Shown here: positions 1 through 64,000 of the stretch, one piece after another | How the letters are laid out: every line of letters begins with the position of its first letter | Numbering within the stretch: the first letter of the stretch is position 1 | From: Planktotalea arctica | GTDB taxonomy: Bacteria > Pseudomonadota > Alphaproteobacteria > Rhodobacterales > Rhodobacteraceae | Length of the DNA stretch: 64,000 nt | NCBI RefSeq assembly: GCF_002105285.1 | Contig: NZ_MUHR01000001.1 | Coordinates: forward strand, 372,001 to 436,000 | Direction: 5' to 3' | The notes under the pieces: model-generated | Told to the model about the DNA's origin: nothing | The model's input: only the letters and a program-made list of their open reading frames with translations | Databases searched by the model: none | Translations under genes and position numbers: made by a program

Positions 1-1
1 T

Positions 2-136
2 ACGCAGCCCTGGCCGAAGCTACACGACTGTCTCGGCCGTTTTCTGGGCTCGGCCGAGTTTCAGGAGGTCATGGGCAAACATGCGTTTTGGCAGGTCAGC
101 GATGCGCCGACACCATTCCCGCCGCTTGAGCGGTAA
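2..136 (+). CDS. C-terminal fragment of a glutathione S-transferase-like protein (5' end outside window)
   Basis: The second reading frame is open from the window edge to a TAA at 134-136 and encodes the last 44 residues of a protein. The end contains a helix of the type FLGSAEFQEVM followed by HAFWQ and a proline-rich tail, which resembles the last helix of bacterial glutathione S-transferases. The N-terminal thioredoxin-like half and the glutathione-binding residues lie upstream of the window, so the family assignment rests only on this tail. Nothing can be said about the substrate. Confidence 0.45.
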   Translation, partial: TQPWPKLHDCLGRFLGSAEFQEVMGKHAFWQVSDAPTPFPPLER

Positions 137-145
137 TTCAGAGCG

Positions 146-457
146 CTAAGAGCACATCTGCTGCGCGCGCACTCCGAATTCCTTGTAGCGTTTCCAGAAG
201 ACTTCATGGCTGTAGCGATCCGACTGACGGATTTCCTGGCTGCGATGCGGGTCCTTGAAAAACGTTGCCGCCAGGCGTTGATCGGACGAGCTAAGCTGAC
301 CACGCGCGGCTTTCTGGATGCAGCTGCACAGGCGCCGATTCGCAGCCTTGCGGTCTGATTTCATACATGCGCGCTGCAACGTTCCTGCGTCCAGGGGGGC
401 GGGCACCACAGGTGCTAGTATTGCTGCCAAGGCAACTGTCAAAATGATGTGTTTCAT
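146..457 (-). CDS. Small secreted protein of unknown function, cysteine-containing
   Basis: A 103-residue protein starts at the ATG at 457, chosen because it is preceded by a purine-rich ribosome-binding site and opens with a clear signal peptide (MKHIILTVALAAIL, cleavage near PLDAG). A longer upstream extension has no signal-peptide sense and is not supported. The mature part is basic and has four cysteines (ACMK, RLCSC, QQMC), suggesting disulfides in the periplasm. Similar short proteins occur in Rhodobacteraceae, sometimes labelled arginine transporter, but nothing here supports transport. It is convergent with the GST-like gene fragment and divergent from lepA. Confidence 0.6.
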   Translation of the reverse strand: MKHIILTVALAAILAPVVPAPLDAGTLQRACMKSDRKAANRRLCSCIQKAARGQLSSSDQRLAATFFKDPHRSQEIRQSDRYSHEVFWKRYKEFGVRAQQMCS

Positions 458-656
458 GTCTCTGCCTTTTTGCCGGCATGGGCGCGGGTCTTGATGCCCA
501 TCGTCTCTCATGCTGGTTACTCTCGCGTTAATTATAGGGCAAAAACAGTAAAGTTTCAATTCCTGCGCTGGATCGGCGAGGCTTTGCCAATGGCCTAGCC
601 AGAAAGGGGTGCAGGCAGCGCTTGACCAAGGCGCGAATCCAACTCATATCCAGCAT

Positions 657-2456
657 ATGACAGAGCTGAACAAAATCCGTAATTTCTCGATCGTGGCACA
701 TATCGATCACGGGAAATCCACCCTCGCCGACCGCCTTATTCAAGAGACGGGCACGGTGAAGGATCGCGATATGAAAGAGCAAATGCTCGATGCGATGGAT
801 ATCGAACGCGAACGGGGCATCACCATCAAGGCCAACACGGTGCGCATTGATTATACTGCGGATGATGGGCAGGCTTATGTGCTGAACCTTATCGACACGC
901 CCGGTCACGTGGATTTCGCCTATGAGGTCTCCCGCTCCATGCGCGCGGTCGAAGGCTCTCTGCTGGTCGTCGACAGCTCGCAAGGGGTCGAGGCGCAAAC
1001 GCTGGCGAACGTCTATCATGCCATGGAAGCGGATCATGAGATTGTCCCGATCCTGAACAAGATCGACCTGCCCGCGTCCGATTGTGACCGCGTGGCAGAG
1101 CAGATCGAAGATGTAATAGGTATCGATGCGTCCGAAGCCATACAGGTCTCCGCAAAGACCGGGCAGGGCATTCACGAAACGCTCGAAGCGATCGTGACGC
1201 GCCTTCCCGCGCCCAAGGGCGAGCGCGACGCGCCGCTCAAAGCGATGCTGGTTGACAGTTGGTATGATGCCTATCTGGGCGTGATTGTTCTGGTGCGTAT
1301 TATCGACGGAACCTTGAAAAAAGGTGAACGCATCCGGATGCTGTCGAACGATACGGTGCACCACGTGGACCGCATCGGTGTGTTTCGTCCGCAAATGGAA
1401 GTCATTGACGAACTTGGCCCCGGCGAAATTGGTTTTCTGACGGCCTCTATCAAACAAGTGCGCGACACGCGCGTGGGCGACACGATCACCCATGAGCGCA
1501 AAGGCACAACAGATGCGCTGCCCGGTTTCAAACCTGCGCAGCCTGTGGTTTTCTGTGGCCTTTTCCCTGTCGATAGCGCCGAATTCGAAGACTTGCGCGA
1601 CGCGATTGACAAACTGGCGCTGAATGATGCGAGCTTTAGTTTCGAAATGGAAACCTCTGCGGCGCTGGGCTTTGGCTTTCGTTGTGGCTTTCTCGGCCTG
1701 CTGCATCTCGAGGTTATTCGCGACCGGATCGAGCGTGAATATGACATTGATCTGATCACGACCGCACCCTCGGTGATTTATCATATCCACATGAAAAGTG
1801 GCGAGATGATGGAGCTTCACAATCCCGCCGACATGCCCGACATGACCTTTGTCGATCACATGCAAGAGCCACGTATCAAGGCGACGATTTTGGTGCCGGA
1901 TGAATATCTTGGCGATGTCCTGAAGCTATGTCAGGACCGTCGCGGAATTCAGCAAGACCTGACCTATGCAGGCACGCGTGCGATGGTGGTTTATGATTTG
2001 CCGCTGAACGAAGTGGTCTTTGATTTTTATGACCGCCTTAAATCTGTGACCAAGGGCTACGCGAGCTTCGATTATCAGATTTTGGGATATCGCGAAGATC
2101 ATCTGGTCAAAATGTCGATCCTCGTGAACGATGAACCTGTCGATGCGCTTTCCACGATGGTGCACCGGGACCGCGCGGAAATGCGTGGGCGGGCGATGGT
2201 GGAAAAGCTGAAAGATCTTATTCCGCGCCATATGTTCAAGATCCCGATCCAAGCGGCGATTGGTGGCAAGGTCATCGCGCGCGAGACATTGTCCGCGATG
2301 CGCAAGGACGTAACCGCGAAATGCTATGGCGGCGATGCGACCCGCAAGAAGAAACTGCTGGAAAAGCAAAAAGCGGGCAAGAAGAAGATGCGCCAATTCG
2401 GCAAAGTCGATATCCCTCAGGAAGCGTTCATTTCCGCGCTCAAGATGGACGGGTAG
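657..2456 (+). CDS. lepA: Elongation factor 4 (back-translocase LepA)
   Basis: LepA is a ribosome-associated GTPase that back-translocates or remodels stalled elongating ribosomes. The 599-residue length from the ATG at 657 is the family norm; an upstream start at 609 would add 16 residues that do not match the family. The GTPase motifs are all present: AHIDHGKST at residues 14-22, DTPGH at 80-84 and NKID at 134-137. The LepA-specific C-terminal part follows, with a basic tail ([15 protein letters not shown]). The gene stands alone on the plus strand, convergent with the SDR gene at 2474 with only 17 nt between the stops. Confidence 0.97.
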
Positions 2457-2473
2457 CGCACTTGTGTTGATCG

Positions 2474-3232
2474 TTATGCGCCTTTGATATTGCGCTCCAT
2501 CAAACGCTGGAACAGGCGCGGCGAGAGTGCGTTGATCCACCACGACAGCCGCGCGATGCGTCCGACTGGAATGAAGGGTCGCCCTTTGGCATATCCGGCC
2601 AGAATGATCTTGGCCGCAGCATCGGGCGTCATATAATCCAAGCCGTCACGCGCCGATCCGGGGCGCAGCATACCATCGTTCATAGGGGCCGCATTGCCGA
2701 TATTGGTTGCCACGAAACTTGGCGCGGCGATTAAGGTGCGCACACCGTGCTCTGCCTCTTCCGAGCGCAGCGAAGCGAAAAACCCCTGCAACGCATGTTT
2801 GGACGCAGCATAGGCGGCACGATGATAGAGTGGCGAAAATCCGGCGACGGATGAGATGGCCAGATGCGTGCCTTTGCTGGCGCGCAAGGGCGCTAGAAAC
2901 CCGCGCGCGAGGGCAGTGGCCGCGAAATAATTGATTTCGAAAAGGCGGCGATGTGCGGTGTCTTTGGTGTCCTCGAAGCTGGCGATCTGCGAGACGCCTG
3001 CGTTGTAGATCACCAGATCAATGCTGGTGTGCGCGTCGAGGATTTCTGCGACGGTATCGTCCAAAGCAACGCCATCCGTCAGGTCGACTTGGTAGGCGCT
3101 CAATCGGTCATTCAGTTCAAGCGCGCTGATATCAATATCAAGCGCGACCACATGCCAGCCCTGCGTAATAAGCCGCGCCGTTAACGCGCGGCCGAGCCCG
3201 CCTGCGCCGCCGGAAATCACGACGGTTTTCAT
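2474..3232 (-). CDS. Short-chain dehydrogenase/reductase (last gene of FMO-transporter-SDR operon)
   Basis: This 252-residue classical SDR has the N-terminal dinucleotide-binding motif SGGAGGLG and the active-site YxxxK in AAYAASKHAL, preceded by the catalytic serine in AISSVAGF. The ATG at 3232 overlaps the TGA of the upstream gene by 4 nt (ATGA), which fixes the start and implies translational coupling. It ends a four-gene operon with a flavin monooxygenase, a BASS-family transporter and a second, extended SDR. It probably oxidises or reduces an alcohol/ketone made by the monooxygenase, but the substrate is unknown. Confidence 0.85.
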   Translation of the reverse strand: MKTVVISGGAGGLGRALTARLITQGWHVVALDIDISALELNDRLSAYQVDLTDGVALDDTVAEILDAHTSIDLVIYNAGVSQIASFEDTKDTAHRRLFEINYFAATALARGFLAPLRASKGTHLAISSVAGFSPLYHRAAYAASKHALQGFFASLRSEEAEHGVRTLIAAPSFVATNIGNAAPMNDGMLRPGSARDGLDYMTPDAAAKIILAGYAKGRPFIPVGRIARLSWWINALSPRLFQRLMERNIKGA

Positions 3233-4167
3233 AAACCCACGCTTTCGCGCCACAGATCGAACACTTCGCTGGAGGTTTTGTCAGGGATATAGCCAAAATC
3301 CCTTTTCAGCGCGTCATTCGCAAGGACGGGGCGGTATTGCAAGAACCTCACTTGCTCGGGACCATAGCGGGACAGGCCCAGCGGTTTGGCGAGGGCTAGC
3401 GCGACCTTGAGCACCCATGCAGGCAAGCGCAGAACGGGTTTTTTCAAGCGCGCAGCAATTTCTGTAACGCCAAGCGCGCCGTCGCCTGCGACGTTGTAGA
3501 TGCCTGCCGGTCCGTCCGTTGCTGCACGCATCACTATGCGTGCCAGATCACGGGTCCAAATGAACACGAAGGGGCTTTCGCTGCCTTTGATCGCGAGCAA
3601 GCGAGGCTTGTGAAACAGAGCGGTGATCTGATTGTCCGTTCCGGCACCAAGGACAGTGCCGACGCGCAGCACGACTTGCTCTAGCTGCGGCGCGTCGCTG
3701 CGCGCCTTGGCCAGCATTTCCTCGACCTGTCGTTTGTGATCGGCATAGGCGAATTCACGGTTCCCGCGGCATGGATCGCTTTCGCACAAGGGCACCGGAT
3801 TGTCGGCGTGATAGCCGTAGGCAGCGCCCGAACTGGTCACTACAAAGCGGCGCACGCCGTGTTTGATGCAGGCGTCGAGCACGTTGCGCGTGCCTTGCAC
3901 ATCGACCGCTTGGGCGACTTGGCGCCCCATCCCTGGTGGCGGCGTGACGATTGAGGCAAGATGCACGACGACGTCGGGTTTGATATCGTTGATCACGATT
4001 TCCACGTCCTCGCCCGTGACGTCGAGCAGGCGAAACGCAATACCGTGCGGCAGGTCTTTGCCGGAAAGATCGCTCGCGATGATATCGTTGAGGCCCGCCG
4101 ACACCATCTCGCCAATAAGGGCGCGGCCGATCATGCCTGATGCCCCTGTGATCAGAACGCAGCTCAT
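3229..4167 (-). CDS. NAD-dependent epimerase/dehydratase family (extended SDR) oxidoreductase
   Basis: The 312-residue protein has the extended-SDR nucleotide-binding motif TGASGMIG at residues 7-14, the conserved VVHLAS segment, a catalytic serine in VVTSSGAAYG and the YADHK active-site motif. The family includes sugar epimerases, 3-beta-hydroxysteroid dehydrogenases and carbonyl reductases, so sequence alone does not give the substrate. Both ends overlap neighbours by 4 nt: its start at 4167 with the stop of the BASS transporter and its stop with the start of the following SDR. The context with a flavin monooxygenase suggests a role in breakdown of a carbonyl or alcohol compound. Confidence 0.82.
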   Translation of the reverse strand: MSCVLITGASGMIGRALIGEMVSAGLNDIIASDLSGKDLPHGIAFRLLDVTGEDVEIVINDIKPDVVVHLASIVTPPPGMGRQVAQAVDVQGTRNVLDACIKHGVRRFVVTSSGAAYGYHADNPVPLCESDPCRGNREFAYADHKRQVEEMLAKARSDAPQLEQVVLRVGTVLGAGTDNQITALFHKPRLLAIKGSESPFVFIWTRDLARIVMRAATDGPAGIYNVAGDGALGVTEIAARLKKPVLRLPAWVLKVALALAKPLGLSRYGPEQVRFLQYRPVLANDALKRDFGYIPDKTSSEVFDLWRESVGL

Positions 4168-5060
4168 CGCGGGGCCTTTGTGCGTGCCCAGTATTTCGCG
4201 AGGGCAATGCCGGAAATTGCGTGCCAGATACCCCAGAAGGCGGCGACGACGGCCATGCCGCCAAGCCCGCCGAAGAAGCCGAAGATCAACACCAACCCGA
4301 GACCGGAATTTTGAATGCCGGTTTCGATGGTGATCGCGCGGCGGTCATAAGATGTGACGCCTGCGAGCGTCGCCAGTGTGAACCCTGTTCCAAGCGCGAT
4401 CGCGTTATGGGCGATCACCAATGCGATGATGACCCCTGCGAGGCTTAGGAAACTTGCCCAGTTCGCCCCGATTGCGACAAGGATGAAGGCGACAAAGATA
4501 GTCATGGACAGCCATTGAAGCGGTTTTCGAATGCGCGCGGTGAGGGCTGGTTTTGTGTGGTTGAGCCAGATGCCAAGTGCGAGCGGCAGGATCAGCATGA
4601 ATCCGACTGTGATCGCTACCGAAACAGGGTCGATCTGGGTCGCTTGCAAAATTGCGCACGTGGGGGCGTAAAGGCTGCCCCAAAAGGCGATGTTGAGCGG
4701 CGTGAGAAAAATCGCGCCAACAGTGGCGAGTGCGGTCATGGAGACGGAAAGCGCAGAATTTCCGCCTGCGCGGTGGGTGATGAAATTCGAGATATTTCCA
4801 CCCGGGCAGGCCGCGACAAGGATCAGGCCAAGCGCGACGGAAGGCGTCGGAGCGGCAAGGAAGACGAGGCAAAAGGTGAGTGCGGGCAGAAACAGAAACT
4901 GCGAAATCAACCCGACGATGAGCGGCTTGGGGGCGCGCGCGAGCGCCTTGAAATCGCGCGGAAGCAGATCGATCGCGATGGAAAACATCACGATCGCTAG
5001 GATCGCGTTCAGCGCCAACAAGGAGCTGGCGCTGAAAGTGAGGGCGACATCATCGATCAT
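4164..5060 (-). CDS. Bile acid:sodium symporter (BASS) family transporter
   Basis: A 298-residue, very hydrophobic protein with about nine or ten predicted membrane helices. The segment LVAACPGGNISNFIT, with its Pro-Gly-Gly-Asn crossover, is the hallmark of the BASS/SBF fold, in which crossed discontinuous helices bind sodium and an organic anion. The length matches family members that import organic acids such as pyruvate, pantothenate or bile acids. It overlaps the FMO stop and the epimerase start by 4 nt each. In this operon it most plausibly brings in the substrate of the monooxygenase. The transported compound is not predictable. Confidence 0.87.
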   Translation of the reverse strand: MIDDVALTFSASSLLALNAILAIVMFSIAIDLLPRDFKALARAPKPLIVGLISQFLFLPALTFCLVFLAAPTPSVALGLILVAACPGGNISNFITHRAGGNSALSVSMTALATVGAIFLTPLNIAFWGSLYAPTCAILQATQIDPVSVAITVGFMLILPLALGIWLNHTKPALTARIRKPLQWLSMTIFVAFILVAIGANWASFLSLAGVIIALVIAHNAIALGTGFTLATLAGVTSYDRRAITIETGIQNSGLGLVLIFGFFGGLGGMAVVAAFWGIWHAISGIALAKYWARTKAPR

Positions 5061-6373
5061 GGTTTCGCCCCGCCCAGTTTTCTGATCCAGCCTGTGACGG
5101 CTTTGCGGTAGGTCGCCTTATCTACGTAATACGCCATGCGCGCGAGGTTGAGATAATTCATCCCGCCCGTGGCGCGCTGGAACCCTTTGGCTTTCTCTGA
5201 CTGGAGGCCCTTGGCGCTTTGCGTACCTGCTCTCAGGGCTTTGATGTAGCGCACGACCATCTCGGCCTGCTCATGGCGCCCTTGCCAGCCAAGGCCGCTG
5301 GCCTCGACCATGCCGAGCACGAAAAGATCATCGCGGCCCGGGTGCATGGCGTTGAGGAAGAGATGCGGCGCATCGCCTTGCCAGTTAAGGTGCTGCTTTT
5401 CGATGAACGGATAGTCGAGCCTGTAGCCTGTAGCCGCGAGGATCATGTCGTACTCTCCGCTGGTGCCATCGGTGAAATGCACGGTTTTCCCGTCCATGTG
5501 ATCAACGTCAGGGCGGATTTTCAAATCACCGTGGCCTGCATGATAAAGAACGAGTGAGTTCACGACAGGATGGCTCTCGTAGAGTTTGTAATCGGGCTTG
5601 GGAAAGCCGTATTTCTGCGGATTGCCGACGAACCATTTGAGGATGGTCTGATCAATGGGCCGCTTGAGCCACATGGGCAATTTGATCGCGCCGCCCATGG
5701 TGTCTGCGGGTTTGCCAAAGACGTATTTTGGTACGAAATAGTAGCCTCGGCGCATGGACAGGTCAGTGCTTTTGCCATGGTGAATTGCATCGACGGCGAT
5801 ATCACAGCCGGAATTGCCCGCGCCGATCACAAGCACGCGTTTGTCGGTGAATTGCGTGGGGGCGCGGTAATGGGAGGCGTGAATCAACTCGCCTGTGAAA
5901 GCGCCCTTGAAGGCGGGCATGTTCGGCGCGCTCAGGGTGCCGTTGGCGATCATCACGCCTGCGAATGTTGCGCTGTGTTCGCCGGCTCCGTCGCGCCATG
6001 TGACGCGCCAGCCCTCTCCTGAACGGCCGAGTGGTTCGCAGGTTAGAACCTCTGCACCAAAGTGGTATTTTTCGTAGAGATCAAAATGCTTGGCGAAGTC
6101 GTGAAAGTATTGCTTTAGCGCATTGTGCGAGGGGTATTCGGCAACGTCTTCGCGCATGGGAAAGTCGGTGAATTCAGTCATGCGTTTTGAGGAAATCAAA
6201 TGCGCGCTGTCGTACATGGTGGAGCGTGGCCCGTCGATATCCCACAGGCCGCCCACGTCTGAATGAAGCTCGAAGCCCTGAAACGCGATATCGTGCTGGG
6301 CCATCAATTTGGCCGCTGCAAGGCCCATCGGGCCTGCGCCTATGAGTGCGATTTGTTTAGATGTGCCTGTCAT
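5057..6373 (-). CDS. Flavin-containing monooxygenase (class B), first gene of a four-gene operon
   Basis: The 438-residue protein carries the FAD-binding GAGPMG at residues 12-17, the NADPH-binding GAGNSG at 183-188 and, between them, FTGELIHASHY at 158-168, which fits the FMO/Baeyer-Villiger signature FxGxxxHxxxY. Such enzymes use NADPH and oxygen to oxygenate soft nucleophiles (N, S) or insert oxygen next to ketones. It leads the operon FMO-BASS transporter-epimerase-SDR, all joined by 4-nt overlaps. It does not match the trimethylamine monooxygenase Tmm closely as far as can be judged by eye. An N-oxide, S-oxide or ester product are all possible. Confidence 0.88.
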   Translation of the reverse strand: MTGTSKQIALIGAGPMGLAAAKLMAQHDIAFQGFELHSDVGGLWDIDGPRSTMYDSAHLISSKRMTEFTDFPMREDVAEYPSHNALKQYFHDFAKHFDLYEKYHFGAEVLTCEPLGRSGEGWRVTWRDGAGEHSATFAGVMIANGTLSAPNMPAFKGAFTGELIHASHYRAPTQFTDKRVLVIGAGNSGCDIAVDAIHHGKSTDLSMRRGYYFVPKYVFGKPADTMGGAIKLPMWLKRPIDQTILKWFVGNPQKYGFPKPDYKLYESHPVVNSLVLYHAGHGDLKIRPDVDHMDGKTVHFTDGTSGEYDMILAATGYRLDYPFIEKQHLNWQGDAPHLFLNAMHPGRDDLFVLGMVEASGLGWQGRHEQAEMVVRYIKALRAGTQSAKGLQSEKAKGFQRATGGMNYLNLARMAYYVDKATYRKAVTGWIRKLGGAKP

Positions 6374-6456
6374 GCGTGTCCCCTTGTGCGTCAGATTGGC
6401 AAAGGTTTTCGCAAAAGGCGAGAGGGGATGTGCGACTTGTTAGATGAGGCTGTGCT

Positions 6457-6535
6457 TGGGGCGGGGTAGGGGCGCTGCCCCCGTCTCGGCAAGCCGAGCC
6501 TCCCCCGAGGTATTTTGGGACCAGAGAAGTATAGG
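6457..6535. repeat. Roseobacter-type palindromic intergenic repeat, copy 1
   Basis: The gap between the FMO and icd genes holds a GC-rich unit: a GGGGC...GCCCC hairpin, then TCTCGGCAAGCCGAG, then a CTCCCCCGAGGTATTTTGG tail. The same order of parts recurs at 42288, 51113 and, more diverged, 38431 and 32172. It is a dispersed repeat rather than a gene-specific element. It lies downstream of nothing on the plus strand and 5' of the FMO on the minus strand. Confidence 0.75.
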
Positions 6536-6572
6536 GCCGCGCGAGAGTTTGGCGTGCGTGGCCCCGATGTGT

Positions 6573-8777
6573 TTAGCCAATAATGGCGTTCAACGTGGCC
6601 GAGGGGCGCATCACAGCGGCTGTTTTGGCCGCGTCGCCGTGATAGTAACCGCCAAGGTCAACAGCGGGGCCTTGGGCGGTGGCGAGTTCGGAAAGGATCG
6701 CAGTTTCATTTGACGCCAGCGCCGTCGCGATAGGCGCAAAGTGTGCAGCGAGTTCTGCGTCATCCGTTTGCGCCGCGAGCGCTTCGGCCCAGTAGCGCGC
6801 GAACCAATAGTGGCTGTCGCGGTTGTCCGGCTCGCCTACTTTGCGGCTTGGTGAGCGATTGTCGTCAAGGATGCCTTGTGTCGCGGCATCAACGGCTTGT
6901 CCTAGAACGCGCGCTTTCTCGTTGGAGCGTGCGTCGGCGAGGAACTGTAGGCTTTCCCCCAATGCGCAGAACTCACCAAGGCTGTCCCAGCGCAGATGGT
7001 TTTGCTCCATAAGCTGCTGAACGTGCTTGGGGGCAGAGCCGCCAGCGCCGGTTTCAAACAAACCACCACCTTGCATGAGTTTCACGATGGAGAGCATCTT
7101 GGCAGAAGTCGCCAGTTCGAGGATTGGAAACAGGTCGGTGAGGTAGTCGCGCAGCACGTTGCCGGTGATTGCGATGGAGTTTTCGCCTTTGGTGATTGTC
7201 TCCAAGGACGCGCGCGTCGCGGCGCGGGGTGCCATGATCTGGAACTTGTCGGCAACGCCCTGCGCCTCAAGGATCGGTGTGACGTATTTGATCAATTCAG
7301 CGTCATGGGCGCGGTCCGCATCAAGCCAGAAGATTGCTTCAAATCCTTCCGACCTTTGACGCGAAATCGCGAGGTTCACCCAGTCTTCAATGGGTGCCTT
7401 GCGCGTGGAAGCAGAGCGCCAGATGTCGCCTTCCTCTACCTTATGCTCGTGCAGGACCGTGCCATCATCAAGGATCATGCGAACCGTACCGGCGGCAGGC
7501 ATTTCGAATGTTGTGGGGTGCGAGCCGTACTCTTCCGCCTTTTGCGCCATAAGGCCGATGTTTTGCACAGTGCCTGCGGTGGCCGGGTTCAGTGCGCCGT
7601 TTTCTTTGAAGAACTTCACCGACTCGTCATATACGGGCGCGTAGGAGTTGTCGGGAATAACGCAGTTTGCATCGGATTCGCTGCCATCAGGGCCCCAGCC
7701 TTTTCCGCCAGCGCGGATCAATGCGGGCATGGAGGCGTCGATGATAACATCGGAGGGGACATGCAGGTTGGTGATGCCCTTGTCGCTGTCCACCATGTAG
7801 AGCGGCGGGCGTTTTTTCATGCAGGCGTCAATCGCAGCCATAATTGCAGGCTGGTCTTTGACGCGCGCAAGCAAATCACCCATGCCGGAATTGGGGTTCA
7901 CCCCGAGGTCGGCCATTTCAGCGCCGAAGATGTCGAAGACCGGAGCGAGGAACACCTTGACCGCATGACCGAAGATGATCGGATCAGACACCTTCATCAT
8001 CGTAGCTTTCATGTGCAGCGAGAAGAGCGTGCCGTCTGCTTTGGTGCTGTCGATCTCTGCGGCGAGAAATCTATCCAGCGCGGCGGCGCTCATGAAGGTG
8101 GCATCGACAACTGTGCCAGCGGGGTAGGAGAGGCCCTCTTTCAGGACAGTTTCGCCGGTTGCGGTTTCTAACACGATCTTGGCAGTGGCCTCAGTGGGCA
8201 GAGTCGCGGATTTCTCGTTGGAGAAGAAATCGCCGCCTTCCATTGCCGAGACGCGGGTTTTGCTGTCGGCCGTCCATTTGCCCATGCGGTGCGGGTTGTT
8301 CTGCGCGTAGCTTTTTACCGCTTTGGCGGCGCGGCGATCGGAATTGCCCTCGCGCAGGACCGGGTTCACGGCAGAGCCTTTGATCGTGTCGTATTTCGCA
8401 CGGATCACTTTTTCTGCGTCTGTGGAAGGTGTCTCGGGGTAGTCGGGCAGGCCGAAGCCTTGGGATTGAAGCTCTTTCACGGCGGCGACCAGTTGCGGCA
8501 CGGAGGCGGAGATGTTGGGCAGCTTGATCACGTTGGCTTCGGGCGTTTTCACCAACTTACCAAGTTCTGCGAGGTCGTCGGACTGGCGTTGAACCTCGCT
8601 CAGATACTCAGGAAAGGTCGCAAGAATACGGCCCGCGAGGGAGATATCTTTGGTCCCCACGGACACGCCGGCGGCTGCGGCGAATTTCTGGATGATCGGC
8701 AGGAAGGAGGCGGAGGCCAGTTCTGGCGCTTCGTCGACCTTGGTGTAAATGATGTCGGGTGTGTTGTTGTTGGACAT
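6573..8777 (-). CDS. icd: Isocitrate dehydrogenase, NADP-dependent, monomeric type
   Basis: This 734-residue protein matches the about 80-kDa single-chain isocitrate dehydrogenase family throughout (opening with a [12 protein letters not shown] segment; internal blocks such as [18 protein letters not shown] and [14 protein letters not shown]). It converts isocitrate and NADP+ to 2-oxoglutarate, CO2 and NADPH in the TCA cycle. Monomeric IDH replaces or accompanies the homodimeric enzyme in several alphaproteobacteria. The start at 8777 has a GAGG-type ribosome-binding site. A doubled GTATAC motif lies 71-86 nt upstream and may be an operator or part of the promoter. Confidence 0.96.
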
Positions 8778-8847
8778 GGGAAACCTCTTGGATTGCCGTG
8801 GGCTGGATTTGAGGTGTCCTTAGTGGATGGCGCATGAGTCGTCTATA

Positions 8848-8863
8848 GTATACCGTTGTATAC
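8848..8863. promoter_or_regulatory. Doubled GTATAC motif upstream of icd
   Basis: GTATAC occurs at 8848-8853 and again at 8858-8863, so the centres of the two 6-bp palindromes are 10 bp apart, about one helical turn. On the minus strand this lies just upstream of icd and contains a TATACT that could serve as a -10 box. The arrangement would suit side-by-side binding of a regulator dimer. No regulator gene is adjacent, and the assignment is only a suggestion. Confidence 0.35.
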
Positions 8864-8877
8864 GTTGACGCAGCGGG

Positions 8878-9726
8878 TCAGCTTTTCTTGCTGTCATCCT
8901 CGATATTCAACGCTGCTTGTCCGCTATCACCCAGCGGGACTGACGCGAAAGGACCACCATGGCACATATGGGCAGGTTCATGGGGGTCGAGGAGGCCATC
9001 CTTTGCGAACATCGAGTGGGCGAATTGCTCGGCATTGTCCTTGGGGCGAAATCCGAGAAATGAGGCAGCGGCGTTGTCCACGGGCGCGCGATCATTGCGC
9101 GAAACGCCATAGCAAATCGTGAATCCCGTGACGGGTGTATCGACAGAGCGCTGCACGAGTTGGATCAGATCATCATAGCTGAGCCATGATCCGACCGAAC
9201 GCGTGTTGCCGACCTTGGCGCAGCTGTAAATGCGCAGGCAAACCGCTTCGATGCCGCGTTTTTCCCAGACCATGCGCGCAAGGTCTTCGGCGAAGCACTT
9301 GGACAGCCCGTAATAAGTGTCGGGGCGGTGGGGGACATCCGTGCCAATGAATTGGGTCTTGGGGTACATGCCGACGGCATGGATGGAAGAGGCATAGACG
9401 ATGCGGCGCACGCCGTTGCGGTGCGCAGCCTCCCAGATGTTATAGGCCCCGATGATGTTGGAGTGCAGGATCGCATCGAACGCAGCTTCGTCCCCGATCG
9501 CGCCGAAATGTATGATCATATCAGCGTCTTTGCTCAGCGCTTCAATTGCGCCCAGATCGCCAAGGTCTGCCTTGATGTATATCTCACCCGGGTAAAGCCC
9601 CCCGATGTCCTCGGCCAGATCGCTGGAGACCAGTGTTTCACACATCTTGGAGAGCGGTTCGCGCAGGTACGAGCCAAGGCGTCCAGCGGCCCCTGTCAGA
9701 ACGAGTTTCTTGAGCTTAACAGTCAT
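8878..9726 (-). CDS. Uronate dehydrogenase-like NAD(P)-dependent SDR
   Basis: The 282-residue extended SDR has TGAAGRLG at residues 11-18, an active-site serine in YASSIHAVG and DTYYGLSK with Tyr139 and Lys143. The DTYYGLSKCFAE block and the overall plan resemble uronate dehydrogenase (Udh), which oxidises D-glucuronate or D-galacturonate to the aldarolactone, though it is slightly longer than the roughly 265-residue Agrobacterium enzyme. The ATG at 9726 overlaps the upstream stop (TGATG). It ends the six-gene operon starting at 14518. No other sugar-acid genes are near, so another hydroxy-acid or sugar-like substrate is equally possible. Confidence 0.68.
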   Translation of the reverse strand: MTVKLKKLVLTGAAGRLGSYLREPLSKMCETLVSSDLAEDIGGLYPGEIYIKADLGDLGAIEALSKDADMIIHFGAIGDEAAFDAILHSNIIGAYNIWEAAHRNGVRRIVYASSIHAVGMYPKTQFIGTDVPHRPDTYYGLSKCFAEDLARMVWEKRGIEAVCLRIYSCAKVGNTRSVGSWLSYDDLIQLVQRSVDTPVTGFTICYGVSRNDRAPVDNAAASFLGFRPKDNAEQFAHSMFAKDGLLDPHEPAHMCHGGPFASVPLGDSGQAALNIEDDSKKS

Positions 9727-10931
9727 CAGATGATCGCCTTTTCTTCAAATGCGCGCCCTTGCAGGATCCGCTCGAACCCGAAGGGCGACATATCCAGCGA
9801 GCGGTATCCGCCGTAGGTGAGCCATTCAGCTGTGGCGCGCCCCATGGCGGGGCTTTGTTGCAGGCCATGGCCAGAAAATCCGTTGAGGAAGATGAAATTC
9901 GTGAGCTCAGGGTGGGGCCCTAGAACAGCGTTCTGATCAAGTGTGTTGTAGGCATAATGCCCTGCCCATTCGGTTACGACTTTGATTGCTTCGAACTGGG
10001 GGATGCGCGATGCGATAATGGGCCAGACGTGGTTTTCCCAGCGACTGTGATCCATGTTGAAATCTGTGGGATCGACGGCGATGTCGTCCTCCGGATTTGG
10101 GGCACTGCCCGCAAGATAGGTCTTGGGCCCGTCTTGGCGGACATGCACGCCAGAGGGATCAATCGTCAGGGGTAGATCCTGATCGAGTGGTTGCTCGGCG
10201 CTGAAAATCCATGTGAAGCGTTTGCGCGGCTCGACAGGTAAATTGATCCCCGCCATTTTCGAGGTGAGCGCCGCGCGTGGACCTGAGGCGTTCACGACCT
10301 GGCCACAGGCGATCACTTCACCGCTTTCCAGCGTCACGGACTGCACCTTGCTGCCCTGCACATCTATTGCTGCAACGCGGTTGGTGACATATTCTACGCC
10401 GCGATCTTTGGCGGAGCGGCGCCACCAGTCGAATACCGTGCCTCCGTCCCAGTAACCCTCGTCCTTGAGGTTGATAGAGCCGAGCAGAATGTCATCGACA
10501 TTGTAGAACGGATAGCGCGCTTTAATTTCGTTTGCGTCTAAAAGCTGGGTCTCTGCGCCTGCCTCCAGCTGTACTTTCTGATTGGAGCGCAGCACATCGG
10601 CAAAGCCTTCATTATCGGCCAGATACATATACCCGTAGTTTTGGATATCCAGCTCAGGCACGCGTGTATCACCGCCCATGTAGCCGCGCAGGTTCTTGAT
10701 GAATTCGGCAGCGAACTGGCTGATCTGCACGTTGATTTTGTTGGAAAACTGCTGGCGCATGCAGGAGTTCGTGTGCGCAGTCGAGGATTTGGCGTAGCTG
10801 CTGTCCATTTCCACGACCAGAACAGAGCCGTTGAAATCGGGGTTGTCCGTCAGAAACCAAGCGGTCGAGGAGCCCATCATCGCACCGCCGATGATGACCA
10901 CATCGTAGCTGGATTTGGAGGGCGCGCTCAT
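9726..10931 (-). CDS. FAD-dependent oxidoreductase, DAO/sarcosine oxidase-like family
   Basis: A 401-residue flavoprotein with the dinucleotide-binding GGAMMGSSTAWFL near the N terminus and a C-terminal LNGFSGHGLQQSPAMG, the segment that closes over FAD in DAO-family oxidases. The family oxidises amino or hydroxy acids (sarcosine, dimethylglycine, D-amino acids, 2-hydroxyglutarate). The ATG at 10931 overlaps the rhodanese stop by 4 nt, and a longer start upstream is not needed. In this operon it probably produces a 2-oxo acid or amine-free acid for the following SDR or for the CoA-linked steps. The substrate is unknown. Confidence 0.82.
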   Translation of the reverse strand: MSAPSKSSYDVVIIGGAMMGSSTAWFLTDNPDFNGSVLVVEMDSSYAKSSTAHTNSCMRQQFSNKINVQISQFAAEFIKNLRGYMGGDTRVPELDIQNYGYMYLADNEGFADVLRSNQKVQLEAGAETQLLDANEIKARYPFYNVDDILLGSINLKDEGYWDGGTVFDWWRRSAKDRGVEYVTNRVAAIDVQGSKVQSVTLESGEVIACGQVVNASGPRAALTSKMAGINLPVEPRKRFTWIFSAEQPLDQDLPLTIDPSGVHVRQDGPKTYLAGSAPNPEDDIAVDPTDFNMDHSRWENHVWPIIASRIPQFEAIKVVTEWAGHYAYNTLDQNAVLGPHPELTNFIFLNGFSGHGLQQSPAMGRATAEWLTYGGYRSLDMSPFGFERILQGRAFEEKAII

Positions 10932-11320
10932 GTTGCTTTCTCCACCGGCCCACCTTGTGCTTCCCATGTCGAAAAACCCTCGCGTAGATGTGCCGCATCA
11001 AAGCCCATCTGGTTCAAGGTATTCACGGCGAGCGCAGAGCGCCATCCGGAGGCACAGTGGAACACGAACTGCTTGTCCTCGCCGAAGATGGTTTTGAAAT
11101 AGGGGCTATCGGGGTCGATCCAGAACTCCAGCATGCCGCGCGGTGCATGCACGCTGCCAGGGATAAAGCCGCCTCGCTGGCGTTCTCGGACATCGCGGAT
11201 ATCGACGACGACCACGTTCGGGTCATCGAGCATGGCGATCAGATCAGGGGTTTCAATCTCGCGGATCTCCGCACGCGCATTGGCGACCATTTCTGCCGCA
11301 GTGGTTTTGAGTTTAGCCAT
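10928..11320 (-). CDS. Single-domain rhodanese (sulfurtransferase)
   Basis: The 130-residue protein is one rhodanese domain with the active loop CASGWRS, Cys89 being the sulfur-carrying residue. The aspartate/arginine pair in VVDIRDVRERQ is typical of the fold. It would move sulfane sulfur between persulfides or from thiosulfate in the cytoplasm. The ATG at 11320 is chosen because it directly follows a ribosome-binding site and starts just 10 nt after the CoA transferase stop. Its presence inside a CoA-thioester operon is unusual and could point to a sulfur-containing substrate. Confidence 0.85.
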   Translation of the reverse strand: MAKLKTTAAEMVANARAEIREIETPDLIAMLDDPNVVVVDIRDVRERQRGGFIPGSVHAPRGMLEFWIDPDSPYFKTIFGEDKQFVFHCASGWRSALAVNTLNQMGFDAAHLREGFSTWEAQGGPVEKAT

Positions 11321-11330
11321 GTCTTGTCCC

Positions 11331-12506
11331 CTAGATAACGCCCTTGCCAGAGAGCGCATCAATGCTGGCGCTGTCCATCCCCAATTCTTCCAAAATGGCG
11401 CGCGAATGCTGGCCGAGTGCGGGGATCGCGTCCATGCGCGGCTCTGCCCCGACGCCGCCGGGGGGGAGGAGTGCGGGCATGGGGCCAACAGGCGTGTCTA
11501 CTTCGCGCCAGCGACCGCGTGCTTTAAGCTGTGGGTGCGCCCAAAGCCCTGCCATATCGTTCATGCGCGCATTGGCGATGCCAGCGGCGCTGAGTTTAGT
11601 TATGACTTCCTCAGCGCTCCACTTGGAAAAGGTGGCCATGATGATCGCGGTCAGGTCGAGTTTGTTTGCCGCGCGCGCGTGATTGCTATCGAAGCGCGGG
11701 TCGGTTTCAAGCGCTGGAGCCTCAAGGATGTCACGGCAGAACGTGGTCCATTCACGGTCATTTTGCAGACCCAGCATCACTTCTTTGCCGTCCCCTGCCA
11801 TGAACGGGCCATAGGGAAAGATCGTTGCATGCGCCGCCCCTGCTCGGGCGGGTGGCTCAGCGCCGTCTGTGGCGTAATACATCGGGTAGCCGATCCATTC
11901 CGCCAGCGCTTCCAGCATCGAAATATTGATTTCAGCGCCTTTACCCGTCTTGCCCCGTTGGAGCAGGGCCGCGAGGATGTTGGTGTACGCGTACATGCCA
12001 GCGGCGATATCAGCGACGGAAATGCCTGCCTTGCTGGGTTTCGTGTCCGTACCCGTGATCGACAGAAAACCCGCTTCGGCCTGCACCAAAAGATCATAGG
12101 CCTTGCGGTCTGTTTCCGGTCCATTGGGGCCGTAGCCGGAAATGTTGCAAATGATCAATTTGGGGTGCTTAGCGTGCAAGGTTTCAAAGCCAAGCCCCAT
12201 GCGGTTTGCCGCGCCGGGGGCGAGGTTTTGAACGAGGATATCTGCGGTGTCGATTAGCTTGCTCAGCACCTTCATTCCATCCTTTGATTTCAAATCCAGC
12301 GTGAGGCTTTCCTTCGAGCGGTTGCTCCAGACGAAATGCGAGGACATGCCGCGCGCGCGCGTGTCGTAGCCGCGTGCGAAATCACCCTTGCCGGGGCGCT
12401 CGATCTTGATCACCCGAGCGCCCAGATCAGCGAGTTGCCGTGTTGCAAAGGGCGCGGCAACCGCATGTTCCAGCGCGATCACCGTGATACCATCAAGGGG
12501 CAACAT
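11331..12506 (-). CDS. Class III CoA transferase (CaiB/BaiF family)
   Basis: The 391-residue protein starts with the family hallmark (GITVIALEHAVAAPFATRQL, then ADLGARVIKIERPGKGD) and has the catalytic aspartate Asp138 in KAYDLLVQAEAG. Class III transferases move CoA between carboxylic acids through an aspartyl-CoA anhydride. Relatives include succinyl-CoA:malate, mesaconyl-CoA C1-C4 and 3-sulfinopropionate transferases. The start at 12506 immediately follows the stop of the acyl-CoA dehydrogenase. In this operon it most likely activates the acid, or shifts CoA from one carboxyl to the other. Confidence 0.9.
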   Translation of the reverse strand: MLPLDGITVIALEHAVAAPFATRQLADLGARVIKIERPGKGDFARGYDTRARGMSSHFVWSNRSKESLTLDLKSKDGMKVLSKLIDTADILVQNLAPGAANRMGLGFETLHAKHPKLIICNISGYGPNGPETDRKAYDLLVQAEAGFLSITGTDTKPSKAGISVADIAAGMYAYTNILAALLQRGKTGKGAEINISMLEALAEWIGYPMYYATDGAEPPARAGAAHATIFPYGPFMAGDGKEVMLGLQNDREWTTFCRDILEAPALETDPRFDSNHARAANKLDLTAIIMATFSKWSAEEVITKLSAAGIANARMNDMAGLWAHPQLKARGRWREVDTPVGPMPALLPPGGVGAEPRMDAIPALGQHSRAILEELGMDSASIDALSGKGVI

Positions 12507-13658
12507 CTAGAACGACCTTGGCAGGCCAAGCATATGCTCGGCCACGTAGGACAGGATCAGATTGGTCGAAATGGGTGCGACTTGGTAGAGGCGCGTTTCG
12601 CGGAACTTTCGCTCGACGTCGTATTCCGATGCAAAGCCAAAGCCTCCGTGGAACTGGATGCAGGCGTTCGCGGCCTCCCAGCTGGCCTTGGCCGCGAGGT
12701 ATTTCGCCATGTTGGCCTGCGCACCGCAAGGCTGCCCCGCGTCATAGAGGCGGCAGGCCTCAAAACGCATAAGGTTGGCCGCTTCAATCTCGATATGTGC
12801 TTCTGCGATGGGAAATTGCACACCTTGGTTTTGTCCGATGGGACGGCCAAAGACTTCGCGTGTTTTGGCGTATTCCGTCACCTTTTCGGTGAACCAATAG
12901 CCATCCCCGATACATTCCGCTGCGATCAGCGCGCGTTCGGCGTTGAGACCATCCAGGATATACTTAAAGCCCATTCCTTCCTCGCCAATCAGGTTTTCGG
13001 CGGGGATTTCGAGATTGTCAAAAAACAACTCGTTGGTTTCGTGGTTTACCATGTTGGGAATCGGTTTCACTGTCAGCCCGTTGCCAATGGCATCGCGCAG
13101 ATCAACGATGAAAATGGACATACCGAGGGACTTTTTCGTAACCTCTGCCAGCGGCGTTGTGCGCGCGAGCAGGATCATTAGATCGGAGTGTTGCACCCGA
13201 GAAATCCAGACCTTTTGTCCGTTGATCACGTATGTATCGCCGCGTTTTTCGGCTTTGGTTTTGATCTTGGTCGTGTCGGTGCCTGTGGTGGGCTCGGTTA
13301 CGCCCATGCTTTGCAAACGTAGCTCGCCTGAGGCAATGCGCGGTAGGTATTTCTGTTTCTGCGCGTCCGAGCCATGGCGCAAGAGCGTGCCCATATTATA
13401 CATCTGCCCATGGCACGCGCCGGAATTACCGCCCGAGCGATTGATCTCTTCCATGATCACGCTGGCCTCGGTCAATCCCAGGCCCGATCCGCCGTATTCC
13501 TCGGGGATCAGTGCGGCCATCCAACCTGCTTTGGTGAGCGCATCGACGAAGGCTTCGGGGTAGCTGCGCTCGTGGTCGATCTGGCGGTGGTATTCCGGTG
13601 GAAATTCAGCGCAAAGCGCGCGAATGGCGTCGCGGATATCTTGGAATTGATCGTTCAT
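12507..13658 (-). CDS. Acyl-CoA dehydrogenase with helix-G type catalytic glutamate
   Basis: A 383-residue acyl-CoA dehydrogenase with the FAD-binding MGVTEPTTGTD and WISRVQHSD segments and the GGFGFASEYDVERKFRETR block. At the place where medium- and short-chain enzymes have the base Glu (YEGT), this protein has Pro362. A glutamate is present instead at Glu241 in GLNAERALIAAECIG, the position used by isovaleryl-CoA and long-chain dehydrogenases. It probably forms a 2,3-enoyl-CoA that the overlapping hydratase gene product (4-nt overlap at 13655) then hydrates. A desulfinase-like role is less likely but cannot be excluded. Confidence 0.9.
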   Translation of the reverse strand: MNDQFQDIRDAIRALCAEFPPEYHRQIDHERSYPEAFVDALTKAGWMAALIPEEYGGSGLGLTEASVIMEEINRSGGNSGACHGQMYNMGTLLRHGSDAQKQKYLPRIASGELRLQSMGVTEPTTGTDTTKIKTKAEKRGDTYVINGQKVWISRVQHSDLMILLARTTPLAEVTKKSLGMSIFIVDLRDAIGNGLTVKPIPNMVNHETNELFFDNLEIPAENLIGEEGMGFKYILDGLNAERALIAAECIGDGYWFTEKVTEYAKTREVFGRPIGQNQGVQFPIAEAHIEIEAANLMRFEACRLYDAGQPCGAQANMAKYLAAKASWEAANACIQFHGGFGFASEYDVERKFRETRLYQVAPISTNLILSYVAEHMLGLPRSF

Positions 13659-14518
13659 GTGTATGGTCCTAGAGTTGCTGTGCCTTCCATCGCTAATGCG
13701 CCGTCATGGCGCTTGATCCACAATTTGACCGTGCCATCGGGATTAGCTAAGCCATGGACAGAGAAGGGGTTTGTGTCGAAAACTGGTGCGAGTGCGCGAA
13801 ATTCGAAGGCATTGATCTGCGCATCAGGCATCTTGCGCCGTAGCACATCGAGCATGAAAGTGGCCAGCAAAGGGCCGTGAACGACGAGGCCGTCATACCC
13901 TTCCGTGCCAACGCAAAACGGCTGGTCATAATGGATGCGGTGGCCATTGAAGGTCAGAGCCGAATAGCGGAACAGAAGTACAGGGTCTGGGTCGATTTTT
14001 CTAGAAAAATCGCTGTATTCCGGCGCGAGGTGCAGTGCGGGTGATACGGCGTCTTTCGCAGGTGCTGCGCGGTAAACGATGTCATGTTCTTCGCTTAGGC
14101 ACAGCAAGTCGCCGTCAAACACTTCGTGCAGCACGGTCACGAAGACCAGATCGCCGCTGCGGCCTGACTTATGCGACATAGTTTTGATTTCGGAGCGTTT
14201 GAGCAGGGCTTGGCCAATTTTCATCGGTGCGAGAAAGGTCAGCCGACTACCCGCCCACATGCGGCGGGGCAGGGGCACGGGCGGCAGGAACGTGCCAAGC
14301 GCGGCATGGCCGTCGTAGCCGCGGTCTTGCAACTTGTGCAAGGGGAGGAAATGCAGCCAGTGCCAAAGCGGTGGCAGCGCATCGCCGATGCTATATTCGG
14401 CATCGTTGCGATCCAGCGTCGCGGCCAATGCGTTCGCGGGAAAAGCAGCGATCAGATCGCATTGCTCTTCGCTGCGCCCTTGCCAATCGCGCAGATGATC
14501 AATGTTGATTTCGCTCAT
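13655..14518 (-). CDS. FAS1-like/MaoC dehydratase, related to mesaconyl-C4-CoA hydratase
   Basis: The 287-residue protein has a two-hot-dog layout: an N-terminal FAS1-type dehydratase half and a C-terminal half with TFNGHRIHYD at residues 189-198, the active-site motif of HTD2 and mesaconyl-C4-CoA hydratase (Meh) relatives. Meh adds water to mesaconyl-C4-CoA to give (S)-citramalyl-CoA in the 3-hydroxypropionate bi-cycle. Side by side with a class III CoA transferase and an acyl-CoA dehydrogenase, the three repeat the logic of that C5 module. It heads the operon, only 24 nt after the znuB stop, so its promoter is not obvious. Confidence 0.8.
   Translation of the reverse strand: MSEINIDHLRDWQGRSEEQCDLIAAFPANALAATLDRNDAEYSIGDALPPLWHWLHFLPLHKLQDRGYDGHAALGTFLPPVPLPRRMWAGSRLTFLAPMKIGQALLKRSEIKTMSHKSGRSGDLVFVTVLHEVFDGDLLCLSEEHDIVYRAAPAKDAVSPALHLAPEYSDFSRKIDPDPVLLFRYSALTFNGHRIHYDQPFCVGTEGYDGLVVHGPLLATFMLDVLRRKMPDAQINAFEFRALAPVFDTNPFSVHGLANPDGTVKLWIKRHDGALAMEGTATLGPYT
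13993..14012. repeat. Perfect 20-bp palindrome inside the hydratase gene
   Basis: A perfect 10+10 bp palindrome centred on CTAG lies within the coding sequence, where it encodes DFSRKID-region residues about 170-176. Its arms (CGATTTTT / AAAAATCG) are nearly those of the hairpin after pheT at 32175-32193. It may be chance, a transcript hairpin or a protein-binding site. Confidence 0.5.
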
Positions 14519-14542
14519 CAGATCGCCCCTTCTCTTCGCTTG

Positions 14543-15340
14543 CTACCGCTGTCGCAGCAGGTTGAGCAGACTGGCCCCTGCAAAGCAAGCGGCGCCCAGG
14601 CAAACAATCGTAGGGCCCGTGGGGGTGTCGTAAAGATAGGCCAGTTGCAATCCGCCAATGGCACAAAACGCGCCGATTCCGGCGGCGATCAAGGCCATGC
14701 GCTCTGGCGTGTTCGCGAAGGGCCGCGCGGCGGCAGCGGGAATGATCAAAAGCGCAGCGATCAGCAAAACGCCGACGACTTTGATCGCAACCGCCACAAC
14801 AAGCGCCAGCGCGATGGTCAGCACCATTTGCTCTCGACGCGGATTGATGTCGGCGGCATAGGCAAGATCGGCACTGAGGGTCGCGGTCAACAGCGCCGAC
14901 CAACGCCACCAGAGCAGCGCCATCACCAAGGCCGCGCCGCCCCAGATGATTGCGAGGTCAAAACGGCTCACCGCAAGGATGTCGCCAAACAAATAGGCCA
15001 TTAAATCAATGCGCACGCCTTGCAAGAGCGAGACCGTGACGAGGCCAACCGCTAGCGCGGAATGCGCCATGACGCCAAGCAATGTGTCCATCGCATAACC
15101 GCGCCCCGACAGAGCGGAGACGGCCCAGCCCATAAGTAAGGCCAGGGCCAGCACGCCTGCAAAAATCGAAGTGCCGAACGATAAGGAAAGTGCGATCCCG
15201 AGGATGGAGGCATGGGCCGTCGCTTCGCCGAAATAGGCCATGCGCCGCCAGACCACAAAGCAGCCAAGCGGGGCGGCGGCAAGCGCAACACCAAGTCCGG
15301 CAAGGGCCGCGCGGATGAAGAAGCTGTCGAGCAGGCTCAT
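14543..15340 (-). CDS. znuB: Zinc ABC transporter permease ZnuB
   Basis: The 265-residue membrane protein has about eight hydrophobic helices and the plan of ABC-3 family metal permeases (SFFIRAALAGLGVALAAAPLG start; GEATAHASILGIALS, the conserved coupling segment). It forms the inner-membrane channel of the ZnuABC high-affinity zinc importer. Its ATG overlaps the znuC stop (TGATG). The gene ends 24 nt before the hydratase of the next operon, so transcription may run on into that operon when Zur is off the DNA. Confidence 0.93.
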   Translation of the reverse strand: MSLLDSFFIRAALAGLGVALAAAPLGCFVVWRRMAYFGEATAHASILGIALSLSFGTSIFAGVLALALLMGWAVSALSGRGYAMDTLLGVMAHSALAVGLVTVSLLQGVRIDLMAYLFGDILAVSRFDLAIIWGGAALVMALLWWRWSALLTATLSADLAYAADINPRREQMVLTIALALVVAVAIKVVGVLLIAALLIIPAAAARPFANTPERMALIAAGIGAFCAIGGLQLAYLYDTPTGPTIVCLGAACFAGASLLNLLRQR

Positions 15341-16125
15341 CAGGCGTCCTCATGTTCGTGTGGATGATTGTGGTCAGGGACGTGTTTGTGGGTGTGGGTA
15401 TGGCCGTGATCATGCGCGTGGTGGTGGTGATCGTGATCGTGGCGATAGAGCGCGAGCGCGCCTTGTGTGCCCGAACCAAAGAGCGCGCGATATTCCGGCG
15501 CGCTGGCCACCACCTCGGGCGTGCCTTCGCAACATACATGCCCGTTCAGGCAAATCACACGGTCCGAGGCGGCCATGACGACGTGCAATTCGTGGCTGAC
15601 CATTAATACAGCGCAGCCAAGCGTGCTGCGCAGTGTCTCGATTTGCTGATAGAATGCGGCAGAGCCGGGTTGATCGAGACCCTGTGTCGCTTCGTCGAGG
15701 ATCAGCAGTTCCGGGTTGCCGAGCAGCGCGCGCGCCAGCAGGACGCGCTGGAATTGACCGCCCGACAGATCAGCCATCTGGCGCGCGCCAAGCGTGCTCG
15801 CTCCAGCTTGCGCCAAGGCCTCTTGGGTCTGTTGCGGCGATACTTTGCAAGGCAGTGATAAAAAACGGGCGACGCTCATTGGCAAGGTTGGATCGATGTG
15901 CAGTTTTTGCGGGACATAGCCGATGCGTAGCCCCGGCTTGCGGGTCACTTCGCCTTTGGCAATTTCGGTGGCTCCGATCAGTGCGCGCAAAAGCGTTGAT
16001 TTGCCCGATCCGTTTGGACCGACAACGGTGACGATTTCCCCCGATGCAATATCCAACGTCACATTTTTTAGCACTGCGGCTTTGCCGCGGTGCACGCTTA
16101 GCCCTTTGGCGCAGATCAGTTTCAT
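15340..16125 (-). CDS. znuC: Zinc ABC transporter ATPase ZnuC with histidine-rich tail
   Basis: The 261-residue ATPase has Walker A GPNGSGKST, the ABC signature LSGGQFQRVLLARAL and Walker B LLILDEATQGLD. The last about 35 residues are almost wholly His/Asp pairs, a likely zinc-binding or zinc-sensing tail in the cytoplasm. The start at 16125 overlaps the zur stop by 4 nt. An upstream extension to 16155 is possible but adds only basic residues. It powers zinc import with ZnuB and ZnuA. Confidence 0.93.
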   Translation of the reverse strand: MKLICAKGLSVHRGKAAVLKNVTLDIASGEIVTVVGPNGSGKSTLLRALIGATEIAKGEVTRKPGLRIGYVPQKLHIDPTLPMSVARFLSLPCKVSPQQTQEALAQAGASTLGARQMADLSGGQFQRVLLARALLGNPELLILDEATQGLDQPGSAAFYQQIETLRSTLGCAVLMVSHELHVVMAASDRVICLNGHVCCEGTPEVVASAPEYRALFGSGTQGALALYRHDHDHHHHAHDHGHTHTHKHVPDHNHPHEHEDA

Positions 16126-16604
16126 AGTGCGGCGCTTTCTGCGCAATTGGGGCACACGCCCTCGGCTTCGAGCACCGTGCGCTCGATCTGGAAGCCCGCT
16201 ATGCGCGCACTTGTGCCCAGTTGCCCGCGCGTAGGCTGCGTCTGCGCTTCAGCCACCCCGTCGCATTTGCGGCAAATCAGGAAGGCAGGGTCATGGGCTT
16301 CGCCGGGGTGGGCGCAAGCAACAAAAGCGTTTAGGCGTTCGATCTTATGAGCAAAGCCGTGCGAAACGAGGAAATCCAGCGCGCGGTAGGCGACGGGCGG
16401 TTGCGAGCCGTGGCCCTCGGCGCGTAATTTATCAAGGATATCATAAGCCCCAAGCGCGCGGTGCTCGTGTAGTAGCATCTCCAGCACGCGGCGACGCACG
16501 GGGGTGAGTTGCAGCCCCTCGGCGCGACAATGCGCTTCGATCTGCGCCAGATTCCCTGAGATGCAATGGGCGTGATTATGCTTGGAAAAACCGATTGGGT
16601 CCAT
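16122..16604 (-). CDS. zur: Zinc uptake regulator Zur (Fur family)
   Basis: A 160-residue Fur-family repressor with a winged-helix N half (LTPVRRRVLEMLLHE, PPVAYRALDFLVSHGF) and a dimerisation/metal half that has two CxxC pairs (ICRKCDG and VCPNCAE) forming the structural zinc site. The family senses cytoplasmic Zn2+ and represses uptake genes. It is first in the operon zur-znuC-znuB and divergent from znuA. A Zur box lies 29 nt upstream of its own start, so it should repress itself as well. Confidence 0.93.
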   Translation of the reverse strand: MDPIGFSKHNHAHCISGNLAQIEAHCRAEGLQLTPVRRRVLEMLLHEHRALGAYDILDKLRAEGHGSQPPVAYRALDFLVSHGFAHKIERLNAFVACAHPGEAHDPAFLICRKCDGVAEAQTQPTRGQLGTSARIAGFQIERTVLEAEGVCPNCAESAAL

Positions 16605-16632
16605 GGCGTGCGCTTCTTCGTTGGAATGAAAT

Positions 16633-16647
16633 TGTTATATTATAACA
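16633..16647. promoter_or_regulatory. Zur box 1 (zur side)
   Basis: The 15-mer TGTTATATTATAACA is a near-perfect AT-rich palindrome of the alphaproteobacterial Zur type. It lies 29 nt upstream of the zur ATG and therefore over the likely core promoter of zur-znuC-znuB. Confidence 0.85.
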
Positions 16648-16666
16648 TTTTCCGATTGACGATAAG

Positions 16667-16681
16667 CGTTATAATATAACA
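16667..16681. promoter_or_regulatory. Zur box 2 (znuA side), mirror image of box 1
   Basis: The 13-bp core GTTATAATATAAC at 16668-16680 is the exact reverse complement of the core of box 1. It lies 36 nt upstream of the znuA ATG. The two cores start 34 bp apart, so each divergent promoter has its own operator. Confidence 0.85.
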
Positions 16682-16716
16682 TATGCACATCAACGCAACA
16701 CGAAAGGATCAAACTC

Positions 16717-17718
16717 ATGCGTAAAATTATTTTCTTGCCTCTGGCATGTTTTGCAATGCCGCTTGCAGCCGAGCCGATCCGCGTTGCTGTTGATATCGCG
16801 CCAATCCATTCGCTTGTGGCCCGGGTGATGCAAGGAGTAGGTGAACCTGATCTGATCGTTGCGCCTGATGCTTCGCCACATACCTACGCACTACGTCCAT
16901 CACAAGCGGCAGCCTTGGAGCGCGCACAACTCGTTTTCTGGACAAGTGCCGAGTTGACGTCTTGGTTGCAAAACCCACTGGAAACTCTGGCGAGTAATGC
17001 GGTGATTTCTGAAATGATGCTGATCGACGGAACGGTGCATCACGCTTTTCGTGAAGGCCATGAGGCGCACGAGGGTCACATGGAGCATGATGCGCATGAA
17101 GAAGATAGCCATGACAAGGATGAGCATGGCCATGGCGGTGGGCATGATGAAGAACATGAACACGCGCACGACAAGGAGCACGGGCATGATCACAGCGATG
17201 CGGCCTTTGATCCGCATGGCTGGCTAGATCCGCAAAACGCAGTGCTCTGGGTGCAGGCGATAGCTGACGCGCTCTCGAGCGCCGATCAGGAAAACGCGGC
17301 GATTTATGCTGCCAACGCCCAAGCTGCGCAGGTGGAACTCACGGCGCTTAGTGCAAATATTACCGCTCAGATGGAGCCGTTTCAGGCGTCATCTTACATG
17401 GTGCTCCATGATGCCTTCCAGTATTTTGACCGTCGCTTCGGCCCCGCATTTGCAGGCGCTATTGCGCTGGGCGATGCGGCGGCCCCCAGCCCTGCGCGGA
17501 TATCCGGTGCGCGTCACGCCTTGGAAGAGTCTGGCGCGACGTGCCTGTTCAAAGAGCCACAGCAAAGCGCGCGTCTGGTGGAGGTTGTGCTTGAGGGCAG
17601 TGATGCAAATCTCGGAGAGCTTGATGCAATCGGGGCCAGACTTTCGCCCGGCCCCTATCTGTATACGCAGCTTCTGCAAGGTCTTGCCGATAGCTATTCC
17701 GGCTGTTTGGCAGATTAA
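16717..17718 (+). CDS. znuA: Zinc ABC transporter substrate-binding protein ZnuA
   Basis: The 333-residue protein starts with a signal peptide (cleavage after PLAA, residue 18) and binds zinc in the periplasm for delivery to ZnuB. Likely metal ligands are His55 in SPHTYALRP, His167 in DPHGWLDP and a histidine in MVLHDAFQYF. Residues 108-167 form a His/Asp/Glu-rich loop, typical of zinc-specific ZnuA proteins and thought to capture or gate zinc. It is transcribed away from zur from a promoter covered by Zur box 2. Its stop codon overlaps that of mcl1 on the other strand. Confidence 0.94.
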   Translation: MRKIIFLPLACFAMPLAAEPIRVAVDIAPIHSLVARVMQGVGEPDLIVAPDASPHTYALRPSQAAALERAQLVFWTSAELTSWLQNPLETLASNAVISEMMLIDGTVHHAFREGHEAHEGHMEHDAHEEDSHDKDEHGHGGGHDEEHEHAHDKEHGHDHSDAAFDPHGWLDPQNAVLWVQAIADALSSADQENAAIYAANAQAAQVELTALSANITAQMEPFQASSYMVLHDAFQYFDRRFGPAFAGAIALGDAAAPSPARISGARHALEESGATCLFKEPQQSARLVEVVLEGSDANLGELDAIGARLSPGPYLYTQLLQGLADSYSGCLAD

Positions 17719-18671
17719 CCGGCGATCATTTCTGAATTGCGCACGATCACTTCGGCCTGCTTGATGGATGCTATGTCCACCAGTCGGCCCTTGTAAACGG
17801 TCGCGCCTTCGCCCTTTGCCTTGGCCTCTTCCATCGCCGCGAGGATTTCGCGGGCCTCATTGACGGCCTCGGTGGAGGGGGTAAAAACCTCGTTGGCGAG
17901 GGTGATCTGCTTGGGGTGGATCGCCCATTTACCGACCATTCCGAGTGTGGCCGAGCGGCGCGCTTGTGCGCGGAAACCTTCGTCGTCGGAGAAATCACCG
18001 AAGGGGCCATCGACAGGCAGCACGCCATGCGTGCGGCAAGCGGCAACAATAGCGGCTTGCGCCCAGTGCCACGGGTCGGACCAGTGTTTCGCGCCCTCGT
18101 GCATCATATAGTAGTTTTCCTGTGTGCCGCCGATTCCCGTGGTTGCCATGCCCATGGAGGCGGCGAAATCGGCTGCGCCAAGGCTCATCGCTTGCAAGCG
18201 CGGCGACGCGGCGGCGATCTCTTCCACATGTGCGATGCCTGCTGCGCTTTCGATGATCACCTCGAAGGAAATCCGCTTGCTGCGTCCTTTCGCAAGCTCG
18301 ATCGCGCTGACCAACGCGTCCACCGCGTAAATGTCCGCGGCGCAGCCCACTTTAGGGATCATAATCTGATCGAGACGCTCGCCCGCTTGCTCGAGCAGAT
18401 CAACTACATCGCGATACCAATAGGGCGTGTCGAGCCCGTTGATGCGCACGGAGAGCGTCTTGCTGCCCCAGTCCACATCGCTGATTGCCTTGATCACATT
18501 GGCGCGCGCACTGTCCTTATCGGAGGGCGCGACCGAATCCTCGAGGTCGAGGTTGATCACATCAGCCGCGCTTGCTGCCATCTTTTCGAAGATCGCAGGA
18601 CGCGAGCCCGGGCCGAACAACTGGCAGCGGTTGGGGCGTGCGACGGGCGTTGGTTGGATGCGGAAGCTCAT
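17715..18671 (-). CDS. mcl1: L-malyl-CoA / beta-methylmalyl-CoA lyase (Mcl1)
   Basis: The 318-residue length from the ATG at 18671 and the opening (MSFRIQPTPVARPNRCQLFG) match Rhodobacter Mcl1. It cleaves beta-methylmalyl-CoA to glyoxylate and propionyl-CoA and condenses or cleaves malyl-CoA, in the ethylmalonyl-CoA pathway of acetate assimilation. Mg2+ ligands Glu141 (FEVIIESAAG) and Asp168 (SLGAADFAASMG) are present. Related enzymes also cleave citramalyl-CoA, which could serve the operon at 8878-14518. It is monocistronic, with a 13-bp palindrome just upstream. Confidence 0.95.
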   Translation of the reverse strand: MSFRIQPTPVARPNRCQLFGPGSRPAIFEKMAASAADVINLDLEDSVAPSDKDSARANVIKAISDVDWGSKTLSVRINGLDTPYWYRDVVDLLEQAGERLDQIMIPKVGCAADIYAVDALVSAIELAKGRSKRISFEVIIESAAGIAHVEEIAAASPRLQAMSLGAADFAASMGMATTGIGGTQENYYMMHEGAKHWSDPWHWAQAAIVAACRTHGVLPVDGPFGDFSDDEGFRAQARRSATLGMVGKWAIHPKQITLANEVFTPSTEAVNEAREILAAMEEAKAKGEGATVYKGRLVDIASIKQAEVIVRNSEMIAG

Positions 18672-18685
18672 GGCGACCCTTTCAG

Positions 18686-18698
18686 GTAATTTAATTAC
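18686..18698. promoter_or_regulatory. 13-bp palindrome upstream of mcl1
   Basis: GTAATTTAATTAC is a perfect palindrome around a central T, 15-27 nt before the mcl1 start codon on the minus strand. It may be an operator; no matching regulator gene is in the window. Confidence 0.35.
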
Positions 18699-18915
18699 GT
18701 TTTTCTTGCCGTCAGAGATATTTCGTTGCGAAGCTCTGCGCAAGCAGATTTCTGCGCCTGCATAGTCGAGCGCTGCATTGCAGAGATGTCAGTTTGTGCA
18801 GGGGGACAAGAAAGTTCGAAAGATTCTTCGATAAATTTAAGAATTTGTGCAAGAAATTACGAATACTAGTGCGAGTATCGAGGAAAAAGAAAGAAAATCG
18901 TGATCAAGTCGCTCC

Positions 18916-18941
18916 AATCTAAGCGCCAAGACATTTAGATT
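18916..18941. promoter_or_regulatory. Dyad before dgcN
   Basis: AATCTAA at 18916-18922 and TTAGATT at 18935-18941 form an inverted repeat with a 12-bp spacer directly upstream of the dgcN ribosome-binding site (GAGGGGA). It could be an operator of a D-glutamate regulator or a leader hairpin. The gap back to mcl1 also contains a weaker ATACT/AGTAT dyad at 18863-18878. Confidence 0.35.
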
Positions 18942-18955
18942 CTGAGGGGACCACC

Positions 18956-19957
18956 ATGATCGAGACACCATATCTGCTCTTCCTGGGCGACGCACCTGAC
19001 CAGCTTTCCGCCAAAGTGGCGCAGGGCATCAAGGATTGGCGTCCCGAAAATTCCGTTGGCCAATTGCGCCTGCCCGGCTGTGGTACCGATATCGGCCTTC
19101 AGGACATGACCCTCGCGGAAGCAAAGGCTGCCGGTGCCAAGACGTTGGTCATAGGCGTTGCCAATCGCGGCGGTATCATTAGCCAGGCATGGAAAGACGT
19201 TTTGATCGAGGCGCTGGAAATGGGCTATGATCTGGCTTCCGGTTTGCATAACCTGCTGCGCGATGAAGGTGATCTTGTCGCTGCGGCGCAGATGCACGGC
19301 GGGACCTTGCACGACGTGCGCGTTCCTACGGTTGGCTATCCCATTGCCAACGGAATCAAACGTACAGGCAAGCGTTGCCTTGCAGTTGGGACGGATTGCT
19401 CAGCGGGCAAGATGTATACGGCGCTGGCGATGGATGCGGAGATGCAGGAACGCGGTCTTAAATCTACCTTCCGCGCGACGGGGCAGACGGGAATTCTGAT
19501 CACAGGGCATGGCGTGCCGCTCGATGCGGTGATCGCCGATTTCATGGCGGGTGCGGTCGAGTATCTTACGCCGGATAATGATGAGGATCATTGGGATATG
19601 ATCGAGGGGCAAGGCAGCCTGTTCCACGTTTCCTATTCTGGTGTCACCATGGCGCTGGTACATGGTGGCCAGCCCGATGCGCTGATCCTGTGTCACGAGC
19701 CGACACGCACGCATATGCGCGGCCTGCCGGGGTACTCGCTGCCAACGCTTGAGGTGCTGCGCGATACCGCACTGCCGCTGGCCCAGGTCGCAAATCCCGC
19801 GTGCAAGGTGGTAGGCATTTCGGTCAACACGCAGCACATGTCCGAGGACGATGCGGTTGCCTACCTCAAAGACGTAGAAGAGCGCATGGGCCTGCCTGCG
19901 GTTGATCCTTACCGCCACGGCGCGGGTCGTCTTGTGGATGCGTTGGCGTCAATTTGA
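18956..19957 (+). CDS. dgcN: D-glutamate N-acetyltransferase DgcN (DUF1611 family)
   Basis: The 333-residue protein belongs to the DUF1611 family: an N-terminal Rossmann-like half and a C-terminal P-loop-like half with VGTDCSAGKMYTALAM and GQTGILITGHG. In marine proteobacteria a member, DgcN, acetylates D-glutamate as the first step of a D-glutamate catabolic route. The identity here rests mainly on the partner genes: the racemase dgcA overlaps its stop (TGATG) and a D-amino acid aminotransferase follows. The DgcR regulator seen in other clusters is not adjacent. It starts at 18956 after GAGGGGA. Confidence 0.85.
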   Translation: MIETPYLLFLGDAPDQLSAKVAQGIKDWRPENSVGQLRLPGCGTDIGLQDMTLAEAKAAGAKTLVIGVANRGGIISQAWKDVLIEALEMGYDLASGLHNLLRDEGDLVAAAQMHGGTLHDVRVPTVGYPIANGIKRTGKRCLAVGTDCSAGKMYTALAMDAEMQERGLKSTFRATGQTGILITGHGVPLDAVIADFMAGAVEYLTPDNDEDHWDMIEGQGSLFHVSYSGVTMALVHGGQPDALILCHEPTRTHMRGLPGYSLPTLEVLRDTALPLAQVANPACKVVGISVNTQHMSEDDAVAYLKDVEERMGLPAVDPYRHGAGRLVDALASI

Positions 19958-20922
19958 TGCAAATCGACATCAGCTACGATGTGTTCAAGCTCGCGCAGGT
20001 CTTCACGATCTCGCGCGGGTCTCGGACGGAGGCCAAGGTGCTTACGGTCAAACTGAGCGATGGCGCGCATATCGGCTGGGGTGAATGCGTACCCTACGCG
20101 CGCTACGGCGAGACGATGGAGAGCGTAGAGGCGCAAATTCGCGGCCTGCCTGCTGATATGTCGCGCATGGCGCTTTATGATTTGCTGGAGCCGGGGGCGG
20201 CGCGCAATGCGGTGGATTGCGCGCTGTGGGATTTGGAAGCGAAGCGGACGGGTCGACCGGTTTGGGATCTCGCGGGTCTGCAAAAACCCGGACCTGAAAT
20301 TACGGCCTACACGCTCTCGCTTGGCACGCCCGAAGCGATGCAGTCACAGGCGCGCGAAAATGCGCACCGCCCACTGCTGAAGATCAAGTTGGGCACGCCC
20401 GATGATATGCCCCGCCTTGAGGCCGTGCGCCGCGGCGCGCCTAAATCGCGGATCATCATTGACGCGAACGAGGGCTGGAGCGCGGACGTCTACGCAGAGC
20501 TTGCGCCGCATCTTGTCGGCCTTGGCGTGGAGTTGGTCGAGCAACCGCTGCCCGCTGGCAAGGATGATGCCTTGAGCGAAATCGAGCGGCCTTTGCCCGT
20601 TTGCGCCGACGAATCCTGCCATGACCGCGCAAGCCTGCCTGCGCTCAAGGGAAAATATGACGTGGTGAACATAAAGCTGGATAAGACCGGCGGATTGACC
20701 GAAGGCTTGGCGCTGAAACAAGAGGCAATTGCGCAAGGCTACGGTGTGATGGTCGGCTGTATGGTCGGATCATCGCTCGCTATGGCCCCTGCGACATTGC
20801 TTGCGCAGGGCGTCTTGTTCACGGACCTTGACGGCCCGCTCCTTCTGGCCGAAGACCGCGACACGCCCCTTCACTTTGACGCCGCTGGCGTCCATCCACC
20901 CAAACCTGAACTTTGGGGATAG
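19957..20922 (+). CDS. dgcA: N-acetyl-D-glutamate racemase DgcA (enolase superfamily)
   Basis: A 321-residue enolase-superfamily protein of the dipeptide-epimerase group. The KxK catalytic motif is Lys142-Ile-Lys144, metal ligands are Asp169 (IDANEGW), Glu195 (VEQPL) and Asp218 (ADES), and the opposite-face lysine is Lys240 (NIKLDKTGG). Two lysines on opposite faces of the barrel suit a 1,1-proton transfer, that is racemisation. Next to dgcN it would turn N-acetyl-D-glutamate into N-acetyl-L-glutamate. L-Ala-D/L-Glu epimerase is the alternative; no peptidoglycan-peptide genes support it. The ATG at 19957 overlaps the dgcN stop. Confidence 0.88.
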   Translation: MQIDISYDVFKLAQVFTISRGSRTEAKVLTVKLSDGAHIGWGECVPYARYGETMESVEAQIRGLPADMSRMALYDLLEPGAARNAVDCALWDLEAKRTGRPVWDLAGLQKPGPEITAYTLSLGTPEAMQSQARENAHRPLLKIKLGTPDDMPRLEAVRRGAPKSRIIIDANEGWSADVYAELAPHLVGLGVELVEQPLPAGKDDALSEIERPLPVCADESCHDRASLPALKGKYDVVNIKLDKTGGLTEGLALKQEAIAQGYGVMVGCMVGSSLAMAPATLLAQGVLFTDLDGPLLLAEDRDTPLHFDAAGVHPPKPELWG

Positions 20923-20932
20923 GAGACACAAA

Positions 20933-21796
20933 ATGACACGTACCGTATATGTAAACGGCGAATACCTGCCCGAGACCGAAGCCAAAGTCTCGATCTTCGA
21001 TCGCGGGTTCCTGATGGCGGATGGCGTCTATGAGGTCACATCGGTTCTGGGTGGCAAGCTCATCGACTTTGACGGCCATGCAATCCGCCTTGCGCGTTCG
21101 CTGAACGAGTTGGACATGAATAACCCGATTTCCAAGGAAGATCTGCTCGTGGTTCACCGCGAGTTGGTGCGTGTCAACGAGATTGACGAAGGGATGATCT
21201 ATCTGCAAATCACCCGCGGCGCGCCGAGTGATCGTGATTTCGCTTTCCCTGATCCGGACACGACGCCCTGCACGATTGTACTGTTCACCCAAAACAAGCC
21301 CGGCCTCGCCAATTCGCCTGCGGCCAAAGTTGGCATGAAGGTGATTTCAATCGAAGATATTCGCTGGGGACGCCGTGATATCAAGACGGTTCAACTGCTT
21401 TATCCCTCCATGGGCAAGATGATGGCGAAAAAGGCGGGGGCGGACGACGCCTGGATGATAGAGGATGGATTTGTCACCGAGGGCACGTCCAACAACGCCT
21501 ATATCGTCAAGGGCAACACTATCATAACGCGCGCGCTCTCGAACGATATTCTGCACGGGATCACGCGCGCTGCAGTGCTGCGGTTCGCGCAAGAGGCGCA
21601 GATGGATGTGGAAGAGCGCAACTTCACCATCGAAGAGGCAATGCAGGCGGATGAGGCGTTCATCACATCTGCCTCCACTTTCGTCATGCCTGTGGTTGAA
21701 ATTGACGGTGCGATCCTTGGGGATGGCACGCCGGGCCGTGTTGCGCCGCGTCTTCGCGAGATTTATCTCGAGGAAAGCCTCAAGAAAGCGATCTAA
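20933..21796 (+). CDS. dat: D-amino acid aminotransferase
   Basis: A 287-residue fold-type IV PLP enzyme. The catalytic lysine is Lys151 in RRDIKTVQLL, matching the DIKSLNLL block of D-amino acid aminotransferase rather than the branched-chain enzyme, and EGTSNNAYIV near residue 183 follows the family pattern. It would transfer amino groups from D-amino acids to 2-oxoglutarate, making D-glutamate for DgcN. It begins 10 nt after dgcA with AGGAGA as ribosome-binding site and is followed by a terminator hairpin. Together the operon can route several D-amino acids into N-acetyl-L-glutamate. Confidence 0.9.
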   Translation: MTRTVYVNGEYLPETEAKVSIFDRGFLMADGVYEVTSVLGGKLIDFDGHAIRLARSLNELDMNNPISKEDLLVVHRELVRVNEIDEGMIYLQITRGAPSDRDFAFPDPDTTPCTIVLFTQNKPGLANSPAAKVGMKVISIEDIRWGRRDIKTVQLLYPSMGKMMAKKAGADDAWMIEDGFVTEGTSNNAYIVKGNTIITRALSNDILHGITRAAVLRFAQEAQMDVEERNFTIEEAMQADEAFITSASTFVMPVVEIDGAILGDGTPGRVAPRLREIYLEESLKKAI

Positions 21797-22146
21797 GTCG
21801 CACAAACGGCCTTAAATTGGGCGAATTTTCCAACACAAAGCTCACGGTTTCCGTGAGCTTTGTCGTTTCAGTGCTCTACTTCGGTAAAGATTGCTCGTTT
21901 GCGTTAATCAAGGGCGTTCAACTGACGACCTAAATGCTCTTGAAAAATGACGTTTAACCAAGCGCCTCTGTCATTCGCCACCGCCTCTGCCGGAACTCCT
22001 TCAGGGCCATAAGTGCGTAGCGTTCTTCAATGCTGCGGGTTTTTTGCGTGGCGCTTCCCCCTTGCTAATCGCGCAAGTAATGGGCTTTGATAGCATAATT
22101 CGCTACGGCGAGCGTGTTTGAACGAGTACTGAAAAGAGGTCGGGTA
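21797..22146. other. 350-nt intergenic region between dat and the OmpA-like gene
   Basis: Besides the dat terminator, this stretch has a short coding-like remnant on the minus strand at about 21954-22043: an open frame without a credible start that ends in a TAA at 21954 and encodes IEERYALMALKEF followed by a basic helix. It may be the tail of a lost gene. The last 80 nt before 22147 presumably hold the promoter of the OmpA-like gene. No RNA gene was recognised. Confidence 0.4.
21836..21862 (+). terminator. Terminator hairpin of dgcN-dgcA-dat
   Basis: CAAAGCTCACGG pairs perfectly with CCGTGAGCTTTG around a 3-nt loop, followed by TCGTTTC. It starts 39 nt after the dat stop. Confidence 0.75.
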
Positions 22147-23589
22147 ATGAGAAAACTCTTAGGCGGTGTGCTTTTGGCAGCGGGTGTCGGTGGTCTTGGC
22201 TATTGGGGCGCGAAGGATCAGGCGCTGGATATCGAGAGCTCGATCGGGCTGCATGCGCAAACAGCTGTGGCGGGTGCTGTGCACGGCGTGCAGGCAAATG
22301 TGGACGGTCGCGACATTCGTGTTTCGGGGCTGGCAAATAGTGAAGCGGAGCGCGCGGCGCTGATCTCCGCGCTGAACGATGTTCAGGGACGCCGCGTGGT
22401 TATTGATGCGCTCGAGGTCTTGCCGATGGCCGATCCATTTACGATCGCCGCGACGCGTAAGAATGGGCAAACGCTTTTGCAGGGAAATGTGCCCTCCGAG
22501 GCGATGCGCGCGGCCTTGCGCGAGAGCGGCGCGAGCGGTGTAGAGGGATTGACCCTTGCTTCCGGCGCACCGGAGCGCTGGGAAGCGGCGATTGGCGGCG
22601 CGCTCGGCACGCTGACGCAAATGCAGGACGGCGCGGCCTCGCTCACGGGAACGACGATGCGTTTGACGGGTCTGGTTGACACGCCAAGCGATCGCAATGC
22701 CCTGATAACCGCGCTGACGCTGCCCGAAGGCTACACGTTGCAAGATGATATCGAGACGCGCGACGACGGCACGCCGATCGGCTTCGACGTCAGCTACGAT
22801 GCGGCTTCGGGTGTGACGGTCGCGGGCAAGCTGCCCAAAGGTCTTGACCTTGCGCAGATCGGCGAAGCGCTTGGCGTGGACGCTGTTGCAGGTGATCCGA
22901 GCGTGGGCATCGAAGGCGATCCAGTTGCTGCGCTTGGAATTCTTAGCAAGCTAAAGGGCTGGCTGCCAGAGCTCGAAAGCGCCAAGCTGACGTTGCACTC
23001 TGGCCCGCCTGCGATCACCGGCTTTGCGGCACCAGGCGTGAATGCGGCGCTGGTGCAACAAAGCATGGCGCAGGATTTCGAAAGCGATCTGGAACTGTCC
23101 CTTGCTGGGCTGGGTACGCTGCCGCAAAGCGGGCAAGAGCGGATTAACGCGGCCACGGGTCAGGCCGAGCGGTTCGAGTTTGGTGCGTGGCTGCCCAAGA
23201 TCGTCTTCACCCCGTCGCTTTCTACATGTGGGGCGCAAACTGAAAAACTTCTGGCAACTACGAAGATCAATTTCCTCAGTGGCTCTGCCGATTTGGGGCC
23301 GCGGGCTGTGCGCGCTATCAATGCGATGGCGAGCGTGCTGGGCCGCTGCGTGCGAGATGCCGGTTTGATCGCAGAACTTGGCGGACATACGGACAACACG
23401 GGTTCGGGTAATTTCGAGTTGAGCGCCGCGCGCGCGCAGGCCGTGCGCAACGCGATGATTGCGCGCGGTATCGACGGTGCTGCGCTTAGCGCGGTGGGGT
23501 ATGGCGCGAGCAAACCGATTGCGGACAATGCGAGCGAAGAAGGCCGCGCAGCAAATCGTAGGACCACAGTGCGCTGGGCGCAGCAGTAA
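22147..23589 (+). CDS. OmpA-family envelope protein with BON-like repeats
   Basis: The 480-residue protein starts at the ATG at 22147 with an N-terminal signal/anchor helix (RKLLGGVLLAAGVGG). The middle, roughly residues 30-330, is a series of BON-like alpha-beta units such as VDGRDIRVSGLANSEAERAAL. The C-terminal 110 residues form an OmpA-like peptidoglycan-binding domain with GHTDNTGSGNFELSAARAQAV and RTTVRW. It probably ties the inner membrane or periplasm to peptidoglycan. A small anchored protein with a helix-hairpin-helix domain follows 21 nt later and may be co-transcribed. Confidence 0.83.
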   Translation: MRKLLGGVLLAAGVGGLGYWGAKDQALDIESSIGLHAQTAVAGAVHGVQANVDGRDIRVSGLANSEAERAALISALNDVQGRRVVIDALEVLPMADPFTIAATRKNGQTLLQGNVPSEAMRAALRESGASGVEGLTLASGAPERWEAAIGGALGTLTQMQDGAASLTGTTMRLTGLVDTPSDRNALITALTLPEGYTLQDDIETRDDGTPIGFDVSYDAASGVTVAGKLPKGLDLAQIGEALGVDAVAGDPSVGIEGDPVAALGILSKLKGWLPELESAKLTLHSGPPAITGFAAPGVNAALVQQSMAQDFESDLELSLAGLGTLPQSGQERINAATGQAERFEFGAWLPKIVFTPSLSTCGAQTEKLLATTKINFLSGSADLGPRAVRAINAMASVLGRCVRDAGLIAELGGHTDNTGSGNFELSAARAQAVRNAMIARGIDGAALSAVGYGASKPIADNASEEGRAANRRTTVRWAQQ

Positions 23590-23610
23590 CAAGTTTGAAA
23601 GGAAGACATA

Positions 23611-24207
23611 ATGTTTCGTGAATGGGGCTTTTTGATAAGTGAAATGGTCATCCTGATCATATTGGCTACGCTTTTGGGCTTGATGGTGGGATGGTTGGTT
23701 TGGGGACGACGCAGCGAAGCGGCGGTTGACACGGGCGAAGTGGCTCGCTTGCGCCGTGATCTGGAAGCGTGCCAAGCCAAACACACAGAAAAAGACGCGC
23801 GCATTGCCGCGTTAAAGGCTGAAGCGGCGAGAGCGATCGCACCCGCAGTGGCAGAAGCATCTGTGGATGCGGCATCGATCGATTACGACGGTGACGGTGT
23901 GATCGAGGGCGCAAATGAAGGCGTAAAGCCTGAAGCCCTGACCGAAGCGCGCGGCGGGGTTGCCGATGATCTCAAGCAAATCAAAGGGATCGGACCAAAG
24001 TTGGAGAAACTGTGCAACAGCTTGGGTTTCTATCATTTTGACCAGATCGCCAATTGGACCCCTGACGAAGAGGCCTGGGTTGACGCCAACCTTGAGGGTT
24101 TCAAAGGCCGCGTCAGCCGCGATACGTGGATCGCTCAGGCAAAGGTGCTTGCAACGGGTGAGGAGACAGAATTCTCCAAACGCGTTGAGGGCGGCGACGT
24201 TTACTAA
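23611..24207 (+). CDS. Membrane-anchored helix-hairpin-helix domain protein
   Basis: A 198-residue protein with one transmembrane helix (residues 10-31), a short charged, coiled-coil-prone stretch (45-75) and a C-terminal domain from about residue 115 to 190 that begins DDLKQIKGIGPKLEKLCNSLG. This domain is the helix-hairpin-helix-like fold also found at the end of some NADH-quinone oxidoreductase subunit E proteins and in L21-fusion proteins. Function is unknown. It follows the OmpA-like gene by 21 nt and is probably in the same operon. A bidirectional terminator follows. Confidence 0.75.
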   Translation: MFREWGFLISEMVILIILATLLGLMVGWLVWGRRSEAAVDTGEVARLRRDLEACQAKHTEKDARIAALKAEAARAIAPAVAEASVDAASIDYDGDGVIEGANEGVKPEALTEARGGVADDLKQIKGIGPKLEKLCNSLGFYHFDQIANWTPDEEAWVDANLEGFKGRVSRDTWIAQAKVLATGEETEFSKRVEGGDVY

Positions 24208-24221
24208 AGCTACTGGCAATA

Positions 24222-24249
24222 CTCTCTGCGCGGCAAGCCTCGCAGAGAG
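24222..24249. terminator. Bidirectional terminator hairpin
   Basis: CTCTCTGCG (24222-24230) pairs with CGCAGAGAG (24241-24249) around a 10-nt loop, between the convergent HHH and DUF1244 genes. The U-tract is weak. Confidence 0.55.
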
Positions 24250-24257
24250 CGAAACGA

Positions 24258-24557
24258 TTAGGTCGCTTGTTTGTGGGAAACCTCGAACGCGGCTTTTTGC
24301 GCATCTGACGCATCGCTCTGAAACTGATCACGCCACTCACTAAATGGCATGCCGTAAAAGGTGCTCCGCGCGTCTTCCTTGCTCATTTCGATGTCGCGTT
24401 CGTTCGCGGCCTCCTGATACCAGCGCGACAGGCAATTGCGGCAAAAGCCCGTCAGGTTCATCATGTCGATATTCTGAACATCCGTGCGTGCGGCGAGGTG
24501 GTCGCGCAAGCGGCGAAAGGCGGCGGCTTCCAGTTCCAGTTGTGTCTGTGCGTCCAT
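24258..24557 (-). CDS. DUF1244 family protein
   Basis: A 99-residue cytoplasmic protein of the DUF1244 family. The conserved core is GFCRNCLSRWYQEA with Cys39 and Cys42, which could bind a metal or form a disulfide. The length and the second conserved segment (FYGMPFSEWRDQF) match the family, which is common in alpha- and gammaproteobacteria but has no assigned function. It lies 23 nt after the amidohydrolase-like gene on the same strand and is probably transcribed with it. Confidence 0.85.
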   Translation of the reverse strand: MDAQTQLELEAAAFRRLRDHLAARTDVQNIDMMNLTGFCRNCLSRWYQEAANERDIEMSKEDARSTFYGMPFSEWRDQFQSDASDAQKAAFEVSHKQAT

Positions 24558-24580
24558 GTCGGGCTCCTGTTTAGTGTTTT

Positions 24581-25321
24581 TTATAGGTTGGTCTGTGCCA
24601 GCGCCTTTTCAAGCAGCGGAGCCAGGCGTTTTGCCCAGAAAAGCTGCTGCGCTTCGGTTTCAATCAGATCATTGCGCAGCTCGATCAGCACATTCAGATG
24701 CCCGCTCGCCAGTGCATGCCTGTCTACCGCGTCGCCCGGCAAATGCCCTGCGTAGGGTTCGTTGTTACCGACCGTCAAATCGCCCTCCTGCGCAAGAAGC
24801 TGCATCAGAGGCGCGGCAAGGCGGGTGTCATGGGCATATAGCACGCCAATTTCCCAAGGCCGCTTGGGGCGTCCTCTTAATTGCGGCGTGAATGAATGGA
24901 TCGACAGCAGCACAGGGCGCTCATGGCGCTGCATTAACGCGCCAAGAGCGGCGTGATAGGGGTGGTAGCAAGCCTGCATGCGCCGCTCCAGATCTGCTGC
25001 ATCGGCGTTGCGATTGGCGGGAATGATCGTGCCGTCATAAAGCTTCATCAACAATGTTGGATCATTCGCGCCGCGATTGGGATCGATCACAAGGCGCGAG
25101 AAGTTCGAGCAGATCACAGGGCTGTCCAGCTGCGCGCCTAAAGCCTGTGCGAGTCCGCACGCGCCGATGTCATAGGCGATGTGCCGGTTCATATCGCTGG
25201 CTGCGATGCCCAGATCGCTGCCGTTGACGAAGGCCGGCACGGTGTTGGCTGCATGATCGCAGCTTACGACCCAGCGCCCCTTGCGTTGGTCGGTGAATTC
25301 AAAGAAAGGCTGGTATGTCAC
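24581..25321 (-). CDS. N-formylglutamate amidohydrolase family protein
   Basis: A 246-residue protein of the N-formylglutamate amidohydrolase (HutG-like) family, recognised by VVSCDHAANTVP near the start, the SRLVIDPNRG block and LSIHSFTP in the middle. The family hydrolyses N-formyl-L-glutamate in histidine breakdown, but many stand-alone members act on other amides. No hut genes are nearby, so the exact reaction is open. The GTG at 25321 is preferred because it follows AGGAAA by 7 nt; an ATG at 25369 would add 16 unmatched residues. Confidence 0.8.
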   Translation of the reverse strand: MTYQPFFEFTDQRKGRWVVSCDHAANTVPAFVNGSDLGIAASDMNRHIAYDIGACGLAQALGAQLDSPVICSNFSRLVIDPNRGANDPTLLMKLYDGTIIPANRNADAADLERRMQACYHPYHAALGALMQRHERPVLLSIHSFTPQLRGRPKRPWEIGVLYAHDTRLAAPLMQLLAQEGDLTVGNNEPYAGHLPGDAVDRHALASGHLNVLIELRNDLIETEAQQLFWAKRLAPLLEKALAQTNL

Positions 25322-25397
25322 GTATCTGTTTCCTAGGTTTGCCGCAGCAATAGTGCAGTTGCCGCGCAATTGGAAATGCGCAATAAGCGACCGAGCG

Positions 25398-25411
25398 TGT
25401 TAGCGATAACA
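25398..25411. promoter_or_regulatory. LacI-family-type operator upstream of pyk
   Basis: TGTTAGCGATAACA is a 14-bp palindrome with one mismatched pair and the central CG typical of LacI-family operators. It lies 43 nt before the pyk ATG. In Rhodobacter sphaeroides the LacI-family regulator CceR controls glycolytic and related genes, so this may be a CceR-type site. Confidence 0.6.
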
Positions 25412-25454
25412 TGAGATGCTTGCCGATCCGGCTGAACCGAGACGAGGACGAATT

Positions 25455-26900
25455 ATGAGACGCAACCGCAATGTGAAAATCGTGGCCACGCTGGGGCCAG
25501 CCTCCAGCGATTACAAAATGATCCGCGCTTTGCATGAAGCGGGGGCCGATGTGTTCCGTCTCAACATGAGCCATGGCAGCCACGAGAAAATTGGCGAGCT
25601 GCATGCGATCATTCGCAAGGTTGAGGAAGATCTCGACAGTCCAATCGGCATTCTGGCAGACCTTCAGGGACCAAAGCTGCGTGTAGGCGAATTTGCCAAA
25701 GGCTCTGAAGAGTTGATCGTGGGTGCAGATTTCCGCCTTGATCTGGACGAGGCGGAGGGCGACTCCGCGCGTGTGCGCTTGCCCCATCCTGAAATTTTCG
25801 CAGCGCTGGAGCCGGGGGCGTCCCTTCTTGTGAACGACGGTAAAATCCGCCTCAAGGTCAAAGACTGCGGCGCTGATTTCGCCAATTGCAAAGTGATCAT
25901 TGGTGGTACGATTTCCAACCGCAAGGGGGTGAACGTACCTGACGTGGTTCTGCCGCTTGCGGCTTTGTCAGAAAAAGACCTTGCCGATCTGGAATTCGTT
26001 TGCGAGCTGGGCGTTGATTGGCTCGCGCTGTCCTTTGTGCAGCGTGCCAAGGACGTGTGGGATGCGCGCGATCTGATCAAGGGGCGTGCGGCGGTTTTGT
26101 CCAAGATTGAAAAACCCTCTGCCGTTGCCAGCTTTGACGAAATTCTCGATGCCTCCGATGGCATCATGGTCGCGCGCGGTGATCTGGGTGTGGAACTGCC
26201 CGTGCAAAACGTGCCGCCGATCCAGAAGCGCCTTGTGCGCAAATGCCGTGCGGCAGCAAAACCGGTGATCGTGGCGACGCAAATGCTCGAGAGCATGATC
26301 GAAAGCCCGATGCCGACGCGCGCTGAGGTTTCGGACGTGGCGACGGCGATCTATGAAGGCGCGGATGCGATCATGCTGAGTGCGGAAAGTGCGGCAGGAG
26401 ACTATCCCATCGAGGCGGTGACCACGATGGACAATGTCGCGCGCGAAGTGGAAAGCGATCCGACCTACACCGAAATCATCGAAGCCTCGCGCACCGCGAG
26501 CCGCACGACCGTCGCAGACGGCATCGTCGCCGCCGCGCGTGAAATTGCGGAAACTACTGAAATCAAGGCGATTTGCTGCTTTACCCAAAGCGGTACAACG
26601 GCGCTTCTTACTGCGCGCGAACGCCCGCGTGTGCCGATCATCGCCATGACCTCGCAGCGCCGCACTGCGCGACGGCTGGCGCTGACTTGGGGCACGTACT
26701 GCGTGATGACCGGTGAATTGGAACGCTTCAAAAGCGCTGTCGTTTCAGCGGCGCGCGCGGCGCGTTCCAGCGGATTGGCCATTGAAACGGATCAGATTGT
26801 CGTTACCGCGGGGGTCCCGTTCAATATTCCGGGCACGACAAACATCCTTAGGGTTGCGCCTTGCGAGGAAAGATTGATTTACGCCTCCGATCCAGAGTAG
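25455..26900 (+). CDS. pyk: Pyruvate kinase
   Basis: The 481-residue protein makes pyruvate and ATP from phosphoenolpyruvate and ADP in the cytoplasm. The N-terminal KIVATLGPASSD, FRLNMSHGSHE, DLQGPKLRVGEF and MVARGDLGVELP (catalytic/metal) motifs are intact, as is the ATQMLESMIESPMPTRAE signature. The start at 25455 follows GAGGACGA; the longer frame from 25416 is not family-like. A LacI-type operator lies upstream. A small membrane protein gene follows 34 nt later. Confidence 0.96.
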   Translation: MRRNRNVKIVATLGPASSDYKMIRALHEAGADVFRLNMSHGSHEKIGELHAIIRKVEEDLDSPIGILADLQGPKLRVGEFAKGSEELIVGADFRLDLDEAEGDSARVRLPHPEIFAALEPGASLLVNDGKIRLKVKDCGADFANCKVIIGGTISNRKGVNVPDVVLPLAALSEKDLADLEFVCELGVDWLALSFVQRAKDVWDARDLIKGRAAVLSKIEKPSAVASFDEILDASDGIMVARGDLGVELPVQNVPPIQKRLVRKCRAAAKPVIVATQMLESMIESPMPTRAEVSDVATAIYEGADAIMLSAESAAGDYPIEAVTTMDNVAREVESDPTYTEIIEASRTASRTTVADGIVAAAREIAETTEIKAICCFTQSGTTALLTARERPRVPIIAMTSQRRTARRLALTWGTYCVMTGELERFKSAVVSAARAARSSGLAIETDQIVVTAGVPFNIPGTTNILRVAPCEERLIYASDPE

Positions 26901-26934
26901 CCTTTGCAAAAGTACACGATCAAAGGGTGCCGTT

Positions 26935-27159
26935 ATGAGTTACGATCTGGGTTTGGTGCTTGGCATGGTGATTGCGGGATTTGCGATACCCGCAATCGTT
27001 TCGGCGTTTTCGGATAGCCGGACGCCGCGCGCAGCATCCCTGATGGTGATGATCGGCGGTGGGCTGATTGCGTGGGCGGTCATGGGCAAACCGGGTGGCT
27101 ACACGCTGGATCAAATCCCCGAAGTCTTTGTCAAAGTCACACGGGATTTGATTGGCTAA
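26935..27159 (+). CDS. Small two-helix membrane protein
   Basis: A 74-residue protein with two predicted membrane helices ([21 protein letters not shown] and [17 protein letters not shown]) separated by a short basic loop. No family with a known role was recognised. It starts 34 nt after pyk and is probably co-transcribed with it. Similar short proteins follow pyk in other Roseobacter-like genomes, as far as memory allows. Confidence 0.65.
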
Positions 27160-27275
27160 CTTATCTCTTGCGGAATCCGCAGGCCTGTCCTAAACGGCCC
27201 TTTCTATACGTGCGTCCGGCCGAAAGTGGCATGCCGAGTGCGCGCGTTTCTACCGACCTTAAAAAGGAGACGGAA

Positions 27276-27476
27276 ATGCCCAAGATGAAGACGAAGTCGA
27301 GCTGCAAAAAGCGGTTCAAAACAACGGCGAGCGGCCGTGTTGTGGCGGCACAAGCCGGCAAGCAGCACGGGATGATCAAGCGCTCTAACAAATTCCTTCG
27401 CAATGCACGTGGTACGACCACACTCGCGGCTGCTGACGAGAAAATCGTCAAGTCGATGATGCCCTACGCTCGTTAA
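27276..27476 (+). CDS. rpmI: 50S ribosomal protein L35
   Basis: The 66-residue basic protein ([20 protein letters not shown]) is L35 of the large ribosomal subunit. The ATG at 27276 follows AAAAAGGAGA, which fixes the start. It is followed 13 nt later by rplT, the usual pairing. infC, often first in this operon, is not present upstream. Confidence 0.97.
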
Positions 27477-27489
27477 GGAGATTTGAAAG

Positions 27490-27855
27490 ATGTCACGCGT
27501 TAAAGGTGGTACAGTAACCCACGCCCGTCACCGTAAAGTCGTCAAAGCAGCCAAAGGCTACTATGGACGCCGTAAAAATACATTCAAAGTTGCAGCACAG
27601 GCCGTTGATAAAGCGAACCAGTACGCAACGCGCGACCGCAAGAATCGTAAGCGTAGCTTCCGTGCATTGTGGATTCAGCGGATCAACGCAGCTGTGCGTA
27701 GCCATGACGAGGCTCTGACATACAGCCGCTTCATCAATGGTTTGATGCTGGCCGGTATCGAAGTGGACCGTAAGGTTCTCTCCGATCTTGCAGTCAACGA
27801 GCCAGATGCGTTCACAGCGATTGTCGAGCAAGCGAAAGCAGCATTGGCCGCTTAA
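27490..27855 (+). CDS. rplT: 50S ribosomal protein L20
   Basis: The 121-residue protein has the L20 pattern ([20 protein letters not shown], then [22 protein letters not shown]). L20 is an early assembly protein of the large subunit and in some bacteria represses its own operon by binding the leader. It begins 13 nt after rpmI with GGAGATTTG as ribosome-binding site and ends at a strong terminator. Confidence 0.97.
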
Positions 27856-27877
27856 GTGAGTAGCGTTTGAAATTGTA

Positions 27878-27909
27878 AAAGGCCTCGAGCGATTGCTCGG
27901 GGCCTTTTT
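27878..27909 (+). terminator. Strong terminator of rpmI-rplT
   Basis: A 13-bp stem (AAAGGCCTCGAGC / GCTCGGGGCCTTT, one G-U pair) with a GATT loop is followed by TTC, with the U-run formed by the end of the stem. Confidence 0.85.
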
Positions 27910-27927
27910 CGTTGCTCGTTTAGGCCT

Positions 27928-28176
27928 CTAGCCTTGAAGCATGCTGGCGCAAGCCGAGGTCGCATTGCGTCCGCCAATATGATGCGGGTTTTGAATAAGC
28001 ATCCACATGACCGGTTGGCCAGGCGCTTGCGTGCGGCTGTACGAGCAGCCGTTCGGTGCGGTGTACCACTGGCCGGTCTGCGTAAATACAGGGTTCGGAT
28101 TATAGAGCGTGTCTTGCGCAAGGGCAGGCAGGGCGCAAGGCAAGGACAAAGTGGCAGCAACGAGGATCGTTTTCAT
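27928..28176 (-). CDS. Small secreted protein of unknown function
   Basis: The 82-residue protein starts at the ATG at 28176, which follows GGAG, and opens with a signal peptide (MKTILVAATLSLPCALPALA, cleavage before QDT). The mature part is about 62 residues with two cysteines (NGCSYSR and SACASM), enough for one disulfide in the periplasm. It contains PGQPVMWMLIQNP. No known family was recognised. It is convergent with rplT, with the terminator between them, and divergent from pheS. Confidence 0.65.
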   Translation of the reverse strand: MKTILVAATLSLPCALPALAQDTLYNPNPVFTQTGQWYTAPNGCSYSRTQAPGQPVMWMLIQNPHHIGGRNATSACASMLQG

Positions 28177-28382
28177 TGTGAAGTCTCCAGCAGGGATGAC
28201 CCGGCAGCGGGCCTTGCGCCTATAAGTTGCTGAAACCGGACCTGCCCTGCGGCAGGATCGTGGCAAAATTGGGCAGAAAGCCGATGATTTTATTAAAGTG
28301 TGGTCCCAGTTAGCCTGCAGCGATCCTTGCACGCAAAGGGCCAAGCGGGTAACTCGGGGCAACTGAATACGCGAGGCCGCCC

Positions 28383-29447
28383 ATGGATGATCTAAGAGAG
28401 AAATACGTCAGCTTGATCGCTGCCGCCGCTGATGAAACCACGCTGGAAGACTTGCGCGTGCAGGCGGTTGGTAAAAAGGGAGAAATCAGCCTGCAAATGC
28501 GCTCGCTTGGCAAGATGAGCGCTGAGGAGCGTCAGCTCGCAGGTCCAAAGCTGAATGCTTTGAAGGACGAAATCAACTCGGCGCTGGCTGCGAAGAAGAC
28601 CGCGCTTGGCGATGCGGCGCTTGATGAGCGTTTGCGCGGTGAATGGCTCGACGTTACTTTGCCCGCGCGTCAGCGCGCTATGGGGTCTATTCATCCGATT
28701 TCGCAGGTGACGGAGGAAGTCACTGCAATCCTTGCCGATCTTGGTTTCTCCGTTGCTGAAGGTCCGCAGATTGAAAGCGATTGGTATAACTTTGATGCGT
28801 TGAACATCCCCGGCCATCACCCCGCGCGCGCGGAAATGGACACGTTCTATACGCACCGCGCAGAGGGCGACGAACGCCCCCCGCATGTCTTGCGCACGCA
28901 CACATCCCCCGTGCAAATCCGCCATATGGAAGCGCATGGCGCGCCCTGCCGCATCATTTGCCCCGGCCGCGTGTACCGCGCGGATTATGATCAGACGCAC
29001 ACGCCCATGTTTAACCAAGTCGAGGGCCTCGCCATCGACAAGGACATCTCCATGGCGAACTTGAAATGGACGCTGGAGGAATTCTTCACCGCCTTCTTTG
29101 GCACGAACGTCAAAACCCGTTTCCGCGCCTCGCATTTCCCGTTCACTGAACCCTCCGCCGAGGTGGATATCCAGTGCCAGTGGAAAGACGGCTCTGTGGT
29201 TGTGGGCGAGGGGGATGATTGGCTTGAAGTCCTCGGCTCTGGCATGGTGCATCCCAAGGTGCTGCAAGCGGGCGGTATTGATCCGGCTGAGTGGCAGGGT
29301 TTTGCCTTCGGCATGGGGATCGACCGCATGGCGATGCTGAAATACGGCATCCCCGATCTGCGCGCGTTCTTTGATTCTGATTTGCGTTGGCTGCGCCACT
29401 ACGGGTTCGCGAGCTTGGACCAGCCGAATTTGGCGGCGGGGCTATAA
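28383..29447 (+). CDS. pheS: Phenylalanyl-tRNA synthetase alpha subunit
   Basis: The 354-residue alpha subunit carries the catalytic class II aminoacyl-tRNA synthetase core. An N-terminal coiled coil is followed by motif 2 ([21 protein letters not shown]) and motif 3 ([18 protein letters not shown]). With PheT it forms the (alpha-beta)2 enzyme that charges tRNA-Phe. The stop overlaps the next start (TAATG). A perfect 6-bp hairpin at 28241-28256 lies in the leader, but no attenuator peptide was found. Confidence 0.97.
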
Positions 29448-29761
29448 TGGCCATTCCCCAAGCCTTTGAGGCCTTCATCGACGAAATGCGCGACGAGGCA
29501 CCTAGCCTTGAGGTCATGCAGATGTTCGGCAAGCCCTGTGCAAAGCTGGGCGGGGGCAAACCTGTGTTGTCGTTCTATCAAGACTCCATGGTGTTCAAGC
29601 TGGGCGTCACCCGCGTCCAAGAGATTTTCGCGACCCACCTTGAGGCCGTGCCGTTTGACCCATCAGGCAAAGGCAGGCCGTTCAAGGATTGGGTACAGGT
29701 GCCCGAAGGCATCGACACAGATTGGCATGCGCTCGCCCGCGAAGCGCTCGGCCTTAAGTAA
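29447..29761 (+). CDS. TfoX-N/YjbR-like small protein between pheS and pheT
   Basis: This 104-residue protein begins at the ATG overlapping the pheS stop (TAATG) and ends 14 nt before pheT, so it is part of the operon. The middle (MQMFGKPCAKLGGGKPVLSFY) and the end (GRPFKDWVQVPEG) resemble the TfoX N-terminal or MmcQ/YjbR DNA-binding-like fold. The resemblance is loose. There is no known link between such proteins and tRNA-Phe charging. Confidence 0.55.
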   Translation: MAIPQAFEAFIDEMRDEAPSLEVMQMFGKPCAKLGGGKPVLSFYQDSMVFKLGVTRVQEIFATHLEAVPFDPSGKGRPFKDWVQVPEGIDTDWHALAREALGLK

Positions 29762-29775
29762 CAGGAAGATACGAC

Positions 29776-32172
29776 ATGAAATTCACACTATCCTGGTTGA
29801 AAAAGCACCTCGAAACAGACGCGTCCTTGGATGACATTCTCTACGCTTTGACCGATCTGGGTCTGGAAGTGGAAGAGGTGAGCAACCCTGCCGATGCGCT
29901 CAAGGCGTTCACATTGGCGAAGGTAAAGTCAGCCGAGCAGCATCCCGACGCCGATCGTTTGCGCGTGTGCCAGGTGGAGACCAACGAAGGCTTGCAACAG
30001 ATCGTATGCGGTGCGCCGAACGCGCGCGAGGGGATCACGGTGGTTCTGTGCAAGCCGGGCGACTATGTGCCGGGCATTGATGTGACGCTGTCCGTGGGCA
30101 ACATTCGCGGCGTTGAAAGCCACGGAATGATGGCATCCGAGCGCGAGTTGGAACTGTCTGAAGAGCATGATGGTATTATCGAGCTGCCCTCTGGCGAGGT
30201 TGGTCAGACGTTTGTTGATTGGCTGGCTCAAAATGACCCGAGCAAGGTTGATCCCGTCATCGAAATCGCGATTACGCCGAACCGCCCTGATGCGCTTGGT
30301 GTTCGCGGGATCGCGCGTGACTTGGCCGCGCGTGGGCTTGGGACGCTCAAGGCTTGCGATGTTGAACCAGTCGCGGCTAGTTTTAAGGCTGATGTTGATG
30401 TAAGCATTGACGCGGATACGCTTGATGGTTGTCCTGTGTTTTGCGGTCGTGTGATCAAAGGTGTGAAGAACGGTCCGTCCCCCGCATGGATGCAAGACGC
30501 CTTGCGCGCGATTGGGCTGCGTCCGATTAGCTTCCTTGTCGATGTGACCAACTTTTTCACATATGATCAGAACCGTCCTTTGCATGTCTTCGACATGGAT
30601 AAGGTCAAAGGCAATCTGCGCGTTCACCGCGCAGCGGGCGGCGAAACCTTGGTGGCGCTGGATGACAAGGAATACACGCTGCAAGCGGGACAGATGGTCA
30701 TTTCCGACGATACCGGCCCTGAAAGCATTGCGGGTGTGATGGGTGGTCTGTCCACCGGTTGCACTGACGAGACGGTGAATGTCTTCGTGGAAAGCGCTTA
30801 TTGGGATCCGATCCAGATTGCCTACACGGGGCGTGCGTTGAAGATCAATTCTGATGCGCGTTATCGCTTCGAGCGCGGCGTTGATCCTGCGTTTACGCCT
30901 GTTGGTTTGGAGCATGCGGTGCGCATGATCGTGGACCACGCAGGCGGCGAGGTCTCTGAGGTGATTGTCGCTGGCGAAGTGCCTGACGTGTCGCGAAGCT
31001 ATAAGCTGGACACGGATCGGGTTCAGTCTTTGGTTGGCATGGATATTCCGGCGGAGCGTCAACGCGCAATTCTGGAAACGCTCGGCTTTGTGATGGACGG
31101 CGATATGGCGCAGGTCCCTAGCTGGCGTCCTGACGTTTTGGGCGAGGCGGATCTGGTCGAGGAAGTGGCACGCATTGAATCGCTGACGGGCCTTGTGGGC
31201 AAGCCGTTGCCGCGTCTGCACGATGGCGTCACCCGTGCGATCCTGTCGCCAATGCAACTGCGCGAGCGCACAGCACGGCGCACGGCGGCGGCGCTCGGGT
31301 ATAATGAATGCGTGACATATAGCTTTATTGATCAGCCCTCTGCCGCGCTCTTTGGTGGTGGCACGGACGCGACGATGCTGGCCAATCCGATCAGCAGCGA
31401 AATGAGCCATATGCGTCCCGCTTTACTACCCGGTTTGCTGCAAGCCGCTGCACGTAATCAGGCGCGGGGTTTTGCGGATCAGGCTTTGTTCGAAGTAGGC
31501 ACTGCGTTTCATGGCGGCGAGCCAGGCGAGCAGCACGTTCAGGTCTCTGGTTTGATCGTCGGGCGTACGGGTCCAAAGGATGTGCACGGTGCATCGCGCG
31601 CCGTGGATGTGTTTGACGTGAAAGCGGACGCCGAAGCTATTTTGGCCGCCATTGGTGCGCCTGCAAAGGCGCAAATTCTGCGCGGCGCTGAGGAATGGTG
31701 GCATCCGGGTCGTCATGGCAAGATTTGTCTTGGCCCGAAGAAAGTCATGGGCGTTTTTGGCGAAATCCATCCCAAGGTCTTGGCCACTATGAATGTGAAA
31801 GGCCCTGCGATGGGCTTTACGATCTGGCCTGCAGAGGTGCCTTTGCCGAAGAAGCAAACATCGACGCGCGCGGCCTTGGTCTTGCGTGATCTGCAAGCAG
31901 TCGAGCGCGACTTTGCCTTTGTCGTTGATGCAGATGTTGAGGCGCTGACCTTGGTCAACGCTGCGGCTGGTGCGGATAAGGCGCTGATTGATGGTGTTCG
32001 CGTGTTTGATGAGTTCATCGGCGGCTCGCTTGGTGAGGGGAAGAAGTCCATCGCGGTGACGGTGCGTTTGCAGCCCTTGGAAGCGACGTTGAAAGAGGCG
32101 GATATCGAAGCTGTGTCTGTCAAGATCATTGAAAAAGTGTCCAAGGCCACAGGCGGTGTTCTGCGGGGGTAG
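29776..32172 (+). CDS. pheT: Phenylalanyl-tRNA synthetase beta subunit
   Basis: The 798-residue beta subunit has the expected domain order: an N-terminal tRNA-binding (EMAP-like) domain at about 40-150 (LRVCQVETNEG, IVCGAPNAR), the B3/B4 editing domain (about 210-380), the B5 domain (about 400-470) and a C-terminal ferredoxin-like anticodon-binding domain (about 700-798). It starts after AGGAAGATACGAC. It is the last gene of pheS-(TfoX-like)-pheT and is followed by a repeat element. Confidence 0.97.
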   Translation: MKFTLSWLKKHLETDASLDDILYALTDLGLEVEEVSNPADALKAFTLAKVKSAEQHPDADRLRVCQVETNEGLQQIVCGAPNAREGITVVLCKPGDYVPGIDVTLSVGNIRGVESHGMMASERELELSEEHDGIIELPSGEVGQTFVDWLAQNDPSKVDPVIEIAITPNRPDALGVRGIARDLAARGLGTLKACDVEPVAASFKADVDVSIDADTLDGCPVFCGRVIKGVKNGPSPAWMQDALRAIGLRPISFLVDVTNFFTYDQNRPLHVFDMDKVKGNLRVHRAAGGETLVALDDKEYTLQAGQMVISDDTGPESIAGVMGGLSTGCTDETVNVFVESAYWDPIQIAYTGRALKINSDARYRFERGVDPAFTPVGLEHAVRMIVDHAGGEVSEVIVAGEVPDVSRSYKLDTDRVQSLVGMDIPAERQRAILETLGFVMDGDMAQVPSWRPDVLGEADLVEEVARIESLTGLVGKPLPRLHDGVTRAILSPMQLRERTARRTAAALGYNECVTYSFIDQPSAALFGGGTDATMLANPISSEMSHMRPALLPGLLQAAARNQARGFADQALFEVGTAFHGGEPGEQHVQVSGLIVGRTGPKDVHGASRAVDVFDVKADAEAILAAIGAPAKAQILRGAEEWWHPGRHGKICLGPKKVMGVFGEIHPKVLATMNVKGPAMGFTIWPAEVPLPKKQTSTRAALVLRDLQAVERDFAFVVDADVEALTLVNAAAGADKALIDGVRVFDEFIGGSLGEGKKSIAVTVRLQPLEATLKEADIEAVSVKIIEKVSKATGGVLRG

Positions 32173-32226
32173 CCGATTTTTCTGCGAAAAATCAGGGCCT
32201 CCGGCGGCGATACTTTTAGAAAGAGG
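32172..32226. repeat. Roseobacter-type intergenic repeat, diverged copy 2
   Basis: A perfect 7-bp hairpin (GATTTTT ctgcg AAAAATC, 32175-32193) is followed by GGGCCTCCGGCGGCGATAC and TTTTAGAAAGAGG. The tail resembles the other copies. It sits between pheT and ytoQ and may act as the pheT terminator. Confidence 0.6.
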
Positions 32227-32234
32227 AAAACGTT

Positions 32235-32681
32235 ATGGTAAATGTTTACTTGTCAGGTGAAATTCACACGGATTGGCGCGAGCAGATTATTGCTGCCTGC
32301 CAAGGGCTTGATGTGTCTTTCTCTGCGCCTGTAACGGACCACGGCGCGAGCGATGATTGCGGAGTGGCGATACTTGGGGCGGAGCCGAAGAAGTTTTGGC
32401 ACGACAATAAGGGCGCAAAGGTAAATGCTATCCGCACCCGCAAGGGGATTACGGATGCGGATGTTGTGGTTGTGCGTTTTGGTGAGAAATACAAACAGTG
32501 GAATGCTGCGTTTGATGCGGGCTACGCCGCAGCGCTGGGTAAATCGCTGATTATTCTGCATCAAGACGAGCATCAGCATGCGCTTAAAGAAGTGGATGCT
32601 GCGGCCCTTGCCGTGTGCAAAGAGCCGCAACAGGTTGCTGAAATCCTGCGCTATGTCATGACAGGCACGTTGCCAGCCTAA
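32235..32681 (+). CDS. YtoQ family protein
   Basis: The 148-residue protein matches the YtoQ family over its length, with YLSGEIHTDWREQI at the start, KFWHDNKGAKVNAIRT in the middle and AFDAGYAAALGKSLIILH near the end. The fold is related to nucleoside 2-deoxyribosyltransferases, but no reaction has been assigned. It starts at 32235 after AGAGGAAAACG. Its stop overlaps that of the convergent GST gene by 4 nt, so there is no space for a terminator. Confidence 0.87.
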   Translation: MVNVYLSGEIHTDWREQIIAACQGLDVSFSAPVTDHGASDDCGVAILGAEPKKFWHDNKGAKVNAIRTRKGITDADVVVVRFGEKYKQWNAAFDAGYAAALGKSLIILHQDEHQHALKEVDAAALAVCKEPQQVAEILRYVMTGTLPA

Positions 32682-33376
32682 TCGCGTGCGGGGGTCACGA
32701 GGCCCTTTTGCACGGCGGGGCGTTCCAAGAAACGCTCTAGATAGGCGACTGCGTTTTTGTGATCAGCCCAACCTGTGATTTCACGTGTGCCATAGAAATC
32801 GAGTGCGCGCAGCCATGGGGCGATTGCGATGTCGGCGATGGAGTACTCTCCTGCGATCCAGTCTTGGCCCTCCAACTGCTTGTCCACGACAGCCAAAAGA
32901 CGTTTCGATTCATTGATGTAGCGCTCGCGGGGGCGGGGGTCTTCAATTTCGGCACCCGCGAATTTATAGAAGAAACCAAGCTGACCAAGCATCGGGCCGA
33001 GGCCGCCCATCTGGAACATGAGCCACTGGGTCACACGTGCTTTGTCGACTGCGGTGGCACCGATCAGCTTTCCCGTCTTTTCCGCAAGATAGAGCAGGAT
33101 TGCTCCGCTTTCGAATAGTGCCAAAGGCGCGCCGTCGGGCCCATCGGGGTCAATGATCGCGGGAATTTTGTTGTTCGGATTGAGCGACAGAAATTCGGGA
33201 CTTTTCACGTCGGTATCTGACAGGGTCACCAGATGCGGCTCGTAGGGGATGCCCATTTCTTCCAAGGCGATGGAGGCCTTCACACCGTTGGGTGTTGGAA
33301 AGGAATAGAGTTGCAAGATAGATGGCTCTTGGGCGGGCCAGCGTCTGGTGACGTGGAATTGGCTTAGATCGGTCAT
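32678..33376 (-). CDS. Glutathione S-transferase, Nu-class-like (YfcG/YghU type)
   Basis: A 232-residue protein with an N-terminal thioredoxin-like domain. The segment FPTPNGVKASIALEEMG and the NPNNKIPAI and LFESGAILLYLAEK blocks match Nu-class GSTs such as YfcG and YghU, which act as glutathione-dependent disulfide-bond reductases. A Thr in the YSFPTPNG loop stands where those enzymes bind glutathione disulfide. The all-helical C-terminal domain (about 105-232) is complete. It is transcribed alone toward ytoQ. Confidence 0.87.
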   Translation of the reverse strand: MTDLSQFHVTRRWPAQEPSILQLYSFPTPNGVKASIALEEMGIPYEPHLVTLSDTDVKSPEFLSLNPNNKIPAIIDPDGPDGAPLALFESGAILLYLAEKTGKLIGATAVDKARVTQWLMFQMGGLGPMLGQLGFFYKFAGAEIEDPRPRERYINESKRLLAVVDKQLEGQDWIAGEYSIADIAIAPWLRALDFYGTREITGWADHKNAVAYLERFLERPAVQKGLVTPARD

Positions 33377-33525
33377 ATGAAAGCTCCTTTACGGCTAGGG
33401 GGAACCTAAGCGTCTTTTCCCATTAAAACAGTGACAAACATGTGCGATTTCGCGATAACGCGCGTGCGCAAATGCAATATAAAAACAAGCGCGCGTAGTA
33501 GGTTTAAGGAACTTAGGGGACTAAT

Positions 33526-33936
33526 ATGATTAAGGAATTCAAAGACTTCATCGCTAAAGGCAATGTCATGGACATGGCTGTCGGCATCATCATCGGCGCA
33601 GCGTTTACTGCGATTGTTACATCGCTTGTGGGCGATTTGATCAACCCGATTATCAGCCTGTTCATGGGCGGCGTTGATTTCGCGGGGCAGTATGTCTTGC
33701 TTGGTGATGGTGAATTTGCATCCATCGGCGAAGCAGAAGAAGCAGGCGCAGCCGTGTTTGCGTTTGGTCGCTTTATCATGGCGATCATCAATTTTGTGAT
33801 CATCGCGTTTGTCGTATTCATGCTGGTGAAGGCTGTGAACAAGACAAAGAAAACGGAAGAAGCAAAACCGGCGGCACCTGCAGGTCCGACGGAGATGGAC
33901 GTACTGATGGAAATCCGCGACGCGCTCAAGAAGTAA
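33526..33936 (+). CDS. mscL: Large-conductance mechanosensitive channel
   Basis: The 136-residue protein is a typical MscL. A short N-terminal helix ([20 protein letters not shown]) leads into TM1 ([15 protein letters not shown]), a periplasmic loop follows, then TM2 ([19 protein letters not shown]) and a cytoplasmic helix with an [10 protein letters not shown] linker. It opens under membrane tension and vents solutes after osmotic downshock. It is a single gene ending in a strong hairpin shared with ald. Confidence 0.96.
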
Positions 33937-33957
33937 GCGTTTCGATTCCAGATCAAG

Positions 33958-33993
33958 GAAAGGGCGGCTCTGATCCAGAGGCCGCCCTTTTTC
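33958..33993. terminator. Terminator between mscL and ald
   Basis: AAAGGGCGGC and GCCGCCCTTT form a stem with a CTCTGATCCAGAG inner part, followed by TTTTT on the plus strand. The mirrored strand ends in CCCTTTCC, so it may work weakly for ald too. Confidence 0.8.
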
Positions 33994-33996
33994 GTG

Positions 33997-35112
33997 TTAT
34001 TTGATCACCAATTGAGGCGAGGTCACATCGATCCCCAGCGCCTTGCCGACAGCGAAATAAGTCAACTGACCTGCATGCACGTTCAAACCTTCAAGCAGAT
34101 GGGGATCATCGGCGCAGGCCTTTTTCCAGCCCTTGTTCGCAATTGCGAGCATGAAGGGCATGGTGGCATTGCCAAGCGCGATGGTTGACGTGCGCGCGAC
34201 AGCGCCGGGCATGTTCGCAACGCAGTAGTGCATGATGCCGTCGACATCATAGATCGGATCTTGGTGCGTCGTGGCTTTTGATGTCTCAAAGCAGCCGCCT
34301 TGATCGATTGCGACGTCCACGATGGCAGCCCCCGGTTTCATTGTCGAGAGTTGCTCGCGGGTGATCAGCTTGGGGGCGGCTGCGCCGGGGACCAGAACCG
34401 CGCCGATGACCAAATCCGCTTGGGCCACCCAATCAGCGGTATTTCCTTTGCTTGCAAAGCTGGTGTTGAACGCGCCGCCGTAAATATCGTCAAGATAACT
34501 CATCCGCGGTAAGGAGCGGTCCAGAACCATGACCTCGGCGCCCATGCCCGCCGCCACGCGTGCGGCTTGGGTTCCGACGACGCCGCCGCCAATAACCACG
34601 ACACGGGCAGGGCCAACGCCCGGAACACCGCCCAAGAGAACGCCGCGCCCGCCATTGGCTTTTTGCAAGGTCCATGCTCCGACCTGCGGTGCGAGTTTGC
34701 CAGCAACTTCTGACATAGGGGCAAGCAAGGGCAGGCCCCCATTGCGATCCGTGACCGTCTCATAGGCGATGGCAGTACAGCCGGAGGCTATCAGGTCTTC
34801 GGTCTGCGCGCGATCGGGCGCGAGGTGCAGGTAGGTAAAGAGAACTTGACCTTCGCGCAGCATCTTTCGCTCGCCTGCCTGCGGCTCTTTCACTTTGACG
34901 ATCATGTCGGCTTTTTCGAAAACTTCCTGCGCGCTTGCGGCCATGACGGCACCTGCCGCGATATAGTCCTCGTCGGAGAATCCCGAACCGATGCCAGCGC
35001 CGCTTTGGATAAGGACGTCATGACCATGTGCGACGGCCTCTTGCGCAGCATTCGGCGTCATACCGACGCGAAATTCCTGTGGTTTGATCTCTGTGGGGCA
35101 CCCAATTTTCAT
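33997..35112 (-). CDS. ald: Alanine dehydrogenase
   Basis: The 371-residue protein from the ATG at 35112 has the alanine dehydrogenase pattern: MKIGCPTEIKPQEFRVGMTP at the start, catalytic Lys in VKVKEPQ, a His in TYLHLAPD, and the NAD-binding VVIGGGVVGTQAARVA. It converts L-alanine and NAD+ to pyruvate and ammonium reversibly. An Lrp-type regulator is divergent (start codons 138 nt apart), the classical arrangement for alanine-induced ald. A longer frame extending to 35658 only overlaps the regulator gene and is not coding. Confidence 0.96.
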   Translation of the reverse strand: MKIGCPTEIKPQEFRVGMTPNAAQEAVAHGHDVLIQSGAGIGSGFSDEDYIAAGAVMAASAQEVFEKADMIVKVKEPQAGERKMLREGQVLFTYLHLAPDRAQTEDLIASGCTAIAYETVTDRNGGLPLLAPMSEVAGKLAPQVGAWTLQKANGGRGVLLGGVPGVGPARVVVIGGGVVGTQAARVAAGMGAEVMVLDRSLPRMSYLDDIYGGAFNTSFASKGNTADWVAQADLVIGAVLVPGAAAPKLITREQLSTMKPGAAIVDVAIDQGGCFETSKATTHQDPIYDVDGIMHYCVANMPGAVARTSTIALGNATMPFMLAIANKGWKKACADDPHLLEGLNVHAGQLTYFAVGKALGIDVTSPQLVIK

Positions 35113-35203
35113 GTCGCATTTCCTCCCTTGCGATTTTAAGGCACCCTCGCAAAAGGCCTGTGCAAGTGTTGTGAAATATCGCTCGCCTTTGAGAGGGATT
35201 CTG

Positions 35204-35225
35204 CAATAATCTTCGAAGAAGTTAT
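35204..35225. promoter_or_regulatory. Imperfect palindrome in the ald/Lrp divergent region
   Basis: CTTCGAAG (35211-35218) is flanked by ATAA and TTAT, giving an imperfect dyad of about 20 bp, the size of Lrp/AsnC sites. It lies between the two divergent starts and could control both. Confidence 0.35.
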
Positions 35226-35250
35226 AAATTTGAGCACGAAAAGAAGCGCA

Positions 35251-35712
35251 ATGAGCCTTGATGCAACAGATAAGCGTATTTTGACGGCCCTGCAAAAGCG
35301 TGGTCGGATGTCTAATGCGGAACTTTCGGAAAAGGCGAATCTTTCGCCCTCGGCCTGCCATCGGCGTGTGCAGCGGCTTGAGGCCGATGGCTATATTCGC
35401 GACTATGTTGCGTTGCTTGATGCACGTAAAATGGGGGTCCCAACGACTGTTTTCGTGGAAATCACTCTGCGTGCGCAGGCAGATGATGTGCTGGATGCTT
35501 TTGAAAAATCGGTCTCGCGCATACCGGATGTGCTTGAATGCCACCTGATGGCGGGTACGGCGGACTACCTGCTTAAGGTTGTGGCTGAGAACACCGAGGA
35601 CTTTGCACGTATCCATCGCCAGTATCTCGCGCGGCTTCCGGGCGTGGCGCAGATGCAAAGCTCATTTGCCCTGCGCACAGTGTTCAAGACGACGGCTCTG
35701 CCGATTTCTTGA
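35251..35712 (+). CDS. Lrp/AsnC family regulator of ald
   Basis: The 153-residue protein has an N-terminal helix-turn-helix (KRGRMSNAELSEKANLSPSACHRRVQRLEADG) and a C-terminal RAM ligand-binding domain (residues about 70-150) with the GTADYLLKV core. It is divergent from ald and by analogy with AldR/BkdR-type regulators should bind alanine and control ald. The ATG at 35251 is used; a TTG at 35230 would add 7 residues. Confidence 0.88.
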   Translation: MSLDATDKRILTALQKRGRMSNAELSEKANLSPSACHRRVQRLEADGYIRDYVALLDARKMGVPTTVFVEITLRAQADDVLDAFEKSVSRIPDVLECHLMAGTADYLLKVVAENTEDFARIHRQYLARLPGVAQMQSSFALRTVFKTTALPIS

Positions 35713-35784
35713 ACCTTCGCCAAATTCGCGTCACTTTTCCTTGCTAGCGCTCTTTCATTGATGGATCGAAAGAAGGATGACCAA

Positions 35785-36171
35785 ATGATCGTGCGCAATT
35801 TGAAAGATGTCGAGCAAACGCCGCACTTTGTAAATTACGGAAATGGCACCAGTCATAGGTTGCTGACCTCAGCGGATGGCATGGGATTTACGGTGTGCCA
35901 CACTGTTGTGAAGGCGGGAACGGAATCGCATCTTCAATATGTAAATCATTTGGAATCTTGTTATTGCATTGCTGGCGCTGGCGAGATCGAGACAGCCGCC
36001 GGGCAAATCTATCCGATTGAAGTGGGCACATTATATGCGCTCAATGAGCACGACAGACACTACATGCGGGCGAATTCGGGCGCTGATATGGTTCTGGTCA
36101 GCGTGTTTAGTCCGGCATTTTCGGGGACGGAAATTCACAACCTTAGCAGCGAATCCGCTTCTGGATATTAG
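35785..36171 (+). CDS. ectC: Solitary ectoine synthase-like protein (EctC)
   Basis: The 128-residue cupin starts at 35785 with MIVRNLKDVEQT, the EctC opening. Aligned by eye, the iron ligands are kept: Glu57 in HLESCYC, Tyr84 in GTLYALNEHD and His92 in DRHYMRA. The conserved tryptophan loop near residue 21 (NGxWxS in typical EctC) is shortened to GNGTSH and lacks Trp. EctC closes N-gamma-acetyl-diaminobutyrate into ectoine, but ectA and ectB are not in the vicinity. It may act on an imported precursor, hydrolyse or cyclise a related compound such as glutamine, or serve a partial pathway elsewhere. Confidence 0.85.
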   Translation: MIVRNLKDVEQTPHFVNYGNGTSHRLLTSADGMGFTVCHTVVKAGTESHLQYVNHLESCYCIAGAGEIETAAGQIYPIEVGTLYALNEHDRHYMRANSGADMVLVSVFSPAFSGTEIHNLSSESASGY

Positions 36172-36309
36172 GGATTTGGTGGCTTCGATCCGGGTCTGCA
36201 ACGCGGCGGAATTGACACAGGCAGCTTGCTCCGAGCTTGCACCGTCTGGCCGGGTGCCGGCAAAACGCGTTAACTAAAGATGTATTGGGCGAAAAATGGA
36301 TTACACAAA

Positions 36310-37236
36310 ATGAACCGATTTCAGAGCGCCCTCAAAGCGGCCATCCTTGGTTCAATTTTTGCGATGCCTTTGCCTTTAAGCGCGCAAGAAATCGTGCAGC
36401 TTGGCTACGGACGTTTGATAAATAACGACTTTTTGGGCGACCTAAAGGATCGCGGCCAGACTGGTTCTTATGTGTCCAGTCGAATTTTTGGTAAAGCATG
36501 GGCGGCTCGCCTTCCGGCGCACGCAGGTGAAATTCTTGAATTTCGCCTTCAGGCTGATATCAAATCTCCCGATAATCTGGTCGCGCCGGCGGTCGGTGAC
36601 CGCCCCTTTGCCGGATCGGTCAGCGCAGGACTTCATACGCACTATCAGCAGGCCGGTTATGAAATTGCCATGGGCGCAGAATTGGTCGCGACAGGACCTC
36701 AAACGCGGCTCGATCAGTTGCAGACAGCATTGCATGATGGCTTGGGAGTTTCCCCACCTTCGGGTGCGACGCGTTCGGCGCAAATCGGTGACAAGATACA
36801 TCCTGGTGTAATTGTTGAAATGGGCCGTCCCTTCAGGCTTGGCGCGCGCAGCCAGGTACGTCCGTTCTTCGAGGCACGCGCCGGTGTGGAAACACTGGTT
36901 CGGGCGGGAATGGACTTTGAGATTGGAAAATTAGGCGGCTCCGATGTGATGGTGCGCGATGGCATTACCGGACAGCGCTACCGGACAATCTTATTGGGGG
37001 AGGGCGGTGTGTCCTTCATTGTGGGAGCTGATACGGCGATCGTTTCGCAAAGCGCCTACCTGCCGCTCAATCGCGGGTTCGCATTGACGGATCGACGTGA
37101 TCGCGCGCGCGCGGGCGTGTATTGGCAAGGAAAGAACAGTCACGGATTTTTTGGCGTGACCTATCTTGGCCGCGAATACACTACGCAGGCAAGCGAGCAA
37201 GTCGTCGGTTCAATCCGCCTCGCTCTCAAATTCTGA
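36310..37236 (+). CDS. LpxR-like lipid A deacylase family outer membrane protein
   Basis: The 308-residue protein has a signal peptide of about 25 residues (cleavage at PLSA-QE) and a beta-barrel pattern ending in phenylalanine (RLALKF), as in outer membrane proteins. NNDFLGDLKDRGQTGSY near the start of the mature protein and a His in GLHTHYQQAG match the catalytic Asn/Asp and His positions of LpxR, the lipid A 3'-O-deacylase. It may trim lipid A acyl chains, which would change outer-membrane charge and immune recognition. A gap of 138 nt separates it from ectC. Confidence 0.82.
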   Translation: MNRFQSALKAAILGSIFAMPLPLSAQEIVQLGYGRLINNDFLGDLKDRGQTGSYVSSRIFGKAWAARLPAHAGEILEFRLQADIKSPDNLVAPAVGDRPFAGSVSAGLHTHYQQAGYEIAMGAELVATGPQTRLDQLQTALHDGLGVSPPSGATRSAQIGDKIHPGVIVEMGRPFRLGARSQVRPFFEARAGVETLVRAGMDFEIGKLGGSDVMVRDGITGQRYRTILLGEGGVSFIVGADTAIVSQSAYLPLNRGFALTDRRDRARAGVYWQGKNSHGFFGVTYLGREYTTQASEQVVGSIRLALKF

Positions 37237-37345
37237 GGCTTTCTAGCCACAATCCCTAGGTGCACGGTTTATAAAACTTCCCAGCCTTAACTTCGTTTGT
37301 TAACCTTTTGGTAATAATAAAAGAAGAACGAGGCAGAGCTAGAGT

Positions 37346-38410
37346 ATGAAAACGGGCTTTAAGGGCACGTTTGTCATATCTTGGTCGCAAACAAAGTTAG
37401 ATGGTATGGGGGCTGTTCCACTGCAGTCTCTGGATGTGGGTACGGCATGGGCCTGGACCGGGGACGCCATTCGCGTCGACGGGCCGGCGGAATTGTTGCG
37501 ATTGGATGAGGCAGACGGCGATGCGAGTATTCGCAAACGCGCAGCGAAAATGGTGCGCAAACTTGTTGGCGCAGCGTTGACGGACGTAAAGAACTTGGAC
37601 GACGTCGAGGTAGATCACCCGATCCGCGACAGCAGTTTCGTGGTGACGGATGGTGCGCAAAGCTACACGATCACGGTGATCGAAGTGGCGGGCAGTAAGG
37701 CACCTTTGTTGATGTTCCTTGATGAAATGCCGCCAAAAGATATTGATCTTTGGGTTGTGCATCACACGATTGATATTCGCAGTCATGATATGGTGTCGGT
37801 GTCCTCGGGCGGCGTGATTTGTTTCACGCCTGGCACGATGATTGAAACGCCTGATGGCGCATGCGCCGTCGAGGATTTGCGTGAAGGCGATCGTTTGCAA
37901 ACCCGCGATAGCGGCGCGCAGGACATCCAGTGGATAGGTGCGCGGCGCATGACGGGCGCGCGTTTGTTTGCGATGCCAGAGCTGCGGCCCATTCGTATTC
38001 GTTCGGGCGCGTTCGGGCTCGAAACGCCGGACCAGGAATTTCTGGTTTCGCCCAATCACCGGATGTTGGTGCGCGGTGCTGTGGCACGTGATTTGTTCAA
38101 TACGCCAGAGGTTTTGGTTGCTGCGAAGGATTTGGTGAACGGATCGACAGTGACGCGCGATACGCAGGTGAAGGAAGTGACTTATATTCATCTGATGTTG
38201 CCGAGTCATCAGATCGTGATCGCCAATGGTGTCGAGACGGAAAGTTTTCATCCGGCTTCAACTGCGCTCTCGACGATCCCGCAAGAGGATCGCGCGCGTT
38301 TGGCGCAGGTAAATGATCGCATCGAGGCGGACCCGAATTGTTACGGTGGCTATGCGCGGCGGATTTTGTCAAAATCCGAAGCCGCGATTTTGACACACGA
38401 AGCGGCATGA
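37346..38410 (+). CDS. Hint-domain (Hedgehog/intein-like) protein
   Basis: A 354-residue protein. Residues 1-160 form an unassigned, possibly jelly-roll-like part. The Hint domain starts at CFTPGTMIETPDGACAVEDL and carries the SPNHRMLV block with the conserved His. Such bacterial proteins, abundant in Rhodobacteraceae, usually have an autoprocessing Hint module next to a secreted or calcium-binding domain. Here the first Cys follows Ile rather than a clear cleavage site, and no C-terminal Asn for intein splicing was seen. Function unknown. Confidence 0.75.
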   Translation: MKTGFKGTFVISWSQTKLDGMGAVPLQSLDVGTAWAWTGDAIRVDGPAELLRLDEADGDASIRKRAAKMVRKLVGAALTDVKNLDDVEVDHPIRDSSFVVTDGAQSYTITVIEVAGSKAPLLMFLDEMPPKDIDLWVVHHTIDIRSHDMVSVSSGGVICFTPGTMIETPDGACAVEDLREGDRLQTRDSGAQDIQWIGARRMTGARLFAMPELRPIRIRSGAFGLETPDQEFLVSPNHRMLVRGAVARDLFNTPEVLVAAKDLVNGSTVTRDTQVKEVTYIHLMLPSHQIVIANGVETESFHPASTALSTIPQEDRARLAQVNDRIEADPNCYGGYARRILSKSEAAILTHEAA

Positions 38411-38430
38411 ATTGGCGGCATGAATTGATT

Positions 38431-38527
38431 GTGCGCCCCAAGGGGCGCGCAGTTTTTATTCACCCCATGGGGGTGAACGGATTGAGGCTCTGCCTCAAAC
38501 TCCGAAGTTTATTTTGAAAGATGAAGG
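38431..38527. repeat. Roseobacter-type intergenic repeat, copy 3 with hairpins
   Basis: Three hairpins follow the Hint gene: GCGCCCC-AA-GGGGCGC (38433-38448) followed by TTTTTATT, TTCACCCC-ATG-GGGGTGAA (38459-38477), and GAGGCtctGCCTC. The tail CTCCGAAGTTTATTTTG with AAAGATGAAGG is shared with the copies at 42288 and 51113. The first hairpin can terminate the Hint gene. Confidence 0.7.
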
Positions 38528-38528
38528 A

Positions 38529-39086
38529 TCATTTTTGGCTAATGAGAGCGCGCAGGATTTCCTTAGCGTTGTCTGAGGCCCAATCCGCATCACCGCGCAG
38601 GCGGGCGATTTCTTGACCATCGCGATCCAGGATCACGGTAATTGGCAGGCCAAGTACACCCATGTCGCGCGCGATTTTCTGTTTGGGGTCGCGGTGCAGG
38701 GGCAGGTTGTCGACGCCGATCTCTTTGAGAAACTTTTTCATGGCGGGTGGCGCATTGCGGCCTGTGGCGATGGTGACGACTTCGAAATTGTCGCCGCCGA
38801 GTTCCGTTTGCAACTCTGACAGCATCGGCATTTCCTTGCGGCACGGGGCGCACCATGTGGCCCAGAAGTTCAAAAGTATGATTTTCCCAGTGTGATCGGC
38901 AAGCGTCCCTTCGCTTCCATCGTCCTTTATGTAGGGTTGGGTAGAAGTTGCTTTCGCGTCTGAATGGAAGTTCAGCTTGCCCATATCGCCGCTGCGCATC
39001 GCAGCAATTTCGCTCAGATCGGCAGTAGCACCGTTTGCACACATCAAAAGAGCGGTATACATCAGCGCAGCAACTAGTTTTCTCAT
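38529..39086 (-). CDS. TlpA-like thioredoxin-fold protein, periplasmic
   Basis: The 185-residue protein from the ATG at 39086 opens with a signal peptide ([22 protein letters not shown]). It contains the redox motif Cys-Ala-Pro-Cys in [15 protein letters not shown]. TlpA/ResA-type proteins reduce disulfides in periplasmic proteins such as apocytochromes or copper-binding proteins. It is divergent from argH with only 21 nt between start codons, so the promoters must overlap each other's genes or the two are co-regulated. No cytochrome-maturation genes are near. Confidence 0.88.
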
Positions 39087-39107
39087 TTTCCCTCCAAGGG
39101 TAGGCAT

Positions 39108-40499
39108 ATGACCAAATCTTCTTCGAACCAGATGTGGGGCGGCCGTTTCGCTGCCGGACCCGATGCAATCATGGAGGCAATTAACGCCTCGATCGGGTTT
39201 GACAAGCGAATGGCGCGTCAGGACATCGACGGCTCTCGCGCGCACGCAAGCATGCTCGCGGCTCAAGGTATCATTACAGATACTGATGCTGGCGTCATTC
39301 GGGAAGGGCTGCTCACGGTCTTGTCAGAAATTGAAGCAGGAACCTTTGAGTATTCCGCCGCTTTGGAAGACATTCACATGAATGTGGAAGCGCGCCTTAA
39401 GGAAATTGTAGGAGAGCCTGCGGGTCGTTTGCATACGGCACGTTCGCGCAATGATCAGGTTGCGACGGATTTCAAGCTATGGGTGCGCGATCAGTTTGAT
39501 GCTGCCGAAGGTGCGATCTTGTCTTTGATTGCTGGTTTACTGGAGCAGGCAGAGGCTGGCGCGGATTGGGTGATGCCCGGATTTACCCATTTGCAGACTG
39601 CGCAGCCGGTGACTTGGGGGCATCACATGATGGCCTATGTGGAAATGCTGGGCCGCGATTTGTCGCGTGTGCGCGATGCGCGCAAGCGGATGAACGAGTG
39701 TCCGTTGGGCGCCGCTGCGCTAGCGGGCACGTCTTTTCCGATTGACCGAGATGCAACGGCGCAGGCGCTTGGGTTTGATCGCCCATCGGCCAATTCACTG
39801 GACGCGGTGAGCGATCGTGATTTTGCTTTGGAATTTTTGAGCACTGCCAGCATGTCCGCGATGCACTTGAGCCGTTTGGCAGAAGAGTTGGTAATCTGGT
39901 CCTCTGCGCAGTTTCGTTTTGTGACGCTTTCGGACCGTTTTTCCACAGGCTCGTCGATCATGCCGCAAAAGAAGAACCCCGACGCAGCGGAGTTGATCCG
40001 CGCAAAGATCGGGCGGATTTTTGGTGCGAACACCGCCTTGATGATGGTGATGAAGGGGCTGCCGCTGGCCTATTCCAAGGACATGCAGGAAGACAAAGAA
40101 CAGGTCTTCGATGCCGCTGACAACTGGATGTTGGCGCTGGCGGCGATGGACGGGATGGTGCGCGATATGACGGCGAACCGTGAGAGTTTGGCGGCGGCGG
40201 CGGGGTCCGGTTTCTCGACAGCGACGGATTTGGCGGATTGGTGTGTGCGCGCGCTCAACATGCCGTTTCGCGAGGCACATCACGTGACGGGGTCCTTGGT
40301 GGCCTTGGCGGAGAAAGAGGGCTGCGATTTGCCTGATTTGTTGCTGACACAGTTGCAATCGGTCCACGGCGGGATAACTGAAGATGTCTATTCGGTTCTG
40401 ACGGTCGAGGCGTCGGTGGCGTCGCGGACATCATACGGTGGCACTGCGCCAAGCCAAGTGCGTGCGCAAGTTGCGCGCTGGCGCGAGACCCTCGCATGA
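39108..40499 (+). CDS. argH: Argininosuccinate lyase
   Basis: The 463-residue enzyme splits argininosuccinate into arginine and fumarate, the last step of arginine synthesis. The fumarase/aspartase superfamily signature [11 protein letters not shown] and the [20 protein letters not shown] block are present. Its stop overlaps the start of a small lipoprotein gene (ATGA), and lysA follows downstream, an order conserved in alphaproteobacteria. N-acetylglutamate made by dgcN-dgcA could feed the same arginine pathway. Confidence 0.96.
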
Positions 40500-40612
40500 T
40501 GCGGTTTATCTGCCTGGTGAGCACGCTGGCGTTCCTGGCGTCTTGCGGCGCGGACGGGATGCCGAGCAAGCCGGAGCCCAAGGACGAAACGGCAGCGCCT
40601 GCTGCATCATAG
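40496..40612 (+). CDS. Small LptM-like lipoprotein
   Basis: A 38-residue lipoprotein too short for many gene callers. The signal peptide [17 protein letters not shown] ends in the lipobox LASC, and the mature part starts [16 protein letters not shown]. This resembles the CGxKGPLxxP pattern of LptM (YifL), a small lipoprotein that helps the LptD/LptE LPS-export complex mature. Position between argH and lysA supports this. The ATG overlaps the argH stop by 4 nt; a second ATG follows at 40499. Confidence 0.75.
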
Positions 40613-40624
40613 TTAGGATACGCG

Positions 40625-40942
40625 ATGTCACCTTTGCGCATGATCTACCTCGCCCTCGCGATCTGGGGGACAATCCATCCAATGTATTATTTCATCCAGT
40701 GGTTTCAGGCCGAGGGCTGGGACATCATGAGAATGGTTGATGCGTGGCATGTGAATACGGCCAGCTCAGGTTTGGTCTGGGATTTGACCATCGCGGCGGT
40801 CACGCTGACCATTTGGATCATTGCGGAAGTGGCAACGCGGCACAACTGGGGCGCACTGGTCGCTATCCCAGCGACGTTTTGCATCGGGGTGAGTTGCGGT
40901 TTGCCTCTATATCTATTTCTGCGCTCTAAACCCGTCAGCTAG
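40625..40942 (+). CDS. DUF2834 membrane protein
   Basis: A 105-residue protein with three predicted membrane helices (RMIYLALAIWGTIHPMYYF, TIAAVTLTIWIIAEVA, WGALVAIPATFCIGVSCGL), matching the DUF2834 family. The conserved block after helix 1 (WFQAEGWDIMRM, FVxA-like region) is recognisable. Function unknown. It begins 12 nt after the LptM-like gene, so it is probably in the argH operon. Confidence 0.8.
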   Translation: MSPLRMIYLALAIWGTIHPMYYFIQWFQAEGWDIMRMVDAWHVNTASSGLVWDLTIAAVTLTIWIIAEVATRHNWGALVAIPATFCIGVSCGLPLYLFLRSKPVS

Positions 40943-41019
40943 GCCGATTGAGCGGTATTTTGGAAACAAACTCGTAAATTTGCAGGTATTTTCCCAATTT
41001 TGGCTGCTGTTTGCCCAAG

Positions 41020-41042
41020 TTTGGGCGCAATTGACGCCCAAA
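41020..41042. promoter_or_regulatory. Hairpin in the leader of the ATP-grasp gene
   Basis: TTTGGGCG pairs with CGCCCAAA around a 7-nt loop, 39-61 nt before the start of the ATP-grasp gene. The flanks also contain TTGCCCAAG, which can pair with TTTGGGC as an alternative fold. It may be an operator, a terminator of the argH operon without a U-run, or an RNA switch-like leader. Confidence 0.4.
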
Positions 41043-41080
41043 TTCCTTTGCAGCAGGCAATTAACGCAGAGGAAAACCCC

Positions 41081-42286
41081 ATGAGCAGCATCGACGCATC
41101 CCAGATTCATTCACAAAAAGCCCTTTTGGCAGCGCCTGAAAAGGCTACGATGCCTGCCTCCAAGATGATCGTCGAGGTCGCGCGCCAGTTTGGTGTCAGC
41201 CCGATCAAGCAAATGCGCGAGATGTTCAAGCTGGATCGAAAAGCCGGAATTTCTTTTGGCGAATACTACGCCGCGCAGCACTATCGCACGGATTTGACGG
41301 CTGAGGAGAAACTGCAATTCGTTGGTGAAAAGGGCAGCTATAAGTTGAACCTGCGGCTGTCCCCTGCGAAACTTGGCGATAAGCGTTCGTTTATCCGCGA
41401 CAAGGTTTTGTATACTACGATGCTGAAAGGCATGGACCTGCCGACGACACAAACGCAGGCCGTCGCGCACGGTGAACGCGGGTTTGGCGCGATCAAGACA
41501 TTGCGCACGCCTGCGGATGTGGCACGTTTCCTGACATCCGAAGCGGTTTATCCGGTTTTCGCCAAGCCATTGGAGGGTTCCAAATCAGTCGGCTCCGCGC
41601 TTTTGACGGGGTTCAACGCCGAAAAGGGCCTGATCGAAATGGGCAATGGCAAGGCCTTTGATATCGACGCATTCGCGGCGGAAGTGGTCAATGATTATCC
41701 CGAAGGCTTCACGTTCCAAAGCGCCGTGCAGCAGCATAAATCGGTGAGCGCGCTTGCGGGCCAGGCTGTCGGCACCATGCGGGTTGTGACCGTGATCGAG
41801 GATAGCGTGCCACGTGTGCTTTATGCGGTATGGAAAATCCCGTCCCCCAAGGCCATGTCGGATAATTTCTGGCAGTCCGGCTCAATGCTGGGCGCGGTCG
41901 ATGCGGAAAATGGCAAGGTGAGCCATGCAATTACCGGCGCAGGACTTGATCGTGAGATCATCGAGCAGCATCCGGTGTCCGGCAAGAGCTTTGCAGGGTT
42001 CCAGGTGCCCCATTGGGACAAAGTGAAAGAGGTTGCGCAGCAAGGTCATAGCCTTTTCCCTGAATTCGGTGTGTTCGGCTGGGATATTGCGATTGGCGAG
42101 GATGGTCCGGTGATTATCGAATGCAACGCCAACCCATTCCACACGCTTTATCAATTGCCTCATGATCGCGGCATCAATAATCCTGATTTCGCGCCTGTGT
42201 TCGACAAGGTCGAAGCGCGTACGCAAGCGATCTTGGAAACCCGCACGGAGCAGATGAAGAAAATCCGCAAAGACCAGCGGATTTGA
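41081..42286 (+). CDS. ATP-grasp protein of the sugar-transfer-associated type
   Basis: A 401-residue protein beginning at the ATG at 41081, after AGAGGAAAACCCC. Residues about 110-395 look like an ATP-grasp ligase: FAKPLEGSKSVGS (nucleotide loop), FQSAVQQHKSV, and FGWDIAIGEDGPVIIECNANP, which supplies the metal-binding Glu and Asn. The type resembles the sugar-transfer-associated ATP-grasp group usually found in polysaccharide clusters. Here there are no glycosyltransferases nearby, and it sits between DUF2834 and lysA. It probably joins an amino group to a carboxylate; the partners are unknown. Confidence 0.78.
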   Translation: MSSIDASQIHSQKALLAAPEKATMPASKMIVEVARQFGVSPIKQMREMFKLDRKAGISFGEYYAAQHYRTDLTAEEKLQFVGEKGSYKLNLRLSPAKLGDKRSFIRDKVLYTTMLKGMDLPTTQTQAVAHGERGFGAIKTLRTPADVARFLTSEAVYPVFAKPLEGSKSVGSALLTGFNAEKGLIEMGNGKAFDIDAFAAEVVNDYPEGFTFQSAVQQHKSVSALAGQAVGTMRVVTVIEDSVPRVLYAVWKIPSPKAMSDNFWQSGSMLGAVDAENGKVSHAITGAGLDREIIEQHPVSGKSFAGFQVPHWDKVKEVAQQGHSLFPEFGVFGWDIAIGEDGPVIIECNANPFHTLYQLPHDRGINNPDFAPVFDKVEARTQAILETRTEQMKKIRKDQRI

Positions 42287-42287
42287 C

Positions 42288-42352
42288 AGGGGCTCTGCCC
42301 CCGTCTCAGCAAAGCTGAGCCTCCCCCGAAGTTTATCTGGAAAGATGAAGGT
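42288..42352. repeat. Roseobacter-type palindromic intergenic repeat, copy 4
   Basis: GGGGCtctGCCCC is followed by GTCTCAGCAAAGCTGAG, CCTCCCCCGAAG and TTTATCTGGAAAGATGAAGG. The parts and order are as in copy 1 at 6457. It separates the ATP-grasp gene from lysA. Confidence 0.78.
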
Positions 42353-42407
42353 GTAGGGTTGGTTATAAAGATTGTGCGCGCGCAGGATTGCCCTTATCCA
42401 CGCGCGC

Positions 42408-43673
42408 ATGGATCATTTTCTTTATCGCGACGGCGCGCTTTACGCCGAGGATGTGCCGCTGAGCGAGATCGCCGCAAGCGTGGGTACGCCGTTCTATGTT
42501 TACTCTACAGCGACGCTTGAGCGGCATTTCAAGCTATTTGATGACGCGCTCGAGGGCATAGACCATCTTGTGTGCTACGCTATGAAAGCGGCCTCCAATC
42601 AGGCGATTCTCAAGACACTGGCAGCGCTTGGCGCGGGGATGGATGTTGTGTCCGGCGGCGAATACGCGCGTGCGAAAGCCGCGGGTTTGACTGGTGATCG
42701 CATCGTGTTTTCAGGCATCGGCAAGACCCGCGACGAGGTGCGCATGGCGCTAACCGGGGGCATTCGCCAATTCAATGTGGAGAGCGAACCGGAGATGCAG
42801 GTCATTTCCGAGATCGCCACAGAGCTTGGCGCGATTGCACCGATCACCATCCGCGTGAACCCAGATGTGGACGCGAAAACCCATGCCAAGATCGCAACGG
42901 GCAAGTCCGAGAACAAGTTCGGTATTCCGATCAGCCGCGCGCGCGAAGTCTATGCGCTGGCGGCGTCGCTGCCAGGGCTCAAGGTGATTGGCATAGACGT
43001 ACATATCGGCAGTCAATTGACTGATCTTGCACCGTTTGAAGCTGCTTACTTGAAGGTCGCGGAACTTACCGAGCAACTTCGCGCCGACGGTCATGAGATA
43101 TCGCGCCTAGACCTTGGGGGCGGCCTTGGCATTCCTTATGAGCGCTCTAACGAGGCACCGCCGCTGCCAGCCGATTACGGCGCGCTCATCAAAAAATGCG
43201 TCGGCCATCTAGGCTGCGAGATCGAGATCGAGCCAGGGCGGCTCATTTCAGGCAATGCGGGCCTGATGGTCAGCGAAGTGATCTACGTTAAATCAGGTGA
43301 GGACCGTGAATTTCTCATTATTGACGGGGCAATGAACGATTTGATCCGCCCTGCGATGTATGATGCGTATCACGATATTGTCCCTGTCATCGAACCGGCT
43401 GCGGGCACGCTGAGACAGCCCTATGATATCGTTGGTCCGGTTTGTGAAAGCGGCGATACCTTTGCCAAAGGACGTGACATGCCACCGCTGAAAGCGGGTG
43501 ATCTGGTCGCCTTCCGCTCGGCCGGGGCGTATGGCGCTGTGATGTCCTCGGAGTACAACACCCGCCCTCTCATTCCTGAAGTTTTGGTGAAAGGTGATCA
43601 ATTCGCTGTCATTCGGGCGCGTCCGACCTTTGACGAAATGATAAATCGAGATACCATCCCTGAATGGCTTTGA
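42408..43673 (+). CDS. lysA: Diaminopimelate decarboxylase
   Basis: The 421-residue PLP enzyme removes CO2 from meso-diaminopimelate to give L-lysine. The PLP lysine lies in VCYAMKAASNQAIL, the His-Gly-type DVHIGSQL and LDLGGGLGIPY blocks follow, and the C-terminal PVCESGDTFAKGR motif carries the active-site Cys from the partner subunit. The ATG at 42408 opens MDHFLYRDG, as in related enzymes; the frame before it is not family-like. The TIGR02302 gene begins 34 nt later. Confidence 0.96.
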   Translation: MDHFLYRDGALYAEDVPLSEIAASVGTPFYVYSTATLERHFKLFDDALEGIDHLVCYAMKAASNQAILKTLAALGAGMDVVSGGEYARAKAAGLTGDRIVFSGIGKTRDEVRMALTGGIRQFNVESEPEMQVISEIATELGAIAPITIRVNPDVDAKTHAKIATGKSENKFGIPISRAREVYALAASLPGLKVIGIDVHIGSQLTDLAPFEAAYLKVAELTEQLRADGHEISRLDLGGGLGIPYERSNEAPPLPADYGALIKKCVGHLGCEIEIEPGRLISGNAGLMVSEVIYVKSGEDREFLIIDGAMNDLIRPAMYDAYHDIVPVIEPAAGTLRQPYDIVGPVCESGDTFAKGRDMPPLKAGDLVAFRSAGAYGAVMSSEYNTRPLIPEVLVKGDQFAVIRARPTFDEMINRDTIPEWL

Positions 43674-43707
43674 CGCGCATCCCGTGCGTCTAGGCTCGGA
43701 GCATGTG

Positions 43708-46299
43708 ATGGCGAGTGACAAACCACGGCATTCCAAGACCCTCGCGCGATTGCGCGTGCCTTTGGCGTTAACCTGGCTTGGGATAAGCGCAGAGCGTGCG
43801 GCCCGGGCGCTTTGGCCGCTTTGGAGCCTGATCATCGCGGTGCTTGGCACGCTTATGTTGGGCCTGCACGACGCCTTTGCGATCGAAGCGGTTTGGGCGC
43901 TGGCGGTGATATCCTGCAGCGCTGGCGTCTATTTCCTGCTGCGCGGATTTCAGAAATTTCGCTTGCCAAGCCGTCTTGACGCGCTTGCGCGCCTTGACGC
44001 GAGCCTGCCCGGACGGCCTATTCAAGCGCTTATGGACAGTCAGGCGATCGGTCCGCAAGACGCAGCATCGGCAGCCGTTTGGCACGCCCATCAAGAGCGC
44101 ATGGCGTCGCGCGCGTCCCTTGCAAGGGCGGTCAAGCCACAGGTGCGCCTTGCCTCGGGCGATCCGTTCGCGCTGCGCTATGTGGCGGCTTTGCTGCTTG
44201 GGGTCGCTTTGCTTTTTGGCTCGCTCTGGCGCGTGGCCACAGTTACGGACATTGCTCAGGGAAATACCGGTTTGGCTGGTGGTCCTGTCTGGGAGGGCTG
44301 GGTTGAACCACCCGCATATACAGGTAAGCCGAGCCTTTACTTGAGCGATCAAGAGGGCCGTTTCGAGGTGCCCGAAGGCAGCCGGATCAGTCTACGACTT
44401 TACGGTGAAATTGGTGCGTTGACGGTGGCGGAGACACTTTCTGGCCGTGTCGAGGAGACAGGCAGCGCCGCGGATCCCGAACAGAATTTCATAGCCAGCA
44501 AAAGCGGCACGCTTGAAGTTGCAGGCCCCAATGGGCGCATATGGCAAATTGCCGTCACCCCGGACAGCGTGCCGCGCGTCGAAGTGACGGGCGCGCCGGA
44601 ACGCTCAGCCGAGGGGCTGATGAGCCTGCCGTTCGAGGCGTCGGACGACTACGATGTCATCGGCGGGCGGGCACAGATCACGCTTGATCTGGCGGCGGTG
44701 ACGCGCCGCTACGGGCTAAGCGTTGATCCTGAACCGCAAGACGCGATCGAGCTTGATTTGCCCCTGCCGATTTCCGGCGATCGCAGTGATTTCGCAGAAA
44801 CCCTGTTCGGTGATTTCTCCCGGCATCCTTTCGCCAATCTGCCGGTTTCGCTGAGTATGACGGTGGAGGATGCCAAAGGGCAGTCCTCTGCGCCGAATAT
44901 CACCCATATGATTCTGCCGGGCCGGCGCTTTTTCGACCCGCTGGCAAGCGCGCTTATCGAGCAGCGCCAATGGCTTTTGTGGTCGGTTGAAAACGGCGTG
45001 CGCACTGCGCAAATGCTGCGTGCGATATCGCATCTCCCCGACGACATCTTTCGCGAGGAAACAGTGTACTTGCGACTGCGCGTGATTCTGCGGCGGATTG
45101 AAACGCAGATCGGTTTCGGCAGTTTTTCAGGGGAAGCACGCGACGAGGCGGCAGAAGCCCTTTGGGATCTGGCGCTTTTGGTTGAGGACGGCGACGTTCA
45201 GGATGCACTCGAGCGTATGCGCCGCGCGCAGGAACGTCTCTCCGAGGCGATGAAAAACGGGGCGAGTGATGATGAAATTGCGGAATTGATGGATGAACTG
45301 CGCCGCGCCAACGAAAATTATATCCAACAACTGCAGCGCGAAACCGCGCGAAATGGCGAAAACTCCGAACGGCCACCGGGTGCGCAGGACGATGCGATGC
45401 AGATGACACAAGACGATTTGCAGGCGATGATGGACCGCATTCAAGAACTGATGGAAGAGGGGCGCATGGCCGAGGCCGAGCAGGCCCTGCAAGAGCTTCA
45501 GGAAATGATGGAAAACATGCAGATTGCCGAGGGCCAGCAGGGCCAAGGGGAGCCATCGGAAGGCCAGCAGGCGATGGAAGGCCTTGCTGATACGCTGCGC
45601 GATCAACAGGGCCTGTCCGATCAGGCGTTTCGTGATTTGCAGGAGCAATTCAACCCGAATGCTCAGACTGGCGAGAACCAAGGCAATGAGGGCCGCAATG
45701 GTGGGCAGGGCCGGGGTCAATCCCATGACAATCGCTCCGGCGAGGGCCAAGGACAGGGCGAGGGGCAATCCGAGCAGGGCCAGGAAGGCCAACAAGCAGA
45801 GAATGGTGGTGCGGGTCTCGCGCAGCGACAAGAGGATTTGCGCGCAGAGCTAGAGCGTCAGCGTGGCTCATTGCCGGGCGCAGGCAGCGAAGCGGGTGAC
45901 GCCGCGCGCGATGCGCTGCGGCGGGCCGAAGAGGCGATGCGCGGAGCGGGCGATGCGTTGCGGCGCGATGATCTGGCCGAGGCGATAGATCGTCAGGCCG
46001 AGGCGATGGATGCTTTGCGCGATGGCATGCGCAACCTTGGCGAGGCTTTGGCGGAGACGGAGCAGAACCAGGGCCAGCAAGGCACGGCAGAGGGTCGCCA
46101 AGGCGGCGAGCAGCGTGATCCGCTTGGGCGTAGCCCGGGCGCGAACGGGCAGGCCGGTACGGATGAGGGCTTGTTGCAGGGCGAGGATGTTTACCGCCGT
46201 GCGCGCGAATTACTTGATGAAATTCGCAAGCGCAGCGGCGAAAACGCACGCCCCGAAGGAGAGCGTGATTACTTGCGCAGGTTGTTGGATCGCTTCTAA
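43708..46299 (+). CDS. TIGR02302 family membrane protein with Gln/Gly-rich tail
   Basis: The 863-residue protein (ATG at 43708; a GTG at 43684 is also possible) has three hydrophobic segments at about residues 30-80 and 165-185, an extended middle domain, then a long low-complexity region (about 560-820) rich in Gln, Glu and Gly with repeats such as GQGEGQSEQGQEGQQ and helical EAL/MMDRIQEL stretches. The family is conserved in alphaproteobacteria beside lysA and has no known function. The domain plan suggests a cell-envelope protein whose tail extends into the periplasm or cytoplasm. Confidence 0.85.
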   Translation: MASDKPRHSKTLARLRVPLALTWLGISAERAARALWPLWSLIIAVLGTLMLGLHDAFAIEAVWALAVISCSAGVYFLLRGFQKFRLPSRLDALARLDASLPGRPIQALMDSQAIGPQDAASAAVWHAHQERMASRASLARAVKPQVRLASGDPFALRYVAALLLGVALLFGSLWRVATVTDIAQGNTGLAGGPVWEGWVEPPAYTGKPSLYLSDQEGRFEVPEGSRISLRLYGEIGALTVAETLSGRVEETGSAADPEQNFIASKSGTLEVAGPNGRIWQIAVTPDSVPRVEVTGAPERSAEGLMSLPFEASDDYDVIGGRAQITLDLAAVTRRYGLSVDPEPQDAIELDLPLPISGDRSDFAETLFGDFSRHPFANLPVSLSMTVEDAKGQSSAPNITHMILPGRRFFDPLASALIEQRQWLLWSVENGVRTAQMLRAISHLPDDIFREETVYLRLRVILRRIETQIGFGSFSGEARDEAAEALWDLALLVEDGDVQDALERMRRAQERLSEAMKNGASDDEIAELMDELRRANENYIQQLQRETARNGENSERPPGAQDDAMQMTQDDLQAMMDRIQELMEEGRMAEAEQALQELQEMMENMQIAEGQQGQGEPSEGQQAMEGLADTLRDQQGLSDQAFRDLQEQFNPNAQTGENQGNEGRNGGQGRGQSHDNRSGEGQGQGEGQSEQGQEGQQAENGGAGLAQRQEDLRAELERQRGSLPGAGSEAGDAARDALRRAEEAMRGAGDALRRDDLAEAIDRQAEAMDALRDGMRNLGEALAETEQNQGQQGTAEGRQGGEQRDPLGRSPGANGQAGTDEGLLQGEDVYRRARELLDEIRKRSGENARPEGERDYLRRLLDRF

Positions 46300-46308
46300 A
46301 TCAGAGAC

Positions 46309-47172
46309 TTAGAGGTTTTCCGAAGCCATTTGATCAAGCCAGCTAAGGCCCTTTTGCAATGATGTGCCGAGCCAGTTGCGTGCGCCTTCGACAGCCGTAG
46401 TATACTGCGCGACGGCAGGTTCGGCGGTGGGCACCATGGCGCTGATCTTCGGACCGTAGACATAGGCTGCAAGCGCGATTGCGGCCAGAAGGGTCACTGT
46501 CAAAAAGCTGCGTCGAAAGCCACGCCCTTTTCGCTCCATGCGTGGCGCGGTGCCACGCAGGTCTGCATCGGCCGCCTCGGCGGGACGGCGACGCTCGCCC
46601 GAAGAGCGTAGGGTCGAGTTGATTTCTTCAATATCGGGCAGCAGATCGCGGCGCGATCCGGCAGCAGCAGTCGCGTTAGCGACGGCGACCTGCGCCGGAA
46701 CCGGCTCACCGCGCATCCGTGCCATGCGTTCACGGGCTTCGCGGGCGCGCCGAGCGCTCTCATCCTCTGCAACAGCATCAAGGCCCAGATCCGGCTGGCT
46801 TTCCAACGGCGCGCCATGTTCTGCGGCGCGCGCTGCTGCCTCGAATTCGGCCTCTTCGCGTAAAAGCTCGGAGACGTGTGGATCAAGCTCACGCTTGGCC
46901 ACTTTGGGCATGGATTGAGGTTCTTCGATAGGGTCGGGCTGCTCTTCTGGCTCCTGTTCAGGGGCTTCGACACGGGGCGCGTCGGGCGGCGGCGGTGCAA
47001 CAGGCTCCACACTTGGCGCATCTCCCTCGTCCGCGAGGCCGTGATCATGATCGGGATGGTCTTGAAACCATGTGTTCGAGCAGGCCGAGCACTGCACATC
47101 ACGACCTTCGGTCGGGATGACCTCGGTGGGCACCTCATATTGAGCCCCGCAATTCGGGCAAATCAAACGCAT
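46309..47172 (-). CDS. Zinc-ribbon (MJ0042-type) membrane protein
   Basis: A 287-residue protein with an N-terminal zinc ribbon, CPNCGAQYEVPTEVIP and CSACSNTWFQ, of the MJ0042-type found at the start of many alphaproteobacterial proteins. A long acidic, Pro-rich linker (about 45-200) follows and one transmembrane helix near residue 225 (SFLTVTLLAAIALAAYVYG). The C-terminal part is probably periplasmic. Its role is unknown. It is convergent with the TIGR02302 gene (9 nt apart) and divergent from ftsE. Confidence 0.78.
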   Translation of the reverse strand: MRLICPNCGAQYEVPTEVIPTEGRDVQCSACSNTWFQDHPDHDHGLADEGDAPSVEPVAPPPPDAPRVEAPEQEPEEQPDPIEEPQSMPKVAKRELDPHVSELLREEAEFEAAARAAEHGAPLESQPDLGLDAVAEDESARRAREARERMARMRGEPVPAQVAVANATAAAGSRRDLLPDIEEINSTLRSSGERRRPAEAADADLRGTAPRMERKGRGFRRSFLTVTLLAAIALAAYVYGPKISAMVPTAEPAVAQYTTAVEGARNWLGTSLQKGLSWLDQMASENL

Positions 47173-47363
47173 ATTCTCACCCTACCTTATCGGCATAGTC
47201 CCAAGGCCTGCAAAGCCCATTGTTCGCATCACCTTATGACGACATGCTGCTATGGTAAATCCCATTCGCTCGCTTGCACGTCGCAGTGATTGAATCCACC
47301 TGCGCGCTCAGGCACAACGGGGAAACGCTTGCCGAAAAGGCGGGCAACAGGAAAGGTCGCTCT

Positions 47364-48041
47364 GTGATCGAGTTTGAGACAGTTGCCCATAGCTATAGTG
47401 GCGGAGAGCTTTTAAGCGATGTTTCGCTGCGCCTTGCGCCCGGGTCATTTCATTTTCTGACCGGACCTTCCGGTTCTGGCAAAACCACGTTCTTAAAGCT
47501 GTGCTACGGCGCTTTGGTGCCCACATCTGGCAGCGTGCGCCTGTTTGGCGAAGATGTGCGCACGATGAACCGCGATGATATCGCGCTGGCACGTCGCCGT
47601 GTCGGGGTGGTGCATCAAGATTGCCAGTTCCTTGATCATCTGAGTTTACGCGAAAATCTGGCGTTGCCCCTGACAGTCAGCGGGCAAGAAGCGCTGGATG
47701 ATGACGCCAATCTCAAGGAACTGATGGGCTGGGTGGGTCTGACTGCGCGCGCCGAGGCGATGCCGCCGGAGCTTTCTGGTGGAGAGCGACAACGCGCCGC
47801 GCTTGCCCGCGCGATCATCATGTCACCCGAAGTGATTCTTGCGGACGAGCCGACGGGCAATGTGGATTGGGAAATGTCGCAGCGCCTTTTGACGCTGCTG
47901 ATCGAGCTTAACCGCATGGGCAAGACGATCATGATCGCGACGCATGATCTGGGGCTAATTCGCGCTGCAAAGAATCAGGTGCAAGCGAGAGTGTTGCGCA
48001 TTTCGGGTAGGCGGCTGCAACTTGCGGGGGCGGATTTGTGA
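47364..48041 (+). CDS. ftsE: Cell division ATPase FtsE
   Basis: A 225-residue ABC ATPase starting at the GTG at 47364, which follows GAAAGG; a frame reaching back to 47274 adds unmatched residues. Walker A is GPSGSGKTT, the signature is LSGGERQRAALARA and Walker B is VILADEPTGNVD. FtsE with FtsX spans the membrane and activates peptidoglycan amidases at the septum. The stop overlaps the ftsX start (GTGA). Confidence 0.93.
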   Translation: MIEFETVAHSYSGGELLSDVSLRLAPGSFHFLTGPSGSGKTTFLKLCYGALVPTSGSVRLFGEDVRTMNRDDIALARRRVGVVHQDCQFLDHLSLRENLALPLTVSGQEALDDDANLKELMGWVGLTARAEAMPPELSGGERQRAALARAIIMSPEVILADEPTGNVDWEMSQRLLTLLIELNRMGKTIMIATHDLGLIRAAKNQVQARVLRISGRRLQLAGADL

Positions 48042-48940
48042 GTGCGTTTCAATCCATACTGGACTTCGCCATCGGCGATGCGCAGGCCGAACGCGCAGTG
48101 CCGCCCACGGGTTTCACGGTTCGCCTGACCGTGTTTAGCGCGGGCGCCATGGCGTTTTTAGTGGTGTTTGCACTGGCGCTGTCACTTGCCGCTGGGCGGC
48201 TTGCCGATCGTTGGAGCGACGAGTTGGCGCGCAGCGCGACTGTGCGCATTTCCGCGCCGAGCGAGCAGATGGCGGCCCAAACCGAAGCCGCATTGAATGT
48301 GCTGCGCACCACGCAGGGCGTGCAATCGGCGCGCGCACTTAACTTGCAGGAACAGCGTGACTTGCTTGCACCCTGGTTCGGGCCAGAGCTCGCGCTGGAA
48401 ACGCTGCCTTTGCCGCAGATGATCGAAGTGATCGAAACCGCCCAAGGTTTTGACGGGGACGGGCTGCGCCTGCGCCTTGCAGGGGAGGTTCCAGGCGCGG
48501 TTCTTGACAATCATGCACGTTGGCGCGCACCTTTGGTCGCTGCCGCAGGCTCGCTGCGCTTGCTGGGATGGCTGTCGATCCTGTTGATCGTGCTGGCCAC
48601 TGGTGCGATGATTACGCTTGCGGCCAATGCTGCGCTTGCTGCGAACGCGCAGGTGATCGCAGTGATGCGCCTTGTGGGTGCTCGCGACAGCTATATCGCG
48701 CAAGCTTTTATGCGCCGCTTTACGCTGCGCGCGCTTGGGGGAGCTGGTGTAGGCACATTGCTTGGCGCGCTGGCGCTCATGCTGCTGCCAAGCGCTTCGC
48801 AGGAGGGCGGTTTTCTGACGGGGCTCGGGTTTCAAGGGGCGCATTGGCTTCTGCTTCTGCTAATCCCTGTTCTTGCGGGCGTCGTTGCCTTTATCGCCAC
48901 GCGCCTTGCGGCGCGCAACACATTGCGGAGCCTGACATGA
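48038..48940 (+). CDS. ftsX: Cell division membrane protein FtsX
   Basis: The 300-residue protein begins at a GTG overlapping the ftsE stop. Four membrane helices are predicted at about residues 30-50, 175-200, 225-250 and 270-290, with a large periplasmic domain between the first two, the FtsX topology that links the ATPase to periplasmic amidase activators. The stop overlaps the start of plsC by 4 nt (ATGA). Confidence 0.9.
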   Translation: MSAFQSILDFAIGDAQAERAVPPTGFTVRLTVFSAGAMAFLVVFALALSLAAGRLADRWSDELARSATVRISAPSEQMAAQTEAALNVLRTTQGVQSARALNLQEQRDLLAPWFGPELALETLPLPQMIEVIETAQGFDGDGLRLRLAGEVPGAVLDNHARWRAPLVAAAGSLRLLGWLSILLIVLATGAMITLAANAALAANAQVIAVMRLVGARDSYIAQAFMRRFTLRALGGAGVGTLLGALALMLLPSASQEGGFLTGLGFQGAHWLLLLLIPVLAGVVAFIATRLAARNTLRSLT

Positions 48941-49674
48941 ATGAAACGAAAAATCCGGTTCAATGGCTGCGCTCGCTGCTATTTGTCGGGCAAATCTATT
49001 TCATGATGCCGATTATTGGCCTCGCTTTTGCGCCTTGGGCGTTGTTCTCCAAGCGCGGCGCGCGCGCGTGTTGCAAGAGCTATAGCCGTTGGGTGTTCTG
49101 GACGGCCCGTTGGATGGTCGGCCTTAAGGTGGAAGTGCGCGGCACTCCGCCCTCCGAGCCGGGCTTGGTTGCGGCTAAACACCAGAGCTTTCTGGACATA
49201 ATGATGATTTTCACGGCAATTCCATCCGGTAAATTCATCATGAAAAAGTCAATTTTATGGACGCCCGTCGTCGGACAATATGCCAAACTGTTGAACTGTA
49301 TCGCCGTAGATCGCGGCAAGCGCGGGGCAGCGATCGAAAAAATGGTGTCCGATGTTAAAGCGGGCGCGCTCGAGCCGGGTCAATTGATTATTTACAGCCA
49401 AGGTACGCGCGTCGCGCCCGGGGCGATAAAGCCATATAAGGTGGGTACGGGCGTTTTATACGAGCAGTTGGGTCAGACCTGTTTTCCGGTCGCAACCAAT
49501 GTTGGGGTGTTTTGGCCACGCACAGGGATCTACCGTAAACCGGGTGTGGCCGTGGTTGAGTTTCTGGAGCCGATCGAGCCGGGATTACCACGTGATAAGT
49601 TTATGGCCCTGCTGGAAGAGCGGGTGGAAACCCGCTCCAACGCCTTGATGCGTGAAGCGGGTTTCGAGATTTAG
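48937..49674 (+). CDS. plsC: 1-acyl-sn-glycerol-3-phosphate acyltransferase
   Basis: The 245-residue protein starts at 48937 inside the ftsX stop (ATGA), opening MNETKNPVQWLRS. The acyltransferase motif HQSFLD (block I, HX4D) lies in AAKHQSFLDIMM. Block III is YSQGTRVAPG rather than the usual FPEGTR. It makes phosphatidic acid from lysophosphatidic acid at the inner membrane. Coupling with ftsEX may link lipid supply to division, but this is only an inference from gene order. Confidence 0.9.
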   Translation: MNETKNPVQWLRSLLFVGQIYFMMPIIGLAFAPWALFSKRGARACCKSYSRWVFWTARWMVGLKVEVRGTPPSEPGLVAAKHQSFLDIMMIFTAIPSGKFIMKKSILWTPVVGQYAKLLNCIAVDRGKRGAAIEKMVSDVKAGALEPGQLIIYSQGTRVAPGAIKPYKVGTGVLYEQLGQTCFPVATNVGVFWPRTGIYRKPGVAVVEFLEPIEPGLPRDKFMALLEERVETRSNALMREAGFEI

Positions 49675-49678
49675 TACA

Positions 49679-49699
49679 CTCAACTTTTGAAAAATTGAG
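49679..49699. terminator. Weak hairpin between plsC and lpd
   Basis: CTCAA pairs with TTGAG around an inner TTTT/AAAA stem with one mismatch, between two convergent genes. It could end transcription from both sides. Confidence 0.5.
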
Positions 49700-49705
49700 C
49701 TTGGA

Positions 49706-51094
49706 TCAAGCGTGGATCGCGCCGTCGCCACAGGCGAGGGCCGCTTCGCGCACAGCTTCCGAATAGGTCGGGTGGGCGTGGCATGTCATAGCAAGGTCCT
49801 CGGCAGAGGCTCCGAATTCCATCGCAACGCAGACCTCATGGATCAAATCGCCAGCGCTTGGGCCGATGATATGCGCACCCAAAATACGGTCCGTGTCCTT
49901 GTCTGCAAGAATCTTGACGAAACCGTCAGCGGCAAAATTCGCCTTAGCGCGGCCATTACCCATAAAGGAAAACTTGCCGGCCTTGTAATTTACGCCTGCT
50001 TCTTTCAATTCCTGCTCCGTCTTACCGACATTGGCGACTTCTGGATGCGTGTAAATCACGCCCGGAATAACGCCGTAATTCACATGGCCGTGTTTACCTG
50101 CGATCTGCGCGGCAGCGGCCATGCCCTCATCCTCGGCCTTGTGCGCTAGCATTGGACCAGAGATCGCATCGCCGATGGCGTAGATGCCTTTGACGTTGGT
50201 CTGCCAGTCCGCGCCTGTCTTGATCTGGCCGCGCTCGGACATCTCGACGCCGAGCGCTTCGAGGCCAAGACCGTCGGTGTAGGGGCGGCGGCCTGTCGCT
50301 ACGAGAACCGTGTCCGCGTCGATCACATGCTCGCTGTCGTCCTTGCGCAGTTTGTAGGCGACTTTCGCTTTGGTTTTGGTGGTTTCCACGCCTTGCACGG
50401 CGGCCCCCATGATGAAGTTCAAGCCTTGTTTGGAAAGTATGCGCTGGAAGGTTTTTTGCACCTCGGCGTCCATACCTGGTGTGATGGCGTCAAGAAACTC
50501 GACGACGGTCACTTCGGAGCCGAGACGGGAATAGACCGAACCAAGCTCAAGACCGATCACGCCTGCGCCAATCACAACCATTTTTTTGGGGATTTTGCCT
50601 AGTTCCAGCGCACCTGTGGAGGTGACGACAATTTTCTCATCCACCTCGATGCCGGGCAGGGAGGATGGCTCTGAGCCGGAGGCTACGATAATGTTCTTGG
50701 CTGTGTGAACCTCGTCGCCGACTTTGACTTTGCCTGCCTCGGGAATGGAACCCCAGCCTTTGAGCCAGTCGATCTTGTTTTTCTTGAACAAGAATTCGAT
50801 ACCCTTGGTGTTACCCTCGATCACCTCGTCCTTATAGGTGAGCATTTGGGTCCAATCGACCGAGGGACTTTTGCCCTTGAGGCCCATTTTGGCAAAGTTA
50901 TGCTCTGCCTCATGGAGCTGATGCGAAGCGTGCAGCAAGGCTTTGGAGGGTATGCAGCCAACATTGAGGCACGTACCGCCGAGCGTATCGCGCCCCTCTA
51001 CGCAGGCTGTTTTCAGACCCAATTGCGCGCAACGAATGGCGCAGACATAGCCGCCGGGGCCGGAACCGATGATGATGACGTCATAGTCAGACAT
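49706..51094 (-). CDS. lpd: Dihydrolipoyl dehydrogenase (E3)
   Basis: The 462-residue flavoprotein has the redox disulfide in [19 protein letters not shown]-binding [13 protein letters not shown] and NAD-binding [20 protein letters not shown], and the C-terminal active-site [16 protein letters not shown] with the catalytic His and Glu. It reoxidises dihydrolipoyl groups with NAD+. Located after sucA-sucB, it most likely serves the 2-oxoglutarate dehydrogenase complex. It is separated from the upstream MAPEG gene by a repeat. Confidence 0.96.
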
Positions 51095-51112
51095 GATGTA
51101 TCCTTTTGGTGA

Positions 51113-51180
51113 GAACGGGGAGGGGGCGTTGCCCCCGCCTCGGCAAGCCGAGACCCCCCAGAGTTTATAGGCAAGATGAA
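51113..51180. repeat. Roseobacter-type palindromic intergenic repeat, copy 5
   Basis: GAACGGGG and GAGGGGGC are followed by GTTGCCCCCGCCTCGGCAAGC, CGAGACCCCCCAGAGT and a TTTATAGGCAAGATGAAG tail. The parts match copies 1 and 4. It lies between the MAPEG gene and lpd. Confidence 0.72.
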
Positions 51181-51181
51181 G

Positions 51182-51571
51182 TCAAAAGAGGGCGGCGAGC
51201 AGCATGATAACCGTTGCAAGCAGGCCGACTAACCAGATGAGCGAACGCCAGGGCGTTAGGGCGAAAACATAAGCGGGCACGTAGAGGATGCGTGCACCAA
51301 GATAGGTGAAGGCGCAGAGCATGGTAATCGCGCTGGTTTGATCCGAGTAAGTCACGACGAGCACGGCAATAGTGAACAGGATTAACCCCTCGAAGTGGTT
51401 GTTCATCGCACGTTGCAAGCGCCCTGCGGTGCCGGTGAGCTGGATGTGCTTGTCGCGCGGGCCGGCGGCTTTGTGCATGCCAACCTGGCGGATGGAGACT
51501 GCGGAGTAAGCGAAAAATTGCAAAACTTGCAGCAAGGCTGCGAGCGTGAGAGCGGTGAGTTCGGGTGTCAT
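51182..51571 (-). CDS. MAPEG family membrane protein
   Basis: The 129-residue protein has four predicted helices and the MAPEG pattern (RAMNNHFEGLILFTIAVLVV, YLGARILYVPAYVF). Eukaryotic members act on glutathione conjugates and leukotrienes; bacterial ones have unknown substrates. The start at 51571 overlaps the glycosyltransferase stop by 4 nt, so the two are coupled. The conserved FEG and AR residues suggest an active fold. Confidence 0.85.
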   Translation of the reverse strand: MTPELTALTLAALLQVLQFFAYSAVSIRQVGMHKAAGPRDKHIQLTGTAGRLQRAMNNHFEGLILFTIAVLVVTYSDQTSAITMLCAFTYLGARILYVPAYVFALTPWRSLIWLVGLLATVIMLLAALF

Positions 51572-52551
51572 GCGGGTGTATCCCTTGCTTGTGGCTTGGA
51601 CCATTTGCGGATTTGTTCAGGTGTCAGGAGCGCCGCGCTTCGGGCTGTGAGCCACGCTTTGCAGCGGGTTTCTGCGGCATTGATGTCTGGTTGTGCACGC
51701 AAACGGGCCATTTCGTTTTGCACGGCACCGAGATGGCGCTGGATGGATAGATTTTGGCGCGTATTCTGGTTTGCGATCTGATGCCAGCGCGATCCGAGCA
51801 TGTATTTGTCGCTGCGCGTTGCCTGGCCATCGCCGCGATCATTCTTCATCAGAAAAACATCGCGCGACGGGACAGCGTAATGGTTGACGCAGGCGGCCTG
51901 AGGCTGGATCGAGCGATCAAACGGGCGGTATTTTGAACGCTCTGGCGTGTTCAATATGGTTGCATTCAAGCCTTTGCCCTCGACGCTGCGCACTTTGGTG
52001 TTGTCCTTTTTCGGCCCGATTGGACGATGATCGCTCGCGTGCTCGAAGTCGCGAAAGCGGAACATGGATTTGAACTTGCAGCGCTCGGGTATGGGGTGCT
52101 CTTCGGCGTAGGTGAAATGTTCAAGCACTGAGCCGGGCCAATGCTTGTGTCCGCTATCGCCAAACGCCCACCAAGGCAGCGCGATCACATCACCGCCACC
52201 CGCGCGCGCAAGCAAATCACTGATGTGGCCATCGCCAAGGCCGATATTGAGAAATTCATCCGCATCGATATGAGCGATCCATTCGATGTCCGTCGGGTCC
52301 AGATGGGCGAAAGCGGCGCGCATGCCGCTGTCTTGTGGCGCTGTTTCTGGTGGCACTGTATTGCGCAGGTGATCTATGGCACCAAATTGCGCAAGCCGGT
52401 CCAAAAGCGTATCGGACCCATCGGTGCAATCGTTCGAGCAGATCACGATCCGATCAAAGCCGATCACGCGGTGATAGGCGACCCATTCAACGATAAACAG
52501 CCCCTCGTTGCGCATGCAGGCGACAAGGGCGGCGTTTGCATAGTTGCTCAT
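51568..52551 (-). CDS. Glycosyltransferase family 2 protein
   Basis: A 327-residue protein with the GT2-like (Glyco_tranf_2_4) pattern: NEGLFIVEWVAYHRVIGFDRI, SNDCTDGSDTLLD and the DxD-type DADEF at residues 96-100. It probably transfers a sugar to a lipid, polysaccharide or protein in the cytoplasm. The start at 52551 overlaps the stop of the zinc-ribbon gene by 4 nt. There are no membrane helices and no other polysaccharide genes, so the acceptor is unknown. Confidence 0.82.
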   Translation of the reverse strand: MSNYANAALVACMRNEGLFIVEWVAYHRVIGFDRIVICSNDCTDGSDTLLDRLAQFGAIDHLRNTVPPETAPQDSGMRAAFAHLDPTDIEWIAHIDADEFLNIGLGDGHISDLLARAGGGDVIALPWWAFGDSGHKHWPGSVLEHFTYAEEHPIPERCKFKSMFRFRDFEHASDHRPIGPKKDNTKVRSVEGKGLNATILNTPERSKYRPFDRSIQPQAACVNHYAVPSRDVFLMKNDRGDGQATRSDKYMLGSRWHQIANQNTRQNLSIQRHLGAVQNEMARLRAQPDINAAETRCKAWLTARSAALLTPEQIRKWSKPQARDTPA

Positions 52552-52748
52552 GGCACGGTCCCTCCGCATTTCGGGCAAGTCAGCGTATCGCTCTTTTCGC
52601 TAGCGCGCAGAAACGCACCTGTTTTGTGTAGCTTGCGATAGGGCGCTTTGTCCGGTGCACTGTTTGGACCGACCCCGACTACCCACCTGACCTCAGAGCG
52701 GAAACCGCACTTAGGGCAGGTGAGCGTTGCGGGCTTCAGGTAGGCCAT
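52548..52748 (-). CDS. Small zinc-ribbon protein
   Basis: A 66-residue protein with two Cys pairs, Cys11/Cys14 in TCPKCGF and Cys58/Cys61 in TCPKCGG, which should bind one zinc ion across the chain. It begins 9 nt after the sucB stop and overlaps the glycosyltransferase start by 4 nt, so it is a real gene in this operon. The role may be as a small adaptor or nucleic-acid-binding protein. Confidence 0.78.
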   Translation of the reverse strand: MAYLKPATLTCPKCGFRSEVRWVVGVGPNSAPDKAPYRKLHKTGAFLRASEKSDTLTCPKCGGTVP

Positions 52749-52757
52749 TTGCGTCGA

Positions 52758-54236
52758 TCAGAGATCCATGAGCAGGCGGCGGGGATCTTCCAGCGCCTCT
52801 TTGACGCGCACGAGGAAGGTGACCGCGCCTTTGCCATCGACGATGCGGTGATCGTAGGACAGTGCAAGATACATCATCGGGCGGATCACGACCTGGCCGT
52901 TAATGGCCATCGGGCGGTCCTGAATTTTGTGCATGCCGAGGATGCCGGACTGCGGCGGGTTCAGGATCGGCGAGGACATGAGCGAGCCGTAGACGCCGCC
53001 GTTGGAAATGGTGAAGGTGCCACCCTGCATTTCCGCCATCGACAGCTTACCGTCGCGCGCACGCTTGCCCTTTTCGGCAATCGCCTTTTCAATATCAGAG
53101 AATGACATTGCATCCGCGTCGCGGATCACAGGCACCACAAGGCCGGAGGGCGTACCTGCGGCGATGCCCATGTGCACGAAGTTCTTGTAAACCACATCAG
53201 TGCCGTCGATTTCCGCGTTCACCTCGGGCACTTCGCGCAGGGCATGGCAGCAAGCCTTGGTGAAGAAGGACATGAACCCGAGCTTGGTGCCGTGTTTCTT
53301 CTCGAAGAGGTCTTTGTACTCTTTGCGCAGCGCCATCACCTCGGTCATGTCAACCTCGTTATAGGTGGTGAGCATCGCGGCGGTGTTCTGGCTTTCCTTC
53401 AGGCGTTTGGCGATAGTTTGGCGCAGGCGCGTCATCTTTACACGCTCCTCGCGCGAGGCATCATCTGCGCTGACGGGTGCGCGCGGCGCGGCGACAGGTG
53501 CGACGGAGGCTGCGGGGACAGACGCGAGCGCCTTGGCTACGTCTTCCTTCATGATGCGGCCATCGCGGCCCGAGCCTGTAACGGCGTCGCGGCTGATGCC
53601 GGCTTCGGCCATCGCCTTTTTGGCGGAGGGCGCATCCTCGACGTCTTTGCCGCCTGTGGATACGACAGGGGCAGCAGCGGCTGGCGCGGTACCGGCTGGT
53701 GCGCTTGCGCCGCCAATTACGGCGAGCTTGGCCGACGCATCAACGGTGGAGCCTTCAGGTGCAGTGATTTCCGACAGTACACCTGCAGCGGGCGAGGGCA
53801 CTTCGACGGATACTTTGTCGGTTTCCAGCTCGCAGAGCATTTCGTCCTGAGCGACGGTGTCGCCGACCTTTTTGAACCATGTGCTGACGGTCGCTTCGGT
53901 GACGGATTCGCCGAGCGTCGGAACCATGACATTGATGCTTTTGTCGCCTGCGGGCGCGGTGGCAGGCGCAGCTTTTGCTGGCGCTCCTCCCGCGCGGGAG
54001 CCCTCAACGATGGTGGCCAAAAGCGCATCGACGCCAACCGTGTCGCCCTCGGCTGCGACGATTTCGCCCATGACGCCAGCGGCGGTCGCCGGGACCTCGA
54101 CAGTGACTTTGTCGGTTTCCAACTCGCAAAGCATTTCATCGACCGCCACGGCATCGCCGGGCTTTTTGAACCATGTTGCAACGGTGGCCTCGGTGACCGA
54201 TTCGCCCAATGTGGGGACGCGAATTTCAGTGCTCAT
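52758..54236 (-). CDS. sucB: Dihydrolipoyllysine succinyltransferase (E2) with two lipoyl domains
   Basis: The 492-residue E2 of 2-oxoglutarate dehydrogenase has two lipoyl domains, with lipoylated Lys43 and Lys141 (both in ELETDKV). An Ala/Pro linker (about 80-98 and 175-197), a peripheral-subunit-binding domain at about 200-237 and the catalytic domain with [10 protein letters not shown] near the C terminus follow. E. coli SucB has a single lipoyl domain; two are seen in several alphaproteobacteria. The start is 3 nt after the sucA stop. Confidence 0.95.
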
Positions 54237-54239
54237 GGG

Positions 54240-57200
54240 TTATTTCCCTTCCAGTGTCAGCGCGTCGTCGATCAGCGCCGTTTGTTGTGCTTTGTGCATG
54301 CTTGCAAGGCCCGTCGCGGGCGATGCGGATGCCGAACGGCCCGCGAAAACGGGGCGCTGATGTTTCGCGTCGATGCGGCTAAGCACCCATTCTAGGTTCG
54401 GCTCCATGAAGGTCCAGCCGCCCTGATTCTTGGGCTCTTCCTGGCACCAGACCATTTCGGCGTTTTTGAAGCGCTCCAACTCGTTCACCGCGGAATTGGC
54501 GGGGAAGGGATAGAATTGCTCGAACCGCATCAGGTAGATATCGTCGATGCCGCGCGCGTCGCGCTCTTCGAGCAGGTCGTAGTAAACCTTGCCCGAGCAC
54601 ATCACGACGCGTTTGATCTTGTCGTCTGCGACCAGCTTGGTGTCCGAATTGCCGTATTGGGCATCGTCCCAGAGCACGCGGTGGAAGCTGGAACCGGTGG
54701 TGAATTCTTCAGCGCGGCTGACCGCCAGCTTGTGACGCAGCAAGGATTTGGGCGTCATCAAAATGAGTGGCTTACGGAAGCTGCGGTGCAACTGGCGGCG
54801 CAGAATGTGGAAATAGTTCGCAGGAGTCGTGCAGTTTGCGACGATCCAGTTGTCTTGGCCGCACATCTGCAAGAACCGCTCGAGGCGGGCAGAAGAGTGT
54901 TCGGGGCCTTGGCCCTCGTAGCCATGAGGCAACAGAACGACGAGGCCGGACATGCGCAGCCATTTGCTTTCGCCCGAGCTTATGAACTGGTCGAACATGA
55001 TCTGTGCGCCGTTGGCGAAATCGCCGAATTGTGCTTCCCAAAGGGTAAGCGCATTGGGCTCGGCCATGGAATAGCCGTACTCGAACCCAAGCACCGCATA
55101 TTCCGAGAGCATCGAGTCGATGACCTCGTAGCGCGCTTGCCCTTCGCGGATGGTGTTCAGGGGATAAAAACGCTCTTCGGTGTCTTGATTGATCAAGGCG
55201 GAGTGGCGCTGCGAAAAGGTTCCGCGAGCGCTGTCCTGACCCGAGAGGCGCACGGCCATTCCCTCAGTGAGTAGCGAGCCGAAGGCGATGGCTTCGCCTG
55301 TGGCCCAATCGAAACCCGTGCCGCTGTCGAACATCTTTTTCTTTGCGTCGAGCAAACGCCCGACAGTTTTGTGAAGCGGGAAGCCTTCTGGCGCACGCGT
55401 CAGCGCTGTTCCGACATCAGCCAGCGTTTCTGGCGAAATCGATGTTTCACCGCGCTGGTAATCTTCTTTGTTGCGATCCAGATGCGACCACTTGCCGTCA
55501 AGCCAATCGGCCTTGTTCGGCTTGTAATCCTTACCCGCTTCGAACTCATCATTCAGATGCGCCTGAAACGCGGTTTTCATGTCCTCGATCTCGCCCTCGG
55601 GGATCAGACCGTCTTTGATCAAACGCTCCGTGTAGAGGCTGAGGGTGGTCTTGTGGGTCTTGATCTTCTTATACATGACCGGATTGGTGAACATGGGCTC
55701 ATCGCCCTCGTTGTGACCGAAGCGGCGGTAGCAAATGATGTCGATCACCACGTCCTTGTGGAACTTCTGGCGGAATTCGGTTGCGACTTTTGCCGCGTGA
55801 ACAACCGCCTCGGGATCGTCGCCGTTGACGTGGAAAATCGGGCTTTCCACGACGAGCGCATTGTCCGTTGGATAGGGCGAGGAGCGCGAGAAATGTGGCG
55901 CGGTGGTGAAACCGATCTGGTTGTTCACCACGATGTGCATGGTGCCGCCGGTCTTATGACCACGCAGGCCGGAGAGCGCGAAACACTCGGCAACGACGCC
56001 TTGACCCGCGAAGGCCGCATCGCCGTGCAGCAGGATCGGCATGACCTTTGTACGCTCTGTATCGTTAAGCTGGTCCTGTTTGGCGCGCACCTTTCCGATG
56101 ACGACGGGGTTTACAGCCTCTAGGTGAGAGGGGTTGGCCGTTAGCGACAAATGCACCGAGTTGCCGTCAAATTCACGGTCGGAACTGGCACCAAGGTGAT
56201 ATTTCACGTCGCCAGAGCCATCCACATCTTCGGGTTTGAAGCTGCCACCCTGAAATTCGTTGAAAATGGCGCGATATGGCTTGCTCATTACGTTGGCCAG
56301 AACCGATAGACGGCCACGATGTGGCATGCCGATCACGATGTCCTGCACACCCAAAGCGCCGCCGCGTTTGATGATTTGTTCCATCGCGGGGATCAGGCTT
56401 TCGCCGCCATCAAGGCCAAAACGCTTGGTGCCCATGTACTTGACGTGGAGAAATTTTTCGAAGCCCTCGGCCTCGACCATCTTGTTCAGGATCGCCTTGC
56501 GCCCCTCGCGCGAGAACTGGATTTCCTTGCCGAGGCCCTCGATGCGCTCTTTCAGCCAACTTGCTTCTTCGGGGTCGGAAATGTGCATGTATTGCAGAGC
56601 AAACGTGCCACAATAGGTGCGCTTTACGATATCCAAAATCTGCCGCATGGAGGCGATTTGCAGGCCCAGAACATTATCGATGAAGATCGGGCGGTCCATG
56701 TCGGCGTCGGTAAAACCGTAGGACTTAGCATCAAGCTCGGGGTGGCGCGAGGCTTCGCGCATGCCGAGCGGATCGAGGTCGGCGGCGAGGTGGCCGCGGA
56801 TACGGTAGGCACGGATGATCATCAGCGCACGGATGGAATCGAGCACGGCGCGTTTGATCGCCTCGTCGCTGACCTCTACACCCGCGTTTGCTGCTTTGGC
56901 TTTGATCTTATCGCCCGCCGCCTTGGTTTCCACCTGCGCAGGCCACTGGCCATCAAGCGCCGCGGTCAGATCATCATTCGGCATAGGGGGCCAATCGGCG
57001 CGCGCCCAAGAGGGGCCCGCTGCCTCGGCCTTTACATCCAGATCAGCGTCGCCAAGCTGGGAGAAGAAGTCCTGCCACGCCGCATCGACCGCGTTCGGAT
57101 CATTCGCATATTGCGCATATAGCTGCTCCAGATACTCGGCGTTATGGCCTTGCATGAAGGAGGAGGCGTGGAACTGGTCGTTTGGGCTTTGCTCGGTCAT
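54240..57200 (-). CDS. sucA: 2-oxoglutarate dehydrogenase E1
   Basis: The 986-residue thiamine diphosphate enzyme decarboxylates 2-oxoglutarate and passes the succinyl group to the E2 lipoyl domain. Family blocks include GMPHRGRLSVLANV, GDAAFAGQGVVAE, and the C-terminal WCQEEPKNQGGWTFMEPNL. The start at 57200 opens MTEQSPNDQFHASSFMQ; a frame to 57251 is longer than the family. sucB follows 3 nt later, and a hairpin lies between sucD and this gene. Confidence 0.97.
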   Translation of the reverse strand: MTEQSPNDQFHASSFMQGHNAEYLEQLYAQYANDPNAVDAAWQDFFSQLGDADLDVKAEAAGPSWARADWPPMPNDDLTAALDGQWPAQVETKAAGDKIKAKAANAGVEVSDEAIKRAVLDSIRALMIIRAYRIRGHLAADLDPLGMREASRHPELDAKSYGFTDADMDRPIFIDNVLGLQIASMRQILDIVKRTYCGTFALQYMHISDPEEASWLKERIEGLGKEIQFSREGRKAILNKMVEAEGFEKFLHVKYMGTKRFGLDGGESLIPAMEQIIKRGGALGVQDIVIGMPHRGRLSVLANVMSKPYRAIFNEFQGGSFKPEDVDGSGDVKYHLGASSDREFDGNSVHLSLTANPSHLEAVNPVVIGKVRAKQDQLNDTERTKVMPILLHGDAAFAGQGVVAECFALSGLRGHKTGGTMHIVVNNQIGFTTAPHFSRSSPYPTDNALVVESPIFHVNGDDPEAVVHAAKVATEFRQKFHKDVVIDIICYRRFGHNEGDEPMFTNPVMYKKIKTHKTTLSLYTERLIKDGLIPEGEIEDMKTAFQAHLNDEFEAGKDYKPNKADWLDGKWSHLDRNKEDYQRGETSISPETLADVGTALTRAPEGFPLHKTVGRLLDAKKKMFDSGTGFDWATGEAIAFGSLLTEGMAVRLSGQDSARGTFSQRHSALINQDTEERFYPLNTIREGQARYEVIDSMLSEYAVLGFEYGYSMAEPNALTLWEAQFGDFANGAQIMFDQFISSGESKWLRMSGLVVLLPHGYEGQGPEHSSARLERFLQMCGQDNWIVANCTTPANYFHILRRQLHRSFRKPLILMTPKSLLRHKLAVSRAEEFTTGSSFHRVLWDDAQYGNSDTKLVADDKIKRVVMCSGKVYYDLLEERDARGIDDIYLMRFEQFYPFPANSAVNELERFKNAEMVWCQEEPKNQGGWTFMEPNLEWVLSRIDAKHQRPVFAGRSASASPATGLASMHKAQQTALIDDALTLEGK

Positions 57201-57262
57201 TCTGCTCTCCCGAAAGGGGCTTTTTCTGAATGCAGCCCTTGGCAGGGCCAAAATGTTTAAAG

Positions 57263-57286
57263 GGTTTGGGCCATTAGGCCCAAACC
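57263..57286. terminator. Hairpin between sucD and sucA
   Basis: GGTTTGGGCC and GGCCCAAACC form a perfect 10-bp stem with a 4-nt ATTA loop. On the minus strand it lies between sucD and sucA and is followed by CTTTAAAC, a poor U-run. It may attenuate rather than stop transcription, setting the ratio of sucCD to sucAB. Confidence 0.6.
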
Positions 57287-57302
57287 GATGATTGTGCGGA
57301 CT

Positions 57303-58184
57303 TTACCCGATCGCTTCGATCACGGCTTCGCCCAGCGTCGCGGGGCTATCGGCCACCACAATTCCTGCGGAGCGCATTGCTTCGATCTTGTCCTCTGCGC
57401 CGCCTTTGCCGCCAGCGACAATCGCGCCAGCGTGGCCCATGCGGCGACCGGGAGGGGCGGTGCGGCCTGCGATGAATCCGGCAGTTGGTTTCCAACGGCC
57501 TTTCTTTTTCTCATCCGCAAGGAACTGCGCGGCTTCCTCTTCGGCAGAGCCGCCGATTTCACCGATCATGATGATCGACTGCGTCTCTGGATCGGCGAGG
57601 AACAGCTCCAGCACGTCGATATGCTCGGTTCCTTTGATTGGATCGCCTCCGATGCCGACCGCAGTGGACTGGCCAAGGCCTAGGTCTGTGGTTTGCTTGA
57701 CCGCTTCATAGGTCAGAGTGCCGGAGCGCGAAACGACACCACAAGAGCCGCGTTTGTGGATGTGACCGGGCATAATGCCGATCTTGCACGCATCAGGTGT
57801 GATCACGCCGGGGCAGTTGGGGCCGATCAGGCGGCTTTTGCTACCCTCAAGGGCGCGCTTGACCTTCATCATGTCGAGCACAGGAATGCCCTCGGTGATG
57901 CAGATGATCAACTCCATCTCGGCGTCGATTGCCTCAAGGATTGAATCTGCCGCAAAGGGGGGCGGGACGTAGATCACGGAGGCGTTCGCTTCGGTAACGT
58001 GGCGCGCTTCGTGCACGGAGTTGAAGACGGGCAGGTCGAGGTGCGTTGTGCCGCCTTTGCCGGGGGTCACGCCGCCGACCATTTTCGTGCCGTATGCAAT
58101 CGCTTGCTCGGAGTGGAACGTGCCTTGCGAGCCGGTGAGGCCCTGGCAAATTACTTTGGTGTTTTCGTCAACGAGAACTGCCAT
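57303..58184 (-). CDS. sucD: Succinyl-CoA synthetase alpha subunit
   Basis: The 293-residue protein has the CoA-binding start ([20 protein letters not shown]) and the phosphohistidine in [10 protein letters not shown]. With SucC it makes ATP or GTP from succinyl-CoA. Here it is separated from sucC by a lipoprotein gene, with 42 nt between the lipoprotein stop and sucD. The extra gene makes the operon unlike the usual contiguous sucCD. Confidence 0.97.
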
Positions 58185-58226
58185 GGTGTGTGGTCCTTCT
58201 AGTGCAATCGTATTACCGCAAGACGG

Positions 58227-58781
58227 CTATTTTGTTTCAATGACGGCAAGGCGATACTGCGCCCCGCGTGTTGTGCTTTGATCCCGGGAGGTGAAGATCA
58301 CGCGCTTGCGCACGCCCTCTTCGACCCAGACGTTTTCTGCGCCCTCGACCAGTGACGGGCTTGCAACCTTGGCGTTCGGAAACAGCCGTGGAAAGGCATT
58401 CGCGACGCGCTGCGTTTGACCCGTGCGCGCGATTGCCATAACGGCGCAGGCACGATGATCGTTTCGCTCGCGGATCAACACCGCAGGGCGGCGATCATCC
58501 ACGATATATGCCCGGTACCCGCGTGCATTGGCACGGCGGGTGGGAACATAGCTCGCATTTCTGAGCGTTGGCTCAAATGCGCTGCCCGAATTCAAAGGAT
58601 GCAGGCACATCTGCTCGAAGGTCGAAACGAAGGAGGTGGGGCTGCTTTTGGGGACGACATGCGCCGGGCGTATGTTCGACAACTCAACCTTGTCAGGCGC
58701 GCTGTCAAAGCATCCCGAAAGCGAAACGGTCATGAGGACCGCTCCGGCAATTCGTGTTCCTGGCGCAGGCCGTTGTATCAC
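58227..58781 (-). CDS. Predicted lipoprotein inserted between sucC and sucD
   Basis: The 184-residue protein has a lipoprotein signal ([14 protein letters not shown]) with Cys24 as the modified residue. The mature part, from FDSAPDKVE, has two further cysteines (EQMCLHP and HRACAVMA) and no known domain. Its start overlaps the sucC stop by 4 nt, so it is translated with the operon. It should be anchored in the inner or outer membrane and has no obvious link to the TCA cycle. A late insertion into the operon is likely. Confidence 0.75.
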
Positions 58782-59974
58782 CCTTTGACCGCTTTCACGA
58801 TCTTCTGCGCACCATCCTTGAGGTCGTCCGCCGCAATTACGTCAACGTCGGAATTGTTGATGATCGCTTTGCCTTCTTCCACATTCGTGCCCTCTAGGCG
58901 CACAACCAGCGGAACTTTCAGGCCGACTTCCTTAACCGCAGCGACAACGCCCTCGGCGATGACATCGCAGCGCATGATTCCGCCAAAGATGTTCACGAGG
59001 ATGCCTTTGACCTGTGGATCAGAGGTGATGATCTTGAACGCTTCGGTCACCTTCTCTTTGGTCGCGCCGCCGCCTACGTCGAGGAAGTTGGCAGGCTCTG
59101 CGCCGTAAAGTTTGATGATGTCCATTGTCGCCATGGCAAGGCCCGCGCCGTTGACCATGCAGCCGATTTCACCGTCCAGCGCGATGTAGTTGAGATCGTA
59201 CTTGGATGCTTCAAGCTCTTTGCTGTCTTCTTCGGTCTCATCGCGTAGAGCCATGATGTCGGCGTGGCGATAAAGTGCGTTGCCGTCAAAACCGACTTTC
59301 GCGTCGAGCACTTTGAGATCGCCAGAGCCTTCTAGAACGATCAGGGGGTTGATTTCCAACTGCTCCATATCTTTTTCAACGAAGGCTTGATAGAGTTGAC
59401 CCATCAACGTGACGCACTGTTTGACCTGATGGCCTTTGAGGCCGAGTTCGAATGCGATGCGACGGCCATGGAACGCCTGATAACCTGTCGCCGGATCAAC
59501 GGAAAAGCTGATAATTTTCTCGGGGGTCGAGGCTGCGACCTCTTCGATGTCCATGCCACCCTCTGTGGAGCACACGAACGAGATGCGCGATGTTTGGCGA
59601 TCAACGAGAAGCGCGAGGTAGAGTTCCGCCTCGATGTCCGAGCCATCTTCAATATAGATGCGGTTGACCTGCTTGCCTGCCGGACCAGTTTGATGCGTGA
59701 CTAATGTACGCCCAAGCATTTTTTTGGCTTCTTCGGCGGCTTCGGTCGCAGAGAATGCAAGGCGCACGCCGCCCTTTTCGCCTGCGTCGGCTTCCTTGAA
59801 GGAGCCCTTTCCGCGTCCACCCGCGTGGATCTGTGCTTTGACAACCCAGAGGGGACCGTCCAGTTCGCCAGCGGCTGTTTTGGCGTTTTCTGCCTTCAGA
59901 ACGGCGCGGCCGTCTGAAACAGGCGCGCCATAGCTTTTGAGCAGCGCTTTGGCCTGGTATTCGTGGATGTTCAT
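58778..59974 (-). CDS. sucC: Succinyl-CoA synthetase beta subunit
   Basis: The 398-residue protein has the ATP-grasp fold ([15 protein letters not shown]) and the [13 protein letters not shown] and [15 protein letters not shown] blocks of the beta subunit, which binds nucleotide and succinate. It opens [16 protein letters not shown]. It is the first gene of the suc operon after a 485-nt gap behind mdh. A 14-bp inverted repeat at 60072-60108 lies 98-134 nt upstream of its start. Confidence 0.97.
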
Positions 59975-60071
59975 TAGAAACTGTCCCGTCTTGCTTCGAT
60001 TACTAGCCCCTATAGTGTGTTTATTAAGGGCAGATTAAACGATAAAGTGACGCAGGCAGGATAATTCCGAC

Positions 60072-60108
60072 ATTTGTGATCACACATTTTAATCGTGTGA
60101 TCACAAAT
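60072..60108. promoter_or_regulatory. 14-bp inverted repeat (GTGATCAC cores) upstream of sucC
   Basis: ATTTGTGATCACAC and GTGTGATCACAAAT are exact inverted copies separated by 9 nt. Each arm itself contains the 8-bp palindrome GTGATCAC, whose centres are 22 bp apart, about two helical turns. This is an expected layout for two dimers of a GntR- or similar-type regulator controlling sucC. No U-run follows, so it is not a terminator. Confidence 0.6.
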
Positions 60109-60398
60109 CTTTGCGACGCAAGGTCATTTCTCTTGATTCGGGCGTTACTTGAACAAAATTGCAAATAGCATCGCGTTACCGTCCGTGAGCGTTTGAGGGC
60201 TCCGCCTTTGATACAGACGATAGGATTAAAAGGGGGGGGGGCAGGGTCGTGCCAAATGCTCGCCCCGCTCTGCCGTGTGGAAGTATCGATGCACTTGGCT
60301 CGCCTGACTGTGGCAAGGGGCGTGCGGTCTGTTTGTTCGAAATAAATCAGTGCAGTAAGAAAAGGGCTGAAATAGAATATTAAGGTGCGATATATCCG

Positions 60399-60430
60399 AA
60401 AAAAAACGCGCAAGCGAGGTGCTTGCGCGT
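60399..60430 (-). terminator. Terminator of mdh
   Basis: ACGCGCAAGC and GCTTGCGCGT form a perfect 10-bp stem with a 5-nt loop. On the minus strand it is followed by eight T (A-run at 60399-60406 on the plus strand). It lies 30 nt after the mdh stop. Confidence 0.92.
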
Positions 60431-60459
60431 CTGATTTGAAGCTCACTTGAAGGAAGCGA

Positions 60460-61458
<999 letters not shown>

Positions 61459-61580
61459 CTAGTGCGCTTTGCGCGCTGGCGCAAGTGTGCTGCACTGCGG
61501 CGCAGTTGTGTGCCGTGCTGGAAATGCGCGTTCAAGCAGGCTAAAGCCGTATCAAATCAGGCAAAATAAGAGACGACGCC

Positions 61581-62333
61581 GTGCTTTGGGATTTTTCCTT
61601 TTTCGCCATCGCAGTGCCTGCGGTGATCTTCGCGGGCATCTCCAAGGGGGGATTTGGCTCTGGTGCGGCCTTTGCATCTGCGTCGATTCTCGCGCTTGTG
61701 ATGACGCCGGGACAGGCTTTGGCTTTGATGCTGCCGCTTTTGATGTTGATCGATGTGGCGACGCTTCGCCCGTTCTGGGGTAAATGGCACTGGCCCTCTG
61801 CGCGGTTGCTAATCTTGGGAGGTATTCCGGGGGTGCTGATCGGTGCGCTGCTCTACCGCGCGGTCGATGATGATGTGATCCGTTTTCTGATTGGCGCTAT
61901 GTCAGTGCTTTTCGTGCTCTGGCAGATCGTGCAGCGGCGTGGCTGGATAAGCCTGTCCACGCGCGCATTATCAGACAAAGTAGGCTTTTTCGCAGGCACC
62001 GCAGCGGGGTTCACCAGTTTCGTCAGCCATGCAGGGGGGCCGCCCTCGGCGATCTATTTGCTCTCGCTCGGGCTAAGCAAGACGCAGTATCAGGCCAACA
62101 CGGTCCTTGTGTTCTGGATCGTCAACCTGCTCAAAGCGGCGGCCTACGCCTTTCTGGGTATTTTCACGCTCGATCTATTGGAACTTAATCTTGTCCTTGC
62201 CCCCTTTGCCTTGCTGGGCGCGTGGATCGGGGTGAAAGCGCATTGTATGGTGCCCGAGCGCGTGTTCTTCGCCATCACCTATGTTTTGTTGAGCGTGACG
62301 GGCACCAAATTGATTTACGACGCAGTGAGTTAG
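61581..62333 (+). CDS. TauE/SafE family sulfite exporter-like permease
   Basis: The 250-residue protein starts at a GTG at 61581 and has about eight predicted helices. The first repeat opens VPAVIFAGISKGGFGSGAAF and the second has GTAAGFTSFVSHAGGPPSAIYLL, the paired signatures of TauE/SafE proteins that move sulfite or organosulfur anions across the inner membrane. Its stop overlaps that of the convergent gene by 4 nt. No sulfur genes are adjacent. Confidence 0.85.
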   Translation: MLWDFSFFAIAVPAVIFAGISKGGFGSGAAFASASILALVMTPGQALALMLPLLMLIDVATLRPFWGKWHWPSARLLILGGIPGVLIGALLYRAVDDDVIRFLIGAMSVLFVLWQIVQRRGWISLSTRALSDKVGFFAGTAAGFTSFVSHAGGPPSAIYLLSLGLSKTQYQANTVLVFWIVNLLKAAAYAFLGIFTLDLLELNLVLAPFALLGAWIGVKAHCMVPERVFFAITYVLLSVTGTKLIYDAVS

Positions 62334-62647
62334 GCGTCGTTGCCTTTGGCTGGCAGCACCTCTGCCAAGGTTTCGAAATTCTGCCCGGAGGCGACGAGGC
62401 AGGTCTGCCCGTTCGCCATGGTCACCGTGATCGTCCATGTGCCCGTTTCGCCGGCGGCGAATATTTCGACCACCGAATTATTTGCACCAAGGCCGATCGA
62501 CTGGCGCGCTTCGCCGTATTTTTCGGCAAGGCGTTCCACCACCACGTCGCGAGGTGCGCAGTTGCGCGCGTTTTGCGCAAAGCCCGTGGTGGCAGCAAGG
62601 GCGAGAATGCCAAATCCCATTGCACCGATCATCATCCGCTTGTTCAT
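62330..62647 (-). CDS. Small secreted protein of unknown function
   Basis: A 105-residue protein with a signal peptide (MNKRMMIGAMGFGILALAA, cleavage near GFAQ). The mature part has NCAPRDVVVERLAEKYGEAR with one Cys and ends with a second (QTCLVASG), so one disulfide is possible. Homologues are common in Rhodobacteraceae as hypothetical proteins. The start at 62647 follows AAGGAA. No function can be given. Confidence 0.7.
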   Translation of the reverse strand: MNKRMMIGAMGFGILALAATTGFAQNARNCAPRDVVVERLAEKYGEARQSIGLGANNSVVEIFAAGETGTWTITVTMANGQTCLVASGQNFETLAEVLPAKGNDA

Positions 62648-62951
62648 AGGGTCATTCCTTCACATAACAGCGCGCTCTGGCCTGTCCGGCTTTGCCGGCA
62701 TCACGCGCCTTCAGGTTCCTTTGCTCGGACGGTGCTTTTCCCGATGAGCAGGCGGCCTGCCGCTCGTCCCTCCCGTGGTGTCCGATGACGCAGACCTTGC
62801 AGCGCGAGCGGTAACTATAGGGTTAACCCCGCGCGCGTTGCGCGGCGGTGAATCGGATTTTAGCGATATTTGCTGCATCGCGGCATTTTACGCTTGAACA
62901 AAATGGCAATAAATGCCCATCTGCGCGCAACTTTATTACAAGGAGACGCTC
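62648..62951. other. 304-nt intergenic region upstream of mcl2
   Basis: The region separates a secreted-protein gene from mcl2. It contains a small GCCGGC hairpin (about 62687-62703) and an AT-rich stretch at 62850-62950 that should hold the mcl2 promoter. No RNA gene or ORF could be supported. Confidence 0.4.
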
Positions 62952-63809
62952 ATGGACATGCGCCAACGCCCCTACCGCTCGGTTCTTTATATTCCTGGTT
63001 CCAAACCGCGTGCGCTGGACAAGGCGCGTTCCTTGCCTGTGGATGCGATCATCTTCGATCTCGAAGATGCGGTGTCGCTTGAGGAAAAAGAGACGGCGCG
63101 CGACACCTTGAAGGCGGCGCTGGCGCAGGGTGGCTATGGCGCACGTTTCAAGATCGTGCGTATCAACGGGCTCGACACGAAATGGGGCGTGGCGGACGCG
63201 CAAGCGGTCATAAAAATGGATGCGGACGCTGTTTTATTGCCCAAGGTCGCAAGCCCCGCCGATCTTGACGCATTGGCAGCGATCACTGGTGATCTACCAA
63301 TTTGGGCGATGATGGAAAGCCCGCGCGGCATGCTGAACGCGGCAGACATTGCCGCGCATCCCAAACTCGCGGGCATGGTCATGGGCACCAATGATCTAGC
63401 CAAGGAATTGCAAAGCCGCTTTCGCGCAGATCGCTTGCCGATGCTGACGTCGCTGCAGCTATGCCTGCTTGCCGCCAAAGCCGAAGGGCTGATCATTGTC
63501 GATGGCGTTTACAATGCCTTCAAGGACAACGAGGGCCTGAAGTTCGAATGCGCGCAAGGCCGCGATATGGGTTTCGACGGCAAAACCCTGATCCATCCTG
63601 CGCAAATCGAGGTGGCCAATACGGCCTTCGCGCCCAGCACTGAGGAAGTCGATCTCGCCAAGCGCCAGATCGCGGCCTTCGAGGAGGCGGAAGCAGGTGG
63701 TCAGGGCGTCGCGGTCGTGGACGGGCGCATCGTTGAAAATCTTCACGTTGCCACCGCACGTGAAACTCTGGCAAAAGCGACAGCAATAGACGCCCTTGCT
63801 GCGGAGTAA
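62952..63809 (+). CDS. mcl2: (3S)-malyl-CoA thioesterase (Mcl2)
   Basis: The 285-residue CitE-like protein starts at the ATG at 62952 behind AAGGAG (7-nt spacing), which gives exactly the length of Rhodobacter Mcl2. It has the CitE pattern (LYIPGSKPRALDKAR, FDLEDAVSLEEK) with Mg2+ ligands Glu122 and Asp148. Mcl2 hydrolyses (3S)-malyl-CoA to malate and CoA, completing the ethylmalonyl-CoA pathway after Mcl1. It is 44 kb from mcl1. An nnrU-like gene follows by 6 nt. Confidence 0.93.
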   Translation: MDMRQRPYRSVLYIPGSKPRALDKARSLPVDAIIFDLEDAVSLEEKETARDTLKAALAQGGYGARFKIVRINGLDTKWGVADAQAVIKMDADAVLLPKVASPADLDALAAITGDLPIWAMMESPRGMLNAADIAAHPKLAGMVMGTNDLAKELQSRFRADRLPMLTSLQLCLLAAKAEGLIIVDGVYNAFKDNEGLKFECAQGRDMGFDGKTLIHPAQIEVANTAFAPSTEEVDLAKRQIAAFEEAEAGGQGVAVVDGRIVENLHVATARETLAKATAIDALAAE

Positions 63810-63815
63810 ACAGCC

Positions 63816-64000
63816 ATGACCCTACTGATCGCCGGACTTATCCTTTGGACCGTCACCCATTATTTCAAGCGCCTGATGCCTGCGCAGCGTGCCGCGATGG
63901 GTGCTAAGGGGCGAGGGCCGATTGCGATTTTGATTGTGGTGAGCCTGTTGATGATGATCTTCGGTTATCGCTGGGCAGAGTTCATCAGTGTTTGGTCGCC
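63816..64000 (+). CDS. NnrU-like membrane protein (3' end outside window)
   Basis: The first 61 residues are seen: MTLLIAGLILWTVTHYFKRL, a basic loop (AQRAAMGAKGRGP) and a second helix (IAILIVVSLLMMIFGYRWAEF). The pattern fits the NnrU family of membrane proteins linked with nitrite/nitric-oxide reduction, though many members lie outside denitrification clusters. It starts 6 nt after mcl2 and is probably co-transcribed with it. Confidence 0.72.
   Translation, partial: MTLLIAGLILWTVTHYFKRLMPAQRAAMGAKGRGPIAILIVVSLLMMIFGYRWAEFISVWS

Follow-up and report, generated by a model that had tools for sequence, protein, structure and literature searches.

Four overlapping genes of Planktotalea arctica, encoding a flavin-containing monooxygenase (FMO), a BASS family transporter and two SDRs, form one real, selected unit that recurs in other bacteria, most of them Rhodobacterales. 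Our preferred reading, to which we give an even chance, is that this unit is a horizontally distributed, normally inducible cassette for the uptake and oxidation of one small organic anion. The genes are located in the window, i.e. the whole 64,000-nucleotide stretch of DNA that was analysed, at the following positions:

5057..6373, minus strand: gene 1, FMO (class B flavin-containing monooxygenase), 438 aa, identified by ORF and Pfam
4164..5060, minus strand: gene 2, BASS (SBF) family transporter, 298 aa, identified by ORF and Pfam
3229..4167, minus strand: gene 3, extended SDR (NAD-dependent epimerase/dehydratase fold), 312 aa, identified by ORF and Pfam
2474..3232, minus strand: gene 4, classical SDR, 252 aa, identified by ORF and Pfam
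5057..5060, minus strand: ATGA start/stop overlap of genes 1 and 2, read in the sequence and kept in 77 of 80 loci
4164..4167, minus strand: ATGA start/stop overlap of genes 2 and 3, read in the sequence and kept in 78 of 80 loci
3229..3232, minus strand: ATGA start/stop overlap of genes 3 and 4, read in the sequence and kept in 76 of 80 loci

A first-pass annotation, made from the letters alone, had named these four families and described three 4-nt ATGA junctions. The junctions were confirmed by direct reading of the window sequence, where forward-strand TCAT corresponds to minus-strand ATGA at all three (4 nt each), and the family names agreed with Pfam scores well over the cut-offs: 181 bits for the FMO-like domain in gene 1 (PF00743; cut-off, 22), 117 bits for SBF in gene 2 (PF01758; cut-off, 24), 98 bits for Epimerase in gene 3 (PF01370; cut-off, 21) and 134 bits for adh_short in gene 4 (PF00106; cut-off, 27). 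Gene 4 starts at the ATG at 3232; the GTG at 3253 is only a mechanical ORF start. The annotation had also concluded that the four proteins are probably made in a fixed ratio. The ATGA overlaps make translational coupling of the four genes likely, but they give no proof of a fixed ratio. None of the four proteins reached an NCBIfam equivalog model that would assign a function.

The gene order FMO–BASS–extended SDR–SDR, which the first-pass annotation had recommended searching for in other genomes, was present in all 80 named loci kept from a scan of species-representative genomes with FMO alignment. These loci belonged mostly to Rhodobacterales (Ruegeria, Thioclava, Sulfitobacter, Phaeobacter and Shimia, among others); a few records were Hyphomicrobiales-like or Sneathiella-like. 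Since they were picked by FMO similarity, a second sample, sharing part of its members with the first, was drawn by the extended SDR. Of the 293 genomes sampled from the order, 50 (in 24 of 114 genera) carried this SDR, and the full four-gene order was found in 39 of the 40 places picked by it, the remaining one being at a contig end. Among 101 relatives, the same nine genomes contained close orthologues of both SDRs and the FMO, and a tenth genome (G061) carried a divergent set together, comprising at least both SDRs and the BASS gene. Pairwise distances of the four proteins were correlated (Mantel r, 0.47–0.75), and 0 of 200 permutations gave a value as high. The conserved order, the overlaps and the co-occurrence indicate that the four genes form one unit; a lack of joint conservation, which the annotation had named as grounds for abandoning its reading, was looked for, and the four genes proved to be conserved together. 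The operon was not found in the five genus members searched, and plasmids yielded neither an FMO orthologue of at least 60% identity nor a gene 3 relative at E 1e-40.

In more distant proteobacteria, the set was kept in other orders and with other regulators. L162 carries FMO–BASS–extended SDR–SDR followed by a TauE/SafE-family gene, with a divergent AraC-type gene in front; the order is SDR–FMO–BASS–extended SDR in L160 and L161, and BASS–extended SDR–FMO in L164. Several junctions in these distant sets are again 4-nt overlaps, and an arabinose-binding-type domain is present in their AraC-type regulators. More than any other finding, the retention of the genes through re-ordering in distant lineages points to a shared function. 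It could be argued that there is no common pathway, and that four ordinary genes are kept side by side through chance or a promoter, given that every one of the families is large and promiscuous. However, this is already contradicted by the order in all 80 loci, the nine-of-nine co-occurrence, the different orders in distant lineages and the correlated gene distances, and we consider its probability close to nil.

In two of the distant lineages, the TauE/SafE-family permease gene adjoins the four-gene set, at L162:6221-6958 and L161:10398-11186 (Pfam-tested in L162 only), a neighbor that hints at an organosulfur or other organic-acid substrate. Two variant clusters, L129:9242-15293 and L168:2154-10534, combine relatives of the extended SDR and the BASS transporter with a Vgb-lyase/SMP-30-like protein and an MFS transporter; the former has a CxxCH motif in L129. 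No FMO gene was found near either cluster, and a TonB receptor is encoded nearby in L168. Three genomes of one genus (L165, L166 and L167) carry relatives of the extended SDR (~43–45% identity) with the other three genes not adjacent, in a conserved setting with phosphate-transporter-like and peptidase-like genes nearby.

A divergent TetR-family gene (TetR_N and TetR_C_30 domains) was present in each of the 80 named loci, with its matched start ~60–115 nt from the FMO start, and in 38 of the 40 places picked by the extended SDR; beyond it, no neighbor was common to most of the loci. The consensus of the TetR–FMO spacer was CTTGCCTTATTTTGAACnnTTGTTCAAnnTAA. The palindrome TTGAAC-N4-GTTCAA was found ~42 nt before the FMO start, again in 80 of 80 loci, and is adjoined by a TTGCCT (-35-like) element. 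Of the 10 positions of TGAAC-N4-GTTCA, none was mismatched in 48 loci, one in 26 and two in 6, compared with mostly 3–5 mismatches in control stretches drawn at random from these loci. A TetR-controlled divergent operon was thus seen in the 80 named relatives and not at the window copy, where the palindrome is missing (best match, 4 of 10 mismatches, which is chance level); a search of the window genome for a TetR orthologue found none, the best match being 39% over ~107 residues. The operon also lacks both TetR gene and palindrome in another member of the Rhodobacterales, L188 (= G743), in which the upstream genes differ and the site is unrelated to that of the window. Both were present in all eight orthologues examined among relatives. 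Joint absence in two cases and joint presence otherwise support the pairing of regulator and operator, and suggest that the TetR-family regulator acts, presumably by binding, at the palindrome. The PDB relatives of TetR, the best of them being NicR (E 4e-15 to 3e-15), were too distant to indicate an inducer. The description of the route as self-contained could not be maintained, since the unit normally has its own TetR gene and palindrome, both missing in the window, and is without finishing catabolic enzymes: no hydrolase, CoA ligase or ring-cleavage enzyme occurs in the conserved four-gene unit.

The window operon is located between a lepA-like gene and a monomeric isocitrate-dehydrogenase-like gene, both named by inspection. 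Its upstream border consists of two segments:

6374..6467, minus strand: operon leader, which came with the operon; TetR gene and palindrome missing here
6468..6572, no strand: backbone, lying downstream of the isocitrate dehydrogenase gene and with homology in two operon-less genus members

For these two genus members, similarity begins again at 6468, at a distance of 95 nt upstream from the FMO start, and for a third operon-less member at 6573, so that the inserted segment ends in the region of about 6468–6572. The slot corresponding to window positions 2457-6572 is occupied in the operon-less genus members L169, L170 and L171 by a GAPDH gene, a 426-aa MFS gene and a short ORF. The GAPDH and MFS pair presumably resembles the ArsJ arsenate-export pair, and the short ORF resembles a REP-type transposase, with no Pfam match. 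The different content and the points where similarity resumes mark the stretch from lepA to the isocitrate dehydrogenase gene as a variable slot. The cassette probably either arrived at this site or persisted here while relatives lost it, in both cases without its regulator. Considering that regulator and operator are both missing, the window copy is probably expressed constitutively or via another promoter, or is on the way to losing regulation. Elsewhere in the window, at 8878-12506, inspection revealed same-strand genes resembling those for an NAD-dependent sugar-acid dehydrogenase, an FAD-dependent oxidase of the amino-acid/sarcosine type, a rhodanese and a CaiB-type CoA transferase.

The FMO contains two GxGxxG dinucleotide motifs (GAGPMG at residue 12 and GAGNSG at residue 184) and, at residues 159-169, the sequence FTGELIHASHY, which corresponds to the class B FMO fingerprint FxGxxxHxxx(Y/F); the motif residues were almost invariant across 81 sequences. 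These motifs are shared with trimethylamine monooxygenase (Tmm), which is common in marine Rhodobacterales, and other bacterial class B FMOs. However, gene 1 is on a separate sequence branch from Tmm, closer to DiatB (8z12) and ancestral animal FMOs, and Tmm was rejected as its identity, the score being 99 bits where NCBIfam NF058570 requires 675. ArsO was ruled out by its NCBIfam model score, and a type I Baeyer–Villiger monooxygenase was rejected because the fingerprint FxGxxxHTxxWP is missing from gene 1. The nearest solved structures were DiatB and reconstructed ancestral animal FMOs, at ~27–28% identity. DiatB (PDB 8z12-8z17) was the top match by both sequence and fold, but its identity of ~28% across most of the chain is far too low for its substrate to be transferred. 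The FMO structure model, built from eight sequences, had a moderate mean pLDDT of 67 and was used for the fold class only.

The nearest solved relatives of the gene 2 product were the ASBT-type structures 3zux and 3zuy, with an alignment covering 274 residues. Its conserved motifs SN, ALSVSMT and EtGIQNSG correspond to the SN, ALSxxxT and E-x-G-x-QNSG motifs, which we take to be the sodium and substrate sites of the ASBT-type family. The protein was under the curated cut-off of TIGR00841 (179 vs 326 bits), and the pantoate transporter PanS was rejected as its identity (119 bits vs a cut-off of 400; NCBIfam NF047939). BASS proteins are grouped by fold, the importer direction is family knowledge, and small acids such as pantoate are among the substrates of the family. 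We infer that gene 2 encodes a sodium-coupled importer of an organic anion. Lone BASS orthologues (~70% identity), with no FMO or SDR genes, were found in two genomes (L130:8900-10800 and L131:7211-9178), in both cases divergent from a PlsC-like acyltransferase gene, so the substrate of the transporter need not be specific to the route. The same arrangement would suit the biosynthesis or salvage of a lipid- or cofactor-like acid, in which the dehydrogenases and the FMO tailor an imported precursor. We give this only a slim chance, because the operon itself is without an acyltransferase, and its patchy presence and own regulator fit an optional route better.

Gene 3 has the Rossmann glycine motif, the YxxxK motif (Y141/K145) and the whole-length fold of an extended SDR, and Asp33 closes its β2 strand; in the classical SDR, the corresponding residues are Y141/K145 and Asp32. 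An Asp after β2 in SDRs usually favors NAD(H), and both proteins are accordingly predicted to be NAD-type enzymes working in the oxidative direction. The structure model of gene 3 had a mean pLDDT of 92, and a fold search listed sugar epimerases first, with Z ~30 over the whole model. Gene 3 shares its fold, YxxxK and NAD motif with sugar epimerases and 3β-HSD-like extended SDRs, but it reached no equivalog model, and identity was at most 26% among the matches listed. The terpenoid/steroid-like substrate named in the first-pass annotation received no specific support and is one of many possibilities. In a pathway modifying steroids, bile acids or terpenoids, the BASS protein would take up the bile-acid-like substrate, the SDRs would epimerize or oxidize its hydroxyls and the FMO would oxidize a ketone. 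The name of the BASS family and the nearest structure to gene 2 are consistent with this, gene 3 does match 3Beta_HSD (PF01073), and the TonB receptor near the distant cluster L168 would suit a large substrate. Nevertheless, we regard such a pathway as rather improbable: the 3Beta_HSD score (66 bits) is lower than that of the generic Epimerase domain, the fold matches within the identity limit given above are sugar epimerases and not steroid enzymes, other steroid degradation genes are not linked to the loci, and small acids are also transported within the BASS family.

The preferred reading, an uptake-and-oxidation cassette, builds on what was observed: which genes are present and in what order, their overlaps and co-occurrence, the conserved palindrome, the fact that regulator and palindrome are missing together, and the intact motifs; to these it adds a proposed transport direction, substrate type, reaction order and repression. 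The TetR-family regulator, sitting on the palindrome by the TTGCCT element, would hold transcription back until it binds the substrate or a product. The anion would then be imported with sodium by the BASS protein, and the FMO would attach a single oxygen atom to it at the expense of NADPH and O2, by N- or S-oxidation or by insertion next to a carbonyl. The two NAD-type SDRs would then oxidize or interconvert hydroxyl and keto groups, giving a product that enters general metabolism. That the conserved unit has no enzyme leading into central metabolism fits modification or detoxification equally. In a detoxification or signal-quenching system, a toxic amphipathic or S/N compound would enter through, or be pumped by, the BASS protein and be inactivated by the FMO and the SDRs, with TetR sensing the toxin. 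TetR-type control over an oxygenase, dehydrogenases and a transporter would suit such a system, as would the missing central link and the patchy spread within the order and the genus. On the other hand, a sodium-coupled importer family is a poor choice for this role, and AraC-type regulators with an arabinose-binding-type domain, as in the distant sets, are more typical of nutrient use; we therefore consider detoxification unlikely.

The first-pass annotation had recognized no known pathway with this gene set. None was found in the family models or in the open-access full text searched, which contained no published description of the set, and no BASS transporter was named in the parts of open-access Ruegeria pomeroyi papers reached by keyword search. 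An FMO or flavoprotein gene adjoins SDR genes in the mymA-type operons of mycobacteria and in the iif indole operon; to our knowledge, these operons have no BASS transporter and their gene sets differ. All parts of the unit are from known families, and inducible transporter–oxygenase–dehydrogenase operons are already a known kind, so the interest of the unit rests on its conservation and its ready testability. Approximately one-sixth of the genomes sampled in the order are carriers, and among them are named culturable species (a Ruegeria pomeroyi strain, Thioclava, Sulfitobacter and Phaeobacter). Because a TetR-family gene and a predicted operator normally accompany the unit, its inducer, and from it the substrate, could be identified with a reporter screen. 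More tentatively, the set may be a modular, undescribed uptake–oxygenation route dedicated to one particular organic anion that is abundant in the sea, spread with interchangeable regulators across what appear to be alpha-, beta- and gamma-proteobacteria; its substrate would then be an unseen currency exchanged between algae and Rhodobacterales. Should the substrate prove to be a common metabolite of algae, the operon would provide a set of marker genes for its turnover.
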